Shown: positions 1 through 64,000 of the stretch, in pieces
Layout of the letters: every line of letters begins with the position of its first letter
Position numbering within the stretch: the stretch's first letter is position 1
Assembly: GCF_026810365.1 (NCBI RefSeq)
Contig: NZ_CP113948.1
Span: 3,373,001 to 3,437,000, forward strand
Length of the DNA: 64,000 nt
Origin: Flavobacterium praedii
Lineage (GTDB): Bacteria; Bacteroidota; Bacteroidia; Flavobacteriales; Flavobacteriaceae
Reading direction: 5' to 3'
Program-made: the position numbers and the translations under genes
Notes under the pieces: generated by a model
What the model was told of the DNA's origin: nothing
Database searches by the model: none
Seen by the model: the letters and a program-made list of their open reading frames with translations, nothing else

Positions 1-322
1 ATCCAATGGAATTTTTTTTGATCCATTCGCCATAGTGCTTCAAACTTGATTTGCTATAAGATAATTCGGATCTTAATTTGAAATGTTCTTTAAAATAGAT
101 GTTCTCATTGTCGTTGTACGAGAAGTTCATATAATCGACAATTGCAATACCAAAGCCCATATTGTTTAAATTGGTTTGGGTATTGTCACGTTGCCCATAA
201 TCGGACCGGAATTCGACGCGGCCAGTAATTACTCCAACTTCGTGTACAATTCCAGATTGGGGGAAAGCTGGAACGATACATCCAAATAGGATAATGATTA
301 CTAATAGTTTGTGTTTGATCAT
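1..322 (-). CDS. Small secreted protein, N-terminal part (THC0290_0291-like family), cut by window edge
   Basis: The minus-strand frame opens with ATG at 322-320 and runs off the window after about 107 codons, so only the N-terminus is visible. Residues 1-22 (MIKHKLLVIIILFGCIVPAF, then PQ) are a signal peptide. The mature part begins SGIVHEVGVITGRVEFRSDY, a start I associate with a flavobacterial family (THC0290_0291) often found beside glutamate dehydrogenase and sometimes mislabelled as that enzyme. The gene is divergent from gdhA and has its own promoter at 347-374. Function is unknown; export is inferred from the leader. The family name is from memory and less certain than the gene itself. 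Confidence 0.7.
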   Translation of the reverse strand, partial: MIKHKLLVIIILFGCIVPAFPQSGIVHEVGVITGRVEFRSDYGQRDNTQTNLNNMGFGIAIVDYMNFSYNDNENIYFKEHFKLRSELSYSKSSLKHYGEWIKKNSIG

Positions 323-346
323 AGTAGGTTATTTTTCAAAATGGCG

Positions 347-374
347 CAAAGATATAAAAACTATGTGCACTCAA
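347..374 (-). promoter_or_regulatory. Bacteroidota-type promoter for the 322..1 gene
   Basis: On the minus strand a TTG (complement of CAA at 372-374) lies 17 nt before TATCTTTG (complement of CAAAGATA at 347-354). This matches the Bacteroidota TTG / TAnnTTTG consensus and sits about 25 nt before the ATG at 322. Confidence 0.6.
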
Positions 375-421
375 ATTATTATTCTCAAATATTTAAAAAA
401 CAGTAGGTTTTTATCGATTCA

Positions 422-447
422 TTACGAAAACTACATCGATTTCGTAA
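422..447. promoter_or_regulatory. Inverted repeat in the gdhA divergent region, possible operator
   Basis: TTACGAAA at 422-429 and TTTCGTAA at 440-447 form a perfect 8-bp inverted repeat with a 10-nt spacer. It lies between the two divergent promoters (347-374 and 547-554). A dimeric regulator site is an inference from symmetry and position only. Confidence 0.3.
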
Positions 448-546
448 AATACATGGGCCATATATTGAATTTATTATAAATGATTAATAAAAAGATAATT
501 TTGTAGTAAATGATCAAAAAAAAAGTTAAAATATTTAAAGAAGATG

Positions 547-554
547 TATCTTTG
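547..554 (+). promoter_or_regulatory. -7 element of gdhA promoter
   Basis: TATCTTTG fits TAnnTTTG exactly. Only a weak -33 (TTA at 526-528, spacer 18) is visible. The predicted transcript start near 560 gives a leader of about 40 nt to the ATG at 601. Confidence 0.55.
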
Positions 555-600
555 CAAAACTAACGGAAGCGTTTTTTGAAACGTTTATAATTTAATAATC

Positions 601-1944
601 ATGTCACAAAGTATTACAGATTTTATCGAATTAGTTGCCAAAAGAAATCCGAACGAGCCGGAATTTATGCAAGCTGTTACAGAAGTTGCTGAAACAGTAA
701 TTCCTTTTATCGAAGAAAACAAGAAATACCAAAACAAAATGCTTTTGGAAAGAATGGTCGAATCAGATCGAATCATAATGTTTCGAGTAGTTTGGACAGA
801 CGATAAAGGTGATACACAAGTTAATAGAGGATACCGTATTCAAATGAACTCGGCTATCGGACCATATAAAGGAGGAATCCGTTTTCATCCATCAGTAAAT
901 TTAAGTATTTTGAAATTCTTGGCTTTCGAGCAAACGTTCAAAAACAGCTTGACTACATTGCCAATGGGTGGTGGAAAAGGTGGAGCCGATTTTGATCCAA
1001 AAGGAAAATCAGATAATGAAGTAATGCGTTTTTGTCAAGCCTTTATGACTGAATTGTCGAAACACATTGGTGCCAACACCGATGTACCTGCAGGAGATAT
1101 CGGAGTGGGTGGAAGAGAAGTTGGATACATGTTTGGTCAATACAAAAGACTTAGAAACGAATTTACTGGAGTTTTAACCGGTAAAGGAATTTCGTTTGGA
1201 GGTTCATTAATCCGTCCAGAAGCTACAGGATACGGAGATGTATATTTTGCACAAAGTATGTTGGCTACCAAAGGAGAAAGTTTTGCTGGTAAAACAGTTG
1301 TAATCTCAGGTTCTGGAAACGTAGCACAATATGCTGCTGAAAAAGCAACTCAATTGGGTGGTAAAGTAGTAACAATGTCTGATTCTGCTGGATATATCTA
1401 CGATGCAGACGGAATTGATGCTACCAAATTAGCACACGTAATGGAAATCAAAAATGAGTTAAGAGGAAGAATTAGCGATTATGTTGCCAAATATCCAAAT
1501 GCCAAATATGTAGCAGGTAAGCGTCCATGGGAAGTAAAATGTGATGTAGCCTTGCCATGTGCGACTCAAAATGAGTTAAACGAAGACGAAGCCAAAACTC
1601 TTGTGGCCAACGGATGTATCTGTGTTGCCGAAGGAGCAAATATGCCTTCTACGCCAGAAGCAGTTCACGTTTTTCAAAAAGCAAAAATCTTATTCGCTCC
1701 AGGAAAAGCATCAAATGCTGGTGGAGTTGCAACTTCAGGACTTGAAATGTCACAAAACTCATTGCGTTTAAACTGGACTTCAGAAGAAGTAGACGAAAAA
1801 CTAAAAACCATCATGAAAGACATTCACGCATCTTGTGTGAAATACGGTTCGGATGCCGCAGGTTATGTAGACTACGTAAGAGGAGCCAACATCGCAGGAT
1901 TTGTAAAAGTTGCCGATGCTATGCTTGCTCAAGGAGTAGTATAA
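601..1944 (+). CDS. gdhA: NADP-type glutamate dehydrogenase
   Basis: The 447-residue protein has the length of the hexameric bacterial Glu/Leu/Phe/Val dehydrogenases. It interconverts 2-oxoglutarate plus ammonia and glutamate in the cytoplasm. The substrate loop PMGGGKGG is at residues 121-128, with the lysine expected to bind 2-oxoglutarate at 126. The catalytic segment DVPAGDIGVGGRE starts at 161, with the catalytic Asp at 166. A Rossmann nucleotide-binding motif (VVISGSGNVAQYA) is near residues 236-248. NADP preference is inferred from the length class and anabolic context. The gene has its own promoter (547-554) and a strong terminator (1973-2010), so it is probably monocistronic. Confidence 0.96.
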   Translation: MSQSITDFIELVAKRNPNEPEFMQAVTEVAETVIPFIEENKKYQNKMLLERMVESDRIIMFRVVWTDDKGDTQVNRGYRIQMNSAIGPYKGGIRFHPSVNLSILKFLAFEQTFKNSLTTLPMGGGKGGADFDPKGKSDNEVMRFCQAFMTELSKHIGANTDVPAGDIGVGGREVGYMFGQYKRLRNEFTGVLTGKGISFGGSLIRPEATGYGDVYFAQSMLATKGESFAGKTVVISGSGNVAQYAAEKATQLGGKVVTMSDSAGYIYDADGIDATKLAHVMEIKNELRGRISDYVAKYPNAKYVAGKRPWEVKCDVALPCATQNELNEDEAKTLVANGCICVAEGANMPSTPEAVHVFQKAKILFAPGKASNAGGVATSGLEMSQNSLRLNWTSEEVDEKLKTIMKDIHASCVKYGSDAAGYVDYVRGANIAGFVKVADAMLAQGVV

Positions 1945-1972
1945 TTTTTGACTTCAGAATATAAATATATTG

Positions 1973-2010
1973 AAATGCCTTTTTTCTGTAAAGATTAAAG
2001 GCATTTTTTT
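1973..2010 (+). terminator. Rho-independent terminator of gdhA
   Basis: AAATGCCTTT at 1973-1982 pairs perfectly with AAAGGCATTT at 1997-2006 (10 bp, 14-nt loop), followed by a run of T. Confidence 0.8.
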
Positions 2011-2088
2011 GTGCTTATAGCGAACTGAATTCAAAAATTGTTAATCATAACTCTGCAGTCTAAAATCTAAAATTTCTGGGCGAAACCC

Positions 2089-2196
2089 CATTATAGTAAG
2101 TGGGCAACTTTAGACCCCGCTTATTCGCCCACTTTCCATAATGCGGTCGGGCTCTCCACGCTACTTCGGTAGCTAGTTCCTATCCCTTTCGCGAAC
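2089..2196 (+). repeat. Two-hairpin intergenic element, family A copy 1
   Basis: The first stem is 2089-2105 with 2127-2143 (15 of 17 positions pair). It is followed by GCGGTCGGGCT (2143-2153), then a perfect hairpin GCTAC-TTCG-GTAGC (2160-2173), then a tail with CTATCCCT. Three related elements occur at 16542, 41813 and 50491. The rest of the 485-bp gap between gdhA and the next gene holds only the terminator and a possible -7 box (TATATTTG, 2296-2303). Confidence 0.75.
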
Positions 2197-2429
2197 ACCA
2201 CAACTTCAAGGAAAACGAGATATTTATATTTTTTTAAGACCAAAAGTAAAATCACATATTCAAAAATTTTTCAAGAAATTATAAGTATTATTGAATATAT
2301 TTGAGAACAGTACAGGTAAGTTATGAAGATGTATGTGTTCATTCAGTTTTCGGTGGATTTAATTAATCCCAACCTCTTTTTGCAGCACTAGATAGTTACT
2401 GCAATTGTATAAATAAATAAATTACACTA

Positions 2430-2945
2430 ATGGAATACCACTTTAGAAAAGCCAAAATAGCTGAAATCCCTTCAATATGGGCTATTTTGCAATTGGCTAT
2501 AGAAAGGAGAAAAAAGGACGGAAGTAATCAATGGCAGGATGGTTATCCAAACCCCGATGTGGTACAAAAAGATATTGAAAAAGAGACAGGATTTGTATTG
2601 ACCGATGGAGAAACAATAGTTGGTTATTGCGCCATATTGATCAATGATGAACCTGAATATGCAAAAATTGAAGGAAAGTGGTTGACCAATGATGATTTTG
2701 TTGTGTTTCATCGTGTGGCTATTTCCGAGGCTTATTTAGGGAAAGGTTGTGCCCAAAAAATGATGGAACATATAGAAGACTTTGCTCGCCAGAATAATAT
2801 TTATAGTATAAAAGCAGACACAAATTTTGACAACTTTGCCATGATTAAAATTTTCGAAAAGTTGGGTTACACTTTTTGTGGCCACGTTTATTTCCGAGGT
2901 GGACAAAGAAAAGCATACGAAAAAATGTTAGTTAAATTTTTCTAA
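2430..2945 (+). CDS. GNAT-family N-acetyltransferase
   Basis: The 171-residue protein is a single GNAT domain. The acetyl-CoA loop is seen as AYLGKGCAQKMMEHIEDFA (about residues 107-125), followed by the typical NxxAxxxFEKLGY segment (DNFAMIKIFEKLGYTFCGHV, about 137-156). It would transfer an acetyl group from acetyl-CoA to an amine; the substrate cannot be told from sequence. There is no signal peptide, so it is cytoplasmic. It stands alone, with repeat-rich gaps on both sides. A possible TATATTTG box lies 130 nt upstream. Confidence 0.85.
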   Translation: MEYHFRKAKIAEIPSIWAILQLAIERRKKDGSNQWQDGYPNPDVVQKDIEKETGFVLTDGETIVGYCAILINDEPEYAKIEGKWLTNDDFVVFHRVAISEAYLGKGCAQKMMEHIEDFARQNNIYSIKADTNFDNFAMIKIFEKLGYTFCGHVYFRGGQRKAYEKMLVKFF

Positions 2946-3004
2946 GATTGGATAGGTACAAAATCTCCTAAAACCATCAGCAGTCATTTTTTAAACGGAG
3001 ACTC

Positions 3005-3130
3005 CTCAATAGGAAAAATATCACAAAGATGCGCAAAGGATTCGCAAAGACACGCAAAGGGAAATCGAATTCATTGAATGGAGCTTAAAAAACTTTGTGA
3101 TTCTTCGTGTGACTCTGCGTAATAATGTCT
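3005..3130. repeat. Degenerate intergenic repeat (CGCAAAG-rich) with inverted arm
   Basis: Several CGCAAAG/CACAAAG-like units in tandem (around 3020-3060) are mirrored by CTTTGTG ... CTCTGCG (around 3090-3120). Just downstream a perfect hairpin GGTTAAAC-TAATGC-GTTTAACC spans 3144-3165 without a T-run. I see no ORF in the 287-bp gap. It resembles intergenic repeats common in Flavobacterium; this is recalled, not checked. Confidence 0.45.
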
Positions 3131-3206
3131 AATGCTGAATCCGGGTTAAACTAATGCGTTTAACCGAGAATCATTATTCCAGAATCTTTATTTCTTTCCT
3201 TTGTAC

Positions 3207-3214
3207 TATATTTG
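3207..3214 (+). promoter_or_regulatory. -7 element of the porZ promoter
   Basis: TATATTTG matches TAnnTTTG. The transcript start expected near 3220 leaves about 13 nt before the ATG at 3233. No clear -33 box is visible. Confidence 0.5.
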
Positions 3215-3232
3215 TGAATCAATATCCATTCC

Positions 3233-5527
3233 ATGCAAAAAAGGCTTTTATACCTACTTTTTTTATTCGTATTACAAAACACTTTTGCCCAAAGTAATTT
3301 GTCTTGGCAAGGCTATTTTTCTTTTACCCAAATCAAAGCATTATCTCAATCGCCAACTGCTATTTATGCTGCTTCCGAGAATGTACTGTTTTCCAAAGAC
3401 AGCAATACAAATAGCATAAAAACCACCACAACTGTTGATGGACTTTCAGGTGAAACCATTACAGCACTTTATTACAGTCCAACTTTTAACAAAACGATTG
3501 TTGGCTATCAGAATGGATTGCTCATGGTCATCAACGAAGCCGATGGATCGATGCTCAAAGTGGTCGATATTATTAATAAAAATTTACCTGCCAACATTAA
3601 GCGAATCAATAACTTTGATGAATTTAATGGAATTGTTTATGTTGCAACAGACTTTGGAATCGTGCAATTCAATTTGGCCACGTCCAAGTTTGGAGACACC
3701 TATTTTATTGGTGACAATGGATCCGAAATAAAGGTAACTCAAACTACAGTTTTCAATGGAGTTATTTTTGCTTCCACTTCGAGCGGAATTCGAAAAGGGG
3801 ATACCGCCAATCCTAATTTAATCGATTTCAAACAATGGCAAGTGACAACCGCAGGTGATTGGTCAGGGATCACTGCTTTTGGCACCGATTTATATGCAGT
3901 AAATTCAGTAGGTTACGTTCATAAATACGATTCGGGTTCCAATACGTTTATTGGTTTTTTGCCATTGGCGGAAGTAATCACTAATTTTCGTTCTACTACC
4001 GATTACTTTATCATAACGACAGCCTATAACATCTTTATTTATAACAATCAAATGGTATTGCAACGGCAAATTAACAGAAACCAAATTTCAGAAATAAATT
4101 CAAGTTTTAGCAGTACAACGATAATAAAGGATACGATTTATATTGGTACAACCGCAAACGGATTGATTACGACTTCGCTTTTGTCCACATCAACCTATGA
4201 AAATATAACACCAATTGGGCCTTCCCGCAACAATATTTTCTCGTTGCAAGTGACTCCAACACAACTTTGGACTGTATATGGTGATTATGATGTTTTTTAC
4301 AATCCTTATCCATTGGATGATTTTGGAATCAGTAAATACAGTACTTCGGGTTGGTTGAATATTCCTTATGATTCAGTTTTTGGAGCCAAATCGATGACCC
4401 GAATTGCAATCAATCCAACCAATGAGAATAATGTGTACGCCAGTTCATTTTTCTCGGGTTTGTTAAAAATTGAAAATGATATCCCAACAATTTTATACAA
4501 TAAATCCAATAGTAGTTTAGAATCATTAGCTATCAGTCCGCCAGATCCTAATTATATTGATATCAGGATCAATGGTTCTGCCTTTGATAAATCGGGTAAT
4601 TTATGGGTGACGAATTGCAGGGTTGCCAATGGTTTAAAAATGCTTAGCTCTAGTGGGCAATGGAAAAGTTATGCCATGGATAAAATATTATCGGACTTTA
4701 ATAGCAATGATTTTGCCACTATGGTCATCGATAAATATGGTACAAAATGGATGGCAACCAATAAAAACGGTATAATCGGATTTAATGAAAGCAGCAATAC
4801 CTTCAAGAAAATCACTTTTGGCACAGACCAAGGAAATTTACCGATTCAAGATGTTCGAGCAGTTGCTGTAGACACCAAAAACCAACTTTGGATAGGAACA
4901 ACAAAAGGGTTAAGGGTTTTATCAAACGTAAATAGTTTTCAAACCGAGAGCCAGTTGACAACCCAAAGCATTATTATTTTGGAAGATAATTTGGCTCAAG
5001 AATTGTTATACGAACAATTTATAACCGACATAGAAGTTGATGGAGCGAATTATAAATGGATAGGAACTGCCGATGCAGGTGTATTTATGGTGTCACCCAA
5101 TGGTCAGGAAACCAAGTACCATTTTACGACAGACAATTCGCCATTACCGAGTAATGTAATAAACGATATTAGTATCAACAGCAGTACAGGAGCCGTTTTT
5201 ATAGCGACTTCCAAAGGATTGATTTCTTTCAAAGGAATTGCAACAACGGCCAGTAATGACCTGAGTAATGTATATGTGTATCCCAATCCCGTTCGCCCTG
5301 AATATGAAGGTACTGTAAAAATTAACGGATTACTCAATAAAGCCAATGTAAAAATTACAGACGTGGCAGGCAATCTGGTTTATGAAGCGACTACCGAAGG
5401 TGGAACTTTAGAATGGGACACAACTGCTTTTGGAAAATACAAAGTAGCATCGGGAGTATATATGATTTTTGTTTCTGCTCAAGATGGCGTAGAAACCAAA
5501 GTCAAAAAAGTGATGATTATAAGGTAG
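3233..5527 (+). CDS. porZ: PorZ-like beta-propeller protein of the type IX secretion system
   Basis: The 764-residue protein has a signal peptide (residues 1-20, ending NTFAQ), a long region of beta-propeller repeats with two-component-regulator-type blades (for example KYGTKWMATNKNGI, KNQLWIGTTKGLRVL and ANYKWIGTADAGVF), and a C-terminal sorting-type domain (NVYVYPNPVRPEYEGTVKIN ... GVYMIFVSAQDG ... KKVMIIR, about 675-764). PorZ of Porphyromonas gingivalis has the same architecture and near-identical length, and acts on the cell surface in type IX secretion with the PorU sortase. Location upstream of recO supports the call. It could instead be a secreted propeller protein that is only cargo of the system. 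Confidence 0.82.
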   Translation: MQKRLLYLLFLFVLQNTFAQSNLSWQGYFSFTQIKALSQSPTAIYAASENVLFSKDSNTNSIKTTTTVDGLSGETITALYYSPTFNKTIVGYQNGLLMVINEADGSMLKVVDIINKNLPANIKRINNFDEFNGIVYVATDFGIVQFNLATSKFGDTYFIGDNGSEIKVTQTTVFNGVIFASTSSGIRKGDTANPNLIDFKQWQVTTAGDWSGITAFGTDLYAVNSVGYVHKYDSGSNTFIGFLPLAEVITNFRSTTDYFIITTAYNIFIYNNQMVLQRQINRNQISEINSSFSSTTIIKDTIYIGTTANGLITTSLLSTSTYENITPIGPSRNNIFSLQVTPTQLWTVYGDYDVFYNPYPLDDFGISKYSTSGWLNIPYDSVFGAKSMTRIAINPTNENNVYASSFFSGLLKIENDIPTILYNKSNSSLESLAISPPDPNYIDIRINGSAFDKSGNLWVTNCRVANGLKMLSSSGQWKSYAMDKILSDFNSNDFATMVIDKYGTKWMATNKNGIIGFNESSNTFKKITFGTDQGNLPIQDVRAVAVDTKNQLWIGTTKGLRVLSNVNSFQTESQLTTQSIIILEDNLAQELLYEQFITDIEVDGANYKWIGTADAGVFMVSPNGQETKYHFTTDNSPLPSNVINDISINSSTGAVFIATSKGLISFKGIATTASNDLSNVYVYPNPVRPEYEGTVKINGLLNKANVKITDVAGNLVYEATTEGGTLEWDTTAFGKYKVASGVYMIFVSAQDGVETKVKKVMIIR

Positions 5528-5598
5528 TGTTCAGTGTTCAGTTTTTTAGTGATCAGTGAGCCGTATAACTGATAACGTATAACACATAACCCAACAAA
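5528..5598. repeat. Simple intergenic repeat between porZ and recO
   Basis: The spacer is built from short repeated words: GTGTTCAGTGTTCAG, GTGATCAGTG, then ATAACTGATAAC / GTATAACACATAAC. No terminator is visible, so recO is probably read from the porZ transcript. Confidence 0.4.
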
Positions 5599-6312
5599 AT
5601 GCTAGTTAAAACCAAAGCCATAGTCATTTCGTCTTTAAAATTTCAAGAGAAAAGCTTGATTGTAAAATGTTTTACCTTATCGAGCGGACTGAAATCTTAT
5701 TTTGTTCGGGATGCTTTTTCGTCTCGAAAGGCGAGTCAAAAAATGGCCTATTTTCAACCTTTGACGATCATCGAAATTGAAGCGGTTCATAAAAACAAAG
5801 GGACTTTAGAAAACTTCAAAGAAGTAAAAATTTCGTCTCCTTTTCATTCCATCCATTCCGATATTTACAAAAGTACCATGGTGATGTTTCTTTCCGAAAT
5901 TTTAAACCATTCAATACATGAGGAAGAAAAAAACGAATCCTTGTTTACTTTTCTAGAAACAGCTTTGCATTGGTTGGACCAACACGATGAAATTGCCAAT
6001 TTTCATTTGATTCTAATGCTGGAAACCTCAAAGTACCTTGGTTTTTATCCAGACACTTCGGATATGGATATGCCTTTTTTCGAAATGACCGAAGGAGTTT
6101 TCGCTCCTTTTCATGCCATTAGTTCCCTTAGTGAACATGAAAGCCAATTGTTTAAAAAACTAATTCAATTGAAATTCGACACCGACCAAAAAACGTTTCA
6201 TGTCATAGAAAGACAATTGCTTTTGAAAATTTTAATCGATTATTACAGTTTTCATCTCGACGGATTCAAAAGACCAAAATCTTTGGATGTTTTGAAAGAA
6301 GTTTTTTCTTGA
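5599..6312 (+). CDS. recO: DNA repair protein RecO
   Basis: The 237-residue protein fits RecO length (about 240). The N-terminal OB-fold starts MLVKTKAIVISSLKFQEKSLIVKCFT, and a helical C-terminal domain follows from about residue 85. RecO helps load RecA on SSB-coated single-stranded DNA together with RecR. No zinc-binding cysteine cluster is seen. The last 35 bp before the TGA stop (6276-6310) recur exactly at 7636-7670, where they would read to a TAA stop in the same frame; see the direct-repeat entry. Confidence 0.92.
   Translation: MLVKTKAIVISSLKFQEKSLIVKCFTLSSGLKSYFVRDAFSSRKASQKMAYFQPLTIIEIEAVHKNKGTLENFKEVKISSPFHSIHSDIYKSTMVMFLSEILNHSIHEEEKNESLFTFLETALHWLDQHDEIANFHLILMLETSKYLGFYPDTSDMDMPFFEMTEGVFAPFHAISSLSEHESQLFKKLIQLKFDTDQKTFHVIERQLLLKILIDYYSFHLDGFKRPKSLDVLKEVFS
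6276..6310. repeat. 35-bp direct repeat, left copy (recO 3' end)
   Basis: This 35-bp sequence, the end of recO, is identical to 7636-7670. The copies lie 1,360 bp apart and bracket the 6436-7605 gene. Identity stops sharply at both ends (C versus T before, G versus A after). It looks like the scar of an insertion or segmental duplication at the recO 3' end. Confidence 0.85.
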
Positions 6313-6435
6313 TTGTTTAAGTTTTATGCAGTTCATTTTATAGTTGAATTGAAAGTAAAAAAGATAAGTACTTAAGAAGTTATAAGTATAAGAAAATAGT
6401 TTATTTTCGCTTTCTAATTCTTACATATTTGGTTT

Positions 6436-7605
6436 ATGCGACTTTTTTCTTTAAGATTATTTTTTGTCATTTTTATTTGTTTCTCTATGCAATCGCAAAC
6501 TTTGCGAACCAGCAATATAATCGTTGATATCTCGACTAAGTTACCTTTGGGGAATGTAAATATATTTAATGAGAGTGATAATTCTGCAACGAATGAAGAT
6601 GGTTTATTTTCTTTTGTTTCTGGCAATAACGAAATCAATTTTAATTTACTAGGCTACATTCCGATTAAAACAACTTTTGAAGAAATAAAAAAGCTGGACA
6701 CCATTTTTATGCAGGCTAAAACGTTTGAATTGAAGGAAGTTGTTGTGTCTAACCTAGATCCATTTATGAAAAAAGTATATGATAAAATGGGTGAAAATTC
6801 TATTCCAAATTACACCTCAAACTTTTTTTTAAGAAATGTTTTAAAGAACGACAATACAATTGTTAAGTTACAAGATGTTTACGGTAAAAGAAATAAAAAC
6901 AACAGCCAAAAAGACAAGACAAAGATTGATATTTTGAATATGAGGAAAATAAGCCTTTTTGAGAAAAAAAACCGTGTAGATTTAAAATTTCCTGATTTTA
7001 ATGAATTTTTCACGCCACCATTTCCTGCAATTGATAAATGCACTTTTGAGGAAGTAGTTTATAATGATAGTAACTATAAAAAAATTGAATTTGAGGCAAA
7101 TGAGAAAGATGGATGGGGACAAATTATGAAAGGGTACTTTATTATTAATCGTAATGATTATGCAATAATTGAATTCTATATTTCAATGCTTGATAATTCG
7201 GAGGTAGTACCGTATAAAAAAATAATGCTTTTGGGAACACAATACAGGACAGTAAAATATAATAGACTTATACAGTTTGCCAAAAGCGCAACTTTAAATA
7301 AATATTATTTGAGTAATTCCAAACTTGATAGCGAAGTAGAAGTGCTAGCCGATAAAAAAATAGAGAAAACATTTTATTATAAGCTTGCGATGGATTATTT
7401 CACAACAAACAGTCCAACAAATGAAAATATAAATTCAAATTTTTCTGTTGACCAAGATCTATTCAAAGCGAAATTCTCTTATTCAGAAGATTTTTGGAGT
7501 AATCAAAATCAATTGCCTCTGACAAATGAATTAAAATATTTTTTGAAACGAGTTTCTGAAAGTAAAGAGAAGAAAAAAGAATTTGAGATAATTGGAAATT
7601 TTTAA
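6436..7605 (+). CDS. Secreted carboxypeptidase-like regulatory domain protein
   Basis: The 389-residue protein starts with a signal peptide (MRLFSLRLFFVIFICFSMQS). It continues with a carboxypeptidase-D-regulatory-like beta-sandwich (IIVDISTKLPLGNVNIFNES ... NEDGLFSF, about residues 28-100) that ends in a FELKEVVVS strand, as in TonB-receptor N-termini, but no receptor barrel follows. The remaining 290 residues are not recognised; they look beta-rich and are probably periplasmic or outer-membrane associated. The gene lies exactly between two 35-bp copies of the recO end, so it may be a later arrival. Function is unknown. Confidence 0.85.
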   Translation: MRLFSLRLFFVIFICFSMQSQTLRTSNIIVDISTKLPLGNVNIFNESDNSATNEDGLFSFVSGNNEINFNLLGYIPIKTTFEEIKKLDTIFMQAKTFELKEVVVSNLDPFMKKVYDKMGENSIPNYTSNFFLRNVLKNDNTIVKLQDVYGKRNKNNSQKDKTKIDILNMRKISLFEKKNRVDLKFPDFNEFFTPPFPAIDKCTFEEVVYNDSNYKKIEFEANEKDGWGQIMKGYFIINRNDYAIIEFYISMLDNSEVVPYKKIMLLGTQYRTVKYNRLIQFAKSATLNKYYLSNSKLDSEVEVLADKKIEKTFYYKLAMDYFTTNSPTNENINSNFSVDQDLFKAKFSYSEDFWSNQNQLPLTNELKYFLKRVSESKEKKKEFEIIGNF

Positions 7606-7635
7606 AAAAACGTCACTAAATTAATAGATTATTTT

Positions 7636-7670
7636 AAAATCTTTGGATGTTTTGAAAGAAGTTTTTTCTT
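7636..7670. repeat. 35-bp direct repeat, right copy
   Basis: This is an exact copy of 6276-6310. It is followed by A, so the recO frame here would end KEVFS-TAA. The right copy also overlaps the putative -33 region of the next promoter (7669-7696), which suggests that this side is the original junction of recO with the 7786 gene. Confidence 0.85.
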
Positions 7671-7696
7671 AAAATAAATATAAAATTATATATTTG
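7669..7696 (+). promoter_or_regulatory. Promoter of the PQQ-like repeat gene
   Basis: TTA at 7669-7671, a 17-nt spacer and TATATTTG at 7689-7696. The leader would be about 85 nt to the ATG at 7786. Confidence 0.45.
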
Positions 7697-7785
7697 CTTT
7701 CAATCAAAATGCATTACTTTTTTTGTGAATTTATTGCATTTTAATAGAAAAAACAAACCAAAAGTTATTTAAAAAAACCAACAAA

Positions 7786-9672
7786 ATGAAAAAAATGAAG
7801 TTTTCAATGTTGCTGATTCTATTTGTCAGCATATCGGTGTTTTCACAAAGAAGTTTCGATGAAGTTATTAAGACAGATAGCAATATCTCAGATTTGGTCC
7901 AAAACGAAATTACTGGAATTATTGTGTTTAAAGGAAGTGGAAAAATTAGCGGGATAGATGCTGAAACCAAAAAAGTAGTATGGACATTAACCAAAGAGGA
8001 TTATGGAAATCCATCAACTATGGAAATTTTAGGGGATGGCGATTTTGACAAGATGTTTAAAGAAAAAAAAGAATTAAAAAGTGTTCCTAATAGCCCTTAT
8101 GTAGAAGCTTATATCAATTCTAAATTCTTAATCATAAACACTGATACTGGAAAAATAGTTTACAATTCATCCAATGAATCTTTTTGGGTTGTACAATCTG
8201 ATTTTCTTCCTGAAACGAATGAATATTTGATCACTGTAAGAGAAAAAGGGAATATGAATATTGCCTTAATAGATATGTCAACAGGAAGTATCAAGTGGAA
8301 AACTGCTGTTGATAAAGCAAAATCTATATTTAGTTTGTCTCTAAAATCAATTATCAATAAAGCTCAGGTAAATGGAGCTACAATTTATTACCTATTATAC
8401 GGAAAACTATATTCTTTTAATAGAGAATCAGGAAAATTAAATTGGCAAGCCGAAGAAGAATATACTAAATTTTTCCCAACTCAAAACGATAATAATATTG
8501 TTGTAATTAATTCTGCTGGAACATTTTCATCAAAAGAGTACCTAAATGTTTTGAGTACTGAAACTGGAAAAAGTATCTGGAAAGAGTCTATAAAAACAAA
8601 ATATGTAGTTTATCTTGAAGATTGGGGAACCAAATTATTGATAGCGCATTTCGGAGGATTTAACTTTTTCGACCTAAAAACAGGTGAAAAAATATGGAAA
8701 AAAGATGCTCGTGGAGATGGATTGAAAAAAGTGATTCCTATCGATAAAGACTTTTTGTATGTTGCCGAAAATGAAATGATGTTGATCAACAAAGACGGAG
8801 AAAAACTTTGGAAAAACTTTATTGAAATTGCAGATGACAAAGAAGATCCTATTTTCTACTTAGGAAAAGTGGGAGAAAAAGTAATGTATCTTACTGGAAC
8901 TTATGGGAATATGGTAGATTACAAAACGGGTAAAAAATTATGGAAACGTAACATACAGTTTAATAAAGATCGTCCAGTTTTACCAACTTTTGATGAATTA
9001 ACCAATTCGTACTTAGTATATAATGACGAGAAATTATACAAATTCAATCCAACAATTGATGATAAACCAGAGCCCTTTGCAAAAGTGAATATCAAAAGAG
9101 AGAAAGAATTAAACAGTATCGAAATGTTTCCTTGGGGAGTTGCGCTTTCTGGACCTGTAGAAGTAATGGGTGTTGCACTTGATGGAACAATAAAATATCA
9201 TGTTACGTACAGTCAACCGGGTGAAACTGGAAGACAGTTTATAAAAGGAGGTGCAATGTTAGCTAGTTTTGCATTGGGAGCCACATCTGTAGCCACAGGA
9301 ATTCAAGGTTCTGAATGGACTATGACTACTCGTGATGCCGATGGTAACGAAACTACATCTGTAGTAAAACAAAAAGACAAAGCAAAACTAAATCAATCTG
9401 CTGCTGCTGCTGCTGGAGCTGGTGCAATGGCAATGGTAGCCGAAAAATTTGGATCTCGTTTTAATGCGATGAAACAAAATAAAGATTTTGCCTATATTTT
9501 TGCAAAAACCGAAACTGGTGAAAAAATGCTAGTAAAAGTTAGAAAATCAGACGGAGTTGAAGTTGATAAATTAATATTTAAAAACAATCACCCCGTTTAT
9601 GAAATTGATCCAGCCACACAAAACATTTTTTATGTGTTAGATGATTCAATTGAAATTTTTAATAAGAAATAA
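7786..9672 (+). CDS. Secreted PQQ-like beta-propeller repeat protein
   Basis: The 628-residue protein has a signal peptide (KKMKFSMLLILFVSISVFSQ). Recurrent PQQ-type blades follow between about residues 45 and 410, each with an AETKKVVWTL / GKLNWQAEEE / TGKSIWKESI / TGEKIWKKD / GKKLWKRNI type strand. Such propellers are seen in BamB and in cofactor-free scaffold proteins; no quinoprotein catalytic residues can be assigned. Two small-residue hydrophobic stretches near the end (GGAMLASFALGATSVATG and SAAAAAGAGAMAMVAEKFG) are unusual for a propeller and could contact membrane. The role is unknown, probably envelope-related. A terminator follows at once. Confidence 0.85.
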   Translation: MKKMKFSMLLILFVSISVFSQRSFDEVIKTDSNISDLVQNEITGIIVFKGSGKISGIDAETKKVVWTLTKEDYGNPSTMEILGDGDFDKMFKEKKELKSVPNSPYVEAYINSKFLIINTDTGKIVYNSSNESFWVVQSDFLPETNEYLITVREKGNMNIALIDMSTGSIKWKTAVDKAKSIFSLSLKSIINKAQVNGATIYYLLYGKLYSFNRESGKLNWQAEEEYTKFFPTQNDNNIVVINSAGTFSSKEYLNVLSTETGKSIWKESIKTKYVVYLEDWGTKLLIAHFGGFNFFDLKTGEKIWKKDARGDGLKKVIPIDKDFLYVAENEMMLINKDGEKLWKNFIEIADDKEDPIFYLGKVGEKVMYLTGTYGNMVDYKTGKKLWKRNIQFNKDRPVLPTFDELTNSYLVYNDEKLYKFNPTIDDKPEPFAKVNIKREKELNSIEMFPWGVALSGPVEVMGVALDGTIKYHVTYSQPGETGRQFIKGGAMLASFALGATSVATGIQGSEWTMTTRDADGNETTSVVKQKDKAKLNQSAAAAAGAGAMAMVAEKFGSRFNAMKQNKDFAYIFAKTETGEKMLVKVRKSDGVEVDKLIFKNNHPVYEIDPATQNIFYVLDDSIEIFNKK

Positions 9673-9681
9673 AAACGTAAG

Positions 9682-9715
9682 AGCCATCAAAATTTACTTT
9701 GATGGCTTTTTTTTT
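9682..9715 (+). terminator. Terminator-like hairpin at the 7786/9722 junction
   Basis: AGCCATCAAA (9682-9691) pairs with TTTGATGGCT (9698-9707), loop 6 nt, followed by nine T. It ends only 7 nt before the ATG at 9722, so the downstream gene either depends on read-through or has an unusual start. Confidence 0.7.
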
Positions 9716-9721
9716 ACACAT

Positions 9722-11641
9722 ATGAAAAAAGCACTACTTATATTTTTATTATTTCTAGGATTTAACAGCATCAATGCACAGGATAAAGTTACCTCCAAAA
9801 AAGGTAAATTCTTTATACCTACTGTCCTTTATTCTCAATATCCTTGTTTAGACAATGCAATTACTCAAACTACTTTTTATCAAATAGATCCGGAATTAAA
9901 AACGGAAGAGCAAGTTCTGAAAAAAAACTATTTCAATATTGATGGTTATTTAAAAGATCCTTCAAATGGGAAGTTAAAAATTTACATCACTATTCCTCTT
10001 CCAAAATATACCGTTACCCAAATGGATAGTGTTTACAATAGCAAAACCAAAGATTGGAATTATTATCCATATTCTAAATTTGATGTAAAAATTAATATTG
10101 AAGTGAAATGTGCCGATAAATTAATTTATTCCAATGAATTTGTAAGTTCTGAGAAAAACGTTTTTCAAGGGAATTATAAAAAAAGTGAAGCCACAGAAGC
10201 CGTATCCAACAATAGAAAAATAATGAGTCATTCGGATATTAAAAATGACTTCAGTATTGAGGAATTAGGAATGGATGTGGTCATTTATGCAACAATGGAT
10301 CGTATTCAAAATTTATTAAATTATAAATTGGGATATTCAAGTGAAGAAAGAAAAGAAAAGTTTGAGTTTATGACCTCCAAGTCGCATCCTGAATACCAAC
10401 AAATGCTAGCATATGAGAATGAGATTACCCAGCAAATGAATAAAGTGACTTTAGAAAACGGTTTAAATGCCAAAGCATTAATGCCTCATTTGCAGTATTT
10501 GGAAAGTCTTTTGACTAAATACCCTCAAGTTCCTGAAAATGAAAACATTCGATTTATAGTCTCTTATGATTTGGCTTTGACGTATTTGCTTTTAGAAAAT
10601 AAAGAGAAAGCATTGTATTTTGCTGATGTTTTAATAAAAAACGACAAACAAAGTTCGAAAGGAACAAATATTATAGATCGTGTCAATAAAGCTAACTTTG
10701 TTGATAAAATAGTCAGAACACATACCAATCGTTTTGTTGAATTAAAAAAATTAGGTTTTAAAATTAAGGAAGAAAAGGAAGAAGCTCGACTTGCTTTTTT
10801 TGAGCGAATAATTCAAGAAGATGCCGATTGGGAACAAGAGAAAATAGACAGACGAAACGCTATTGAGAAAAGTATTTCGGAAAGAATGAATATACTTGAC
10901 TCTGTTTATTTTCAAAAAAATTCTGAATTATTGAGCAAAATCATAAATAGTTTGGGAGGAAATGAAGCTATAAAGAAAATAGAAAAAACACATATTTTAT
11001 CGAAATTAAAATTAGATGATAATAACATGCCTCAAACGGAAGAAAAGTGGTCAACGGCAACAAATTATCTTTTAAAGAAAAAAACACCCAATAATTATTT
11101 TGAAATTGTGAATGGACCAGAATCATGGATGCATGACGATTTGGATAACAGTACCGAAAAATGGAAAAAAATAAATAGTTCCGATTATTCCAATATTGTT
11201 ACCAATCTAGATCCACTAAATTTGTTGACCTCATTTCGTATTGACTTATGGAATAAGTTTGATTTAGTTGCGGATGAAATGGCAGACGGGAGATCGTGTT
11301 ATCACCTTACTTATTTTGAGAAAACACTGAATTCCAGTAACCGAATGGTTCCTAAAGCTGAATACAATCTCTATGTAGACAAGGAAAATTTCACCATTGT
11401 TTCTTTTGAAAAAACAGAATATTTCAAGGGTAACAAAAGTTCATTTGAACGTAAAATATTTCAAGATTACAGAGAAATTGTAGCGTTAAATAACGGAAAA
11501 ATTCCACATAAAATTCTGAATGAAATAGAAGATTATTATGGAGAAACCTCCTATCAAGAACTTAGAGAAAAAGTAGAGGTAAATCCTGTTTTTGGCAATA
11601 GGATTTTTATGAAAGAAGTTTATTTTGGTGGATTTAAATAA
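9722..11641 (+). CDS. Secreted protein of unknown function with a LolA-like C-terminal part
   Basis: I place the start at 9722 because it gives a proper signal peptide (MKKALLIFLLFLGFNSINAQ). The frame is open further upstream to 9641, but that extension crosses the terminator and the previous gene. The protein is then 639 residues. Residues 20-200 look like a beta-rich envelope domain. The middle is helical and charged (about 235-420). The last 180 residues (RIDLWNKFDLVADEMADGRS ... AEYNLYVDKENFTIVSFEKT) resemble the LolA/LppX-like lipoprotein-carrier fold; this is pattern recognition, not proven. Function is unknown. It is in the same orientation as two other secreted genes. Confidence 0.82.
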   Translation: MKKALLIFLLFLGFNSINAQDKVTSKKGKFFIPTVLYSQYPCLDNAITQTTFYQIDPELKTEEQVLKKNYFNIDGYLKDPSNGKLKIYITIPLPKYTVTQMDSVYNSKTKDWNYYPYSKFDVKINIEVKCADKLIYSNEFVSSEKNVFQGNYKKSEATEAVSNNRKIMSHSDIKNDFSIEELGMDVVIYATMDRIQNLLNYKLGYSSEERKEKFEFMTSKSHPEYQQMLAYENEITQQMNKVTLENGLNAKALMPHLQYLESLLTKYPQVPENENIRFIVSYDLALTYLLLENKEKALYFADVLIKNDKQSSKGTNIIDRVNKANFVDKIVRTHTNRFVELKKLGFKIKEEKEEARLAFFERIIQEDADWEQEKIDRRNAIEKSISERMNILDSVYFQKNSELLSKIINSLGGNEAIKKIEKTHILSKLKLDDNNMPQTEEKWSTATNYLLKKKTPNNYFEIVNGPESWMHDDLDNSTEKWKKINSSDYSNIVTNLDPLNLLTSFRIDLWNKFDLVADEMADGRSCYHLTYFEKTLNSSNRMVPKAEYNLYVDKENFTIVSFEKTEYFKGNKSSFERKIFQDYREIVALNNGKIPHKILNEIEDYYGETSYQELREKVEVNPVFGNRIFMKEVYFGGFK

Positions 11642-11654
11642 AACTAAATTTTTA

Positions 11655-11692
11655 AAAACCCGAACTGAAATTGTATTTAGTCGGGTTTTTTT
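11655..11692 (+). terminator. Rho-independent terminator after the 9722 gene
   Basis: AAAACCCGA (11655-11663) pairs with TCGGGTTTT (from 11681), followed by T to 11692. Confidence 0.75.
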
Positions 11693-11974
11693 ATGCAAAT
11701 TAAAATCTCTTTGCACACCAAAGTCGTTATAAAGGAAAATCAATTTTGGGTTTTTAAAAGTCCTTTTTCGATTCATGACCTTGTTTCCGTTATGGAAACT
11801 GTCAGAATCAGTATTATTTTCAATAGTTTCAAGCACTTCAGTGTGAAGGATAGTTTTTTTTACGTTGGAAATTAATTCAAAAAACAAAAAAAGCAATATG
11901 TAACTTTTGCCCATGTCTTTGTCTTTTTATTTTAAAATTTCTTACTTTCGCACCACGATTAAGAAAAGGATAAA
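11693..11974. other. Spacer before ileS; possible small minus-strand ORF and ileS promoter
   Basis: A minus-strand ORF starts at 11914 with a hydrophobic N-terminus (MGKSYILLFLFFELISNV). It runs 142 codons to 11486, antisense through the terminator and the end of the previous gene. Its first 70 codons might be a real short secreted protein, but the rest is probably chance. On the plus strand TTG (11919-11921), 21 nt and TACTTTCG (11943-11950, one mismatch to TAnnTTTG) is the likely ileS promoter. Confidence 0.35.
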
Positions 11975-14900
11975 ATGAGCACAAAATTTACTGAATACAA
12001 AGGACTTGACTTGCCAACAGTGGCGTCAGAAGTACTGGATTTTTGGAAGGAAAAAAACATCTTTGAAAAAAGTGTAACCACTCGCGAAGGAAAAGAACCT
12101 TTCGTGTTTTTTGAAGGTCCTCCTTCGGCTAACGGATTACCAGGAATTCACCACGTAATGGCACGTGCGATTAAAGATATTTTTTGCAGATATAAAACCC
12201 AAAAAGGGTTCCAAGTAAAGCGTAAAGCAGGTTGGGATACCCACGGATTGCCTGTAGAATTGGGTACAGAGGCAGCACTTGGAATTACCAAAGAAGATAT
12301 TGGAAAAAAAATAACCGTAGCCGAGTATAACGAAGCGTGTAAAAAAACCGTAATGCGTTATACCGATGTATGGAATGACTTGACCGAAAAAATGGGATAT
12401 TGGGTCGATATGGAAGATCCGTATGTGACTTACAAATCCAAATACATGGAATCGGTTTGGTGGTTGTTGAAACAAATCTACAATAAGGATTTGATGTATA
12501 AAGGGTACACCATTCAGCCGTATTCTCCAAAAGCAGGAACTGGTTTGAGTTCTCATGAAGTGAACCAGCCTGGAAGTTACAGAGATGTAACTGATACTAC
12601 AGTTGTGGCACAATTTAAAAGCCCCCTAACCCCCGAAGGGGGAAATGAGGAGAACTCAATTTTAAAAGCATTCGGTCTTAGCTCCCCTCTTTCGGAGGGG
12701 CTGGGGGAGGCTTTTTTCTTAGCATGGACCACTACACCATGGACATTACCAAGTAATACTGCCTTGACTGTTGGTCCTCGAATAGAATATGTTTTGGTAA
12801 AAACATTCAATCAATATACTTTTCGTCCATCGAATGTGATTTTGGCTAAAAATTTGGTTGGGAAACAATTTGGCAAAGGATTTTTCGAAAGTAGTGAACC
12901 ATCCGATTTTGAAAATTTCAAAGAAGGAGACAAAAAAATACCATTTCTAATCCTTGCCGAATGCAAAGGAGCTGATTTAGTTGGAATTCGTTACGAACAA
13001 TTAATGCAATATGCATTGCCTTACCAAAATCCAGAGAATGCTTTTAGAGTAATTTCAGGAGATTTCGTAACCACCGAAGACGGAACCGGAATTGTGCACA
13101 CTGCCCCAACTTTTGGAGCCGATGATGCCAAAGTAGCCAAAGAAGCTACACCAGAAGTTCCGCCAATGTTGGTATTGGATGAAAATGAAAATCCAGTTCC
13201 ATTAGTCGATTTACAAGGAAGGTTCACCTCACACATGGGAGAATTTGGCGGTAAATATGTTAAGAACGAATATTATACTAATGGTGATGTGCCAGAACGT
13301 TCTATCGATGTAGAAATTGCCATTCGATTAAAAGAAGAAAACAAAGCATTCAAAGTAGAAAAATACGTGCACAGTTATCCACATTGCTGGAGAACCGACA
13401 CGCCAATTTTATATTATCCTTTGGATTCTTGGTTTATAAAAATTACCGAGGTCAGAGACCGTATGTTCGACCTGAACGAAACCATCAATTGGAAGCCGAA
13501 AGCTACAGGAGAAGGTCGTTTTGGGAATTGGTTGAAAAACGCCAACGATTGGAATCTATCCCGTTCTCGTTTTTGGGGGATTCCATTGCCTATTTGGAGA
13601 ACCGAAGACGGAACCGAAGAAATGCTAATAGGATCCGTAGAAGAATTATACAACGAAATCGAAAAAGCAATTCAGGCTGGTGTTCAAGTTGAGAATCCTT
13701 TTAAGGAATTTCAGATTGGAAACATGTCCGAAGAAAATTATGATTTGATTGATTTGCATAAAAATGTTGTCGATGAAATTACCTTGGTTTCTGCTTCTGG
13801 AAAAGCAATGAAGCGTGAGGCTGATTTGATAGATGTTTGGTTTGACTCAGGTGCCATGCCGTATGCGCAATGGCATTATCCTTTTGAAAACAAAGATAAA
13901 ATAGACGAAAACAAAGATTTTCCAGCCAATTTTATTGCCGAAGGTGTGGATCAAACCCGTGGTTGGTTTTATACACTACACGCTATCGGAACTTTGGTTT
14001 TTGATAAAATAGCGTATAAAAATGTAGTTTCCAACGGTTTAGTGTTAGATAAAAACGGACAAAAAATGTCCAAACGTTTAGGAAATGCCGCAGATCCTTT
14101 CGAAACCTTAAAAGAATACGGTCCAGATGCTACGCGTTGGTACATGATATCGAATGCCAATCCTTGGGACAATTTAAAATTCGATTTAGAAGGAATTGCT
14201 GAGGTGCGTCGTAAGTTCTTTGGGACTTTATACAATACCTATTCATTCTTCAGTTTGTATGCCAATATTGATGGTTTTAAATACGCAGAAGCTGAGATTC
14301 CTGTAAACGAAAGACCGGAAATTGATCAATGGATTATTTCAGAATTAAATACTTTGATTGCAGCCGTTGATAGCTATTATGACGATTATGAACCTACAAA
14401 AGCGGCTCGTGCGATATCCGAATTTGTACAAGAGAACTTGAGTAACTGGTACGTTCGTTTGTGTCGTCGCCGTTTCTGGAAAGGAGACTATGCACAAGAT
14501 AAAATTGCAGCTTATCAAACACTTTATACCTGTTTGTTAACCATAAGTAAATTAGGTGCACCAATTGCTCCTTTCTTTATGGATAAACTTTACAAAGATT
14601 TAACAGGAGCTACACAGAGCGAAAATTTTGAGTCTGTACATTTGGCACTGTTTCCAGTTTCAGTTGAAAAGTATGTTAATAAAATGTTAGAGAGCAAAAT
14701 GCAGAAAGCACAGACGATTTCGTCACTGGTTTTGTCACTCAGAAAAAAGGAGATGATCAAGGTACGCCAACCATTGCAAAAGGTAATGATTCCAGTACTT
14801 GACGTGAATCAAAGACTCGAAATTGAAGCCGTTTCAGACCTCATAAAAGCAGAAGTAAATGTGAAAGAAATCGTACTTTTGGACGATGCTTCGGGAATTT

Positions 14901-15424
14901 TGATCAAACAAATAAAACCAAATTTCAAAGCTTTAGGGCCTCGATTTGGAAAAGATATGGGATTGATTTCCAAAGAGATACAAAATTTATCTACGGAACA
15001 AATCTCACAATTTGACAAGGAAGGATCTTTAACTATTGTAATTGCGGGAAATAGTGTAATTTTATCACTAGAAGATGTTGAAATATCCTCTCAAGATATC
15101 GAAGGATGGTTAGTCGCTAATTCAAACGGAATAACAGTTGCGTTAGATATTACGATTTCTCCCGAGTTGAAACAAGAAGGAATTGCAAGAGAATTGGTCA
15201 ACAGAATTCAGAATATCCGTAAAGATGCAGGTTTTGAAGTAACGGATAAAATTAAAGTGCATTTGCAAAAGAATGATACTTTGGAAACAGCAGTAAAGGC
15301 CAACGAAGACTATATAAAATCGGAAACATTGACAGAAGTGCTTGTTTTTGAAGAGAATATAGCTCAGGGCACGGAAATTGAGTTTGATGGAATAACAACA
15401 AATATAATCATAACAAAAAATTAG
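11975..15424 (+). CDS. ileS: Isoleucyl-tRNA synthetase with swapped signature motif (GIHH) and a palindromic insertion
   Basis: The 1,149-residue class Ia synthetase charges tRNA-Ile and edits valine. The first signature region reads PPSANGLPGIHHVMARAIKD; the usual HxGH tetrad is GIHH at residues 57-60 (12143-12154). The second signature is KMSKR at 697-701. The editing-domain motif WTTTPWTLPSN begins at about 251. Residues 216-248 (12620-12718) are encoded by a palindromic repeat inserted in frame just before that motif. KMSKR, the length and the long C-terminal region point to the eukaryote-like type 2 IleRS, which is associated with mupirocin tolerance; the GxHH swap has been linked to very high resistance in that group. 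It appears co-transcribed with the DksA-like gene, which starts 4 nt downstream. Confidence 0.97.
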   Translation: MSTKFTEYKGLDLPTVASEVLDFWKEKNIFEKSVTTREGKEPFVFFEGPPSANGLPGIHHVMARAIKDIFCRYKTQKGFQVKRKAGWDTHGLPVELGTEAALGITKEDIGKKITVAEYNEACKKTVMRYTDVWNDLTEKMGYWVDMEDPYVTYKSKYMESVWWLLKQIYNKDLMYKGYTIQPYSPKAGTGLSSHEVNQPGSYRDVTDTTVVAQFKSPLTPEGGNEENSILKAFGLSSPLSEGLGEAFFLAWTTTPWTLPSNTALTVGPRIEYVLVKTFNQYTFRPSNVILAKNLVGKQFGKGFFESSEPSDFENFKEGDKKIPFLILAECKGADLVGIRYEQLMQYALPYQNPENAFRVISGDFVTTEDGTGIVHTAPTFGADDAKVAKEATPEVPPMLVLDENENPVPLVDLQGRFTSHMGEFGGKYVKNEYYTNGDVPERSIDVEIAIRLKEENKAFKVEKYVHSYPHCWRTDTPILYYPLDSWFIKITEVRDRMFDLNETINWKPKATGEGRFGNWLKNANDWNLSRSRFWGIPLPIWRTEDGTEEMLIGSVEELYNEIEKAIQAGVQVENPFKEFQIGNMSEENYDLIDLHKNVVDEITLVSASGKAMKREADLIDVWFDSGAMPYAQWHYPFENKDKIDENKDFPANFIAEGVDQTRGWFYTLHAIGTLVFDKIAYKNVVSNGLVLDKNGQKMSKRLGNAADPFETLKEYGPDATRWYMISNANPWDNLKFDLEGIAEVRRKFFGTLYNTYSFFSLYANIDGFKYAEAEIPVNERPEIDQWIISELNTLIAAVDSYYDDYEPTKAARAISEFVQENLSNWYVRLCRRRFWKGDYAQDKIAAYQTLYTCLLTISKLGAPIAPFFMDKLYKDLTGATQSENFESVHLALFPVSVEKYVNKMLESKMQKAQTISSLVLSLRKKEMIKVRQPLQKVMIPVLDVNQRLEIEAVSDLIKAEVNVKEIVLLDDASGILIKQIKPNFKALGPRFGKDMGLISKEIQNLSTEQISQFDKEGSLTIVIAGNSVILSLEDVEISSQDIEGWLVANSNGITVALDITISPELKQEGIARELVNRIQNIRKDAGFEVTDKIKVHLQKNDTLETAVKANEDYIKSETLTEVLVFEENIAQGTEIEFDGITTNIIITKN
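12618..12718. repeat. Palindromic element inserted in frame in ileS
   Basis: The left arm AAAGCCCCCTAACCCCCGAA (12618 on) continues with GGGGGAA. The right arm (about 12680-12716) contains CCCCTCTTTCGGAGGGG and GGGGGAGGCTTTTTT. The arms are inverted relatives of each other. The element adds 99 nt, 33 codons (SPLTPEGG ... SPLSEGLGEAFF). A relative lies at 25175-25300. Confidence 0.8.
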
Positions 15425-15428
15425 TATT

Positions 15429-15809
15429 ATGGTAGATGAAATTGCAAGATACTCTGACGCTGATTTGGCAGAGTTTAAGGAGATCATTCAAAACAAAATC
15501 GAAAAGGCTCAAGCCGATTTGGATTTGATAAAAAGTGCCTATATGAATGACCTTAACAATGGAACGGATGATACATCTCCCACTTTTAAAGCATTTGAAG
15601 AAGGTAGCGAAATCATGTCTAAAGAAGCTAACTCTCAATTGGCCATTCGTCAAGAAAAGTTTATTCGTGATTTGAAAAACGCACTTTTCCGTGTTGAAAA
15701 TAAAACATACGGAGTTTGTAGAATTACAGGAAAATTAATCGGAAAGGAAAGATTAAAAATCGTTCCTCATGCCACAATGAGCATCGAAGCCAAAAATTTA
15801 CAACGATAA
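15429..15809 (+). CDS. DksA/TraR-family transcription factor, zinc site degenerate
   Basis: The 126-residue protein has a coiled-coil N-terminal half (DADLAEFKEIIQNKIEKAQA ... FKAFEEGSEIMSKEANSQLA) followed by a C-terminal region (YGVCRITGKLIGKERLKIVP) at the place of the zinc finger. DksA binds the RNA polymerase secondary channel and works with ppGpp. Classical DksA has four zinc-binding cysteines; here only one Cys is visible in the YGVCR motif, so zinc binding is doubtful. It lies 4 nt after ileS and before lspA, an order I recall as common in Flavobacteriia. A strong terminator separates it from lspA. Confidence 0.88.
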   Translation: MVDEIARYSDADLAEFKEIIQNKIEKAQADLDLIKSAYMNDLNNGTDDTSPTFKAFEEGSEIMSKEANSQLAIRQEKFIRDLKNALFRVENKTYGVCRITGKLIGKERLKIVPHATMSIEAKNLQR

Positions 15810-15830
15810 ATTTCTTTTCATAAAATAATT

Positions 15831-15856
15831 AACGCTCCTTTGGGAGCGTTTTTTTT
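15831..15856 (+). terminator. Rho-independent terminator of ileS-dksA-like unit
   Basis: AACGCTCC (15831-15838) pairs with GGAGCGTT (15843-15850), 4-nt loop, then a T-run. Confidence 0.85.
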
Positions 15857-15894
15857 GATTAAATTAGTACTTTTACGCCATTAAATTTTCAAAA

Positions 15895-16497
15895 ATGTCA
15901 TTATTCAAAGCATACTTTCTCATCATTATTATATTATTAGTTGATCAATTTTCTAAAATTTATATAAAAACAAATTTTATTTTAGGCGAAGAAGTCCATG
16001 TCTTCAATTGGTTTCAAATTCATTTCATCGAAAATGAAGGGATGGCTTGGGGCACCAAAATACCGGGGGAATACGGAAAATTAATTTTAACCGTTTTTAG
16101 ACTGTTTGCCGTTGTCGGAATTGGATATTGGTTGTGGGACGCCGTAGAGAAAAACAGCTCTAATTATCTCATAGTTGCCATCGCTTTAATACTTGCCGGC
16201 GCATTCGGGAACATCATCGACTCTGTTTTTTATGGCGTGATTTTTGACGACAGCCACCAGCAATTAGCCACTATATTTTCAGACAAACCCTATGGCACAT
16301 GGCTCAACGGTCAAGTAGTCGATATGTTTTATTTTCCATTCATAAAAGACTATCCAATGCCAGAATGGGTTCCATATTTTGGTGGACGAAATTTCACTTT
16401 TTTCAATGCCATTTTCAACGTTGCCGATATGGCCATTTCAACTGGAGTTGGAATTTTAATCGCTTTCAACAAAAAAGCATTTCATAAAAGTCATTAG
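15895..16497 (+). CDS. lspA: Lipoprotein signal peptidase (signal peptidase II)
   Basis: The 200-residue inner-membrane aspartyl protease cleaves prolipoprotein signal peptides after lipidation. Four hydrophobic segments are visible. The two catalytic aspartates fall in the conserved contexts GNIIDSVFYG (about residue 109) and FNVADMAIS (about 178), and VDQFSK near the N-terminus is also typical. The protein is longer than E. coli LspA (164) because of a loop after the first Asp (DDSHQQLATIFSDKPYGTWL), usual in Bacteroidota. A likely -7 box TACTTTTA lies at 15868-15875, after the preceding terminator. Confidence 0.95.
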   Translation: MSLFKAYFLIIIILLVDQFSKIYIKTNFILGEEVHVFNWFQIHFIENEGMAWGTKIPGEYGKLILTVFRLFAVVGIGYWLWDAVEKNSSNYLIVAIALILAGAFGNIIDSVFYGVIFDDSHQQLATIFSDKPYGTWLNGQVVDMFYFPFIKDYPMPEWVPYFGGRNFTFFNAIFNVADMAISTGVGILIAFNKKAFHKSH

Positions 16498-16541
16498 TAT
16501 TTATATCCCATTTCTTTTCAGAAGAATTTGGGCAAGACCAC

Positions 16542-16647
16542 AATAAAAAATGGGGCTACTTTGCATACGTGCTAGTGGCCCCATTTTTTATTGCGGTCGG
16601 GCTGTATGCGCTACTTCGGTAGCCAGCGTCCATCCCTCTTGCGGTCG
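16542..16647 (+). repeat. Two-hairpin intergenic element, family A copy 2
   Basis: AATAAAAAATGGGGC (16542-16556) pairs perfectly with GCCCCATTTTTTATT (16578-16592). GCGGTCGGGCT (16593-16603), the hairpin GCTAC-TTCG-GTAGC (16610-16623) and a CATCCCT tail follow. It sits between convergent lspA and the 5-formyl-THF cyclo-ligase gene. Confidence 0.8.
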
Positions 16648-16693
16648 TAAACCAAGATCATTTGTTTAATAAGAATCCTTTTGATTTTAAACC

Positions 16694-16752
16694 ATTAAGG
16701 CATTAAGAGTAATTAAGCTTCAAAACTTAATTGCTCTTAATGCCTTTTAATT
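16694..16752. repeat. ATTAAG-rich palindromic element, family B copy 1
   Basis: The arm ATTAAGGCATTAAGAG followed by AATTAAG is mirrored by CTTAATT then CTCTTAATGCCTT. Relatives lie at 52178-52239 and 56606-56670. Lying between convergent genes, it may also act in transcription termination. Confidence 0.65.
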
Positions 16753-16765
16753 TTTGCTTCATATT

Positions 16766-17329
16766 CTAAAACGCCCAAACTCCATTTGGAGTCACACAAA
16801 AATCCAGTAACACATCATTCTCAAAAACATCCGAAATGAGTTCTTCGGGTGCAAAGAACGAAAGACCAATTTTAATGGTTTCTGGTTTGCAGTCGGTCAA
16901 GAATTTATCATAGAAACCTTTGCCGTAACCTACACGGTTTCCCTTTTTGTCAAAAGCCAAAAGCGGGACAAAAACAACATCAATTTTTGTAGTAGGAACT
17001 TCTAGACCATCAACAGGTTCGGGAATGTTGTACTTGTTTTTCTTTATTTTGGTATTGTCTGTCAAAAGAAAATGAGTCATTTCTCTAGTTTCAAAATCAC
17101 TTTTTGAAATCACAATTTCTTTGTCTTTTCCAGCCAGTAGGTGAAGAATAAATTCAGTATTGATTTCCTTTTGCTCTTCAATAGGTAAAAAAATGTGGAA
17201 ATAGGTTTTCTCCCAAATAAGTAGTTTGATAATTTCATTGGCAATAGCCAAACTCTTTTCTTCAATTTCAATTTCAGAAAGGTGGTTGCGTAAGGCCTTA
17301 TATTTCGCTCGTAATTCTTTTTTTAGCAT
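16766..17329 (-). CDS. 5-formyltetrahydrofolate cyclo-ligase
   Basis: The 187-residue protein matches the MTHFS family in length and motifs: the N-terminal LKKELRAKYKALRNHLS, and the ATP/phosphate-binding C-terminal VPLLAFDKKGNRVGYGKGFYDKFL (about residues 122-145). It converts 5-formyl-THF to 5,10-methenyl-THF using ATP in the cytoplasm. The start overlaps the upstream decarboxylase by 32 bp (17298-17329), so the two genes are translationally linked on one transcript. Confidence 0.92.
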   Translation of the reverse strand: MLKKELRAKYKALRNHLSEIEIEEKSLAIANEIIKLLIWEKTYFHIFLPIEEQKEINTEFILHLLAGKDKEIVISKSDFETREMTHFLLTDNTKIKKNKYNIPEPVDGLEVPTTKIDVVFVPLLAFDKKGNRVGYGKGFYDKFLTDCKPETIKIGLSFFAPEELISDVFENDVLLDFCVTPNGVWAF

Positions 17330-18560
17330 AAAGTGATTCTTTTAGATCGGTGATAAAAGTACTCAAATGATCTACTTCTACGTGATCCATAATCACAATT
17401 TTATACCAGGAATTATCACCATTGTGTTTTTGAGGAACCAAATCGAATTTTTTGACCAAACTTTCTTCGATAAATTGCGCTTGAATGGTTACAATATTCA
17501 TAAACGGTTCTCTAAAATACCCTACTTTCAATTCGTCCAATTGATCACAGAGCCACTGTGTTCTCATTTGTAAAATTCGAACTTTTTCACACCATCCAAA
17601 AGGTCCATAAGTAAACAAAATCATCCAAACTGCAACTGCATTGGCTCCCGATCGACTGCCACAAAGGGTTAAGTCCATTCCTTCTACATACTCAGCTTCT
17701 TTGGTCAAAACGTTTTCTATTAAGCCTTTTCGGCATAAAAATATTCCGGTTCCATAAGGAGCTTGGAGCATTTTATGTGCATCAATGGTTATTGAACTAA
17801 TTTTTGGATTTTCAAAATTCAGATCACTTTCTTTATTGCTAAAAGGGTAGATAAAACCTCCGTAAGCACCATCAACATGGATTTTATACAGTAAATTGTG
17901 TTTTTCCAGTATATGGATATAATCGTTAGGATCATCAATAGCACCAAACATAGTAGTTCCCATATTTGATATTACGATAAAATATTTCTTTCCTTTTTCC
18001 TTGGCTTTTATAATGATATTTTCCAATTGAAACGTGTCAATTTCACGGGTATTAAAATCAACAGGGACTTTCAGCCAATCCAACATTAGTATATTGGCAG
18101 CTTTTGGAATAGAGTAGTGGGTATCTTCAGAGGCAAGTATGGCAATTTCTTGAGGATTTGCGCCAAGTTTATAGTTGAAATAATTGCGATACATCCAAAT
18201 GGCTTGAATGTTGGCTTCAGTTCCACCTGGAGAAATGTAGCCGTCAAAGGAATTGGGTTGCGCTTTAAAAACATCTACGGCGAGTACATTCAAGACCTCA
18301 CGTTCCATCTCTTGAGTGCCTTTAAAAGCTTTTTCTGACGTGCCTAATGTGTGGCATCCTATATGATTAGGATTGGCTACATAGGTTTTCAGAGTTGGAG
18401 CGTCTTTTAAGAAGGAAGCTTCCTCATTGTAGACTTTACTGTCGAGTTTTGAGGCGGGATATCCTAAAGAAGTATCTAAAGAAAAATTTACATTCTCTTC
18501 TAGGGCTTTTTCAATGCGGGCTTTTTTCTCTTTTTGAGATAATTTTTTCCAATACAACAT
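17298..18560 (-). CDS. Pyridoxal-phosphate-dependent group II decarboxylase
   Basis: The 420-residue protein belongs to the glutamate/aromatic/histidine decarboxylase fold. The substrate/PLP region includes SPGGTEANIQAIWMYRNYF (about 111-129), ASEDTHYSIPKAANIL (with the PLP-stacking His), and HVDGAYGGFIYPF with the PLP-pairing Asp. The Schiff-base lysine is in SSITIDAHKMLQAPYGTG (about 258-275). It would remove CO2 from an amino acid in the cytoplasm; histidine or aromatic specificity cannot be decided here. The downstream overlap with the folate gene looks like packing rather than shared pathway. Confidence 0.87.
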   Translation of the reverse strand: MLYWKKLSQKEKKARIEKALEENVNFSLDTSLGYPASKLDSKVYNEEASFLKDAPTLKTYVANPNHIGCHTLGTSEKAFKGTQEMEREVLNVLAVDVFKAQPNSFDGYISPGGTEANIQAIWMYRNYFNYKLGANPQEIAILASEDTHYSIPKAANILMLDWLKVPVDFNTREIDTFQLENIIIKAKEKGKKYFIVISNMGTTMFGAIDDPNDYIHILEKHNLLYKIHVDGAYGGFIYPFSNKESDLNFENPKISSITIDAHKMLQAPYGTGIFLCRKGLIENVLTKEAEYVEGMDLTLCGSRSGANAVAVWMILFTYGPFGWCEKVRILQMRTQWLCDQLDELKVGYFREPFMNIVTIQAQFIEESLVKKFDLVPQKHNGDNSWYKIVIMDHVEVDHLSTFITDLKESLYAKKRITSEI

Positions 18561-18639
18561 AATCGCTATAATTTGTCCAAAATTACAAGTATAGAATTTT
18601 AGAAAATATGATAAATGTTAGTTTTTGGTTTTCAGATTT

Positions 18640-19626
18640 TTAAAAGACTAATTCTTGATTGTCTTCAGCAGTATTCGAAAGGTGATAAATGGCATCTCCT
18701 TGATATACAATTGGTGAGTGGTTGGCATTGAGTACATAACCGTCGTTTGGTGCTTTTATTTTTCGTTCAAATTTTCCAAAAGGGTCAGTTATCATGCCTA
18801 ATACGGTTCCTTTTTTGACAAATTGCCCTACCAAATTTTGATCAATTAACAAACCTGAACATTTGGCTCTTAACCATCCTGATTTTTCAATATATATAGT
18901 TGGTTTTTTTTGGATTGGTACATCATGTTTTGGATCGAGCATGTCTAAATGGTTCAAAAGTCGCTTGATTCCATTGATTCCTTCTTGTGCAACATCGTGA
19001 TTAATATCTAAAGATTTTCCACCTTCAAAGAGCAACATTTTTACATTCAGTTTCTCGCTGGAACTTCTAAAAGAGCCTGCAATATTTTTTGAAAATAAGG
19101 TAAAAGGCGCATTAAAAGCATCGGCCAATATTTTTACATTAGGGTTATTTGGTGTAAGCCTAATTTGTGGCGCGTTAAATCGGCTGGCACCGCCCGCATG
19201 AAAGTCGACGGCATAATCTACAAGCGGCATGATGTCGGTGATGATATGATAGGCAAATCGGCTGGCTAATGATCCTTTTTTGCTGCCAGGAAAGACCCGA
19301 TTCAAATCCCTTCCATCGGGGAAATCTCGAGATCGATTGATGAATCCGTATATATTTATAATGGGAATGCAAATGATGGTGCCTTTTTTGGGTTTGTTTA
19401 TTTTTTTACTAATGAGTTGTCTTACGATTTCGATGCCATTAAATTCGTCTCCATGAATTCCTCCAGAAAAGAGAACAACAGGACCAGCAATTTTGGAACG
19501 TTTAATAATTATCGGAATTGTTAATTTTGTTGTGGTATGTAGTCGAGCTATTTCCAGTTGGATGGTTTTACTTTCGCCAGGCAAAACACTTTCGCCAAAA
19601 ATTACTAAAGGTTTATAATCTTTCAT
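18640..19626 (-). CDS. Succinylglutamate desuccinylase/aspartoacylase-family zinc hydrolase
   Basis: The 328-residue protein has the M14-like zinc site of the AstE/AspA family: the His-x-x-Glu pair in FSGGIHGDEFNGIEIVR (about 53-69) and the third ligand in YAVDFHAGGASRF (about 138-150). The C-terminal 100 residues (KSGWLRAKCSGLLIDQNLVG ... GTVLGMITDPFG) form the beta-barrel seen in the longer members. It should hydrolyse an N-acyl amino acid or similar amide; the true substrate is unknown. It is divergent from uvrC. A near-consensus -7 box (TATATTTA on the minus strand, 19644-19651) lies just upstream. Confidence 0.88.
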   Translation of the reverse strand: MKDYKPLVIFGESVLPGESKTIQLEIARLHTTTKLTIPIIIKRSKIAGPVVLFSGGIHGDEFNGIEIVRQLISKKINKPKKGTIICIPIINIYGFINRSRDFPDGRDLNRVFPGSKKGSLASRFAYHIITDIMPLVDYAVDFHAGGASRFNAPQIRLTPNNPNVKILADAFNAPFTLFSKNIAGSFRSSSEKLNVKMLLFEGGKSLDINHDVAQEGINGIKRLLNHLDMLDPKHDVPIQKKPTIYIEKSGWLRAKCSGLLIDQNLVGQFVKKGTVLGMITDPFGKFERKIKAPNDGYVLNANHSPIVYQGDAIYHLSNTAEDNQELVF

Positions 19627-19683
19627 GGTTTAAAAATAAAAGCTAAATATAGAAATTATTTATTTGGTATTAAAAATTTGATT

Positions 19684-19714
19684 TTGGTTTACGTCAATGT
19701 TATTTGTAAATTTG
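19684..19714 (+). promoter_or_regulatory. Promoter of uvrC
   Basis: TTG (19684-19686), a 20-nt spacer and TAAATTTG (19707-19714). The leader is about 58 nt. Confidence 0.5.
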
Positions 19715-19777
19715 AAAAAATGAAGAATTGAGATTTGTCTACTGCAATCTATTAATTATCAGAAGTTTTAAAAAAAA

Positions 19778-21571
19778 ATGACCAATCCTAATTTAGCCCT
19801 GCAAATACAAACCCTACCTGACGGTCCTGGTGTATATCAATATTACGATAAAGAAGGGAAAATTTTATATGTAGGTAAAGCTAAGAATTTAAAAAAACGA
19901 GTTTCTTCTTATTTTAATAAAATTCACGATACTGCGAAAACCAATGTATTGGTCAAGAAAATTGTTACTATCAAGCATATCGTGGTTCCTACGGAAACAG
20001 ATGCTCTTTTGCTAGAAAACAATTTGATAAAAACCTTGCAACCCAGATACAATGTGTTATTGCGTGATGATAAAAGTTACCCTTGGCTGTGTATCAAGAA
20101 AGAGCCTTTTGCGCGCATTTTTGCCACCCGAAGAATGGTAAAAGACGGGTCAGAATATTTTGGGCCTTACACCAGTTTTAAGACCGTACACACTATTTTA
20201 GATTTGATAAAAGAATTGTATCCCTTGCGGACTTGTAATTATGATTTAAGTAAAAATAATATTGACAGCGGTAAATTTAAAGTCTGTTTAGAATACCATA
20301 TTGGCAATTGCAAAGGCCCTTGCGAAGGGTTTGAAACATTAGAAAATTATCAAAAACAAGTCGATGCGATTCGGGAAATTTTAAAAGGGAATTTCAAGGA
20401 AAGCATGAAAGATTTCAAACGTCTCATGACCAGTTTGGCACAAGACATGCATTTTGAAGAAGCCCAAAAAATAAAAGAAAAAATAGAAGTGCTCGAGAAT
20501 TACCAATCTCGTTCTACAATTGTAAATCCGAAGATAACCAATATTGATGTTTTTTCTATCGTTTCTGATGAAAGTGCGGCTTTTGTCAACTTTTTGCAAA
20601 TTTCTCATGGTTCCATTATTCGATCGCACACGATGGAAATTAAAAAGAAGCTTGAAGAAACAGATGAGGAATTATTAGAATTGGCTATAATCGAATTGCG
20701 GGAGCGCTTTCAATTATTGTCCAAAGAAGTGATTGTTCCTTTTGAAGTAGATTTGGGACCAACATTAAAAATTACAGTACCACAACTGGGAGACAAAAAA
20801 CAGATACTTGATTTATCCATTCGAAATGCTAAGTTTTATAGAATAGAACAACTCAAACAATTGCAAATTGTAGATCCAGATCGCCATACCAATAGAATTA
20901 TGGCACAAATGAAAAGTGATTTGCGTTTGCCAGTGGAGCCGAGACATATAGAATGTTTTGACAACTCTAATATTCAAGGAACCAATCCCGTGGCGGCTTG
21001 TGTGGTTTTCAAAGATGGGAAAGCAAGCAAAAAGGATTACAGACATTTTAATATAAAAACGGTAGTGGGTCCAGATGATTTTGCTTCGATGGAAGAAATC
21101 GTTTATCGCCGTTACAAAAGATTGTTGGACGAAAACGAGCCTTTGCCCAATCTAATTATTATTGACGGAGGAAAAGGGCAATTGTCATCAGCATTAAAGA
21201 GTATTGACGCTTTGGGACTTCGCGGTAAAATTGCTATTATCGGAATTGCCAAAAGGCTAGAAGAATTGTTTTATCCTGGAGATTCTATTCCATTATATCT
21301 GGATAAAAAGTCTGAAACACTGAAAGTCATTCAACAATTGCGTAATGAAGCCCACCGTTTTGGAATTACATTTCACCGCGACAAAAGAAGTAAAGCGGCA
21401 TTGAATTCTTCTATAGAAAGTATTCCAGGAATTGGCGAAAAAACAATGCTTACGTTAATTCAACATTTTAAAAGTGTTAAAAGATTGAAACTGGCAACCG
21501 AAAAAGAAATTTCGGACGTTATAGGAGTATCAAAAGCCAAAAAAATTACCGACTTTTACAACACAAAGTAA
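19778..21571 (+). CDS. uvrC: Excinuclease ABC subunit C
   Basis: The 597-residue nuclease makes both incisions in nucleotide excision repair with UvrA/UvrB. Visible parts in order: GIY-YIG domain (DGPGVYQYYDKEGKILYVGKA, about 16-36), a cysteine-containing region (CNYDLSK ... CLEYHIGNCKGPCEGF, about 149-190), the UVR motif (FEEAQKIKEKIEVLEN, about 226-241), the RNase-H-like C-terminal nuclease (IECFDNSNIQGTNPVAACVV, about 391-410), and a helix-hairpin-helix pair at the end (SIPGIGEKTMLTLIQHF). The length is normal. The patatin gene starts 9 nt after its stop. Confidence 0.97.
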   Translation: MTNPNLALQIQTLPDGPGVYQYYDKEGKILYVGKAKNLKKRVSSYFNKIHDTAKTNVLVKKIVTIKHIVVPTETDALLLENNLIKTLQPRYNVLLRDDKSYPWLCIKKEPFARIFATRRMVKDGSEYFGPYTSFKTVHTILDLIKELYPLRTCNYDLSKNNIDSGKFKVCLEYHIGNCKGPCEGFETLENYQKQVDAIREILKGNFKESMKDFKRLMTSLAQDMHFEEAQKIKEKIEVLENYQSRSTIVNPKITNIDVFSIVSDESAAFVNFLQISHGSIIRSHTMEIKKKLEETDEELLELAIIELRERFQLLSKEVIVPFEVDLGPTLKITVPQLGDKKQILDLSIRNAKFYRIEQLKQLQIVDPDRHTNRIMAQMKSDLRLPVEPRHIECFDNSNIQGTNPVAACVVFKDGKASKKDYRHFNIKTVVGPDDFASMEEIVYRRYKRLLDENEPLPNLIIIDGGKGQLSSALKSIDALGLRGKIAIIGIAKRLEELFYPGDSIPLYLDKKSETLKVIQQLRNEAHRFGITFHRDKRSKAALNSSIESIPGIGEKTMLTLIQHFKSVKRLKLATEKEISDVIGVSKAKKITDFYNTK

Positions 21572-21580
21572 CCTGCCCTT

Positions 21581-23776
21581 ATGTATAGAATAGTGTTTTT
21601 TATTATTTTATTTTTTTCTTGTTTGAATTCATTTTCTCAAGACACTGTAAAAAAACCTAAAATAGGTTTGGTGTTGAGTGGAGGTGGAGCCAAGGGACTA
21701 GCGCATATCGGAGTTTTAAATGTGCTTGAGGATGCTGGAATTAAGTTGGATTATATAGGTGGAACCAGTATGGGGGCTGTTATTGGAGGTCTTTACGCAA
21801 TGGGATACAATGCCAAACAGATTGATTCTATAATTGATGTGACCAATTTTAGTAATGTTATAAATGATTTTATTCCACGTTCTTCTAAAAATTTTTATGA
21901 AAAAAGGAATGATGAATTATATGCATTGACGCTTCCATTTAATAAGTTTAGTATTGGTACGCCTGAAGCATTGTCCAAGGGGATGTATAATTTTAATATG
22001 TTAAGCCGATTGACCTTGCCAGTGCGTCATGTTAGGGATTTTAAAACCCTTCCTATTCCTTTTTTGTGTGTTGGAACTAATATTGCAATAGGAGAACAAG
22101 TGGTGTTTGATAAAGGAGTTTTGGCACAAGCAATAACAGGAAGTTCATCCTTGCCTTCGGTATTTTCACCAGTGATAATTGATAATAATCTTATTGTGGA
22201 TGGTGGCGTGATAAATAATTATCCGATAGATGAAGTTCGAAAAATGGGAGCTGATATTATAATTGGTGTAGATGTTCAATCCGGTTTACTTAGTAAAGAC
22301 GAATTAAAAAGTGCTTCAAAAATTTTCTTTCAAATCACCAATTTGCAAATGATTGAAAGGATGAAATTAAATGCAAATTTAACAGATGTTTATATCAAAC
22401 CCGATGTAAAAAATTACGGAGTGGTTACTTTTGATAAAGCTACAGAAATAATAAAAAAAGGAGAAGATGCCACATTTGCTGTTTATGAAAAAATAGATCT
22501 TTTGGCAGATAAAACAAACCCGTATCATAAACCTAAATTAAAGATCGAAACCGATAGTTTGACTATTGTTGATATCAAAGTAAATGAATTGATAAATTAT
22601 TCTAGGGATTATGTTATCGGTAAATTAAATTTTAAACCAGGTGCCAAAATAAGTTTCAAAAACTTAGAAACAGGAATTAATAATCTGAATGCCACTCAAA
22701 ACTTTAGTGCGGTGAGTTATTATTTTGAAAAAAATGGTATGTATGATGATTTGATTCTGACATTGACCGAAAGTCCTGTAAAAACTAATTTAAAATTTGG
22801 ATTGCATTATGACGGTTTGTTCAAAAGTGCTATTTTGGCTAATGTTACCAATAAAAAAACATTTTTTAAAAATGACTTTTTATCAGTGGATTTGGTAGTG
22901 GGGGATAATGTGAGGTATTATTTTGACTATTATATTGATAATGGATTTCAATTGAGTTATGGTTTCAATTCCCATTTAAGCCGATTTAATAAAAATATTC
23001 CGGTAAAAGTGATAACTTTTAATAAAAAAGCCTCAAATTCTATAAATGTTGATTATGTGGATTTGTCTAATCAAGTGTATATTCAATCGGTATTTGCCCA
23101 AAAATTTCTTATTGGTATTGGAGCTGAATTTCAGTATTTAAATATTACCTCAGAAACACTAGAATTGAATTCTACAATTACAAAAAGTGATTATACCAGT
23201 GCATTTGGCTATATAAAATACGATAGTTACGATAATAAATACTTCCCGAAAAAAGGGTGGTATTTTTCAGGTAATTCCCAATTTTATATGTTTTCATCTG
23301 AAAAGTCAGAAACGTTTGAGCCCTTTTCTATTTTGAGTGCTGAAGCTGGTATTGCTCGTACAATTTTTAAAAACACCACCATAAAATTTCAAGCCGAAGC
23401 AGGAGCTTCAATAGGGAATAAAAGCTTGCCCTATTTTGATTTCATGTTAGGAGGTTATGGATTTAATGGGACGAATAATTTCAAGTATTTTTATGGTTAT
23501 GATTATTTGAGTCTTTCGGGAAATAGTTATTTGGAAACGACAATTGCCTTGGATTTTGAAGTATTCAAAAAGAATCATCTCAACTTTTCAGCCAATTTTG
23601 CCAATTTAGAAGATGATTTATATGATTCCTTAGATTGGATTTCTTGGCCCAAATACTCAGGCTATGCGCTTGGTTATGGTTTAGAAACCATTATTGGTCC
23701 TGTGGAAATAAAATATTCATGGTCACCAGAAATGTCAAAATCATATCTTTGGTTTACGGTTGGATTTATTTTTTAA
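21581..23776 (+). CDS. Patatin-like phospholipase fused to an Omp85-type barrel
   Basis: The 731-residue protein starts with a signal peptide (MYRIVFFIILFFSCLNSFSQ). The patatin domain follows: oxyanion loop SGGGAKGLAHIGV (about 33-45), nucleophile elbow GGTSMGAV (about 59-66), and the catalytic Asp in VDGGVINNYP. A POTRA-like segment (about 330-400) precedes a C-terminal 16-strand-type barrel (FGLHYDGLF ... YLWFTVGFIF) ending in Phe. This is the PlpD-like layout, where the lipase is carried by its own outer-membrane barrel; phospholipase A1/A2 activity is expected. It is probably co-transcribed with uvrC, with no functional link known. Confidence 0.9.
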   Translation: MYRIVFFIILFFSCLNSFSQDTVKKPKIGLVLSGGGAKGLAHIGVLNVLEDAGIKLDYIGGTSMGAVIGGLYAMGYNAKQIDSIIDVTNFSNVINDFIPRSSKNFYEKRNDELYALTLPFNKFSIGTPEALSKGMYNFNMLSRLTLPVRHVRDFKTLPIPFLCVGTNIAIGEQVVFDKGVLAQAITGSSSLPSVFSPVIIDNNLIVDGGVINNYPIDEVRKMGADIIIGVDVQSGLLSKDELKSASKIFFQITNLQMIERMKLNANLTDVYIKPDVKNYGVVTFDKATEIIKKGEDATFAVYEKIDLLADKTNPYHKPKLKIETDSLTIVDIKVNELINYSRDYVIGKLNFKPGAKISFKNLETGINNLNATQNFSAVSYYFEKNGMYDDLILTLTESPVKTNLKFGLHYDGLFKSAILANVTNKKTFFKNDFLSVDLVVGDNVRYYFDYYIDNGFQLSYGFNSHLSRFNKNIPVKVITFNKKASNSINVDYVDLSNQVYIQSVFAQKFLIGIGAEFQYLNITSETLELNSTITKSDYTSAFGYIKYDSYDNKYFPKKGWYFSGNSQFYMFSSEKSETFEPFSILSAEAGIARTIFKNTTIKFQAEAGASIGNKSLPYFDFMLGGYGFNGTNNFKYFYGYDYLSLSGNSYLETTIALDFEVFKKNHLNFSANFANLEDDLYDSLDWISWPKYSGYALGYGLETIIGPVEIKYSWSPEMSKSYLWFTVGFIF

Positions 23777-24020
23777 TTTGTGTTTTTTATTAATAAAAAT
23801 TACGATATTTGTAATTATGAAAACAAATTGGATCGGTTTATTAGAGTATCTTCAATTCTTAATCAAAAGAAATCCAGAGTGATTCTTTGGGTTTTATACC
23901 TATTGTAGGATCATAGAATAAGATGCTTTTATGATGTTTAGCAATGCATTTGCAATGCAAAAGGCAACTTTTATATGGACTATTGCTTTAAAGAATTGTT
24001 TACTATCTAATCTAATTGTT

Positions 24021-25184
24021 ATGCCAATATATCACAAACTAGGAAATATTCCTCCTAAAAGACACACCCAATTCGAAAATCCAAATGGAGGTTTGTTCTT
24101 TGAGCAACTCTTTGGTACCGAAGGTTTTCACGGACATTCTTCATTGTCCTATCACATTCACAGACCTACTCAGGTCAAAGAAATACTAAAATCATATTCG
24201 GTTGAACCCAAAATTGCAATTGGGAAAAACATAAAATCATTATTGCTCAAAGGCTTCGATCTAAAACCCGAAGATGATTTCCTAGACAGCCGTAAAGCCA
24301 TGTTGGTTAATAAAGATTGTACTATTGGGCTGGCAGCGCCAAGAAAATCATTGACAACCTATTTCTATAAAAATGCCGATGCAGATGAGATGCTATTCAT
24401 TCACAAAGGAAAAGGAAAACTCCGTACCATGTTAGGAAATATCCCTTTTGAGTATGGTGATTATTTGATTATTCCACGTGGTATTATTTATCAAATCGAG
24501 TTTGAAACCGAAGAAAATCGCTTATTTTATGTAGAGTCTTATGCTCCTTTTTATACTCCAAAACGATATAAAAATGATTCTGGACAACACTTAGAACATT
24601 CTCCATTTTGCGAGCGTGATTTTATTTTGCCAACCGAATTAGAATCGCATGACGAAAAAGGAGATTTCGTTATCAAGATGAAAAAAGAAGGGATGATGCA
24701 CGAAGTGGTGTATGCCACTCACCCTTTTGACGTAGTGGGTTGGGACGGCTACAATTTTCCGTACGGTTTCAGCATTCACAATTTCGAACCTATTACAGGT
24801 CGTGTGCATTTGCCACCTCCTATTCACCAAACTTTCGAAACTAGCACTTTTGTGGTCTGTTCTTTCGTTCCAAGATTGTACGATTACCATCCAAAAGCCA
24901 TTCCGGCACCTTACAATCATAGTAATATTGACAGCGACGAAGTGTTGTATTATGTAGACGGTGATTTCATGAGCCGCAACAATATTGAGCAAGGACATAT
25001 TACTTTACACCCAAAAGGGATTCCACACGGCCCAGCTCCTGGCGCTATGGAACGTAGTATCGGACACAAAGAAACGCAGGAATTGGCCGTAATGGTTGAC
25101 ACCTTCCGACCACTTATGGTGACCGAAGAAGCAATGGGAATAGACGATGGACAGTATTATAAATCTTGGGTAGATGCCCCCTAG
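24021..25184 (+). CDS. hmgA: Homogentisate 1,2-dioxygenase
   Basis: I choose ATG 24021 (MPIYHKLGNIPPKRHTQFEN) because the family normally begins there; the frame is open to an ATG at 23931, but that extension (MMFSNAFAMQ...) is not family-like. The result is 387 residues. The iron site lies in the C-terminal cupin: HLPPPIHQTFETS, PRLYDYHPKAIPAPYNHSN, then the DSDEVLYYVDGDF segment. The enzyme opens the ring of homogentisate to maleylacetoacetate in tyrosine breakdown. The next gene, hppD, makes its substrate. The last codons and the TAG stop lie inside a palindromic element (25175-25300). Confidence 0.93.
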   Translation: MPIYHKLGNIPPKRHTQFENPNGGLFFEQLFGTEGFHGHSSLSYHIHRPTQVKEILKSYSVEPKIAIGKNIKSLLLKGFDLKPEDDFLDSRKAMLVNKDCTIGLAAPRKSLTTYFYKNADADEMLFIHKGKGKLRTMLGNIPFEYGDYLIIPRGIIYQIEFETEENRLFYVESYAPFYTPKRYKNDSGQHLEHSPFCERDFILPTELESHDEKGDFVIKMKKEGMMHEVVYATHPFDVVGWDGYNFPYGFSIHNFEPITGRVHLPPPIHQTFETSTFVVCSFVPRLYDYHPKAIPAPYNHSNIDSDEVLYYVDGDFMSRNNIEQGHITLHPKGIPHGPAPGAMERSIGHKETQELAVMVDTFRPLMVTEEAMGIDDGQYYKSWVDAP

Positions 25185-25300
25185 CCCCCAAAGGGGGAAT
25201 TGTAACTTCTCAACACTAAATAGAACGTAAAGTATAAATTGTTAACTAAAATCCTATTTACCCCTAATAGGAATTCCCCCTTCGGGGGCTAGGGGGCTTA
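25175..25300. repeat. Palindromic element between hmgA and hppD, containing the hmgA stop
   Basis: GCCCCCTAGCCCCCAAAGGG (25177 on) is mirrored by the right arm ending GGGGGCTAGGGGGC (to about 25298). The middle is AT-rich. The left arm encodes the final Ala-Pro-stop of hmgA. Only a few bases separate the right end from the hppD ATG at 25303. It is related to the insertion in ileS at 12618-12718. Confidence 0.8.
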
Positions 25301-25302
25301 TC

Positions 25303-26463
25303 ATGGCAAAAGAAGTAAAATCAGTAGAATACGGATTAGAGAAGATATTTGAGGGAGCGCAAGATTTCCTTCCATTACTAGGAACCGATTATGTCGAATT
25401 CTACGTAGGTAACGCAAAACAATCGGCACATTATTACAAAACCGCTTTTGGTTATCAATCATTGGCCTATGCTGGACTGGAAACAGGCGTAAAAGACAGA
25501 ACATCTTATGTCTTAAAACAAGACAAAATCCGAATTGTTTTAACCACTCCCTTAACACAAGATTCGCCACTACACGACCATTTAAAAAAACACGGTGACG
25601 GAGTAAAAGTTGCCGCACTTTGGGTAGAAGATGCAAGAAGTGCCTACGAAGAAACCATGAAACGTGGCGCTCGTTCTTTTATGGAGCCAACGGTGGAACA
25701 AGATGAATTTGGTGAAGTAATTCGCTCTGGAATTTATACCTATGGCGAAACTGTGCATATTTTTGTAGAACGAAAAAACTACAACGGCGTTTTCTTACCA
25801 GGCTACAAGGAATGGAAATCCGATTACAATCCAGAACCAACAGGTTTGAAATACATTGATCACATGGTAGGAAATGTGGGTTGGAACGAAATGAACACTT
25901 GGGTAAAATTCTATGAAGACGTCATGGGATTTGTGAATTTCCTTTCTTTTGATGACAAACAAATCAATACCGAATATTCGGCTTTGATGAGTAAAGTAAT
26001 GTCAAACGGAAACGGAAGAATCAAATTCCCAATAAACGAACCAGCTGAAGGAAAGAAAAAATCACAAATTGAAGAATATTTGGATTTTTATGGTGGACCT
26101 GGAATTCAGCATATTGCTATTGCAACTGATGATATTATTAAAACAGTGTCAGAGCTAAAAGCAAGAGGAGTTGAGTTTTTGTCTGCTCCACCTCATACCT
26201 ATTATCAAGCTATTCCAGAACGATTGGGAGTGCATATGGAAATGATGAAAGAAGATTTGAACGAAATTGAAAAATTAGCCATTATGGTCGATGCCGATGA
26301 GGATGGTTATTTGTTGCAGATTTTTACCAAACCCGTTCAAGATCGTCCAACTTTATTTTTTGAAATAATTCAAAGAATGGGAGCCAAAGGGTTTGGTGCT
26401 GGGAACTTTAAAGCGCTTTTTGAGTCCATAGAACGAGAGCAGCAATTACGAGGTACATTATAA
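25303..26463 (+). CDS. hppD: 4-hydroxyphenylpyruvate dioxygenase
   Basis: The 386-residue enzyme has two vicinal-oxygen-chelate domains. The Fe(II) ligands expected from the family are visible: His in YIDHMVGNVG (about 186), His in GIQHIAIATDD (about 269), and Glu in TLFFEIIQRMGAKGFGAGNFKAL (about 349), with the C-terminal GFGxGNFKALFE segment typical of HPPD. It converts 4-hydroxyphenylpyruvate to homogentisate, the substrate of the adjacent hmgA product. It is 118 nt downstream of hmgA across a palindromic element, which may affect co-transcription. Confidence 0.96.
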   Translation: MAKEVKSVEYGLEKIFEGAQDFLPLLGTDYVEFYVGNAKQSAHYYKTAFGYQSLAYAGLETGVKDRTSYVLKQDKIRIVLTTPLTQDSPLHDHLKKHGDGVKVAALWVEDARSAYEETMKRGARSFMEPTVEQDEFGEVIRSGIYTYGETVHIFVERKNYNGVFLPGYKEWKSDYNPEPTGLKYIDHMVGNVGWNEMNTWVKFYEDVMGFVNFLSFDDKQINTEYSALMSKVMSNGNGRIKFPINEPAEGKKKSQIEEYLDFYGGPGIQHIAIATDDIIKTVSELKARGVEFLSAPPHTYYQAIPERLGVHMEMMKEDLNEIEKLAIMVDADEDGYLLQIFTKPVQDRPTLFFEIIQRMGAKGFGAGNFKALFESIEREQQLRGTL

Positions 26464-26572
26464 AATTTAGTTATTTTTGCGGTATCAATAAAAATAATAG
26501 TTAATTAACCCTTAAAATTGCAAATGTTGTGTTAAACTTGACTTTTCGCTAAGAAAACCTTGATTTATACAA

Positions 26573-26580
26573 TACCTTTG
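26573..26580 (+). promoter_or_regulatory. -7 element upstream of candidate small RNA / leader
   Basis: TACCTTTG fits TAnnTTTG exactly and lies 110 nt after hppD. The -33 is unclear: the nearest TTG triplets are at non-standard spacings. Confidence 0.5.
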
Positions 26581-26585
26581 CACTC

Positions 26586-26699
26586 GCAAATCAGGAAGGG
26601 GTGGTTTCCTTCTTAGTTTCATATAAATTTTCATAATTTATAGTTTTTTGGTTAGTTAATAGCATAAAAACTCAGTCATTAATTTGACTGAGTTTTTTT
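26586..26699 (+). ncRNA. Candidate small RNA or attenuated leader (about 110 nt)
   Basis: A good -7 box (26573-26580) and a strong terminator (26666-26699) enclose about 110 nt with no ORF. Two hairpins can be drawn: GAAGG with CCTTC, and ATAAATT with AATTTAT. The layout fits a free-standing small RNA or a leader controlling the DUF3108-tdo-M23 genes, whose first ATG is 46 nt after the terminator. I cannot assign it to a known family. Confidence 0.4.
26666..26699 (+). terminator. Rho-independent terminator before the DUF3108 gene
   Basis: AAAAACTCAGTCA (26666-26678) pairs with TGACTGAGTTTTT (from 26685), loop 6 nt, T-run to 26699. Confidence 0.85.
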
Positions 26700-26744
26700 G
26701 TTTTAATACATTTGAGGTTATTTTAGTTATAATGTATCGAATCT

Positions 26745-27518
26745 ATGAAAAAAATTATAATTTTCTCGTTGTTGCTTTTCACTTTAGGTTTCGATACACA
26801 AAAAGATGAAGCTTTTTCATCAGGTGAATATCTAAAGTTTAGAGTGCATTATGGAATCATAAATGCCGGCTATGCCACAATCGAAGTTAAAGATGCTACG
26901 CTAAACGATCAGGCTGTTTTTCATGTTATAGGGAAAGGGTATTCTACTGGTATGACCAAATTCTTTTTTAATGTAGAAGATATTTATGAAAGTTACATTG
27001 ATAAGAGTACAAGGAATCCCTATCGATTTGTTCGAAAAATCAACGAAGGAGGGTATACCAAAAACCAGGAAGGTTTTTTTAATCAAAAGACCAATAAAGT
27101 TTTGGTAAAAGATTACAAGCATAAAACCGAAAAAACTTTTGACTTTCCCAAAAACGTTCAGGACATACTTTCTTCCTTTTATTATTTACGAAATTATCCC
27201 AATGTTAATAAAATTAAGATTGGAGAGTCGGTCATTATCGATATGTTTTTTGACAATGAGACTACAAAATTTAAGTTAAAATTCATCGGGAGAGAAGATA
27301 TTAAAACTAAATTTGGTGTTGTATCCACTATGATTTTTAGACCTTTGGTGCAGTCTGGACGGATTTTTAAGGAAGAAGAAAGTTTAACAATTTGGATTTC
27401 AGATGACTATAATAAAATACCTATTCGGATAAAAGCAAACCTTTTGGTAGGATCACTCAAAGCCGATTTGGAGGAATACAAAGGATTGAATAATCCGTTT
27501 AAAATTAAATCAAAATGA
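26745..27518 (+). CDS. DUF3108-family secreted protein
   Basis: The 257-residue protein has an N-terminal hydrophobic leader (MKKIIIFSLLLFTLGFDTQK). The body opens AFSSGEYLKFRVHYGIINAG and contains VFHVIGKGYSTGMTKFFFNVEDIYESYID, features I associate with DUF3108, a beta-rich envelope domain related to lipid or outer-membrane carrier folds. No enzymatic residues can be assigned. Its stop overlaps the start of the tryptophan dioxygenase gene (ATGA at 27515-27518), which implies translational coupling. Confidence 0.85.
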   Translation: MKKIIIFSLLLFTLGFDTQKDEAFSSGEYLKFRVHYGIINAGYATIEVKDATLNDQAVFHVIGKGYSTGMTKFFFNVEDIYESYIDKSTRNPYRFVRKINEGGYTKNQEGFFNQKTNKVLVKDYKHKTEKTFDFPKNVQDILSSFYYLRNYPNVNKIKIGESVIIDMFFDNETTKFKLKFIGREDIKTKFGVVSTMIFRPLVQSGRIFKEEESLTIWISDDYNKIPIRIKANLLVGSLKADLEEYKGLNNPFKIKSK

Positions 27519-28453
27519 CAATTAATGATACCACAGCATCAATTTTGGATGAAATTGATCATAAATTTCAAGCTATAAATCAAAAAACAGATACGCATCT
27601 TGAAGGACTACTTTGGTCCAAACCTATAACCTATTGGGATTACATTCAAACAGATGCTTTATTGAATTTGCAAATTCAAAGAACGACTTTGCCCGACGAA
27701 ATGGTTTTTATTATGTACCACCAGGTCAATGAATTGCTTTTTAAAATGATACTTTGGGAAATGCATCAAATCTCTTATGCCGAAAAATTAACAACAGAGT
27801 TTTTCACAGAACGGTTAATGAGAATAAGCCGTTATTTTGATATGTTGACCACTTCTTTTGATATAATGGGAGACGGTATGGAAGTAGAACAGTATATGAA
27901 ATTTAGAAATACGCTTACACCTGCAAGTGGTTTTCAAAGTGCACAATATAGAATGATTGAGATTGCTTCGACCGATTTAATCAACCTTATCGATTACCGT
28001 TTTCGAGCTACCATAGACAGAAATACACCATATGAGCATGCCCTAGACCACATGTATTGGCAAGCAGCAGGGAAAGATCATGAAACAGGTGAAAAGTCTT
28101 ATTTGCTTTTGGAATTTGAGCGTAAATACAAAACTGCATTCATAACTCAAATGCAGGAATATAACACCATCAATCTTTGGCAAAAATTTAAACAATTGCC
28201 AGATGCTGATCGTGAAAATCCAGATTTGGTAAAAGCAATGCGTCATTATGATCATACAGTAAACATTACATGGGTGATGGGGCACCTCAATGCAGCCAGA
28301 AAATATATAGACAATGGTAAAGGTGATGGAGAAGCAACCGGGGGAAGTGACTGGAAAAAATACATGCATCCCAGATACCAAAGAAGAATTTTCTTCCCGG
28401 AATTATGGAGCGAGGAAGAATTGAGGAATTGGGGAATTGAAAACTTAAATTAA
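27515..28453 (+). CDS. Tryptophan 2,3-dioxygenase family protein
   Basis: The 312-residue, mostly helical protein matches the heme dioxygenase family that converts L-tryptophan to N-formylkynurenine. Conserved segments: YIQTDALLNLQIQRT, EMVFIMYHQVNELLFKMILWE (distal His, about residues 65-85), SGFQSAQYRMIEI, and YDHTVNITWVMGHLNAARKYI with the probable proximal heme His (about 244-264). It overlaps the DUF3108 gene by 4 nt and is followed 13 nt later by the M23 gene. With hmgA and hppD nearby, the region looks like aromatic amino acid breakdown, but no other kynurenine gene is in the window. Confidence 0.93.
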   Translation: MTINDTTASILDEIDHKFQAINQKTDTHLEGLLWSKPITYWDYIQTDALLNLQIQRTTLPDEMVFIMYHQVNELLFKMILWEMHQISYAEKLTTEFFTERLMRISRYFDMLTTSFDIMGDGMEVEQYMKFRNTLTPASGFQSAQYRMIEIASTDLINLIDYRFRATIDRNTPYEHALDHMYWQAAGKDHETGEKSYLLLEFERKYKTAFITQMQEYNTINLWQKFKQLPDADRENPDLVKAMRHYDHTVNITWVMGHLNAARKYIDNGKGDGEATGGSDWKKYMHPRYQRRIFFPELWSEEELRNWGIENLN

Positions 28454-28466
28454 AAGTAAGCAAAGT

Positions 28467-29684
28467 TTGAAAAAGATAATTCTAATTTTAGTACTATTGT
28501 TTTCCATCATATCCTGTAATAGGAAAGAAGAAATTATGGAAAACCAAGTAATTCCAAAATCCAAAAAGAGTGATTTTGGATTCAAGTTTTCTGATTTTAA
28601 TGTTGTCCAAGATTCTGTAAAATCAGGAGATACTTTTGGTAGTATTTTGCAAAGGCAAAATATTGGCAATAAAAAAGTATTCGATATTGTAGCGCAAGTA
28701 AAAGATACTTTTGATGTTCGAACCATAAGATTAAACAAACAGTACACCCTACTTCGTTCAAAAAACAAAACTAATACGCTGGCTGTTTTTATATACCAAC
28801 CGGATGCATTAAATTATTACGTAGTGGATTTGAGAGATTCGATAGCAAAAGCCTATAAAAAAACAAAACCTTTGACATTAAAAAGGAGAACTATAGGCGG
28901 GATTTTAAAGGGTTCGCTTTCGGAAACATTAGAGTCTGCAAATGTGGAAGGAGCATTAGCTACTAGGATTTCAAAGATATTTGCTTGGTCTATCGATTTT
29001 TTTAAAGTAAAAAAAGGAGATCGATTTGGTCTGACTTTTACCGAGAGGTACATCAATGATTCTATTTATGATGGTGTAGACAGTCTTGAAGCCGCTTTTT
29101 TTGAATATAAAGGAAAAATTATTTATGCTTTTCCATTTGAACAAAATCCTGGTTCAGGTAAAATGGATTATTATGACGAAGATGGTAAAACGCTAAAGAA
29201 TTTTTTTCTTAAAACACCTATAAAATTTAGCCATATTACTTCTCATTTTTCGATGAATCGTTTTCATCCCGTACAACAAATTTGGAAAGCACACAAAGGG
29301 ACAGATTATGCCGCACCAACGGGTACTCCAATTTCTACTACAGCTGCAGGTATTGTTGAGCAAACGGGCTATACTGCGGGTAATGGGAATTTTGTAAAAG
29401 TAAAACACAATAAAACCTATTCTACTCAGTATTTACATATGTCTCGAATACTGGTTAGAAGAGGGCAGCATGTAAACCAAGGGCAAACTATAGGACTGGT
29501 TGGAAGTACAGGATTGGCTTCAGGTCCACATGTGTGTTATCGTTTTTGGAAAAATGGTGTTCAAGTAGATGCCCTGCGTTTAAAATTACCAAATGGAGAA
29601 CCAATGAGCTCAAAAAATAAAGAGCGGTTTTTAAAGAAAATAGAGCCATTGAAGTTCGAATTGGATAGTGTGTCGAATTTATAA
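28467..29684 (+). CDS. M23-family peptidoglycan endopeptidase, lipoprotein
   Basis: The start is TTG at 28467. It alone gives the lipoprotein leader KKIILILVLLFSIISC with the lipidated Cys near residue 17; the next ATG would lose it. The 405-residue protein continues with a LysM-like/OapA-like segment (VKSGDTFGSILQRQNIGNKK, about 50-70). The zinc metallopeptidase domain has HKGTDYAAPTGTPI (about 272-285), the HxH-type QYLHMSRILVRRGQHVNQGQ and SGPHVCYRFWKNG motifs. It probably cuts peptide cross-links in the cell wall from the outer side of the periplasm. Confidence 0.92.
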   Translation: MKKIILILVLLFSIISCNRKEEIMENQVIPKSKKSDFGFKFSDFNVVQDSVKSGDTFGSILQRQNIGNKKVFDIVAQVKDTFDVRTIRLNKQYTLLRSKNKTNTLAVFIYQPDALNYYVVDLRDSIAKAYKKTKPLTLKRRTIGGILKGSLSETLESANVEGALATRISKIFAWSIDFFKVKKGDRFGLTFTERYINDSIYDGVDSLEAAFFEYKGKIIYAFPFEQNPGSGKMDYYDEDGKTLKNFFLKTPIKFSHITSHFSMNRFHPVQQIWKAHKGTDYAAPTGTPISTTAAGIVEQTGYTAGNGNFVKVKHNKTYSTQYLHMSRILVRRGQHVNQGQTIGLVGSTGLASGPHVCYRFWKNGVQVDALRLKLPNGEPMSSKNKERFLKKIEPLKFELDSVSNL

Positions 29685-29750
29685 GTATTAATAATAAAGA
29701 ATCTATTCTAAGTTGTGTTTTTTAGATAGGATATTAAATAAATTTTGTTG

Positions 29751-29810
29751 CAGATTTCTCAAGTTATTACAGTTTATTTTGTGATTTTTTGAGAAATCTG
29801 TTTTCTTTTT
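29751..29810 (+). terminator. Terminator-like long hairpin after the M23 gene
   Basis: CAGATTTCTCAA (29751-29762) pairs perfectly with TTGAGAAATCTG (29789-29800), followed by TTTTCTTTTT. Confidence 0.65.
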
Positions 29811-29902
29811 TCAACAAGGTTGTTTTTAAAGCATTTCTGTTTTTTTTAACTATTTAATAGTTATATAATGTCCTGATTTTAGTCCATTCAAACTTATTTC
29901 AG

Positions 29903-29910
29903 TAAATTTG
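29903..29910 (+). promoter_or_regulatory. -7 element of the pgi promoter
   Basis: TAAATTTG matches TAnnTTTG and lies 24 nt before the ATG at 29935. No clear TTG is found at the usual spacing. Confidence 0.5.
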
Positions 29911-29934
29911 CACAATTATAAAAAACTAGAATAA

Positions 29935-31578
29935 ATGGCTTTAAATACAATAAACCCAACTGAAACTTCTGCTTGGAAAAAACTTCAAGCACACTATACT
30001 GAAATGCAAAAGGCTTCAATGGCAGCAATGTTCCAAGCCGACCCGTCAAGAACTGAAAAGTTCCATTTGAAATGGAACGATTTTTTAGTAGATTATTCCA
30101 AAAATAGAATCAATCAAGAAACTCTAAATTTGTTAGTTGAATTGGCTAATGAAACAGGTTTGAAAAATGCAATCACCGATTATTTTGAAGGAGCTATAAT
30201 AAATCAAACAGAAAATCGCGCTGTTTTGCATACTGCTTTGCGTGCCCCAGTAACGGCTGTAATAAATGTAGATGGTGTTAATGTAATGCCAGAAGTATAT
30301 GAAGTAAAAAGTAAAGTAAAAACGTTTACAAACGAAGTAACCTTAGGACAAAGAACAGGATACACCGGAAAACCATTTACAGATATCGTTAATATAGGTA
30401 TAGGTGGCTCCGATTTGGGACCTGTTATGGCTGTTGAAGCTTTACAATATTATAAAAACCATTTGAAGGTTCATTTTGTGTCCAATGTTGATGGAGATCA
30501 CGTTAATGAAATTATAAAAAAGCTAAATCCAGAAACAACATTATTTGTTATTGTTTCTAAAACATTTACTACTCAAGAAACCTTAACCAATTCTGAAACG
30601 ATCAAAGCTTGGTTTTTGAAATCAGCAAAACAGGAAGATGTTGCCAAACATTTTGTGGCGGTTTCAACCAATTTACAAAAAGTAACCGAATTTGGTATTA
30701 ATCCAGACAATGTGTTTCCAATGTGGGACTGGGTTGGAGGTCGTTTTTCTCTTTGGAGTGCAGTTGGACTTTCTATTAGTTTGGCGGTTGGTTTTGATAA
30801 CTTCAACGATTTGTTAAGTGGTGCTAATGAAATGGATGAACATTTCAAAACTGCAGATTTTGATAAAAATATTCCTGTAACACTTGCTTTATTAAGTGTT
30901 TGGTATAATAATTTCTTTGGTGCCGAAAGTGAAGCTTTGATTCCTTATACACAATATTTGCAAAAACTTGCACCTTATTTACAACAAGGAACGATGGAGA
31001 GCAATGGCAAAAGTGTAGGTCGTGACGGAAAACCGGTAAATTATGAAACGGGAACCATTATTTGGGGAGAACCAGGTACAAATGCTCAACATGCATTCTT
31101 TCAATTAATTCATCAAGGAACCAAATTGATTCCTTCTGATTTTATTGGATTTGTAAAACCTTTATATGGAGATGAAGATCATCATGATAAATTGATGTCC
31201 AATTTTTTTGCTCAAACTGAAGCTTTGATGAACGGAAAATCTCAAGAACAAGTACAAGCTGAATTTGACAAACAAGGATTAAGTGCTGAGAAAGCAAGTG
31301 AACTTTTGCCTTTCAAAGTTTTCTCTGGAAACAAACCAACTAATACGATTTTGATTCAAAAATTGACTCCCAAATCATTAGGTTCATTAATAGCAATGTA
31401 TGAACATAAAATATTTGTGCAAGGAATTATTTGGAACATATTTAGTTTTGATCAATGGGGTGTAGAACTTGGAAAACAATTGGCGAATTCAATTTTAGAC
31501 GAGATTAACACCAAACAGGTAAAAAATCACGATAGTTCAACTCAATTTTTATTGAATCATTTTTTAGAAAATAAATAG
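29935..31578 (+). CDS. pgi: Glucose-6-phosphate isomerase
   Basis: The 547-residue enzyme interconverts glucose 6-phosphate and fructose 6-phosphate. Both family signatures are visible: the phosphate-binding [18 protein letters not shown] (about 152-169) and [19 protein letters not shown] (about 263-281), followed by the active-site [21 protein letters not shown] (His about residue 387) and the C-terminal catalytic lysine region. Length equals the E. coli enzyme (549). It is monocistronic: own -7 box upstream and a strong terminator downstream. Confidence 0.97.
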
Positions 31579-31604
31579 ATTTATTAAGAAATATAATAAT
31601 TACA

Positions 31605-31639
31605 AAAGCCTTGATATCTGAAAATCAAGGCTTTTTTTT
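31605..31639 (+). terminator. Rho-independent terminator of pgi
   Basis: AAAGCCTTGAT (31605-31615) pairs with ATCAAGGCTTT (31623-31633), then T to 31639. Confidence 0.85.
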
Positions 31640-31847
31640 AGTCTAAAAACGAATAAAGTTTTCAAGTATTCAAAGTAATAATATTGTTTTGCAAAATTTT
31701 GTTATCATATTCATATTTTTTAATTCTAAATTAAGAATAAATCGCAAAAAATTAATTAATAAACGTAAATATGTTTATTTAGTATGCGTGTATTGTAAAA
31801 GGAGCATTTTCTTAATACAATGTTAACATTTATTGATTCAAATGTTA

Positions 31848-31855
31848 TAATTTTG
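31848..31855 (+). promoter_or_regulatory. -7 element of the TonB receptor promoter
   Basis: TAATTTTG fits TAnnTTTG; a TTA lies 22 nt before it. The ATG at 31879 is 23 nt downstream. The remainder of the 300-bp gap after pgi is AT-rich with only the terminator. Confidence 0.45.
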
Positions 31856-31878
31856 CCAAACTAAACAAACAAAATAAT

Positions 31879-34800
31879 ATGAAAAAAATCACCTTTATTT
31901 TTATTTTTTTTCTGTCGGTTATTGGTTACTCTCAGGTAACTACTTCAGGAATTTCAGGAACAGTGAAGTCTGTTACTGGCGAGAACATAGCGGGAGCGTC
32001 GGTGCAAGTGATTCACTTACCTACTGGAACAAAGTATAATGCAATTACAAATTATACAGGCGGTTACTCAGTTCAGGCTATACGTCCAGGAGGGCCATAT
32101 ACTGTTAAGTTTACTTTCATTGGTACAAGATCAAGTGAAATTACAGATATTACAGCTCCATTAGGAAGTACAGTTACTGTAAACACAGTTCTTGAAGACG
32201 AAACAAGTCAGTTAAAAGAAGTTGTTGTTTCTTCTTCAAAATCAAATGGTGCTTTTTCTAAAGGAAAAACAGGAGCTTCGCAACAGTTCTCCAATAGACA
32301 AATTAATGCTGTACCAGTTATTGGAGCTCGATCTATTAATGCTATTACTAAATACAATGCCAATGCTGGAAGCGGTGGTACTTTTGGAGGACAAGATTCA
32401 AGATTAAACAACTTTACTATTGATGGTTCTGTTTTTAATAATGGTTTTGGTTTAGGAAATGATGCACAAGCGGGAGGTAGAACGGGTTCTACTGCAATCT
32501 CTCTAGATGCTATTGAACAATTACAAGTAAACATTGCTCCTTTTGATGTACGTCAAACTGGTTTTACAGGATCTGGAATCAACGCGGTAACTCGTAGTGG
32601 AACAAACGAAGTTGAAGGATCAGTCTATAACTCATTCAGAAGTAATAAAGAAAGTTTTGTTGGAACTAAGGCAGGTGAAGTAAAAATTGTACCAGCTACT
32701 TTTGATGAAACAATTTGGGGGGCTAGAATTGGTGCTCCAATTATAAAAGACAAATTATTCTTTTTTGGTAATTTTGAAACGATTGAAAATACAAGTCCTG
32801 CAACGACTTGGACGTCTACAAATTCTCCAAATGGAGGTGCACAAGTATCTATTCCTACATTTGATGAAATGCAAACTCTTTCTACTTTTATGAAAGATAA
32901 ATTCAATTATACTACAGGGCCTTGGGAGAACTATGACGCAAAAAAAGAGTCTAAAAAATTCCTTGGTAGAGTAGATTGGAACATCAATGATGATCATAAA
33001 TTATCGGTACGTTATGTACATAGTGATTCTTCCTCTGATGAAGTTACATCATCATCGAACTCTTTAGGATTTGGGGGTAGAACAAAAAATGTAAATTCGA
33101 TGTCTTTTAAAAACAGTGGCTATGTAATTGAAGACAATACTAGGTCTATCGTTGTACAATTGGACTCTAAACTGTCTGATACATGGAGCAATAACTTTAT
33201 TGCTGGTTATGATAAACAAATCGAAGACAGATCCCTACAAGGAGGAGGTTTGTTCCCAACAATTGACATCAAAAATGGAACGCCTAGTACTGTTGGTAAT
33301 TTAAACTTTATTTCTGTAGGTTTGGATCCATTTACTCAAGGAAATAAATTGAGATATTCTACTTTGCATTTTACAGACAATGTAACTAAAACTTTTGGAA
33401 AACATAGTTTGTTGTTTGGTGCCAATTATGAGCATTTTAAATCAGAAAATTTATTTTTCTCTGGATCAAACGGAGTTTATATTTTTAATTCTTTGGATGA
33501 ATTTTATAAAGCTGCCAATGAATCTTTAATTTTACTAGGAGCACCTTCTGTAACCAATTTGCCAGTTCGAACTCAATTTCGATATTCAGCATTGGATGGA
33601 GGTGTAGAGCCTATGCAAATAATGGAATCTGATAAGATAGATTTATATGCACAAGATGATTTTAAAGTAAATGAAAATTTCAGAGTTATTTTTGGTTTAC
33701 GAGCTACATCTGTTTCATTTAAAGATACAGCAATAGAAAATAAAGCTATTACAGGCATGACTTTTGCAAATGGAGAAAAATTTAACACAGGTGATATGCC
33801 TGATACACAATATTTATTTGAGCCTAGACTAGGTTTCAACTTGGATGTTGCTGGTGATTCAAAAACTCAAGTGAGAGGGGGAACAGGAATTTTTACCGGA
33901 AGACCTCCTTATGTGTTTTTGTCTAATGCTATTGGAAACAATGGGGTCCTGACTGGATTTGTTGACGCAAGTGATGTAGCAGTTGCTACTGGTGGATATG
34001 GATTTACTGCTAATCCTTCACAATATTTTACACCTGCAACACCTACTTTGCCATCTACATTTGATTTAGCATTTACTGCTAAAGACTATAAATTTCCTCA
34101 AGTTTGGAAAACGACTATTGCTGTAGATCAAAAATTACCTTTTGGTTTTGTAGGAACTGTAGAAGGAATTTTTAGCAAAAACATCAATGAAGTAGGGTAC
34201 TATAATGCGAATTTAGCCAATCCAGTTGGAAAAATTGCTGGGCCAGATAACAGACCCTTATATGCAGGTAATGATAATGGTGTTCGTATAAATAATACTG
34301 TTTCAAATGCTATAGTGTTGACAAACACGAATCAAGGGTATTTTTATTCTACTACTTTTAAATTAGAATATCCATATAGTAAAGGATTGTGGGGTTCATT
34401 TTCTTATACACATTCTGCAGCTTATGATTTGCTTTCAGCTGGTTCTATCGCTTCTGGTTCTTGGACAGGTGCAAAGTCTATTAATGGAAACAATGATTTG
34501 GCTTTAAGTCTATCTAATAATAATACTCCTCATCGTTATGTTGGTATTATTGGATACAAAATTGACTATGGCACAAAGTATGGTGGATCTACTTCTATAA
34601 ATTTAGGTTATATTGGAGAACAAGCCAGCCCATTTACTTATGCCTATGGAGGAGATTTAAATGGAGATAGAGTAAATGGGAATGATTTACTTTTTGTTCC
34701 TCTTAAAGCTACAGACATAAGATTTAGTCCAATTACTCAAAATATAGCTGGAACTTCAGTAGTACTGTATACTGAAGCGCAACAACAAGAGGCTTTTGAT

Positions 34801-35208
34801 AAATTTATAGATCAAGATTCTTATTTATCTAAAAGAAGAGGGCAATATGTAGAAAGAAACTCTAATATCTTACCAATGTTGCATAAAATAGATCTTTCTG
34901 TTACACAAGATTTCTTCGTGAATATCGCTGGCAAAAGAAACAGTTTTCAGTTTAGAGCAGATATCTTAAACTTTACAAATTTCTTGAACAGAAATTGGGG
35001 TATTTCTCAACGAGCTACTGCATCAAATATATTGAGTGTAGCTCAAGCACCAAGTGGAGCTAATGGTAATATTCCTTTTTATACTATGGCTCTTCAAACA
35101 GATAATGAAGGAAAAAGATTTTTAGCTAGAGACACTTTTCAAAAAAATGCATCTATATTTGATGTTTGGCAAGCTCAATTTACCTTAAGATATACTTTCG
35201 GGAAATAA
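31879..35208 (+). CDS. TonB-dependent receptor, Oar-like, with carboxypeptidase-regulatory domain
   Basis: The 1,109-residue outer-membrane protein has a signal peptide (ITFIFIFFLSVIGYSQ), then an N-terminal carboxypeptidase-regulatory-like domain (GISGTVKSVTGENIAGASVQ ... ETSQLKEVVVS, about 23-118), a plug (NAVPVIGARSINAITKYNAN ... DGSVFNNGFG) and a large C-terminal barrel ending QFTLRYTFGK. Plug wording such as RSGTNEVEGSVYNSFR is typical of Oar-like receptors. It should bind a ligand at the surface and take it up with TonB/ExbBD energy; the ligand is unknown. A fasciclin lipoprotein gene follows 49 nt later and is probably co-transcribed. Confidence 0.93.
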   Translation: MKKITFIFIFFLSVIGYSQVTTSGISGTVKSVTGENIAGASVQVIHLPTGTKYNAITNYTGGYSVQAIRPGGPYTVKFTFIGTRSSEITDITAPLGSTVTVNTVLEDETSQLKEVVVSSSKSNGAFSKGKTGASQQFSNRQINAVPVIGARSINAITKYNANAGSGGTFGGQDSRLNNFTIDGSVFNNGFGLGNDAQAGGRTGSTAISLDAIEQLQVNIAPFDVRQTGFTGSGINAVTRSGTNEVEGSVYNSFRSNKESFVGTKAGEVKIVPATFDETIWGARIGAPIIKDKLFFFGNFETIENTSPATTWTSTNSPNGGAQVSIPTFDEMQTLSTFMKDKFNYTTGPWENYDAKKESKKFLGRVDWNINDDHKLSVRYVHSDSSSDEVTSSSNSLGFGGRTKNVNSMSFKNSGYVIEDNTRSIVVQLDSKLSDTWSNNFIAGYDKQIEDRSLQGGGLFPTIDIKNGTPSTVGNLNFISVGLDPFTQGNKLRYSTLHFTDNVTKTFGKHSLLFGANYEHFKSENLFFSGSNGVYIFNSLDEFYKAANESLILLGAPSVTNLPVRTQFRYSALDGGVEPMQIMESDKIDLYAQDDFKVNENFRVIFGLRATSVSFKDTAIENKAITGMTFANGEKFNTGDMPDTQYLFEPRLGFNLDVAGDSKTQVRGGTGIFTGRPPYVFLSNAIGNNGVLTGFVDASDVAVATGGYGFTANPSQYFTPATPTLPSTFDLAFTAKDYKFPQVWKTTIAVDQKLPFGFVGTVEGIFSKNINEVGYYNANLANPVGKIAGPDNRPLYAGNDNGVRINNTVSNAIVLTNTNQGYFYSTTFKLEYPYSKGLWGSFSYTHSAAYDLLSAGSIASGSWTGAKSINGNNDLALSLSNNNTPHRYVGIIGYKIDYGTKYGGSTSINLGYIGEQASPFTYAYGGDLNGDRVNGNDLLFVPLKATDIRFSPITQNIAGTSVVLYTEAQQQEAFDKFIDQDSYLSKRRGQYVERNSNILPMLHKIDLSVTQDFFVNIAGKRNSFQFRADILNFTNFLNRNWGISQRATASNILSVAQAPSGANGNIPFYTMALQTDNEGKRFLARDTFQKNASIFDVWQAQFTLRYTFGK

Positions 35209-35257
35209 TATTTATTAAAAACTAGACGAATACTTTATAAACAGAAAAACAAAAATT

Positions 35258-36313
35258 ATGAAATTTAAAAATCAAATCCTATATTTTGTTGCCGTTTTAT
35301 CGGTTGCATTAATGACTTTTTCTTGTACTAATGATGATAACAAAGATGTAGTAAAACTTCCTTCTATAGTTGATATTGCAAAAGCAGATCCTGCTAATTT
35401 TAGTATATTAGTAGATGCATTAAATAAAACTGGATTAGCAACTACATTAAGTAATCCGGGTTCTTATACTGTTTTTGCTCCTACAAATGCTGCTTTTACA
35501 GCTGCAGGGGTTACAAGTGCGTCTATTATTGCTCTTGACCCAGTTGTTAATGCTCAACAAATTGCTGATTTAAAATTATCTCTTCAAAATCACATTATAG
35601 GAGTAGGAACAAGATCGGCAGATTTAGTTGCCACAGCTTCTTTTAAAACTTTTGGATATTATAGAAATAATCCTTTGGCTTTTACAGGTGCTAACTTGAA
35701 TATGACTATTAGTAAAACTGGAACAGATATTTTAATAAATGCCGGGGAAACAAATGGAGGTGCCAAAATAACTAGTGTAGATATTGAGGCTAGTAATGGA
35801 ATAGTTCACGTAATTAATAGCGTATTAAAATTACCAACAATAGTAAATCAAATTATTTCAACCCCAAGTTTATCATCTTTATTAGGAGTTGTAAGTAGCC
35901 CTGCTCAAGCAAGTGTATTAGCAATTTTAACAAATGCAACATTTACATCCACTGGCGCTGTTACGGTATATGCTCCAAATAATGATGCTTTTACAACTGC
36001 ATTGGGAACAGGTGGTTATTTAGTTGGAAAAACAGATGCTGAAATTACAAATATCTTAAAATATCATTTACAAACAGGAAATAATACAGCAAGTTCTGCA
36101 ACCTCTTATACTTCTTCAACGGCTTTTGCAGACGTTAAGGTTAATACTTTATTTAGTACTCCTGCACCTGCTAAAACATTTACTATTACCAAAGGAACAG
36201 TTAAAATTACAGATTTAGTTACTCCCGTAGTTAATGGAAATATTAAAGTTATAAATATTCAAGGTACTAATGGTGTTATTCAAATAATTGATAAAGTATT
36301 ACAACCAATGTAG
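35258..36313 (+). CDS. Fasciclin-domain lipoprotein with two repeats
   Basis: The 351-residue protein has a lipoprotein leader (LSVALMTFSC, Cys about residue 23) followed by acidic TNDDNKD. Two fasciclin (FAS1) domains follow, at about 38-190 and 200-350. Each has the characteristic motif (SYTVFAPTNAAFTAAG; VTVYAPNNDAFTTALG) and ends with an IHVINSVL / IQIIDKVL strand. FAS1 domains mediate adhesion or polysaccharide binding. Its position behind the Oar-like receptor suggests a partner on the cell surface. A strong terminator follows. Confidence 0.92.
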   Translation: MKFKNQILYFVAVLSVALMTFSCTNDDNKDVVKLPSIVDIAKADPANFSILVDALNKTGLATTLSNPGSYTVFAPTNAAFTAAGVTSASIIALDPVVNAQQIADLKLSLQNHIIGVGTRSADLVATASFKTFGYYRNNPLAFTGANLNMTISKTGTDILINAGETNGGAKITSVDIEASNGIVHVINSVLKLPTIVNQIISTPSLSSLLGVVSSPAQASVLAILTNATFTSTGAVTVYAPNNDAFTTALGTGGYLVGKTDAEITNILKYHLQTGNNTASSATSYTSSTAFADVKVNTLFSTPAPAKTFTITKGTVKITDLVTPVVNGNIKVINIQGTNGVIQIIDKVLQPM

Positions 36314-36331
36314 AATATATTTTTTTTCTAA

Positions 36332-36361
36332 AAAACCCAGAAATTTTTTCTGGGTTTTTTT
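36332..36361 (+). terminator. Rho-independent terminator of the receptor-fasciclin pair
   Basis: AAAACCCAGAAA (36332-36343) pairs with TTTCTGGGTTTT (from 36348), then more T. Confidence 0.85.
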
Positions 36362-36403
36362 ATGACTTTTTTGCTTATATTTGTTTAAATTAAAAAACTA
36401 TTT

Positions 36404-36832
36404 ATGTACACTATTTTACAAAAATTTCACTCTGGCTGGGCATATATTGCATTGTTAGTTCTTGTTATTGCTGTTGTTAATGCTTTAATTGGATTGGCTA
36501 CTAAAAAAGAATTTACGGCCAAAGACAGAAAAATTGCGCTGTTTGGTTTAATTGGAATACACACACAATTGTTGTTTGGTATAATTTTATACTTTGTATC
36601 TCCACTAGGACTTGCCTCTTTTGGGCTAATGTCTGATAAAGCTTTACGTTTGACTTCATTGGAGCATCCGTTAATCAATCTAATCGCAATTGCCTTAATT
36701 ACAATCGGTTGGTCAAAACATAAAAAATTAACTACAAGTGAATCAAAATTCAAAACCTTCTCTATATTTTACGGTCTAGGGTTGTTATTGGTATTAAGTA
36801 GAATTCCTTGGTCGCTATGGTTTAAAAACTAA
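36404..36832 (+). CDS. Four-helix membrane protein, cytochrome-b-like
   Basis: The 142-residue protein has four hydrophobic segments (about 11-31, 46-66, 90-105 and 120-137). Histidines occur near the membrane faces: FHSGWAYI, GIHTQLLFG, EHPLIN and SKHKK. This resembles small cytochrome b / DUF-type heme membrane proteins; heme binding is inferred only. Similar proteins are sometimes mislabelled as ribosomal protein L27, which the sequence does not support. It stands between terminators, so it is probably transcribed alone. Confidence 0.8.
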   Translation: MYTILQKFHSGWAYIALLVLVIAVVNALIGLATKKEFTAKDRKIALFGLIGIHTQLLFGIILYFVSPLGLASFGLMSDKALRLTSLEHPLINLIAIALITIGWSKHKKLTTSESKFKTFSIFYGLGLLLVLSRIPWSLWFKN

Positions 36833-36834
36833 TG

Positions 36835-36859
36835 AAAAGTCCTGAAAAGGACTTTTTTT
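36835..36859 (+). terminator. Rho-independent terminator after the cytochrome-b-like gene
   Basis: AAAAGTCCT (36835-36843), GAAA tetraloop, AGGACTTTT (36848-36856), then T. Confidence 0.85.
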
Positions 36860-36906
36860 ACCCATAATTTTTTTTATAAATCAGAGTTTCACCTAATAAA
36901 CTATAA

Positions 36907-37401
36907 ATGAAAAAAATAATCACATTGTTGTTTTTACTTGCCAATATTGGTCTAGTAAGCAGTCAAAGTTCCATTATAAACAGCAAAAAATTTACCATTA
37001 ATAAAGACACCGTAAAAAAATCAACAAAGGTTGTACTAAAAGATGTTGAGCCAATTGCTGTCGCCCCAGACTCAGCAATTATCGAAACTGGTAAATTTGT
37101 TTTCTTCAAAAAAAATGCACATGCTTCCTATTACCATGATAAATTTAATGGAAAGAGAACAGCAAGTGGCAAACGTTTTGATAATCAAAAATTAACTGCA
37201 GCTCATAGGAAATTCCCTTTCGGAACCAAACTAAAAATCACCAATGAAGCCAATGGAAAATCCGTTATTGTAGAAGTGATTGACAGAGGCCCTTTTGCCA
37301 GAGGAAGAGAAATTGACTTAAGTAAAAAAGCTTTTATGGATATTACATCCAACAAAAGGAGTGGCGCTGTTAATGTAAAAATTGAGGAATTGAGAAAATA
37401 A
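36907..37401 (+). CDS. RlpA-like double-psi beta-barrel protein (septal ring lytic transglycosylase family)
   Basis: The 164-residue secreted protein has a signal peptide (MKKIITLLFLLANIGLVSSQ). The C-terminal 90 residues are a double-psi beta-barrel with the family pattern ASYYHDKFNGKRTASGKRFD (about 76-95), AAHRKFPFGTKLKI and VEVIDRGPFARGREIDLSKK. RlpA cleaves glycan strands lacking stem peptides at division sites; the catalytic Asp of the DRGP motif is present. The usual SPOR domain is absent, so location at the septum is unclear. Confidence 0.9.
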   Translation: MKKIITLLFLLANIGLVSSQSSIINSKKFTINKDTVKKSTKVVLKDVEPIAVAPDSAIIETGKFVFFKKNAHASYYHDKFNGKRTASGKRFDNQKLTAAHRKFPFGTKLKITNEANGKSVIVEVIDRGPFARGREIDLSKKAFMDITSNKRSGAVNVKIEELRK

Positions 37402-37442
37402 TTGCTTTTTTAGGAACTAGTAACAAAATATTACTCAAACAA

Positions 37443-37910
37443 TTACCAACTCTTAAAAGGATTCTTACTCAAATAAGCATTGTAGTATCTGTTGTCATTA
37501 GTGACTTCTTCTCCCAGCCAAATTGGTTTTTCAAAGGATTCTTCTTCTGACTGTAATTCAATTTCAGCCATAATCAATCCTTCATTTTCGCCATAGAACT
37601 CATCTACTTCAAAAATATGATGGCCCGTTTTGATTTCAAAGCGGGTTTTGTCTATTACGCCCTTTTCACATAAAAGCAATAATTTCTCGGCTTCATCAAC
37701 AGGGATCTCTTTTTCCCATTCAAATCTGGACATGCCTGATTCGTTTGATATTCCTTTTATAGTCAAAAAACCTTTGTTGCCTTTCACACGAACGCGAACC
37801 GTTCTTTCAGGAATGGAGCTTAAATAGCCTTGCTTTATTCTGTTTTGATTGAAAGCCACTTCTTTGAAAGCTTTCGAAGTAACCAAAAATTTTCTTTCTA
37901 TTTCTACCAT
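37443..37910 (-). CDS. CYTH-domain protein (triphosphate tunnel metalloenzyme family)
   Basis: The 155-residue protein starts MVEIERKFLV, the ExExK signature of CYTH domains, and has the conserved basic strands RTVRVRVKGNKGFLTIKG and EWEKEIPVDEAEKLL. The fold is an eight-stranded tunnel that binds triphosphate with metal ions. Bacterial members include triphosphatases and class IV adenylyl cyclases; short single-domain members are more often triphosphatases. It is divergent from dinB. Confidence 0.9.
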   Translation of the reverse strand: MVEIERKFLVTSKAFKEVAFNQNRIKQGYLSSIPERTVRVRVKGNKGFLTIKGISNESGMSRFEWEKEIPVDEAEKLLLLCEKGVIDKTRFEIKTGHHIFEVDEFYGENEGLIMAEIELQSEEESFEKPIWLGEEVTNDNRYYNAYLSKNPFKSW

Positions 37911-38093
37911 TTATTTGAAGTATAAGGAGCTTTTTCCAGCTGTACACTATATTCCCAATTAACAAAAACTACGACAAAAAAGTTTTGTTTTTCTAAATCG
38001 GGAGATGCCGTTTCCATCTGGGCTAGTCAGTGCATCAAAGATATTCATTTATTTTTTAACAGTTCCGTTGTTCCATTTTTTTCAAAACGTTTT

Positions 38094-38101
38094 TAAATTT
38101 G
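38094..38101 (+). promoter_or_regulatory. -7 element of dinB promoter, very close to the ATG
   Basis: TAAATTTG (TTG at 38068-38070, spacer 23) lies 4 nt before the dinB ATG at 38106, so the transcript may be leaderless or nearly so. Confidence 0.45.
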
Positions 38102-38105
38102 TAAA

Positions 38106-39188
38106 ATGCTCGAACCACCTCCATATAGAAAAATCATACACATTGACATGGATGCTTTCTATGCTTCAGTCGAGCAAATGGACAACCCTGATTTAAAAGG
38201 AAAACCTATAGCAGTAGGCGGTGCCGAAAATCGAGGTGTCGTTTCTGCGGCTAGTTATGAGGCTAGAAAATTTGGTGTTCGTTCAGCTTTGAGTGGAGTT
38301 TTGGCTAAAAAAAATTGCCCAGAACTTATTTTTGTAAGCCCTCGTTTTGACCGATACAAGGAAATATCCAAAAAAATCCATAAAATATTTCGAGATTATA
38401 CAGATTTGATTGAGCCTCTATCTTTAGACGAAGCTTATCTGGATGTTACTCAAAACAAGAAAGGAAATCCTAGCGCCAGTTTATTGGCACATGAAATTCG
38501 CCAAAGAATTTTTAATGAAGTTGGGCTTACGGCTTCGGCTGGAATTTCGGTCAATAAGTTTGTCGCCAAAATTGCCAGTGATTACAATAAACCCAATGGT
38601 CAAAAAACGGTAAATCCTGACGAAGTTATTCCTTTTCTGGAGCAATTACCCATTCAAAAATTCTATGGAGTGGGGAAGGTAACAACCGAAAAAATGTTTC
38701 AACTTGGGATTTTTACAGGCTTAGATTTAAAAACAAAATCAATCGAGTTCCTTGATAAACATTTTGGAAAGTCTGGCGGTTTCTATTACAATGTAGTGCG
38801 GGGCATTCACAACAGTGAAGTAAAATCAAATCGGATTACAAAATCAGTGGCAGCAGAACATACTTTTGATATCAATCTTTCTTCTGAAATATTTATGATT
38901 GAGAAACTTGAAAAAATTGCGGCCGAATTAGAACGCCGTTTAAAAAAACACCAAATTTCAGGCAAAACGATTACGTTGAAAATAAAATACAGCGATTTTA
39001 CTCAACAAACACGAAGTAAAACAATGCCTTATTTTATTTCGAATAAATCGCTTATTCTGGAAATTGTAAAGGAGTTATTGTACCAAGAAAAGATGAAAGA
39101 CTCTGTTCGACTTCTTGGAATTTCCTTAAGTAATTTGAATACAGAAATTAAAAAAACAATTGTCGTACAGCTTAAATTTGATTTTTGA
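38106..39188 (+). CDS. dinB: DNA polymerase IV (Y family)
   Basis: The 360-residue translesion polymerase has the catalytic motifs HIDMDAFYASVEQMDNP (about 13-29, first Asp) and EPLSLDEAYLDVT (about 101-113, Asp-Glu pair), then the palm/finger region ASYEARKFGVRSALSG, a HhH thumb (FYGVGKVTTEKMFQLGIFTG) and a little-finger domain. It copies damaged DNA without proofreading. The C-terminus lacks a clear beta-clamp motif at the very end. No LexA-like site was identified in the short upstream region. Confidence 0.95.
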   Translation: MLEPPPYRKIIHIDMDAFYASVEQMDNPDLKGKPIAVGGAENRGVVSAASYEARKFGVRSALSGVLAKKNCPELIFVSPRFDRYKEISKKIHKIFRDYTDLIEPLSLDEAYLDVTQNKKGNPSASLLAHEIRQRIFNEVGLTASAGISVNKFVAKIASDYNKPNGQKTVNPDEVIPFLEQLPIQKFYGVGKVTTEKMFQLGIFTGLDLKTKSIEFLDKHFGKSGGFYYNVVRGIHNSEVKSNRITKSVAAEHTFDINLSSEIFMIEKLEKIAAELERRLKKHQISGKTITLKIKYSDFTQQTRSKTMPYFISNKSLILEIVKELLYQEKMKDSVRLLGISLSNLNTEIKKTIVVQLKFDF

Positions 39189-39234
39189 TCAATAAAACTT
39201 TGGTTCAACAATAGTTAAACCCTAACGAATTGTA

Positions 39235-39263
39235 TTGTGTTCTTTGTATTGTTTTTATATTTG
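39235..39263 (+). promoter_or_regulatory. Promoter of the PAS-domain gene
   Basis: TTG (39235-39237), an 18-nt spacer and TATATTTG (39256-39263): an excellent match. It overlaps the longer ORF extension from 39237, which argues for the start at 39282. Confidence 0.65.
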
Positions 39264-39281
39264 AACCTTAAAATCAATATT

Positions 39282-39797
39282 ATGGCAACTCAAAATGACA
39301 ATAATAATCCTAAAGCAAAGTATCTCTGCTCCTTAAAGTGGAATGCCATTCCTTTAATTTCTTGGGGTTTTAGTGCTACTTATAAAACGGAACTAAAAAA
39401 TGTAGTTTTGGATTATAATAAAATCGCGATAATTTCCAATTCAAAAAAATGGAAAAATGCAGATTGGGATTTCAAAAATAAATTGGAAGAAAAGGTTATT
39501 TTGATCACAGATGCCAATTTGAATATTGTTTTTGCATCACATAGTTTGCATAAAATGAATGGATATAGAGAGCAGGAAGTGCTTGGAAAAAGTCCAAAAA
39601 TGTTTCAGGGCAAAGCAACTGTTATGACAACCTCCCTTGAAATCAGAGAGGCAATTACACTACAAAAACCATTCGTTAAACAAGTTTTAAATTATAAAAA
39701 AAGCGGAGAACTATATTATTGCAATATTGAAGGTTTTCCCATTTTTAATAAAAAAGGAGAGTTAGTAAACTTCATAGCATTTGAGCAGGCTGCTTAA
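39282..39797 (+). CDS. PAS-domain protein, single domain
   Basis: The start at 39282 (MATQNDNNNPKAKYLCSLKW) is chosen because the promoter lies over the alternative ATG at 39237. The 171-residue cytoplasmic protein has a PAS domain in its C-terminal two thirds: VILITDANLNIVFASHSLHK, MNGYREQEVLGKSPKMFQG, and ELYYCNIEGFPIFNKKGELV. The LOV-type flavin-binding cysteine motif is absent (GKSPKMFQG in its place), so blue-light sensing is unlikely. No output domain is present; it may signal by protein contacts. It converges on the transglutaminase gene with a 26-bp gap. Confidence 0.85.
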   Translation: MATQNDNNNPKAKYLCSLKWNAIPLISWGFSATYKTELKNVVLDYNKIAIISNSKKWKNADWDFKNKLEEKVILITDANLNIVFASHSLHKMNGYREQEVLGKSPKMFQGKATVMTTSLEIREAITLQKPFVKQVLNYKKSGELYYCNIEGFPIFNKKGELVNFIAFEQAA

Positions 39798-39823
39798 CTT
39801 ATAAAAGATACTTATTTAGAATA

Positions 39824-40771
39824 CTATTGTTGTTGCTGCTGATGTTGTTCTATATAGCTTATTTGTTCCTTAACTTCCTGTGGAATTTCTTCAAGAAGAA
39901 CATCGTTTATTTCTTCATAATGTCTGCCGTCTTCATAGCCTATTGATACACATACAGAGAGCGTTTGTCTTGCAAGTCCTTTAAAAGTTCCTTTAATTGG
40001 GGTGCAATCATAAAAATTTCTTCCTACAGCCAATTTTACATGATTGTCCATTGTCCATATATTATTGGTGGGATCTAAACCTAACCAGCCTTGCGAAGGG
40101 GTGTAAATTTCGACCCAGGCGTGTGTCGCTCCTTCGCCCCTTAATCCGCTTTCGTAGGGGCAAATGTATCCACTCACATATCTGGCAGGAATGCCAACAG
40201 TACGAACTAGTTGCAACAATACATGCGCAAAATCTTGGCATACTCCCTTTTTAAGGGTTAGAATTTCATCAATTGTAGTTTCGATATTCGTAATTCCTTT
40301 AGTGTAAGTAAAGTTATCGAATATGTACTGATTGCATAATTGTGCAATTTCTATAATAGGTTTATTGGTTACATCTATTGATGCCAAAATGGTTTTTATC
40401 TCCTCTTGTTTTACAATAACCTCTGGATAACTAAGTCTTAATAAGGTTATGTTTTCACTTTTTTCTTTCTCAATGTCTTTTATGGTATTACTGTCAAAAG
40501 CGGGTATTTTTAGAGAATGATTCACTTGAACAGTCATTCTGGATTCAATGACCATTTCTTCATGTGCCTCAAGATTGTTAAAATTGGCAACTTTATTACC
40601 GTAGTAGTCATGATAATATTCTACTTCTGGATTATGAGTGATTAAAAGTTGGTAATCGATGACGTCTTGATTGCTAAAATTATGAGGAAATAGGCGTAAC
40701 TCGTTTATACTTTCTTTTATTGGCCAGTTGTATTGGTATTTTGTAATGTGAACTATTTTGAATATTGCCAT
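39824..40771 (-). CDS. Transglutaminase-like cysteine protease family protein
   Basis: The 315-residue protein has an N-terminal beta-rich domain (IVHITKYQYNWPIKESINEL) typical of bacterial transglutaminase-like proteins. The catalytic core has Cys in LKKGVCQDFAHVLLQL (about 174-189), His in GEGATHAWVEIYTPSQGWLG (about 212-231) and Asp in LDPTNNIW. The triad is complete. The C-terminus ends in a Gln-rich tail. It is the last gene of the ATP-grasp / small protein / alpha-E / transglutaminase cluster; 6 nt separate it from the alpha-E gene. Confidence 0.93.
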   Translation of the reverse strand: MAIFKIVHITKYQYNWPIKESINELRLFPHNFSNQDVIDYQLLITHNPEVEYYHDYYGNKVANFNNLEAHEEMVIESRMTVQVNHSLKIPAFDSNTIKDIEKEKSENITLLRLSYPEVIVKQEEIKTILASIDVTNKPIIEIAQLCNQYIFDNFTYTKGITNIETTIDEILTLKKGVCQDFAHVLLQLVRTVGIPARYVSGYICPYESGLRGEGATHAWVEIYTPSQGWLGLDPTNNIWTMDNHVKLAVGRNFYDCTPIKGTFKGLARQTLSVCVSIGYEDGRHYEEINDVLLEEIPQEVKEQISYIEQHQQQQQ

Positions 40772-40777
40772 AAGTTA

Positions 40778-41731
40778 TTAGGTGTAGGAAAAAAATAATT
40801 TTGAGAAGTCAACTGAAAACTGATTTAATTGTGTTTTTGTAGTTTCCAGAACCTCTTCTAACTGTGTGCCAGTTAGGTGATGATAGTCTGTAAAGTCAAC
40901 ATAACTTTTTAATCTTCCAAATTGATTGTATAATTTTCGAGCTTCACTTATTTCACTGTCTTTAACGAGGCAATCCAAATATTTATTAATTAAATCTAAC
41001 GTATAGATTACAGAATGGGCAAAATCGCGATTGAAAATCACATGTTGAACTATTTTTCTGTTGTGTTTAAGGTTGCTGTAACTTTTTAGATATAATTCAT
41101 ATCCAGATAATGAAAGTAATAATCTTCTCCAGTACATTACATCTTCATTTCCTTCCAAATTGTATTGAATCGGTGCATAATAGGCTTGAGTCATTGAGAT
41201 GGTTTGTAAGCATCTCTCAATTAGTTTTCCAATATTCGAAAAACTCCATCCAAGTCCTCTTGGCATAGTAACGTGTAATATACCATTATAGAGCAAGAGG
41301 TCTTTATTGAGTTTATTTACAATTTGTAAAGCATCTGAAGTTTCTAGTTTTTTGGGAAGATCTGGGGAATTCATAAAGTGATACAATGAATTGATATGTT
41401 CCCAAAGCTCTTTGGTTATTTTGTCTTGAGATCCTCTCGCATTTTCCCGAGCTTTTAAAATCAAATTTTTTACCGAATTGTGGTTTAAGCTATCGCAAAT
41501 AATGTATTTCAAAACAAAGTTAGTATCGTATTGAAATTCGTTTATCTGACTGCATGTTAGGTCAGTGTAGTATTTTAACAGCGGTTTGTAGCCTTGGCAA
41601 TCCTCGGTTTCTTTGTCGAATGACAATATGTAACTGGTATTAAGAGTTAGCAGCATGCCATCGGTTCTTTCCATATATCTGTTGAGCCAAAACATTCCGT
41701 CTGCAACTCGACTTAGCATATTTGCTTTCAT
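40778..41731 (-). CDS. Alpha-E domain protein
   Basis: I favour the start at 41731 (MKANMLSRVADGMFWLNRYM) because alpha-E proteins begin MLSRVA; the frame is open to an ATG at 41794, and 41719 is also possible. The protein is about 317 residues, all helical, with the marker ERTDGMLLTLNTSYIL near the N-terminus and YWRRLLLSLSGYELYLKSY in the middle. Alpha-E proteins are found beside circularly permuted ATP-grasp and transglutaminase genes and are thought to take part in synthesis or processing of a small peptide. The biochemical role is not known. Confidence 0.9.
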   Translation of the reverse strand: MKANMLSRVADGMFWLNRYMERTDGMLLTLNTSYILSFDKETEDCQGYKPLLKYYTDLTCSQINEFQYDTNFVLKYIICDSLNHNSVKNLILKARENARGSQDKITKELWEHINSLYHFMNSPDLPKKLETSDALQIVNKLNKDLLLYNGILHVTMPRGLGWSFSNIGKLIERCLQTISMTQAYYAPIQYNLEGNEDVMYWRRLLLSLSGYELYLKSYSNLKHNRKIVQHVIFNRDFAHSVIYTLDLINKYLDCLVKDSEISEARKLYNQFGRLKSYVDFTDYHHLTGTQLEEVLETTKTQLNQFSVDFSKLFFSYT

Positions 41732-41812
41732 TTGATCCGATTTATAAAATGTAAAAAAACTTTGTTTAGTAATAGATTTGGGATAGCTTTTCAATCCTAA
41801 TTATTGGGGCGT

Positions 41813-41920
41813 GACTCTGTTGAGCAAAGGGGCTTACATACAGTGCCGCTTATACAGCCCCTTTACTCAACAGAGTCGGGCTATCACGAGCGCACGGCGC
41901 CTTGCTCTATCCCTCACGCA
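41813..41920 (+). repeat. Two-hairpin intergenic element, family A copy 3
   Basis: The stem 41813-41834 (GACTCTGTTGAGCAAAGGGG, then CT) pairs with 41856-41877, 21 of 22 positions. GTCGGGCT (41875-41882), a second weaker hairpin and CTATCCCTCACGC follow. It splits the minus-strand ATP-grasp cluster. The rest of the gap to 42249 shows nothing I can name. Confidence 0.8.
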
Positions 41921-42249
41921 AAATGACGTTAAGTTTAGATATTTTAGATTAAGGATTGCCGATTTTTTATGACAGAGCTTGTCTTGCTAAATATTTGATT
42001 GTCAATTTCACAACCATTTTTATATCTGTTGTCAAAAAGCGTAAATCAAAAATCTGCTATCATTTTATCCTTAACTTTATCAAATTGCCTCGGTAAACCC
42101 CATAAATCATCAGCTCCTAAATAGTTGCGAGTTCATAATGATTGGAGAATAGTGCCTAAATGATGCTCTATTTTAACATTTGTAGATAATAGGCTCCACA
42201 ATTGATTCTATTATAGATTCTATAATAGCAGCTTGATTTTCAATTTGAC

Positions 42250-42609
42250 TTAACATGTTTGTTTCCATTTTGTTTGATTTATAAATTGATAATAGTAGTT
42301 TTTTAATTTATGTAAAAATTGCATTATAGAATTTTCTTCTGATTTACTTTTTGGCCTTTCCAAAATTGGTTCAAGAGTTGTTTTAGACGGTTTTCTTTTT
42401 TCTTTTTTTGGGATAATTTCAATATTGGATTCTAAATTCGGGATTTCTGGTTCTGCTGATATTGTTATTTTTTGGATTATCGGTTCTTCTGAAATCTCTG
42501 CTATAAGTTCATTTGGTTTCGCTTCGTTTAAATGGATTAAAACCATTTCTGGTAAAAAAGCAAACATTGGTTTGTCGTTTTTTTCTGAGTTTAAGATTTT
42601 CTTTTTCAT
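42250..42609 (-). CDS. Small hypothetical protein within the ATP-grasp cluster
   Basis: The 119-residue ORF starts 29 nt after the ATP-grasp stop in the same direction. It has no signal peptide. The middle is rich in Glu, Pro and Lys (EEPIIQKITISAEPEIPNLE ... PKKEKRKPSKTTLEPILERP) and looks disordered; the end is aromatic and basic (FLHKLKNYYYQFINQTKW). Its position within the cluster makes a small substrate or partner conceivable, but this is speculation. It could also be a decayed remnant. Confidence 0.5.
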   Translation of the reverse strand: MKKKILNSEKNDKPMFAFLPEMVLIHLNEAKPNELIAEISEEPIIQKITISAEPEIPNLESNIEIIPKKEKRKPSKTTLEPILERPKSKSEENSIMQFLHKLKNYYYQFINQTKWKQTC

Positions 42610-42638
42610 TTTGATTCATTTTAAAATTTAAAACGAAA

Positions 42639-44075
42639 TTACTTTATGATCCAAGTGTCTTTGCTTCCTCCACCCTGAGAAGAGTTTACAACCAATGAAC
42701 CTTTTGTTAGTGCGACTCGAGTAAGTCCTCCAGGTACTATTTCTACTCCATTGGGTCCACATAAAGCATAAGGTCTTAGATCAACATGGCGTAATTTCAA
42801 TTGGCCATCTATTAAGCAGGGAACGGTGCTGAGTTGAATGATAGGTTGTGCGATAAAATTTCTGGGGTTGGCAAGAATGGCTGTTTTGCCATTTTCAAGT
42901 TCTTCTTGAGAAGCTTTGTTTCCCATAATCATTCCGTAACCGCCGCTTCCATTGGTTTCTTTGATTACCATATTTTCCATATCGGCAAATACCAATTCTC
43001 TTTCTTCTTTGTTTTCCATTTGGTATGTTGGAACATTTTTAAGTATGGGTTCTTCGTTAAGGTAATATTTTATCATATCAGGAACGTAAGCATAGACCGC
43101 TTTGTCATCGGCAACTCCATTACCTACAGCATTGACTAATGCTACGTTGCCGTGGCGATAGGCGCTAATAAGTCCGGGTACGCCCAGTGTGCTTTCGGGT
43201 TTAAAAACCAATGGATCGAGATAATCATCATCTAAACGTCGGTAAATTACATCCACTTGATGCAGTCCCGAAGTGGTTTTCATATACACTTTGTTATTAT
43301 TTACTACCAAATCTCTTCCTTCTACAAGCGGAATTCCCATTTGGCGGGCCAAGAAAGTATGCTCGTAGTAAGCCGAATTATAGACGCCCGGTGTAAGTAA
43401 AACCACGTTAGGATTGGATATATTTCGGGGAGATAGCGATACTAGTATATTATGAAATATCATTGGATAGTTTCCTACCATGCTTACTTTGTTGGAGGTA
43501 AGCATGTCTGGAAAAATTCGTTTGGTAATTTCGCGATTCTCCAACATGTAACTCACACCGCTGGGACATCTCAAGTTGTCTTCAAGAACGTAAAATTCAC
43601 CTTTTGCACCACGAATTAAATCAATTCCAGCAATATGTACATGAATGTTATGAGGTACTTTTATTCCATGAACTTCCTGTATATAATGCGGGCAAGAGGC
43701 TACTAATGCAGCAGGAATTATTCCATCTTTTATTATGTGCTGTCCATTATAGACATCTTCCAGAAATAGATTAAGGGCTTTTAGGCGTTGTTTAATCCCC
43801 GTTTCTACTTCGCTCCATTCGGCTTTTGTTATGATTCTTGGAATGATATCAAAAGGGAATATTCTTTCTATCCCTTGATCATCATCACTATATACTGTAA
43901 ATGTAATGCCCTGGTTCATGAACAAATCCGAAGCCTGAATTTGTTTGTCGTTTAGGTTTTCTGGATTTAATCTTTGTAAGGTTTGAAGAACTTGAGCATA
44001 GGAATCTCTCACGCCTTCATTGGAGAACATTTCATCCCATCCTTTTGGGTTTAGTTTTGGCATCACTTTCATCAT
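42639..44075 (-). CDS. Circularly permuted ATP-grasp protein
   Basis: The 478-residue protein belongs to the circularly permuted type 2 ATP-grasp family. Conserved parts: the N-terminal GWDEMFSNEGVRDSYAQV, FTVYSDDDQGIERIFPFDIIPRII (about 57-80), DLIRGAKGEFYVLEDNLRCPSGVSYMLENR (about 152-181) and the C-terminal ATP loop NMVIKETNGSGGYGMIMG (about 372-389). ATP-grasp enzymes ligate a carboxylate to an amine through an acyl phosphate. With alpha-E and transglutaminase proteins it forms a recurrent module whose product is not established. It is first in the minus-strand cluster. Confidence 0.92.
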   Translation of the reverse strand: MMKVMPKLNPKGWDEMFSNEGVRDSYAQVLQTLQRLNPENLNDKQIQASDLFMNQGITFTVYSDDDQGIERIFPFDIIPRIITKAEWSEVETGIKQRLKALNLFLEDVYNGQHIIKDGIIPAALVASCPHYIQEVHGIKVPHNIHVHIAGIDLIRGAKGEFYVLEDNLRCPSGVSYMLENREITKRIFPDMLTSNKVSMVGNYPMIFHNILVSLSPRNISNPNVVLLTPGVYNSAYYEHTFLARQMGIPLVEGRDLVVNNNKVYMKTTSGLHQVDVIYRRLDDDYLDPLVFKPESTLGVPGLISAYRHGNVALVNAVGNGVADDKAVYAYVPDMIKYYLNEEPILKNVPTYQMENKEERELVFADMENMVIKETNGSGGYGMIMGNKASQEELENGKTAILANPRNFIAQPIIQLSTVPCLIDGQLKLRHVDLRPYALCGPNGVEIVPGGLTRVALTKGSLVVNSSQGGGSKDTWIIK

Positions 44076-44508
44076 ATTTCTCAGTATTAAATAATTAATA
44101 AGTATGATTCAAAATGGCTTTTAGAGCTTAATTTTGAACTAAAATATTAAATTATTATCACCAAAAAATACAATGTTGTGATTATTTGGTAATTTATATG
44201 ACTTTCTTTTTGAGGGAATCATTTTTTGTCAATTCTAATTTTTTTGATTGAATTTTTTTTTGATTTCGCATTTGGAAAATGGAATTTATTGACAACACCC
44301 TTGTTTAGTGATGGGTGTTATAAAGTTTATATCGAAAATTACTTGAAAATTTCAATTTGTTTTTCAATATTTAGTGTTTGTGCTTTGTTTTTATAGGGAG
44401 TCTGAGGAAATGACTCTCAATCTTATGCGTTTTTATGAAATTCAAGTCTCATATCAAAATTAGAAGTGAATCCAATATAGAAACGTTTTTGACTTGATCC
44501 GTTTTAGT
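44076..44508. other. Gene-free stretch before the insertion sequence
   Basis: The stretch is AT-rich and has no credible ORF. It should hold the promoter of the ATP-grasp gene, but I cannot point to a convincing TTG/TAnnTTTG pair. The last 16 nt (44493-44508) read CTTGATCC-GTTTTAGT; the second half is the left target duplication of the IS. Confidence 0.4.
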
Positions 44509-44554
44509 GGATCAAGAACAAAACCTGGGGAGAAATAATTAAAAAGTCTGATAT

Positions 44555-44926
44555 TTGCAAAAAACTAGTAGAGAATTGGAATCGTATATAGAACTATTGA
44601 AATTAATATTACCTGAGTTTTTGATTGAGAATTTTAATCTAACCTCATTCAAGAATTCAGAAGAAAATCTGCATTTGTATTTTGAAGAAAAAGCGACTAC
44701 TCCCAAAGAATTTACTGCTGTAGAATTGATCTCCAAAGGCTTTCTGGACGAGGTCACTATTCAGGATTTCCCTCTAAGAGGTAAGTTAGTATATTTGCAT
44801 ATCAAAAGACGTCGTTGGACCAATAAGACCACAAGAGAAATTATTAAAAGAGATTGGACTTTAGTTGCTAAAGGAACCCGCATGACTCATGAGTTTGCGG
44901 CTTTTTTAAAAGAAATTAATAGATAA
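44555..44926 (+). CDS. ISAon1-type transposase, N-terminal ORF
   Basis: The 123-residue product (LELIKLILPEFLIENF-type start, ... RRRWTNKTTREIIKRDWTLV ... GTRMTHEFAAFLKEINR) corresponds to the N-terminal region of ISAon1-type transposases, probably the DNA-binding part. It ends at TAA 44924-44926. The catalytic ORF is in the +1 frame and is open from 44910, so the full transposase would need a +1 shift in the overlap 44910-44926 (codons AAT AGA TAA T). A two-ORF layout is usual for these elements as far as I recall. Confidence 0.75.
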   Translation: MQKTSRELESYIELLKLILPEFLIENFNLTSFKNSEENLHLYFEEKATTPKEFTAVELISKGFLDEVTIQDFPLRGKLVYLHIKRRRWTNKTTREIIKRDWTLVAKGTRMTHEFAAFLKEINR

Positions 44927-45902
44927 TAGCGCTACCGATTGTCATACCATTGGAGGCTTCTTTGGAGTCAACGGCAAAAAACTTCAAAGACAATATAAAA
45001 AACACCTGAGTTCCTTCAACACTTGGGCTCCACGAGAACACGCCCATCAATGGATTCTTTACCCTGAAAATATGGGGACTCATTTATCAATTGACGAAGT
45101 AGCTTTATCTCAAGGAGAACTTTATACTATTGTAACCAACAAGCAATCCAAAGGCAAAAAAGGATCCTTAGTTGCTATTGTTGCAGGAACAAAGGCAGAT
45201 CAAGTCATAGAACATATCAGTAAGATTGATTATAAAAAAAGAAGCTGTGTCAAAGAAATAACACTTGACATGGCTAATTCCATGAAGTTAATTTCAAAGC
45301 GTTGCTTCCCAAAAGCAGTACAAGTAACCGATAGATTTCATGTTCAAAAATTAGCATTGGAAGCCTTACAAGAGATTAGGATCAAACATCGATGGGAAGC
45401 TATGGATTTTGAAAATCAGTTGATAATACAAGCAAAAAAAGAGAATAGAACCTATATTCCAGAGCTCTTACCTAACGGAGACTCTGTAAAACAATTACTA
45501 GCCAGAAGTAGATATATACTTTATAAATCTCGTGAAAAATGGACGATAAATCAGAGAGAAAGAGCTAAAATGTTATTTGACCTATATCCAGACATTAAAA
45601 AAGCCTATAACCTAAGCCAACAACTTCGAGGTATTTACAATAATAACAATGATAAAAACATTGCAATGACCAAACTAGCACATTGGTATAGAAATGTGGA
45701 GGAATCCGGATTTAAAAACTTTAATATCCTGCTCAATACTATAACTTTTAATTACCAGTCAATTTTGAACTATTTTGATAATAGAAGCACAAATGCTTCT
45801 GCAGAATCTTTCAATGCAAAAATAAAAGCTTTTAGAAGTCAATTTAGAGGAGTAAGAAAAATAGATTTCTTCTTATTTAGATTATCCAATCTTTTTGCTT
45901 AA
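44910..45902 (+). CDS. ISAon1/ISL3-type transposase, catalytic ORF
   Basis: The frame is open from 44910. A first ATG occurs only at 45072, but the conserved sequence (CHTIGGFFGVNGKKLQRQYK ... WAPREHAHQWILYPEN) precedes it, so translation by frameshift from the first ORF is more likely than a start at 45072. DDE residues: first Asp in HLSIDEVALSQGELYTIV, second in KAVQVTDRFHVQKLALEAL, and the Glu in NASAESFNAKIKAFRSQFRG. These match ISL3 transposases. The product ends LSNLFA just before the right inverted repeat. It appears intact, so the element could be active. Confidence 0.85.
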   Translation, partial: KKLIDNSATDCHTIGGFFGVNGKKLQRQYKKHLSSFNTWAPREHAHQWILYPENMGTHLSIDEVALSQGELYTIVTNKQSKGKKGSLVAIVAGTKADQVIEHISKIDYKKRSCVKEITLDMANSMKLISKRCFPKAVQVTDRFHVQKLALEALQEIRIKHRWEAMDFENQLIIQAKKENRTYIPELLPNGDSVKQLLARSRYILYKSREKWTINQRERAKMLFDLYPDIKKAYNLSQQLRGIYNNNNDKNIAMTKLAHWYRNVEESGFKNFNILLNTITFNYQSILNYFDNRSTNASAESFNAKIKAFRSQFRGVRKIDFFLFRLSNLFA

Positions 45903-45982
45903 TCCCCAACTTTTGTACCTGATCCGTTTTAGTTTTGCTGAATATAGAATGTAAACACAATTTATAGTTTTGGATTTTATGC

Positions 45983-46016
45983 AAAAAAAAAAGACCATCA
46001 TTGCTGATAGTCTTTT
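45983..46016 (-). terminator. Terminator of the first tRNA-Asn
   Basis: On the minus strand GACTATCA pairs with TGATGGTC around a 4-nt loop, followed by ten T (A-run at 45983-45992). Confidence 0.7.
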
Positions 46017-46024
46017 TAATAATG

Positions 46025-46098
46025 CTCCCTCTCTTGGGCTCGAACCAAGGACCCTCTGATTAACAGTCAGATGCTCTAACCAACTGAGCTAAGAAGGA
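46025..46098 (-). tRNA. tRNA-Asn (anticodon GTT), copy 1
   Basis: The 74-nt cloverleaf reads on the minus strand. Acceptor TCCTTCT pairs with AGAGGGA, the D-arm contains AGCTCAGTTGGTTAGAGC, the anticodon arm CTGACTGTTAATCAG has GTT in the loop, and the T-arm is CTTGG-TTCGAGC-CCAAG. CCA is not encoded. Confidence 0.95.
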
Positions 46099-46124
46099 AA
46101 GTGTGATTCACTTTTGAAGCGGTG

Positions 46125-46154
46125 CAAAGATATAATTTTATTTGAATGTGGCAA
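46125..46154 (-). promoter_or_regulatory. Promoter of tRNA-Asn copy 1
   Basis: On the minus strand TTG (complement of 46152-46154), 19 nt, TATCTTTG (complement of 46125-46132), 26 nt before the tRNA 5' end. Confidence 0.65.
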
Positions 46155-46481
46155 ACATTTTTTTTAAATTTTTAAAAACCTTTTGAGGTGTTGGATTTGC
46201 TGTATTTTAAATAGAAAAAAGGGTGTTATTTTTAATAAATTATGTTTCTCATTAGCTTTTAATTTTTTTATTGATCGTAATGGAATCTTTCGTTTGGTTT
46301 CTTGTTGAACTCTTGATGCTTGTGTAGATTTTATGGGTGGTGTTTGTTCTAAATTGTTCTAAAATGTTTTATTTTTTATAGCTTAAGAAAAGGAGTTATT
46401 TATAGAAAGGAAAACTTTGCCTGATAATTAGTTTTGCGGAATATAGAATGTAAACGCAATTCATAGATTTGGGTTTTATGC

Positions 46482-46513
46482 AAAAAAAAAGCCTCACATT
46501 TCTGTAAGGCTTT
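46482..46513 (-). terminator. Terminator of the second tRNA-Asn
   Basis: Minus strand AAGCCTTACA pairs with TGTGAGGCTT around GAAA, followed by a T-run (A-run 46482-46490). Confidence 0.7.
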
Positions 46514-46523
46514 CTGCTTATTG

Positions 46524-46597
46524 CTCCCTCTCTTGGGCTCGAACCAAGGACCCTCTGATTAACAGTCAGATGCTCTAACCAACTGAGCTAAGAAGGA
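46524..46597 (-). tRNA. tRNA-Asn (anticodon GTT), copy 2
   Basis: Identical to copy 1 over all 74 positions, with the same arms and GTT anticodon. It has its own promoter and terminator. Confidence 0.95.
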
Positions 46598-46622
46598 AAG
46601 TGTGTTCACTTTTAAAGCGGTG

Positions 46623-46652
46623 CAAATATATGACTTTATTTAAATGTAGCAA
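46623..46652 (-). promoter_or_regulatory. Promoter of tRNA-Asn copy 2
   Basis: On the minus strand TTG (complement of 46650-46652), 19 nt, TATATTTG (complement of 46623-46630). Confidence 0.65.
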
Positions 46653-46680
46653 ATAAAAAAGGCAAAAAAAACATTCTTTT

Positions 46681-48024
46681 TTACTTGCCCACAATAGCTT
46701 TGTAGATGTCATTTCCATTGGCAAAAAGCAACAGACTGATAAGTAATACGAAACCAACCATTTGAGCATTCTCTAAGAATTTATCACTTGGTTTTTTACC
46801 GCTTACAATTTCAAATAATAAAAACATTACGTGACCACCATCAAGTGCCGGAATAGGCAATAAGTTCATTACACCAAGCATAATCGATAAAATCGCTGTG
46901 ATGCTCCAGAAAGTTTCCCAGCTCCAATAACTTGGAAAAATATCAAATATTGCTTTAAAACCACCTACTTGTTTGTAGGCTTTGGTTTCAGGATTGAAAA
47001 TCATTTTTAATTGTTTTCCATAACCTACTAATTGATCTTTCCCTTTTTGAATGCCAAAAGGAATCGATTCCATAAAACTGTATTTTTGATGTGTAATGGT
47101 ATAATAGCCAAGTTTTTCTAAAGAGTCAAGACCTAAACCACCAAGTTGTACTCCTAGTTTTCCTTCGCCATTTATTTTTACTTGAACAGGAACTTGTTTT
47201 TCTTCTCTTAGAACAATTGCAGTAACTGTTTTATTTTTGTTGTTTTCTAAAATTACTTTGGCTTGATCAATATACTTAGTGGTTTGACCATTTAATTTCA
47301 AAAGAATGTCTTTTGCTTTAAGCTCTTTGTTTAAAGATTCATCAGGAATGTTTCCAATAACAAATGGGCTTCTGATAGTTAGTAAAGAAGATTTTTCAAA
47401 TTTAGACAGTTGATCTATAAAATCATTTGGCATTTTTATCGTTTGTAGTGTGCCATTTCGTTCAACAACTACTTCTTTTGCCATAACCACTTTTGAGTTC
47501 ATCTCCTTGTCAAAGCGTACTATTTTTTCACCATCAACAGCGATTATTTTATCACCAGTTTTAAAACCAGCATTAATCATCGCTTGGTTTTCTATCAAAA
47601 CACCATCTTTCAAATCTGAATTAGCAATATAGGAATCCCCATATACAAAAGCCATACCAATATATATGATGAAAGCTAGTATAAAGTTGACCGTTACACC
47701 ACCCAACATAATAATCAAACGTTGCCAAGCCGGTTTGGATCTAAACTCCCAAGGTTGCGCAGGTAATGCCATTTGCTCCTTGTCCATACTTTCATCAATC
47801 ATTCCGGATATTTTTACATAACCACCAAGAGGCAACCAGCCAATACCATATTCGGTTTCACCAATTTTCTTTTTTAGAAGGGAATATTTTACGTCAAAAA
47901 ATAAATAAAATTTCTCGACTCTGGTTTTGAATAATTTTGCAGGAATGAAATGTCCTAATTCGTGAAGTATAATAAGTAATGATAAGCTCAATAAAAATTG
48001 AGAAAGCTTGATAACTATTTCCAT
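46681..48024 (-). CDS. rseP: RIP zinc metalloprotease RseP (site-2 protease family)
   Basis: The 447-residue intramembrane protease has the zinc motif LHELGHF (His 21, Glu 22, His 25) in its first membrane segment and the distal NLLPIPALDGGH motif (about 386-397) that supplies the third ligand. Two PDZ-like regions lie between about 115 and 290. It cleaves membrane-bound anti-sigma factors or signal-peptide remnants. Four membrane segments are expected. The upstream gap has a minus-strand -7 box TACTTTTG (complement of 48054-48061). Confidence 0.94.
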   Translation of the reverse strand: MEIVIKLSQFLLSLSLLIILHELGHFIPAKLFKTRVEKFYLFFDVKYSLLKKKIGETEYGIGWLPLGGYVKISGMIDESMDKEQMALPAQPWEFRSKPAWQRLIIMLGGVTVNFILAFIIYIGMAFVYGDSYIANSDLKDGVLIENQAMINAGFKTGDKIIAVDGEKIVRFDKEMNSKVVMAKEVVVERNGTLQTIKMPNDFIDQLSKFEKSSLLTIRSPFVIGNIPDESLNKELKAKDILLKLNGQTTKYIDQAKVILENNKNKTVTAIVLREEKQVPVQVKINGEGKLGVQLGGLGLDSLEKLGYYTITHQKYSFMESIPFGIQKGKDQLVGYGKQLKMIFNPETKAYKQVGGFKAIFDIFPSYWSWETFWSITAILSIMLGVMNLLPIPALDGGHVMFLLFEIVSGKKPSDKFLENAQMVGFVLLISLLLFANGNDIYKAIVGK

Positions 48025-48165
48025 TTTTTAATTTTCGGTTCTTTAATGACTGACAAAAGTACTATTTTCTATTTTATTATTTACGGTATATTTTTGGGTA
48101 TCGTTTTAAATGTTTGTTAATTAATTCATTTTTCATTTTTATTTTCGTGTTAGTACGATAACTTT

Positions 48166-48183
48166 ACTAGATATAAATCTAGT
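48166..48183. promoter_or_regulatory. Perfect inverted repeat upstream of the ene-reductase gene, possible operator
   Basis: ACTAGAT-ATAA-ATCTAGT is a perfect 7-bp inverted repeat, just after a weak -7-like TAACTTTA and 41 nt before the ATG at 48224. Binding by a repressor is inferred from position. Confidence 0.35.
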
Positions 48184-48223
48184 TTTAATTCAAAATGGTT
48201 AAAACATTAATATACTTATATAT

Positions 48224-49294
48224 ATGTCTTCACAATTATTTTCTCGTCTACAAATAAAAAGTATTGTTTTCAAAAATAGAATCACAATTTCCCCTATGTG
48301 TCAATATTCTGCACAAGATGGTTTTGCAAATGATTGGCATTTGGTACATCTTGGAAGCCGCGCTGCAGGTGGTGCTGGTTTAATCATTCAGGAAGCTACT
48401 GCTGTTTCTGCCGAGGGAAGAATTTCTCCAGGTGATTTAGGGTTGTGGAGTGATGACCACATCAAGAAATTACAGGCTATCACCAAATTTATCATTAGTC
48501 AGAATTCGGTTCCCGGAATACAATTAGCTCATGCGGGTAGGAAAGCCAGTGTCTCGTCTCCTTGGTACGGCAATAAAAAATTGACTCAAAATCAAGGCGG
48601 ATGGGAAACGGTTGCGCCAAGTGCGATTGGGTATCATGACAATGAGCAGGCTCCTGTAGCCTTGGATAAAATTGGAATTCAGAAAGTTATTGCTGATTTT
48701 AAATTAGCTACGCGAAGAGCGGAGCAAGCAGGGTATCAAGTTCTTGAAATTCATGCTGCCCACGGATATTTATTGCATCAATTTTTATCTCCTTTGTCTA
48801 ATACACGTACCGATGAATATGGTGGCTCTTTTGAAAACCGTATTCGGTTGCTTCTGGAAGTATTGCAAGCCGTACAGTCTGAATGGTCAAAAGTATTTCC
48901 TTTGATGGTTAGAATCTCAGCTACAGATTGGGCTGATGAAGGTTGGAATGCTGAAGAATCAGTTCAACTTTCTAAAATTCTAAAAGAAAAAGGTGTTGAT
49001 TTAATTGATGTTTCTTCAGGCGGATTGGTATCGCATCAACAAATTCCTTTGGGGCCTAATTATCAGGTACATTTTGCCGAAAAAATCAAAAAAGAAACAG
49101 GGGTTTTGACTGGAGCGGTTGGTTTAATAACCACTTCTCAACAAGCCGAAGCTATTGTGGCGAGCGGGAAGGCTGATCTTGTTTTCTTTGCTAGAGAATC
49201 GCTTAGAAATCCAAATTTGGGATTGACTTTTGCGCAAGAATTAGGTGTTGATGTTCAATGGCCAAAACAATACGATAGAGCCAAAACGAGATAA
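48224..49294 (+). CDS. NADH:flavin oxidoreductase, Old Yellow Enzyme family (YqjM-like)
   Basis: The 356-residue FMN enzyme reduces activated C=C bonds with NAD(P)H. Visible features: FKNRITISPMCQYSAQDGFANDWH (about 19-42, with the Cys and Tyr typical of the YqjM class), the His pair in EIHAAHGYLLHQFLSPLSNTRTDEYGGSFENR (about 182-213) and the FMN-phosphate region GAVGLITTSQQAEAIVASGKADLVFFARESLRNP. The physiological substrate is unknown. Related enzymes respond to electrophile stress, and an inverted repeat upstream (48166-48183) may be an operator. Confidence 0.93.
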   Translation: MSSQLFSRLQIKSIVFKNRITISPMCQYSAQDGFANDWHLVHLGSRAAGGAGLIIQEATAVSAEGRISPGDLGLWSDDHIKKLQAITKFIISQNSVPGIQLAHAGRKASVSSPWYGNKKLTQNQGGWETVAPSAIGYHDNEQAPVALDKIGIQKVIADFKLATRRAEQAGYQVLEIHAAHGYLLHQFLSPLSNTRTDEYGGSFENRIRLLLEVLQAVQSEWSKVFPLMVRISATDWADEGWNAEESVQLSKILKEKGVDLIDVSSGGLVSHQQIPLGPNYQVHFAEKIKKETGVLTGAVGLITTSQQAEAIVASGKADLVFFARESLRNPNLGLTFAQELGVDVQWPKQYDRAKTR

Positions 49295-49311
49295 ATTATT
49301 TTCTATTCAAT

Positions 49312-49388
49312 TTTCCTGCAAGGTTTTTTTTGACCTTGTAGGTGCTAAATTAATTATACCTACAAGGTTTTTGGAAACCTCGCAGGAT
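49312..49388. repeat. Palindromic intergenic repeat (CCTGCAAGGTTT / ACCTACAAGGTTT type)
   Basis: CAAGGTTTTTTTTGACCTTG (from about 49319) is a short palindrome. After an AT-rich spacer ACCTACAAGGTTTTTGGAAA, continuing CCTCGCAGG, repeats the theme. It could terminate the preceding gene. It resembles scattered Flavobacterium repeats from memory. Confidence 0.5.
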
Positions 49389-49408
49389 TGTAAAATACCA
49401 TAAAAAAT

Positions 49409-50449
49409 ATGCAAAAAATAAAAGCTGCATTACTGTCTTACGGGATGTCTGGAAAAGTTTTTCACGCTCCTTTTTTGGAATTTCATCCTGGATTTGAATT
49501 GGTTGGTTCTTGGGAGAGAAGCAAACATTTAATTCAATTGGATTATCCAAATGTAAAAAGCTATCCAACTCTTGCGACATTACTTCAGGACGATATAGAT
49601 TTGGTCATTGTAAATACGCCGGTAGGAACTCATTTTGAATATGCGAAGCAAGTTTTACTTGCTGGGAAACACGCTATAGTAGAAAAAGCGTTTACGACAA
49701 CAGTTGCTGAAGCTCAGGAATTAGTGAATTTGGCCAAAGAAAAAGGATTAAAACTTTCGGTTTTCCAAAATCGAAGATGGGACAGTGATTTTAAAACGGT
49801 ACAAAAAGTGGTTACCGATAAAGTGTTGGGCGAATTAGTGGAAGCCGAGTTTCATTTTGATCGTTACAATCCGTTTTTGAGTCCGAAGGGGCATAAAGAA
49901 ACGGTTAATTCTGGTGCCGGCATTCTAAAGGATTTAGGACCGCATATAATTGATCAGGCATTGTCTTTATTTGGATTCCCCCAAAGTGTTTTTGCTGATA
50001 TTAGAATCACACGCGAGCATTCTTTGGTCGATGATTGGATAGATATTTTGTTTTATTATTCGGATTTTAGAGTGCGATTGAAAGCTGGTTTTTTTGTTCG
50101 TGAAGCAAACCCTGCGTATGTTATTCACGGTAAAAAAGGGTCTTTCCTGAAACCACGTGGTGATGTGCAAGAAGACGAATTAAAGCTCGGAAAGAAACCA
50201 AACCTTGATTCATGGGGGAAAGAAGTTTCTGGTAACGAAGGATTGTTGCATACGGAGATTGATGGGAAAATTATTAAAGATAAAATTCCAACGCTGCAGG
50301 GAAATTATTATGACTTTTTTGATGGTGTTTATCAGTCGATTGTGAATGATACCAAAGAACCAGTTACTGCTCAAGAAGGTTTGCAGGTAATGCAAATAAT
50401 AGAAGCTGCTATTGAAAGTAATGCTCAAGGGAAAATTATTGCGTTGTAA
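49409..50449 (+). CDS. Gfo/Idh/MocA-family oxidoreductase
   Basis: The 346-residue protein has an N-terminal Rossmann domain (KIKAALLSYGMSGKVFHAPF, a glycine motif close to GxGxxG), then DLVIVNTPVGTHFEYAKQVL and the conserved LAGKHAIVEKAFTTT, where the common EKP is EKA. The C-terminal alpha/beta domain has GAGILKDLGPHIIDQALSLFG, in which Asp and His of the DLGxHxxD pattern are likely catalytic. It oxidises or reduces a sugar-like substrate with NAD(P); the substrate is unknown. It is 114 nt downstream of the ene-reductase across a palindromic repeat. Confidence 0.92.
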   Translation: MQKIKAALLSYGMSGKVFHAPFLEFHPGFELVGSWERSKHLIQLDYPNVKSYPTLATLLQDDIDLVIVNTPVGTHFEYAKQVLLAGKHAIVEKAFTTTVAEAQELVNLAKEKGLKLSVFQNRRWDSDFKTVQKVVTDKVLGELVEAEFHFDRYNPFLSPKGHKETVNSGAGILKDLGPHIIDQALSLFGFPQSVFADIRITREHSLVDDWIDILFYYSDFRVRLKAGFFVREANPAYVIHGKKGSFLKPRGDVQEDELKLGKKPNLDSWGKEVSGNEGLLHTEIDGKIIKDKIPTLQGNYYDFFDGVYQSIVNDTKEPVTAQEGLQVMQIIEAAIESNAQGKIIAL

Positions 50450-50490
50450 GGAATGATGTTTTTAATACTCAATATCTCGTTTTGCAGTTT

Positions 50491-50597
50491 GGGTGAGGGA
50501 TAGCGCCAAGTTACCGAAGTAACGGCAATAGCCCGACCCCGTTGAGTAAAGGAGCGGAATAAGCGGTACTAAAAATTAGCTCCTTTGCTCAACGGGG
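50491..50597 (-). repeat. Two-hairpin intergenic element, family A copy 4 (inverted)
   Basis: Read on the minus strand: a 19-bp stem (50579-50597 with 50537-50555, 18 of 19), GGTCGGGCT, the hairpin GTTAC-TTCG-GTAAC (50510-50523) and the tail CTATCCCTCACCC. The tetraloop hairpin differs from copies 1 and 2 by a compensatory pair (C-G to T-A). Confidence 0.8.
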
Positions 50598-50740
50598 GCA
50601 CCCCCACACGAGCTTTTGCGAACTGACGAAGTAAATGATTTTTACTTTGGATAGAATTGGATTTATTTTCTAACAATAACGTTATAAATAATACTTACTG
50701 ATGGGTTTGCGTCTTTGAAATGTTTCTTTTTGTATTTTTG

Positions 50741-51979
50741 ATGACCACAATCCCAAAAACAAACATTTTGACAGATTTAGATCTTATTGGTAGTTCTCAG
50801 CCCAAAGGCAAATACAAGAAAACATATAAGGATGCAAAAGCCTCTTATTTATTTAGAATTCGTGGAGCAGTTTCTATGTTTTATTTTGCTATGGGATTGT
50901 GTTTCGCTACTTGGGCAAGTAGAATTCCAACAATCAAATCGGATCTGCATTTAAGTGATGGTCAATTAGGAACCATTCTGTTTGCTTTGCCTGTTGGTCA
51001 GTTATCAATGATGTATTTTTCTGGTAAATTAGTAACTCGTTTTGGTAGTCATCGTATTTTACTTTTTTCTATTTTGATGTATGCGATTAGTTTGACTAAT
51101 TTGGGATTGGCACAAAATGCATGGCAACTTGCTCTTGGATTGTACTTTTTTGGAGTTTTTAGTAACCTAACGAACATTTCTGTAAACACACAGGGGGTTT
51201 ATACCGAAGGACTTTTTAAAAGAACCATTATGTCTTCCTTTCATGGAATGTGGAGTATGGCTGGATTTACTGGTGCATTGGTAGGATTGGGAATGTTAGC
51301 ATTAGGTCTTAGTACGTATTCTCATTTTCTTATTGTTGCTTTCATTGCTTTTTTGTTGATAGTATTCAATTTTAAATTCTTAATTAAAGCCAAAGAAACT
51401 ATTAAAACAGAGAAGAAAAAGGGATTCCGAAAACCAGATACGACTTTAGTTTTACTTGGTATTATTGGATTTTGTAGTATGGCTAGCGAAGGAATCATGT
51501 TTGATTGGAGTGGCGTATTCTTTAAAGATATAGTCAAAGTTCCTGGAGCTTTAGTGATTTTAGGGTACACCTCTTTTATGATTATGATGGCCAGCGGTCG
51601 TTTTTTTGGAGACAAATTAATCAATAAATTTGGACGAAAAACGGTAATGCAAATTAGTGGAATTATGATTTCATCCGGTTTTTTTACAGCGGTTATATTT
51701 CCATATTTGATACCTTCAATGATTGCTTTTATGGTTATTGGTTTAGGGGTTTCAACAATAGTTCCTACTCTCTATAGTATTGCAGGGAAACATCCAACGA
51801 TACCTACTGGTGAAGCTTTAACAGCTGTTTCTAGTGTAAGTTTTCTTGGCTTTCTGATGGGACCACCTATGATAGGATATATTGCAGAAGCTTCTAGTTT
51901 GCGTTATTCCTTTGCTTTTATTGGCATTTTTGGTGTTTTCATTGCATTTATGGTAAGCAGAATTAAGACAATTAATTAA
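50741..51979 (+). CDS. Major facilitator superfamily transporter
   Basis: The start at 50741 gives MTTIPKTNILTDLDLIGSSQ, but 50720 (7 residues longer) is equally open and neither has a clear ribosome site. The 412-residue protein has about 12 membrane segments, starting RGAVSMFYFAMGLCFATWAS. The family motif A equivalent is GKLVTRFGSHRILLFSILMY between helices 2 and 3, and the second-half repeat is GDKLINKFGRKTVMQISGIM. It is a secondary transporter; the sugar/MFS class resembles FucP-type or YbjJ-like proteins, but the substrate cannot be named. The gap upstream holds family A copy 4. Confidence 0.87.
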   Translation: MTTIPKTNILTDLDLIGSSQPKGKYKKTYKDAKASYLFRIRGAVSMFYFAMGLCFATWASRIPTIKSDLHLSDGQLGTILFALPVGQLSMMYFSGKLVTRFGSHRILLFSILMYAISLTNLGLAQNAWQLALGLYFFGVFSNLTNISVNTQGVYTEGLFKRTIMSSFHGMWSMAGFTGALVGLGMLALGLSTYSHFLIVAFIAFLLIVFNFKFLIKAKETIKTEKKKGFRKPDTTLVLLGIIGFCSMASEGIMFDWSGVFFKDIVKVPGALVILGYTSFMIMMASGRFFGDKLINKFGRKTVMQISGIMISSGFFTAVIFPYLIPSMIAFMVIGLGVSTIVPTLYSIAGKHPTIPTGEALTAVSSVSFLGFLMGPPMIGYIAEASSLRYSFAFIGIFGVFIAFMVSRIKTIN

Positions 51980-52380
51980 AAAACAAAGAAAATAATTACT
52001 TTTTACATACAACTTAATAGTTTTTTACTTAAGTTTATCGCTTGAATTTCAATCGGATGTTATTTTTTTGATTGAAAATTCAAAATACCACATTTTTTCC
52101 AAAACTTTTTTTTCTTTTTGGTTCTACCACGAATTGTGTGGGGTTTTTAAATTTAAGATTAAATTTAAAACTCTAAGCCATTAAGGAATTAAGATTCATC
52201 AAGGTTACAATGGCTTAATGAATCTTAATTCCTTAATGGTTTATTATTTATCAAAATTTATTTTGATAAAAGTCTCTATTTGATAAAACCCACACAGTTG
52301 AGGTTAGAACCTACTTTTTTAAACGAATCTAATTCTTGGATGCGCCACTTGCTGTATCCAAATAAGTTTACAAAATAAGT
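51980..52380. other. 401-bp gap with family B element before the TonB receptor
   Basis: The gap holds the family B palindrome at 52178-52239 and a short hairpin CCACGAATTGTGTGG (about 52128-52142). No ORF. The stretch 52240-52380 should contain the receptor promoter, but I see no strong TAnnTTTG box. Confidence 0.45.
52178..52239. repeat. ATTAAG-rich palindromic element, family B copy 2
   Basis: A perfect 22-bp inverted repeat: CCATTAAGGAATTAAGATTC, then AT (52178-52199), and its complement at 52218-52239. Confidence 0.8.
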
Positions 52381-55218
52381 ATGGGTAAATCTTTGTTAGG
52401 AATGCTTTTTTTATTGAAAATTACTTTTGTGTTTTCACAAAAACCAACTGGAATTAAAGGGAAAATTATTGATGCTAAAACTCAAAAACCATTAGAAAAT
52501 GTAGTGGTTACGATTGAAAATACGCAGTTGATGCAACTCACAACAACTGATGGTATTTTTAGTTTTTATGCAGTAGTCCCCGGAAATCAATTGTTGCTTT
52601 TGCACAGTCAAGGGTTTAAGGATATGATACTGCCAGTTGTTATTATCAAAGATGAAATGGTAGATTTGGGTGCTATTCCATTAGAAGACAATCAAACTTC
52701 AGAACAACAAACAGGAATAATTACACTTCTTGAAAGTGATTTGAGTGATGATAATAGTGGTTCCGAAAGCACTTCGGGGCTTTTACAATCTTCCAGAGAT
52801 GCTTTTCAGCAAGCCGCAGCTTTCAATTGGGGACAGGCGCGTTTTAGGATTCGCGGGTTAGACAGTCAATATGCAACGACCATGATTAATGGGGTTACGA
52901 TGAACAAACTCTTCGACGGCAGACCACAATGGGGTGATTGGGGTGGTTTAAATAATGTGGTTCGGAATCAGGAATTTACCGTGGGTTCTTTTCCCTCAGA
53001 TTATGCTTTTGGAGGGATTTTGGGTACTCAAGAAATTAATACGCGTGCTTCGATTTATAAGCCAGGTATGATTTTATCTTTTACAGGAACCAATACCAAT
53101 TATTCTTGGCGAATGGTAGGGACTTATGCTTCTGGAATGAATAGCAAAGGGTGGGCATTTGTGGTTTCAGCAGGAACTCGCTGGGCTGAGGAAGGGTATT
53201 TTGAAGGAACTAATTATAATGCCTTAGCAGGTTTTATAAGTGTAGAAAAGAAAATAAACGACCATCATTCGTTGAATTTTTCTGGGTTCTACACACCCAA
53301 TTCACGAGCCAAAAATTCACCAAATACCGCTGAAGTCACCGAATTAACTAGCTACAACTACAACTCGTATTGGGGTTGGCATGAAGGAAAAAAGCGAAAT
53401 ACCAGAATTAAAACTATCGAAGAACCCATCTTGATGCTGAATCATTTTTATACAATAAATGATTTCACAACTCTGCATTCAAGTTTGACGTATCAATTTG
53501 GAAAAATCACCAACAGCAATATTGATTACCAAAATGGTAATAGTCCAGATCCCACTTATTATAGAAAAATGCCGAGTTATTACAGTTCACTCTATGCGCC
53601 GGATGATGGTGCGTTTTCGGGAGCGTTTACACCTGATTTTGTGAATGCAGACAAAAGTAGAGAACAGTTTCTAGCCAATAATCAAATCGATTGGAAGGCG
53701 ATGTATTTTGCCAATCAATCTCCAATTATAGATGCAAACGGTCAAATAACAGGTTACGCTCCCACCAAAAGTAATTATGTTTTGTACGAAGATCGAACGG
53801 ATGACCAGACTTTGACGGCCACTTCTACTTTTAATACACAAATAAGTGACAATCTTTTCTTGACAGCCGGTGGTTTTTACAGCCATTTAAAATCACATAA
53901 TTACCAACAATTAACGGACTTACTAGGAGGTTTGTATTTTGACGATTTAGATGTTTTTTATAATGGAAATCAAGCGCAATCCGATTTGAATCATCCCGAT
54001 AGACAGGTTGTGGTAGGAGATGCTTATGGTTACAACTTTAATTACAATGCGAATACTTTAAACCTTTTTACCAACTTTAAATTCACTTATGATGAGGTTG
54101 ATTTTTATTTGGCTCAAAATTTTATAAGCACCAATTATCAAAGAGAAGGCTTGTACCAAAACGGAATTTATTCAACCAATTCTTTCGGGAAAAGTGAGAA
54201 AGTTCAATTTGAAAATTTTGGTTTTAAAGGTGGAATTCTTTTTAAGATTTCGGGGAAACAACAGTTAAGTTTTAACGGTGCCTACCTTTCTAATGCACCA
54301 ACTATCAGGAATACATTTCCAAATTCGAGATTGAACAATTCGGTTGTTTCTGGTTTAGAAAGTGAAAATATAAGCAGTTTGGATGCGAGTTATTTTTACA
54401 GGACTCCAAAATGGCAAACCCGTCTCACTCTTTTTTATGCCAAAATAATGAACATCACTCAAACTTCGTTCTTTTATGCCGAGGGAATTTTTGATGATGG
54501 AGCAGGATATGCCAATACAGACGCTTTTGTGAGTCAGACTTTGAAACATTTGGATAAGAAAAATTTAGGTGTGGAATTCAGTTTTCAATACCAATTAAGC
54601 CCAACACTAATGGCAAATTTCTCGGCTGGATATGGTCAATATACAATTGACAGCAACCCGAATGTTACGATTACCAATGATGCTCAGGCAACTTCTGAAA
54701 ATCCAAATCCAGTATTTGATTTTGGAACTGCATCCTTAAAAAATTACCATCTAGCGGGAATGCCTCAGCAAGCTTTTGCTTTAGGAATCGAGTACAGAGA
54801 TCCAAAATATTGGTGGATTGGTGCCAACTTCAATTATTTGGCTGACAGTTTTATAGATATTTCTCCTATTTCCAGAACGGTAACTTTTTATAAAAATCCT
54901 GCTAGTGGTTTTAATTTTCCAGAAGCCTCAGAAGAAAGAGCGAGGGAATTATTAAAACAAGAAGCATTTGATCCAACAACTTTGTTAAATATTTCAGGCG
55001 GAAAATCATGGAAAATAAAAGGAAAGAATATTGGAATTTTTGCTACAGTAAATAATGTTTTGGATCTAACGTATAAAACTGGAGGGTATGAGCAAGCTCG
55101 AAATGCCAATTTCAGACAACTCAATCAAGATGTTTCTAGTGGAACTCCCAATTTTGGAAACAAATATTTTTACGGTTATGGGAGAACGTATTTTGTAAAC
55201 CTGTACATCAATTTATAA
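52381..55218 (+). CDS. TonB-dependent receptor with carboxypeptidase-like domain
   Basis: The 945-residue outer-membrane protein has a signal peptide (GMLFLLKITFVFSQ), a carboxypeptidase-regulatory-like N-terminal domain (GIKGKIIDAKTQKPLENVVV, about 24-100), a plug (RFRIRGLDSQYATTMINGVTM, about 157-177) and a large barrel ending YFYGYGRTYFVNLYINL. The DUF5689 lipoprotein gene follows after 18 nt and is probably co-transcribed; such a receptor-lipoprotein pair is a surface uptake unit by analogy with SusC/SusD. The ligand is unknown. Confidence 0.93.
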   Translation: MGKSLLGMLFLLKITFVFSQKPTGIKGKIIDAKTQKPLENVVVTIENTQLMQLTTTDGIFSFYAVVPGNQLLLLHSQGFKDMILPVVIIKDEMVDLGAIPLEDNQTSEQQTGIITLLESDLSDDNSGSESTSGLLQSSRDAFQQAAAFNWGQARFRIRGLDSQYATTMINGVTMNKLFDGRPQWGDWGGLNNVVRNQEFTVGSFPSDYAFGGILGTQEINTRASIYKPGMILSFTGTNTNYSWRMVGTYASGMNSKGWAFVVSAGTRWAEEGYFEGTNYNALAGFISVEKKINDHHSLNFSGFYTPNSRAKNSPNTAEVTELTSYNYNSYWGWHEGKKRNTRIKTIEEPILMLNHFYTINDFTTLHSSLTYQFGKITNSNIDYQNGNSPDPTYYRKMPSYYSSLYAPDDGAFSGAFTPDFVNADKSREQFLANNQIDWKAMYFANQSPIIDANGQITGYAPTKSNYVLYEDRTDDQTLTATSTFNTQISDNLFLTAGGFYSHLKSHNYQQLTDLLGGLYFDDLDVFYNGNQAQSDLNHPDRQVVVGDAYGYNFNYNANTLNLFTNFKFTYDEVDFYLAQNFISTNYQREGLYQNGIYSTNSFGKSEKVQFENFGFKGGILFKISGKQQLSFNGAYLSNAPTIRNTFPNSRLNNSVVSGLESENISSLDASYFYRTPKWQTRLTLFYAKIMNITQTSFFYAEGIFDDGAGYANTDAFVSQTLKHLDKKNLGVEFSFQYQLSPTLMANFSAGYGQYTIDSNPNVTITNDAQATSENPNPVFDFGTASLKNYHLAGMPQQAFALGIEYRDPKYWWIGANFNYLADSFIDISPISRTVTFYKNPASGFNFPEASEERARELLKQEAFDPTTLLNISGGKSWKIKGKNIGIFATVNNVLDLTYKTGGYEQARNANFRQLNQDVSSGTPNFGNKYFYGYGRTYFVNLYINL

Positions 55219-55236
55219 ATTTTAAAATAAAAGAAT

Positions 55237-56586
55237 ATGAACTTAAAATTCTATACTGTTTTTTTAGGAATTACATTGACTTTTGGCAGTTGTGCTACAG
55301 AAGAATTTGATATACTAAAATTAACTTGCACCCAACCCGATTTGAAAGTAAACCGGACCGTTGAAGAAGTTCGAGCCGTTACAGGTTCCATTGTAACACA
55401 ATATACGTACGATGATATTATTGAAGCGTATGTGATTTCGAGCGATGAGGCTGGAAATTTTTTTAAGACCATTTCGTTTCAAACTTTGGCTACAGCCGCA
55501 ACCCCAGCAGTAGGTTTTAGTGTTCCTGTAGATGCTTCGAACACTTATATTGATTTTAGATTGGGTAATAAAGTCTATATCAAAATGAAAGATCAATATA
55601 CGGATGTTAATTTTGGAGGGATGCGAATAGGAAGCATTTACGTCAATACGTACAATGAAGGAGGTGTGGGTAGAATTTCTCCAAATGATTATAAAAAAGT
55701 ACTGAACGCTTCTTGCACAATGGTGAGTGAGGAACTTTTAGTGCGTCCTGTTTCTATTCCTGATTTGTTGCAGGATGCCAATATAAATACCTTGGTAGAA
55801 TTGTCTGATGTGCAATTTACTTCTGATGCCATTGGACGCCATTATTACGAAGAATCGAACGATGTTGGAGGAGCAACCAATTGGAGTTTGAAGGATAAAT
55901 TAGGAAATCAACTGTTATTTAGAACCAGTAGTTTTGCTGATTTTGCAGATAAAATTGTTCCCGACGGAAGTGGAAAAGTACGAGGCGTTTTGACCAAGTT
56001 TGGGTCAGATTATCAATTGTTGGCACGATCTGAAAACGATGTAAAGTTTACAGGAACGGCTGCAGTTCCGTTCTTTGCAGAAAATTTCCAAAGTGTGGAA
56101 ACCAATACCAAACTCAATCTTTCAGGTTGGACAAATTTGGTGCAAAAAGGAACAAAATTTTGGTTGGGAACCGTGTATGCAGGCAATGGTTATGCCGAAT
56201 TCAATACTACAGGAACCAAAGTAGTATCCAATATTGCATGGCTGATTTCTCCAAAAATTGATATGGATTTGCATACCAAAGAAGTACTCACTTTTAGATC
56301 GGCGCAACATCACTTAGATGTGGATTCGCCATTAAATTCAATCGAAGTTTATGTTTCCCAAAATTTTGATGGTTTGAATATTGACAAAGCCACTTGGATT
56401 TCGCTAAAAGTTATATTGCCTAAACAAGCTACGCCTTGGTATCAGTTTGTGGGTTCTGGAGGAGTAGATTTGTCATCCTATACCGGAAAAATAAACATTG
56501 CTTTCAAGTACACAGGTTCTGGAAAAAACCTTGCTTTGGATGGCGCTTTTCAAATAGATGATGTTCAGATTTATGGAGATAAATAA
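55237..56586 (+). CDS. DUF5689-family surface lipoprotein
   Basis: The 449-residue protein starts with a lipoprotein leader (KFYTVFLGITLTFGSC, Cys about residue 19) followed by acidic ATEEFD. The first half (about 35-270, TVEEVRAVTGSIVTQYTYDD ... VIEAYVISSDEAGNFFKTIS) matches what I know as DUF5689, an OB-like nuclease-associated domain. The second half (about 285-449) is a jelly-roll of the choice-of-anchor-J type (FFAENFQSVETNTKLNLSGW ... NLALDGAFQIDDVQIYGDK). It lies 18 nt after a TonB receptor gene and is likely its surface partner. A family B palindrome follows. Confidence 0.87.
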   Translation: MNLKFYTVFLGITLTFGSCATEEFDILKLTCTQPDLKVNRTVEEVRAVTGSIVTQYTYDDIIEAYVISSDEAGNFFKTISFQTLATAATPAVGFSVPVDASNTYIDFRLGNKVYIKMKDQYTDVNFGGMRIGSIYVNTYNEGGVGRISPNDYKKVLNASCTMVSEELLVRPVSIPDLLQDANINTLVELSDVQFTSDAIGRHYYEESNDVGGATNWSLKDKLGNQLLFRTSSFADFADKIVPDGSGKVRGVLTKFGSDYQLLARSENDVKFTGTAAVPFFAENFQSVETNTKLNLSGWTNLVQKGTKFWLGTVYAGNGYAEFNTTGTKVVSNIAWLISPKIDMDLHTKEVLTFRSAQHHLDVDSPLNSIEVYVSQNFDGLNIDKATWISLKVILPKQATPWYQFVGSGGVDLSSYTGKINIAFKYTGSGKNLALDGAFQIDDVQIYGDK

Positions 56587-56605
56587 TATAAACTTTAAAA
56601 TTTTA

Positions 56606-56670
56606 AACCATTAAGAAATTAAGGCTCATTAAGTTTTTAATCCTTAATGAAGCTTAATGTCTTAATGGTT
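56606..56670. repeat. ATTAAG-rich palindromic element, family B copy 3
   Basis: AACCATTAAGAAATTAAGGC (from 56606, continuing TCATTAAG) is mirrored imperfectly by CTTAATGAAG ... CTTAATGGTT (56643-56670). It lies between convergent genes and could terminate both. Confidence 0.7.
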
Positions 56671-56703
56671 CACTTTTTTTAATCCGTTCGGATTAGGAAA
56701 AAA

Positions 56704-58860
<2,157 letters not shown>

Positions 58861-58862
58861 TT

Positions 58863-58907
58863 ACGAAAACGATTTATCAAGGTGCTAAAGGGAGATATCG
58901 TTTTCGT
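58863..58907. promoter_or_regulatory. Inverted ACGAAAACGAT sites upstream of GH97
   Basis: ACGAAAACGAT at 58863-58873 and its exact complement ATCGTTTTCGT at 58897-58907, 23 nt apart, lie 42-86 nt before the GH97 ATG (minus strand). The same 11-mer recurs at 62864-62874. It may be an operator pair or a leader hairpin. The rest of the 284-bp gap is AT-rich with nothing else named. Confidence 0.45.
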
Positions 58908-59105
58908 GAAAGTAAAAGTAGATGCTTTGTAGTTTAAAAAAATTTGTCACTTTAAAAAAGTAGATTGTGATTTTTAAAAATAACTTAAAAACACTAAAAA
59001 TCAATACTTTAAAATTATTTTGATTTAAAAAAAAGTGGTAATGAAGTAAAAATATATTTTAAATTAGGATAAATTTAAATCTAATAAATTCTTACATGAA
59101 GCGTT

Positions 59106-60752
59106 TTATTTATTGCTTGTTCCAATTCGCATTACTTTTTCTTCAAATTCTTCTCTTGGCCCAGCCGATTTGTTTTTGAGTTGTGATCGGTAATTGTAAA
59201 TGGTAGAAATGGAATAACGGAGAAAAACAGCAATTTTGGCGCTATCTTTTATCCCCAAACGAATGAGTGCAAAAATTCTCAACTCGGTATTGAGTTGTTC
59301 ACCTTCCTTTAGTTGAATGGTTTCTTCTGAAATTAATAAAGTATTAAAATCACGAATAAAATTAGGGAAGAGTTGCAAAAAGGTTCGGTCAAAGTTGGTA
59401 TAAAAGTCTTTCAGTTCATTTTCAATGTATTCTTTTGATTTTACTGCACTTACCAAATCTTTAATTTTTCCGGTAGTTGCCAATACATTTAGTTTTCGTT
59501 GGTATTCATCCAGTTTTCCTAAATAATCGGAACATTGATCCATATAGCGACCAATGTATATTTCCTTCAAAAAATTAGCTTCCGTCAAGGTGTTGTTCGA
59601 AAGATTTAATTTTTCATTAAATGTGTTCAGTTCATCGTTCAATTCTGAAAGTTTAGCATTAGCGAAGCTTAAATCTTTTTTTGCTGTTGACAATTTTTTC
59701 ATTTGTTTGGATAATAAAAGCAAAAGTGCAAGCAAAATAAGCACCAAAATACCAGCACTAATTAGAAATAGAACCAATTGAAATCTGTTGGTTTCGTTTT
59801 GTTTCTGATAGGATTCACTGATAATAGGCAACATCTTAGATATTTCGTAAGTTCTCAAGCGGGCATTACAAAGAACAGCATCGTCGAGAGAACGTTTTAT
59901 ATAGGTATAAGCTCGTTCAATGTCACCCTCTTCATAAAGCAGGAACGCTAATGAACGTAATGAAATGTATTCTTTTTTGGCCAATTGCAAATCCGATAAT
60001 GCCGAAATGCTAAGCCATTTTTTTTCTAGTTTTCTATCTTTTTTCTGCTTGTAGGCTTGTGAAATGATATAAGATATAATAGCCCGATTGGGGTCGTTTT
60101 GATGAATTTTTGAAAAAAAAGGAAGTAATAAATCTAGCGTTTCGTTCTGTTTGGCATGGTCTAAATACCAATCAGCCTTGGCGATAATGTATTCTACAGA
60201 ATTTGTAGGGTAAAAAGTCACACAGGAATCTCGGTATTGTTTGGAAAGTAAAAGATATTTTTCTTTTTCTTGTTGCGAAGACGCATTATCAGCCATTTGT
60301 CCATAAAGGACTCTAGTCATACCATAAAAAGAACCTTTTAAATTGGGAGTTGATGTAATGTTTATAGCATTTAATACATCAAGACCTTCTTTGTACATGC
60401 CTAAGGTGCCCATTATGGCTACGAGATTCAATTTGGCCTGATTCAATTTTTCAGGCTCATTAAGATTTTTTGCTAATTGAAAATTATTTCTGGCATAAAC
60501 CAAAGCAGAATCAGATTGATACGACTGGTAATCATTGTATAATTTTCTCGTTATATCATATTTTTGCTCTAGACTAGTAGTATGTTTTAAAAATGCTTTG
60601 AGCTGAGTAATCTCGTGTTCTTTCTTTTGGGTATAATACGTGTTGTTTTCTATGGTTTTGTCTATTTCAATCAATAATACATTTGAATTGTTTTGAGCAA
60701 TTAAATGGAATGACATTAATAAAAAAATACAAAAGAATATAAAACGATTCAT
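59106..60752 (-). CDS. Membrane-spanning DUF6377 regulator, SusR-like
   Basis: The 548-residue protein has a signal peptide (FIFFCIFLLMSFHLIAQ), a periplasmic helical/TPR-like region (about 20-320), one membrane helix (FQLVLFLISAGILVLILLAL, about 325-350), a coiled coil (KLSTAKKDLSFANAKLSELN ... about 353-400) and a C-terminal helix-turn-helix (LRIFALIRLGIKDSAKIAVF, then LRYSISTIYNYRSQL, about 493-528). This is the layout of SusR-type sensors that detect starch oligosaccharides in the periplasm and activate transcription directly. The GH97 gene downstream supports that role. The DUF6377 label is from memory. Confidence 0.87.
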   Translation of the reverse strand: MNRFIFFCIFLLMSFHLIAQNNSNVLLIEIDKTIENNTYYTQKKEHEITQLKAFLKHTTSLEQKYDITRKLYNDYQSYQSDSALVYARNNFQLAKNLNEPEKLNQAKLNLVAIMGTLGMYKEGLDVLNAINITSTPNLKGSFYGMTRVLYGQMADNASSQQEKEKYLLLSKQYRDSCVTFYPTNSVEYIIAKADWYLDHAKQNETLDLLLPFFSKIHQNDPNRAIISYIISQAYKQKKDRKLEKKWLSISALSDLQLAKKEYISLRSLAFLLYEEGDIERAYTYIKRSLDDAVLCNARLRTYEISKMLPIISESYQKQNETNRFQLVLFLISAGILVLILLALLLLLSKQMKKLSTAKKDLSFANAKLSELNDELNTFNEKLNLSNNTLTEANFLKEIYIGRYMDQCSDYLGKLDEYQRKLNVLATTGKIKDLVSAVKSKEYIENELKDFYTNFDRTFLQLFPNFIRDFNTLLISEETIQLKEGEQLNTELRIFALIRLGIKDSAKIAVFLRYSISTIYNYRSQLKNKSAGPREEFEEKVMRIGTSNK

Positions 60753-60798
60753 TGAGGGAAGATTTATTTCTTGTAAAAATAATTAAAAATTTAAATGC

Positions 60799-60835
60799 AA
60801 AAACCGTCTTGAATTTTTAAAATCAAGACGGTTTT
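60799..60835. terminator. Terminator between pyk and the SusR-like gene
   Basis: AAAAACCGTCTTGA (60799-60812) pairs with TCAAGACGGTTTT (60823-60835). On the minus strand it is followed by a T-run, so it ends the pyk transcript. Confidence 0.8.
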
Positions 60836-60856
60836 ACAATTTTTATGTACCAAAAG

Positions 60857-62287
60857 TTATTCTATTTCTGAAACTCTTAAGGTGTTTACCATTCCTTTGT
60901 CAGTAATCGGCATAGCGGCCAAGTTGATCAAGAAATCGCCTTTTTTTACATATCCTTTATCTTTAACAATATTGTTAACATCGGTTACAGTATCGTCAGT
61001 GCTTACAGATTTTTCATAATAGAATGATTTTACTCCCCATAATAGGTTAAGTTGAGTTAAAATTCTTTTATTAGATGTAAATACAAGAATATGTGCTGAT
61101 GGTCTCCAAGCTGAAATTTGAAATGCAGTATATCCACTATTTGTTAATGTACAGATTGCCTTAGCTTTAATTACATTAGCCATAATCGCTGCATGCTGAC
61201 AAACAGTTTTTGTTATAAAACGATTTGTTCTTACTTGTGGAGAATTTTGAGGTACTTGAATAAGCGGAGAATCTTCAACTGCTTCAATGATTTGAGTCAT
61301 TTTTTGAATTACTTGAACTGGATAATTACCTGCTGCTGTTTCTCCAGAAAGCATTACTGCATCAGCTCCATCCATTACAGAGTTAGCTACGTCATTTACT
61401 TCAGCACGAGTAGGAGTCAAACTAGTGATCATTGTTTCCATCATTTGTGTGGCAACAATAACTGGAATTCTTGCAGTTTTTGCTCTTCGAATTAATTCTT
61501 TTTGAACTAATGGTACTTCATGTGCAGGAAGTTCAACTCCTAGATCCCCTCTAGCTACCATCAAAGCATCACAATAGGCAACAATTCTATCAATGTTTTC
61601 TAATGCTTCTGGCATTTCGATTTTTGCAATAATAGGAATTTTATGTTCAGAGTGTACAGCAATTAGGTCTTGTAAATCTTGTAAATCTCTTGGAGTTTTT
61701 ACAAAAGAAAGAGCAATCCAATCTAATTTTTGTTCAATAGCAAATTTTGCATCAGCTACATCTTTCTCTGTCATTGCAGGCAAAGAAATTTTTGTATTTG
61801 GTAAATTAACTCCTTTCTTAGATTTTAATTCTCCTCCTTGGATAACACGTGCTATTACCTCTGTTTTTTTATCTGTCTCAACGATTTCGAAAATTAATTT
61901 TCCATCATCAAGTAATATTCTTTCGCCAGGATTTACGTCATTAGGAAAGTTTTTATATTTCATAAAAACTTTCTTAGATGTACCAAGAATGTCTTCTGCA
62001 GTGGTGAAAGTGATAAGATCTCCATCATTTACAACTACTCCGTCTTCCATTACTCCAACTCGAAGTTTTGGCCCTTGTAAATCTCCAAGAATTCCTGTAG
62101 TGTATCCAAATTCTTCGTTTATTCCACGAATAATGTTTATTTTATTTTTTACATCTTCATAATCAGCATGTGAAAAATTTACTCTAAATACATTTACACC
62201 TGCCTCAATCATGTCTTTTATGATTTCTCGTGTACTACATGCAGGCCCAAGTGTGGCTACAATTTTGGTTTTTTTGTTTGTAAGCAT
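60857..62287 (-). CDS. pyk: Pyruvate kinase
   Basis: The 476-residue glycolytic enzyme converts PEP and ADP to pyruvate and ATP. Landmarks: KIVATLGPACSTREII at the N-terminus, NFSHADYEDV, the active-site stretch KIEMPEALENIDRIVAYCDALMVARGDLGVELP (about 221-253) and DAVMLSGETAAGNYPVQVIQ. The C-terminal domain lacks an obvious extra PEP-like domain, giving normal length. It starts 5 nt after the stop of the IPExxxVDY gene, and is the last gene of an apparent fabF-rnc-IPExxxVDY-pyk run. Confidence 0.97.
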   Translation of the reverse strand: MLTNKKTKIVATLGPACSTREIIKDMIEAGVNVFRVNFSHADYEDVKNKINIIRGINEEFGYTTGILGDLQGPKLRVGVMEDGVVVNDGDLITFTTAEDILGTSKKVFMKYKNFPNDVNPGERILLDDGKLIFEIVETDKKTEVIARVIQGGELKSKKGVNLPNTKISLPAMTEKDVADAKFAIEQKLDWIALSFVKTPRDLQDLQDLIAVHSEHKIPIIAKIEMPEALENIDRIVAYCDALMVARGDLGVELPAHEVPLVQKELIRRAKTARIPVIVATQMMETMITSLTPTRAEVNDVANSVMDGADAVMLSGETAAGNYPVQVIQKMTQIIEAVEDSPLIQVPQNSPQVRTNRFITKTVCQHAAIMANVIKAKAICTLTNSGYTAFQISAWRPSAHILVFTSNKRILTQLNLLWGVKSFYYEKSVSTDDTVTDVNNIVKDKGYVKKGDFLINLAAMPITDKGMVNTLRVSEIE

Positions 62288-62292
62288 TTGTA

Positions 62293-62781
62293 TTAAAAAA
62301 TTAAATTGTTTTTAGATTTTATTTTATTAGTATCGACTATATATATTGTCGATATGTTTTCTATTGAATTCAATGTATTTTGTATTTTCAAAAGATTCAA
62401 ACTCTCATCGGTGTTTTCTATTTTTAAAAAGTAATCTACTTTTTTAAATTCTGGAAGCATAAATACTTTTGTAGCAACTTCTATATTAACATTCGAAAAT
62501 AAACTTTGGTTTTCTTCATTTTGTTGTTGAATGACTTCGTTTTTATTTTGTATCAAATCCCATGTGATTTCTTTCTTTTTTTCATAATAATGAAATCTAG
62601 AAAAATGAGCTTCTCCTTCTTTAACAGCAATCTGAATATCTTTTATAGATTTATTCAGATTTACATGAAGTCCTTGATTAATAAAATAAGCCAATCTGTA
62701 ATCCTCTAATGTGGTGTGAATAGCAATTAAACTATAATCTATTTCGTCAAATTCGCCAAAATCTAGTTTATGAATTGCCAT
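62293..62781 (-). CDS. IPExxxVDY-family protein
   Basis: The 162-residue protein carries the name motif in the form LPEFKKVDYFLKIE (about 118-131), with Leu in place of the Ile. The family is conserved in Flavobacteriia beside pyk and rnc but has no known function. There is no signal peptide and no membrane segment. It starts MAIHKLDFGEFDEIDYSLIAIHTTLEDYRLAYF, a typical opening. It is linked to pyk (5-nt gap). A near-consensus minus-strand -7 box (TATCTTTA, complement of 62801-62808) is upstream. Confidence 0.88.
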   Translation of the reverse strand: MAIHKLDFGEFDEIDYSLIAIHTTLEDYRLAYFINQGLHVNLNKSIKDIQIAVKEGEAHFSRFHYYEKKKEITWDLIQNKNEVIQQQNEENQSLFSNVNIEVATKVFMLPEFKKVDYFLKIENTDESLNLLKIQNTLNSIENISTIYIVDTNKIKSKNNLIF

Positions 62782-62895
62782 TTCATTAAAAAATAAGATG
62801 TAAAGATACTATTTCTAATTTAGCAAAAGGATGCTTGATGGCTAGGATTTTGATATTTTATTAACGAAAACGATGTAGTATTGATAATAGAATAG

Positions 62896-63636
62896 TTATT
62901 TTCTGTCAATTTTCTCTTGAAATGCAAAGTAAGCTCGTTGGGATGCTTTTTCTTCTGCTTTCTTTTTTGAAGTAGCTCTAGCTTTAGCAATGACTTTATC
63001 ATCAATACTTAGTTTTACTCCAAATAACCGTTGCCCATCTATAGCATTGTCTTCAAAAATATCATAGTGAAACAGTTTTTTTTCTTTTTGACACCATTCT
63101 ATTACGAGGCTTTTATAGCTGATTACTTTTCCTTCAAGACGAGCAATATCTACATATGGAATGATAACTCTCTTCTGAATGAATTTTTCGCAATATTCAT
63201 ATCCCCTATCTAAATAGATAGCACCAATTAAAGATTCAAATATGTTACCATGGATGTTTTCGCCAAAATGTTGTACAGGGACTTTACTTTCAACAAATTT
63301 TATCAAGTTCAAATCTTTTCCCAATTCATTTAAATGTTCTCTGCTGACAATTTTAGAACGCATCTTAGTCAAATATCCTTCATCTCCTAAAGGTGCTTCA
63401 TTGAATAAATAAGCCGCAATTACTGCACTTAACATGGCATCACCTAAAAACTCAAGTCTTTCATAATTAATTGGATTTCCTTTTAAATCAAGGCGATTTG
63501 AGGAACGATGAGTGAATGCTTTTTTATAACATTCTAAGTTAACGGGATTGAAACCTAGAATGGGTTGAATAGCATCAAAAAAAATCCCGTCTTCAAGAGA
63601 ACGGGATTTTGAGAATATTTTTCTAATTATACGCAT
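62896..63636 (-). CDS. rnc: Ribonuclease III
   Basis: The 246-residue endonuclease cuts double-stranded RNA, including rRNA precursors. The signature NYERLEFLGDAMLSAVIAAYL (about 58-78) holds catalytic Glu and Asp residues; the second acidic site is in IHGNIFESLIGAIYLDRGYE (about 128-147). A double-stranded-RNA-binding domain follows from about 165 (SYKSLVIEWCQKEKKLFHYD ... ARATSKKKAEEKASQRAYFA). Its ATG is immediately next to the fabF stop, so the two are coupled. fabF-rnc order is common in Bacteroidota. Confidence 0.95.
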   Translation of the reverse strand: MRIIRKIFSKSRSLEDGIFFDAIQPILGFNPVNLECYKKAFTHRSSNRLDLKGNPINYERLEFLGDAMLSAVIAAYLFNEAPLGDEGYLTKMRSKIVSREHLNELGKDLNLIKFVESKVPVQHFGENIHGNIFESLIGAIYLDRGYEYCEKFIQKRVIIPYVDIARLEGKVISYKSLVIEWCQKEKKLFHYDIFEDNAIDGQRLFGVKLSIDDKVIAKARATSKKKAEEKASQRAYFAFQEKIDRK

Positions 63637-64000
63637 TTATGATTTGTAATCTAATTTTTTAACTAATACGCATGCATTATGTCCGCCAAAACCAAAGGTA
63701 TTACTCATTACCACATTCATCTCTCTTTTTTGAGCTACATTAAATGTAAAGTTTAATTTAGTGTCAATGTTTTCATCATCTGTAAAATGATTAATAGTTG
63801 GAGGGACGATACCATGTTTTAATGATAATATGGATGAAATGGTTTCTATAGCTCCAGCAGCACCTAGTAAATGCCCTGTCATTGATTTTGTGGAATTCAA
63901 ATTCATGGTATAAGCATGTTCTCCAAATACATGTTGAATCGCTTTTGATTCTGCTAAATCTCCTAATGGAGTTGAAGTTCCGTGCATGTTTACACCATCA
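63637..64000 (-). CDS. fabF: Beta-ketoacyl-ACP synthase II, C-terminal part (window edge)
   Basis: The frame is open past the window edge, so only the last about 121 residues are seen. They hold the catalytic His contexts of KAS II: DGVNMHGTSTPLGDLAESKA (His of HGTSTP) and STKSMTGHLLGAAGAIETIS (second His and Lys), then NTFGFGGHNACVLVKK at the end. It elongates fatty acids by condensing acyl-ACP with malonyl-ACP. The stop abuts rnc. The catalytic Cys lies outside the window. Confidence 0.95.
   Translation of the reverse strand, partial: DGVNMHGTSTPLGDLAESKAIQHVFGEHAYTMNLNSTKSMTGHLLGAAGAIETISSILSLKHGIVPPTINHFTDDENIDTKLNFTFNVAQKREMNVVMSNTFGFGGHNACVLVKKLDYKS

Follow-up and report, generated by a model that had tools for sequence, protein, structure and literature searches.

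What is the folded sequence that recurs between the genes of Flavobacterium praedii? The question is raised by a 64,000-nucleotide stretch of its genome (NCBI RefSeq assembly GCF_026810365.1, contig NZ_CP113948.1, positions 3,373,001 to 3,437,000), termed the window in what follows. A first-pass annotation, made from the letters alone, had reported four intergenic copies of a non-coding two-hairpin element here, thought it a candidate for an undescribed element, and proposed a REP-like repeat, a termination or processing element or a small RNA. The four copies are all present at the reported places: the pattern GTCGGGCT-N15..40-ATCCCT matches the window at exactly these sites and never in 100 shuffles. 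Each is intergenic and encodes no protein, and on either strand each folds better than all 200 of its shuffles.

The architecture had to be revised. Folding and covariation of 34 F. praedii copies, namely the four in the window and 30 of the 49 genome-wide matches to the pattern, reject the two-hairpin form for a three-way junction of 34 base pairs, in which an outer stem P1 (GCGTG/CACGC) closes both arms. On the strand as read the order is ATTT-GG-P1(GCGTG)-P2 arm-TC-P3 arm (GGGCTAT..hairpin..CTATCCC)-P1(CACGC). The outer stem had been missed (in copy 1 it pairs GCGAAA at 2080-2085 with TTTCGC at 2187-2192, with equivalents in the other three), and the reported start at 2089 lies 9–15 bases too late. 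The reported change of the second hairpin from GCTAC/GTAGC in copies 1 and 2 to GTTAC/GTAAC in copy 4 is real; copy 3 differs from the other three in this hairpin (GAGCGCACGGCGCC). The features of the window are listed here, with the scores of our covariance model, R1, for the four elements.

2074 to 2197, read on plus, folding strand minus (plus in the first-pass annotation): copy 1, the whole three-way junction, 120.7 bits
2080 to 2085: copy 1, one arm of outer stem P1 (GCGAAA on plus), partner 2187 to 2192; two-sided changes in 4 of the 5 modelled P1 pairs
2086 to 2146: copy 1, long arm P2 with its loop; two-sided changes in all 17 of 17 modelled P2 pairs
2149 to 2186: copy 1, arm P3 (GGGCT...TTCG hairpin...CTATCCC), a Flavo-1-like module on the minus strand
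2187 to 2192: copy 1, other arm of P1 (TTTCGC on plus), partner 2080 to 2085; the same 4 of 5 pairs
16526 to 16647, read on plus, folding strand minus: copy 2, whole element, 109.7 bits; P1 is GCAAGA/TCTTGC
37929 to 38028, minus: stand-alone copy of Flavo-1 (RF01705), a relative of arm P3, 47.7 bits (gathering score 42)
41803 to 41924, read on plus, folding strand minus: copy 3, whole element, 112.7 bits
50486 to 50609, read on minus, folding strand plus: copy 4, whole element, 125.1 bits
50609 to 50635: repeat of 27 bases, TTTACTTCGTCAGTTCGCAAAAGCTCG on minus, fused to copy 4 at a fixed distance from the element (G000:3423609-3423635)

The window also holds two tRNA genes (46025-46098 and 46524-46597, minus strand) that score equally, at 66.8 bits, and lie some 500 bases apart; a recent duplication may have produced them.

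Across the 4,168,457-base genome (G000) the exact pattern has 49 matches, against none for a reversed-pattern control. A covariance-model search of this and related genomes, which the first-pass annotation had suggested, bore out compensatory changes genome-wide. With 150 of 810 first-look candidates scored, at least 73 matches in this genome reach 73 bits or more, 71 of these strong copies scoring at least 97 bits; the remaining matches among the 150 have at most 46.7 bits, and many are the opposite strand of the same places. None of 40 copies of this genome lies inside an ORF of more than 100 amino acids. The element is a roughly 115-base, dispersed, high-copy, non-coding intergenic repeat.

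At an E-value of 0.001, 30 of the 36 other genomes of the genus and 5 of 23 of the same order have a match. Among 296 genomes drawn from the phylum, with 11 candidates scored per genome, scores above 60 bits are confined to the genus, and nine genomes outside it have one to three weaker matches each, of at most 47.6 bits. Restriction of the element to the genus is ruled out by locus L162, from another family of the order (genome G037, with 8 matches), which has the conserved junction words, a paired P1 and a long P3 variant at 47.5 bits; by this copy, the element family reaches beyond the genus. One query each found no copy on plasmids or on phages.

Several variants were seen along the way. 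A short-P2 form occurs between genes in genome G120 (L361-L367, e.g. CCCCTTCGGG). Long-P3 forms L353-L357 (genomes G204, G131, G029) lie about 430–720 bases from contig ends, and their partly similar flanks suggest a region present in several copies, perhaps preceding rRNA operons; several further variants also have a long P3. Outside the element, a repeat GTCATTAAGTTAAGCTTTGTTTTTTCTCGCCAAGACGC directly follows two different copies, L020 and L022. Among 77 copies, a weak motif AAACAAGATATTT lies at a variable distance, about 10–20 bases, past the CACGC end, and AAAATCATTT immediately precedes GGGCG.

Whether the element is new has a two-part answer. The whole element is absent from Rfam at gathering scores, and no window copy reaches the Flavo-1 gathering score; four other copies, searched against Rfam at E-values up to 1, gave no Flavo-1 and only sub-threshold matches to unrelated families. 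The one Flavo-1 match in the window is the stand-alone copy listed above, between two divergent ORFs. The short arm, on the other hand, has the hallmarks of that motif. P3 and Flavo-1 share, on the same strand, a ladder of three pairs, a 1×1 loop, two pairs, a 3×3 loop, two pairs and a variable hairpin, with similar internal-loop words (GATAG and GGATAGC); 82 of 101 element copies contain GATAG on the complement, and 13 of 21 Flavo-1 copies contain it in their 5′ part. Two intermediate copies of the long-P3 type, from two other Flavobacterium genomes, are matched by both models on opposite strands of overlapping sequence: L359 (R1 61.0 bits, Flavo-1 59.3 bits) and L360 (62.2 and 64.5 bits).

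Both families belong to the same genus and have many copies per genome, with Flavo-1 at no fewer than 65 places in F. praedii (all 65 scored places). Their counts, taken as lower bounds and uncorrected for relatedness, correlate over 60 genomes (Spearman 0.88) and over 37 genomes of the genus (Spearman 0.75); the one exception is G055, with 5 element matches and no Flavo-1. Flavo-1 is modelled as a single hairpin, whereas here it is one of three arms, and its model has neither the long covarying arm P2 nor the outer stem P1. The view that P3 is a Flavo-1 module, and the three-armed element a sister of Flavo-1, is well supported by these sequence comparisons. What is new is the larger three-armed architecture, and what is known is the related orphan motif. 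We found no description of the three-armed element in the literature, supplements (including those of PMC2864571) aside. Passages of PMC12306157 count palindromic elements in two Flavobacterium genomes and passages of PMC3733652 report CGTC repeats in Bacteroidetes, and these may include copies of the element without a name.

The first-pass annotation had taken the paired changes as selection for structure, and three sets of comparisons uphold this. In the 34 copies, which were selected by sequence pattern without use of structure, 95.1% of base-pair cells are paired, where shuffling gives 79.0% and sliding the structure no more than 48.5%, and 26 of the 34 pairs have two-sided changes. In a set of 101 model-aligned copies the figures are 97.4% and 31 of 34; these were the best-scoring of the loci fetched with the model, so that their pairing is somewhat selected. 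The third set uses orthologous sites. Of 30 loci from relatives, 20 were flank-matched among the fetched copies of this genome and 18 were counted, L282 (window copy 1) and L291 being omitted. In these 18 comparisons at 11 loci, which share copies and are not independent, 492 pairs are unchanged, 91 are changed on both sides and still paired, 26 are changed on one side and 2 otherwise. Thus 91 of 119 changed pairs are compensated, where slid controls give 0 to 8 compensated pairs and 148 to 173 single changes. The structure is under strong constraint.

This constraint is strand-asymmetric. The first-pass annotation had correctly noticed that a mismatch in copies 3 and 4 becomes G-T on the opposite strand, and this bears on the choice of strand. 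Among 3,427 base-pair cells of the 101 copies, 3,328 are Watson–Crick, and on the strand as read 47 are A·C, 11 are G·T (p=2e-6) and 41 are other. The A·C excess holds at 17 pair positions against 2 with the opposite tendency (sign test, p=0.0007) and, after clustering at 80% to 53 representatives, by 21 to 5. The test is conservative, because training on the strand as read inclines the model towards G·T there. Since an A·C on the strand as read corresponds to G·T on its complement, it is the complement that folds, although a mutational asymmetry tied to one strand could contribute to the excess. RNA folding agrees: of the 101 copies, 77 recover more than 90% of the junction pairs when the complement is folded and 32 when the strand as read is folded, with mean junction energies of −39.3 and −35.7 kcal/mol respectively. 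The strand as read, from which the element had been described, is thereby ruled out as the functional strand. The cTTCGg loop, which is present on the strand as read, would be unusually stable as RNA.

A fold kept on one strand may point to RNA. On this explanation, read-through or a dedicated promoter yields a transcript of the complementary strand, which acts as an RNA in processing, stability or regulation; Rfam makes the same assumption for Flavo-1. The G·U-type tolerance and the better RNA folding both fall on the complementary strand, as this would have it; the structure is kept at orthologous sites of 11 loci; and weak-scoring copies are few by the counts above, in which decayed copies are maybe under-represented because 150 of 810 candidates were scored. 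Transcriptional context speaks the other way. Sigma-A boxes are not enriched on either strand relative to letter shuffles, and we reject an own promoter and disfavour the small RNA gene that had been proposed. The genes flanking 40 copies of this genome have unbiased directions, the classes counting 13, 9, 9 and 9. Among 25 copies from relatives, with orthologous sites counted repeatedly, 19 of 24 genes past the CACGC end are directed away from the element (p=0.007), so that neighbours there are mostly antisense to the folding strand; pooled with this genome the figure is 37 of 64 (p=0.26). A role at mRNA 3′ ends was rejected on the unbiased directions in this genome, although a co-oriented upstream gene often stops within 45 bp of the element and the relatives have the one-sided bias. 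Weinberg et al. (2010; PMC2864571) list Flavo-1 as a non-cis motif, and a F. psychrophilum transcriptome, in passages of PMC9723704, has this sister motif sense or antisense alike, with many copies outside transcribed regions.

Replication gives no bias either: 33 copies lie in one direction and 40 in the other, taking dnaA at 4.146 Mb and an assumed terminus, and p ranges from 0.06 to 0.48 across five assumed terminus positions. A replication-strand bias was rejected on this basis. The lack of bias in gene direction and replication, together with the lack of sigma-A boxes, argues against an mRNA element or small RNA gene and for a strand-specific fold acting at the DNA level, as in REPs. We consider a structured RNA possible but on balance unlikely.

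If the fold works as DNA, is the element mobile? Two copies 8.8 kb apart are 98.2% identical within unrelated flanks (20% and 17% identity), and the shared sequence runs from TTTGGGCG to CACGCA, which would therefore be the ends of the unit unless one copy converted the other. That copies spread as a unit ending at P1 is well supported, with one clear pair, which could instead reflect conversion of an existing copy. Many sites are old and common to related species. The nearest named genomes, by one protein (96–97%), are F. aquariorum, F. taihuense and Flavobacterium sp. A45; all three also have the element at the site of window copy 3, and F. aquariorum has it at that of copy 4. Other sites vary: one copy of sp. 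A45 is missing at the same place in F. praedii, F. aquariorum, F. taihuense and sp. HJJ, another is missing at its site in F. aquariorum, and a third site has, by eye, an apparent decayed copy in sp. A45. There was no clean empty site; at sites A and B, without the element in some relatives, the flanks differ too, so that insertion and deletion are indistinguishable.

Within the unit the two arms assort independently between copies. Similarities of P2 and of P3 are uncorrelated over 47 copies of this genome (Spearman 0.05, p=0.27), and where two copies have the same 41-base P3 block, their P2 stems resemble each other no better than those of random pairs in 7 of 8 comparisons (0.57–0.72; random mean 0.65), the one exception having a P2 similarity of 0.90. 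The few single-sided steps at orthologous sites suggest exchange of blocks between copies rather than stepwise compensation.

Old shared sites and independently assorting arms would also suit a repeat that organises the chromosome or insulates transcription, like BIMEs, which the host keeps and gene conversion homogenises but which no longer moves, and copy spacing not different from random (KS p=0.57) fits this as well. The strand asymmetry speaks against it, and so does the near-identical pair, whose unrelated flanks hint at recent spread, although such a pair could arise by conversion too; we regard this explanation as improbable. Least probable of all is that the element is a MITE in decay, derived from a DDE-type insertion sequence, with its terminal inverted repeat in P1 and with covariation as mere shared ancestry of hairpin-rich sequence: a discrete unit with short inverted ends and many intergenic copies would fit, but target duplication is unconvincing (9 of 101 copies against 2.4 expected, over 3 bases only, as the best of 144 offset tests), compensation at orthologous pairs far exceeds that of the slid controls, and a double-strand substrate gives no reason for strand asymmetry.

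A REP-like repeat, one of the options first proposed and borne out here as a leading one, would call for a transposase. The genome encodes a single TnpA_REP, its only match to PF01797, which matches NF047646 (REP_Tyr_transpos) at 97.4 bits with a cut-off of 80:

G000:C1 1568895-1569503: REP-associated tyrosine transposase (L186), flanked on both sides by short repeats of the GTCGGAGAC type and on one side by repeats of the TTTACTTCGTCCGTTCG type

It has the motifs NHIH and WQ and a HuH–Y distance of 83. Passages of Quentin et al. (2018; PMC6006769) place in subclass 2.6 enzymes of Bacteroidetes with NH[LIV]H, WQ and a median HuH–Y distance of 82, flanked by 'atypical secondary structures' without GT[AG]G. 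Most sequence features of the enzyme fit this subclass, and its Y motif, YMHLNP, does so less cleanly, being nearer the subclass 2.1 form than YIH[QN]NP.

A link between gene and element is offered by the 27-base repeat fused to copy 4. It occurs at 17 places in this genome at up to 3 mismatches, 3 of them within 4.2 kb on one side of the TnpA_REP gene and 4 abutting the three-armed element at one fixed spacing. At up to 4 mismatches it accompanies 3 copies of the 101-copy set and 6 of 7 rows added by hand, and by eye the Flavo-1 copy L408 is followed by a sequence similar to it. The element itself does not border the gene in this genome, its nearest copy being about 1.85 kb away, and for this reason it was rejected as the end of the gene's own unit. 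Of 20 Y1_Tnp loci, each taken together with up to 1.5 kb of flank in either direction, a single one has a match exceeding 20 bits (G001, 39.4 bits, 0.8 kb from the gene). As to co-occurring transposase genes, which the first-pass annotation had proposed to look for, F. praedii has its one enzyme, but element matches are also present in 4 of the 5 genomes of the genus that lack a Y1_Tnp hit (G004 with 18 matches, G016 with 12, G011 with 4, G012 with 1).

Our best reading, held at a little less than an even chance, is that of a REP-like, non-autonomous structured repeat. The folded complementary single strand would be the substrate of an enzyme acting in trans, and the fold would be kept because a copy unable to fold would be neither duplicated nor repaired from another. 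The enzyme in question may be the one TnpA_REP of the genome; this is the weakest step of the scheme, and we hold it lower than the REP-like reading itself, as a candidate on incomplete evidence.

The element resembles REPs and REPINs with their TnpA_REP (RAYT) enzymes in being high-copy, intergenic, non-coding and foldable on one strand in a genome with a tnpA_REP gene, and in that a short repeat also found near this gene is fused to some of its copies. It differs in size and plan: REPs are one short hairpin, of 21–65 nt in passages of PMC6006769, and the element is far larger, at about 115 bases in three arms. Nor, in an alignment inspected by eye, has it the canonical GT[AG]G foot, its conserved word on the strand as read being GTCG, and in this genome it does not border the gene. 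IS200/605 elements favour the lagging-strand template; the element, at the assumed terminus, is unbiased. ERIC, RUP, BOX and other MITE-like bacterial repeats are likewise short, intergenic, mobile and strongly folding. The element is set apart from these by its strand-asymmetric three-way junction, its independently assorting arms and the lack of a clear target duplication.

A wider proposal, which we offer as speculative and rather doubtful, is that Flavo-1 and the three-armed element form one modular, strand-specific class of structured mobile repeats in the Flavobacteriales. Its members would be not small RNA genes but repeats whose arms are swapped between copies and whose folded single strand would be the substrate of the Bacteroidetes group-5 (subclass 2.6) TnpA_REP enzymes.

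The work connects Flavo-1, an orphan 'RNA gene' of Rfam, with a larger dispersed repeat, for which the folding strand and the likely ends are given. The nature of Flavo-1 and the targets of the Bacteroidetes TnpA_REP enzymes thereby become testable in laboratory Flavobacterium. Repeats seldom evolve in this manner, with arms that assort independently while their pairing stays near-perfect.
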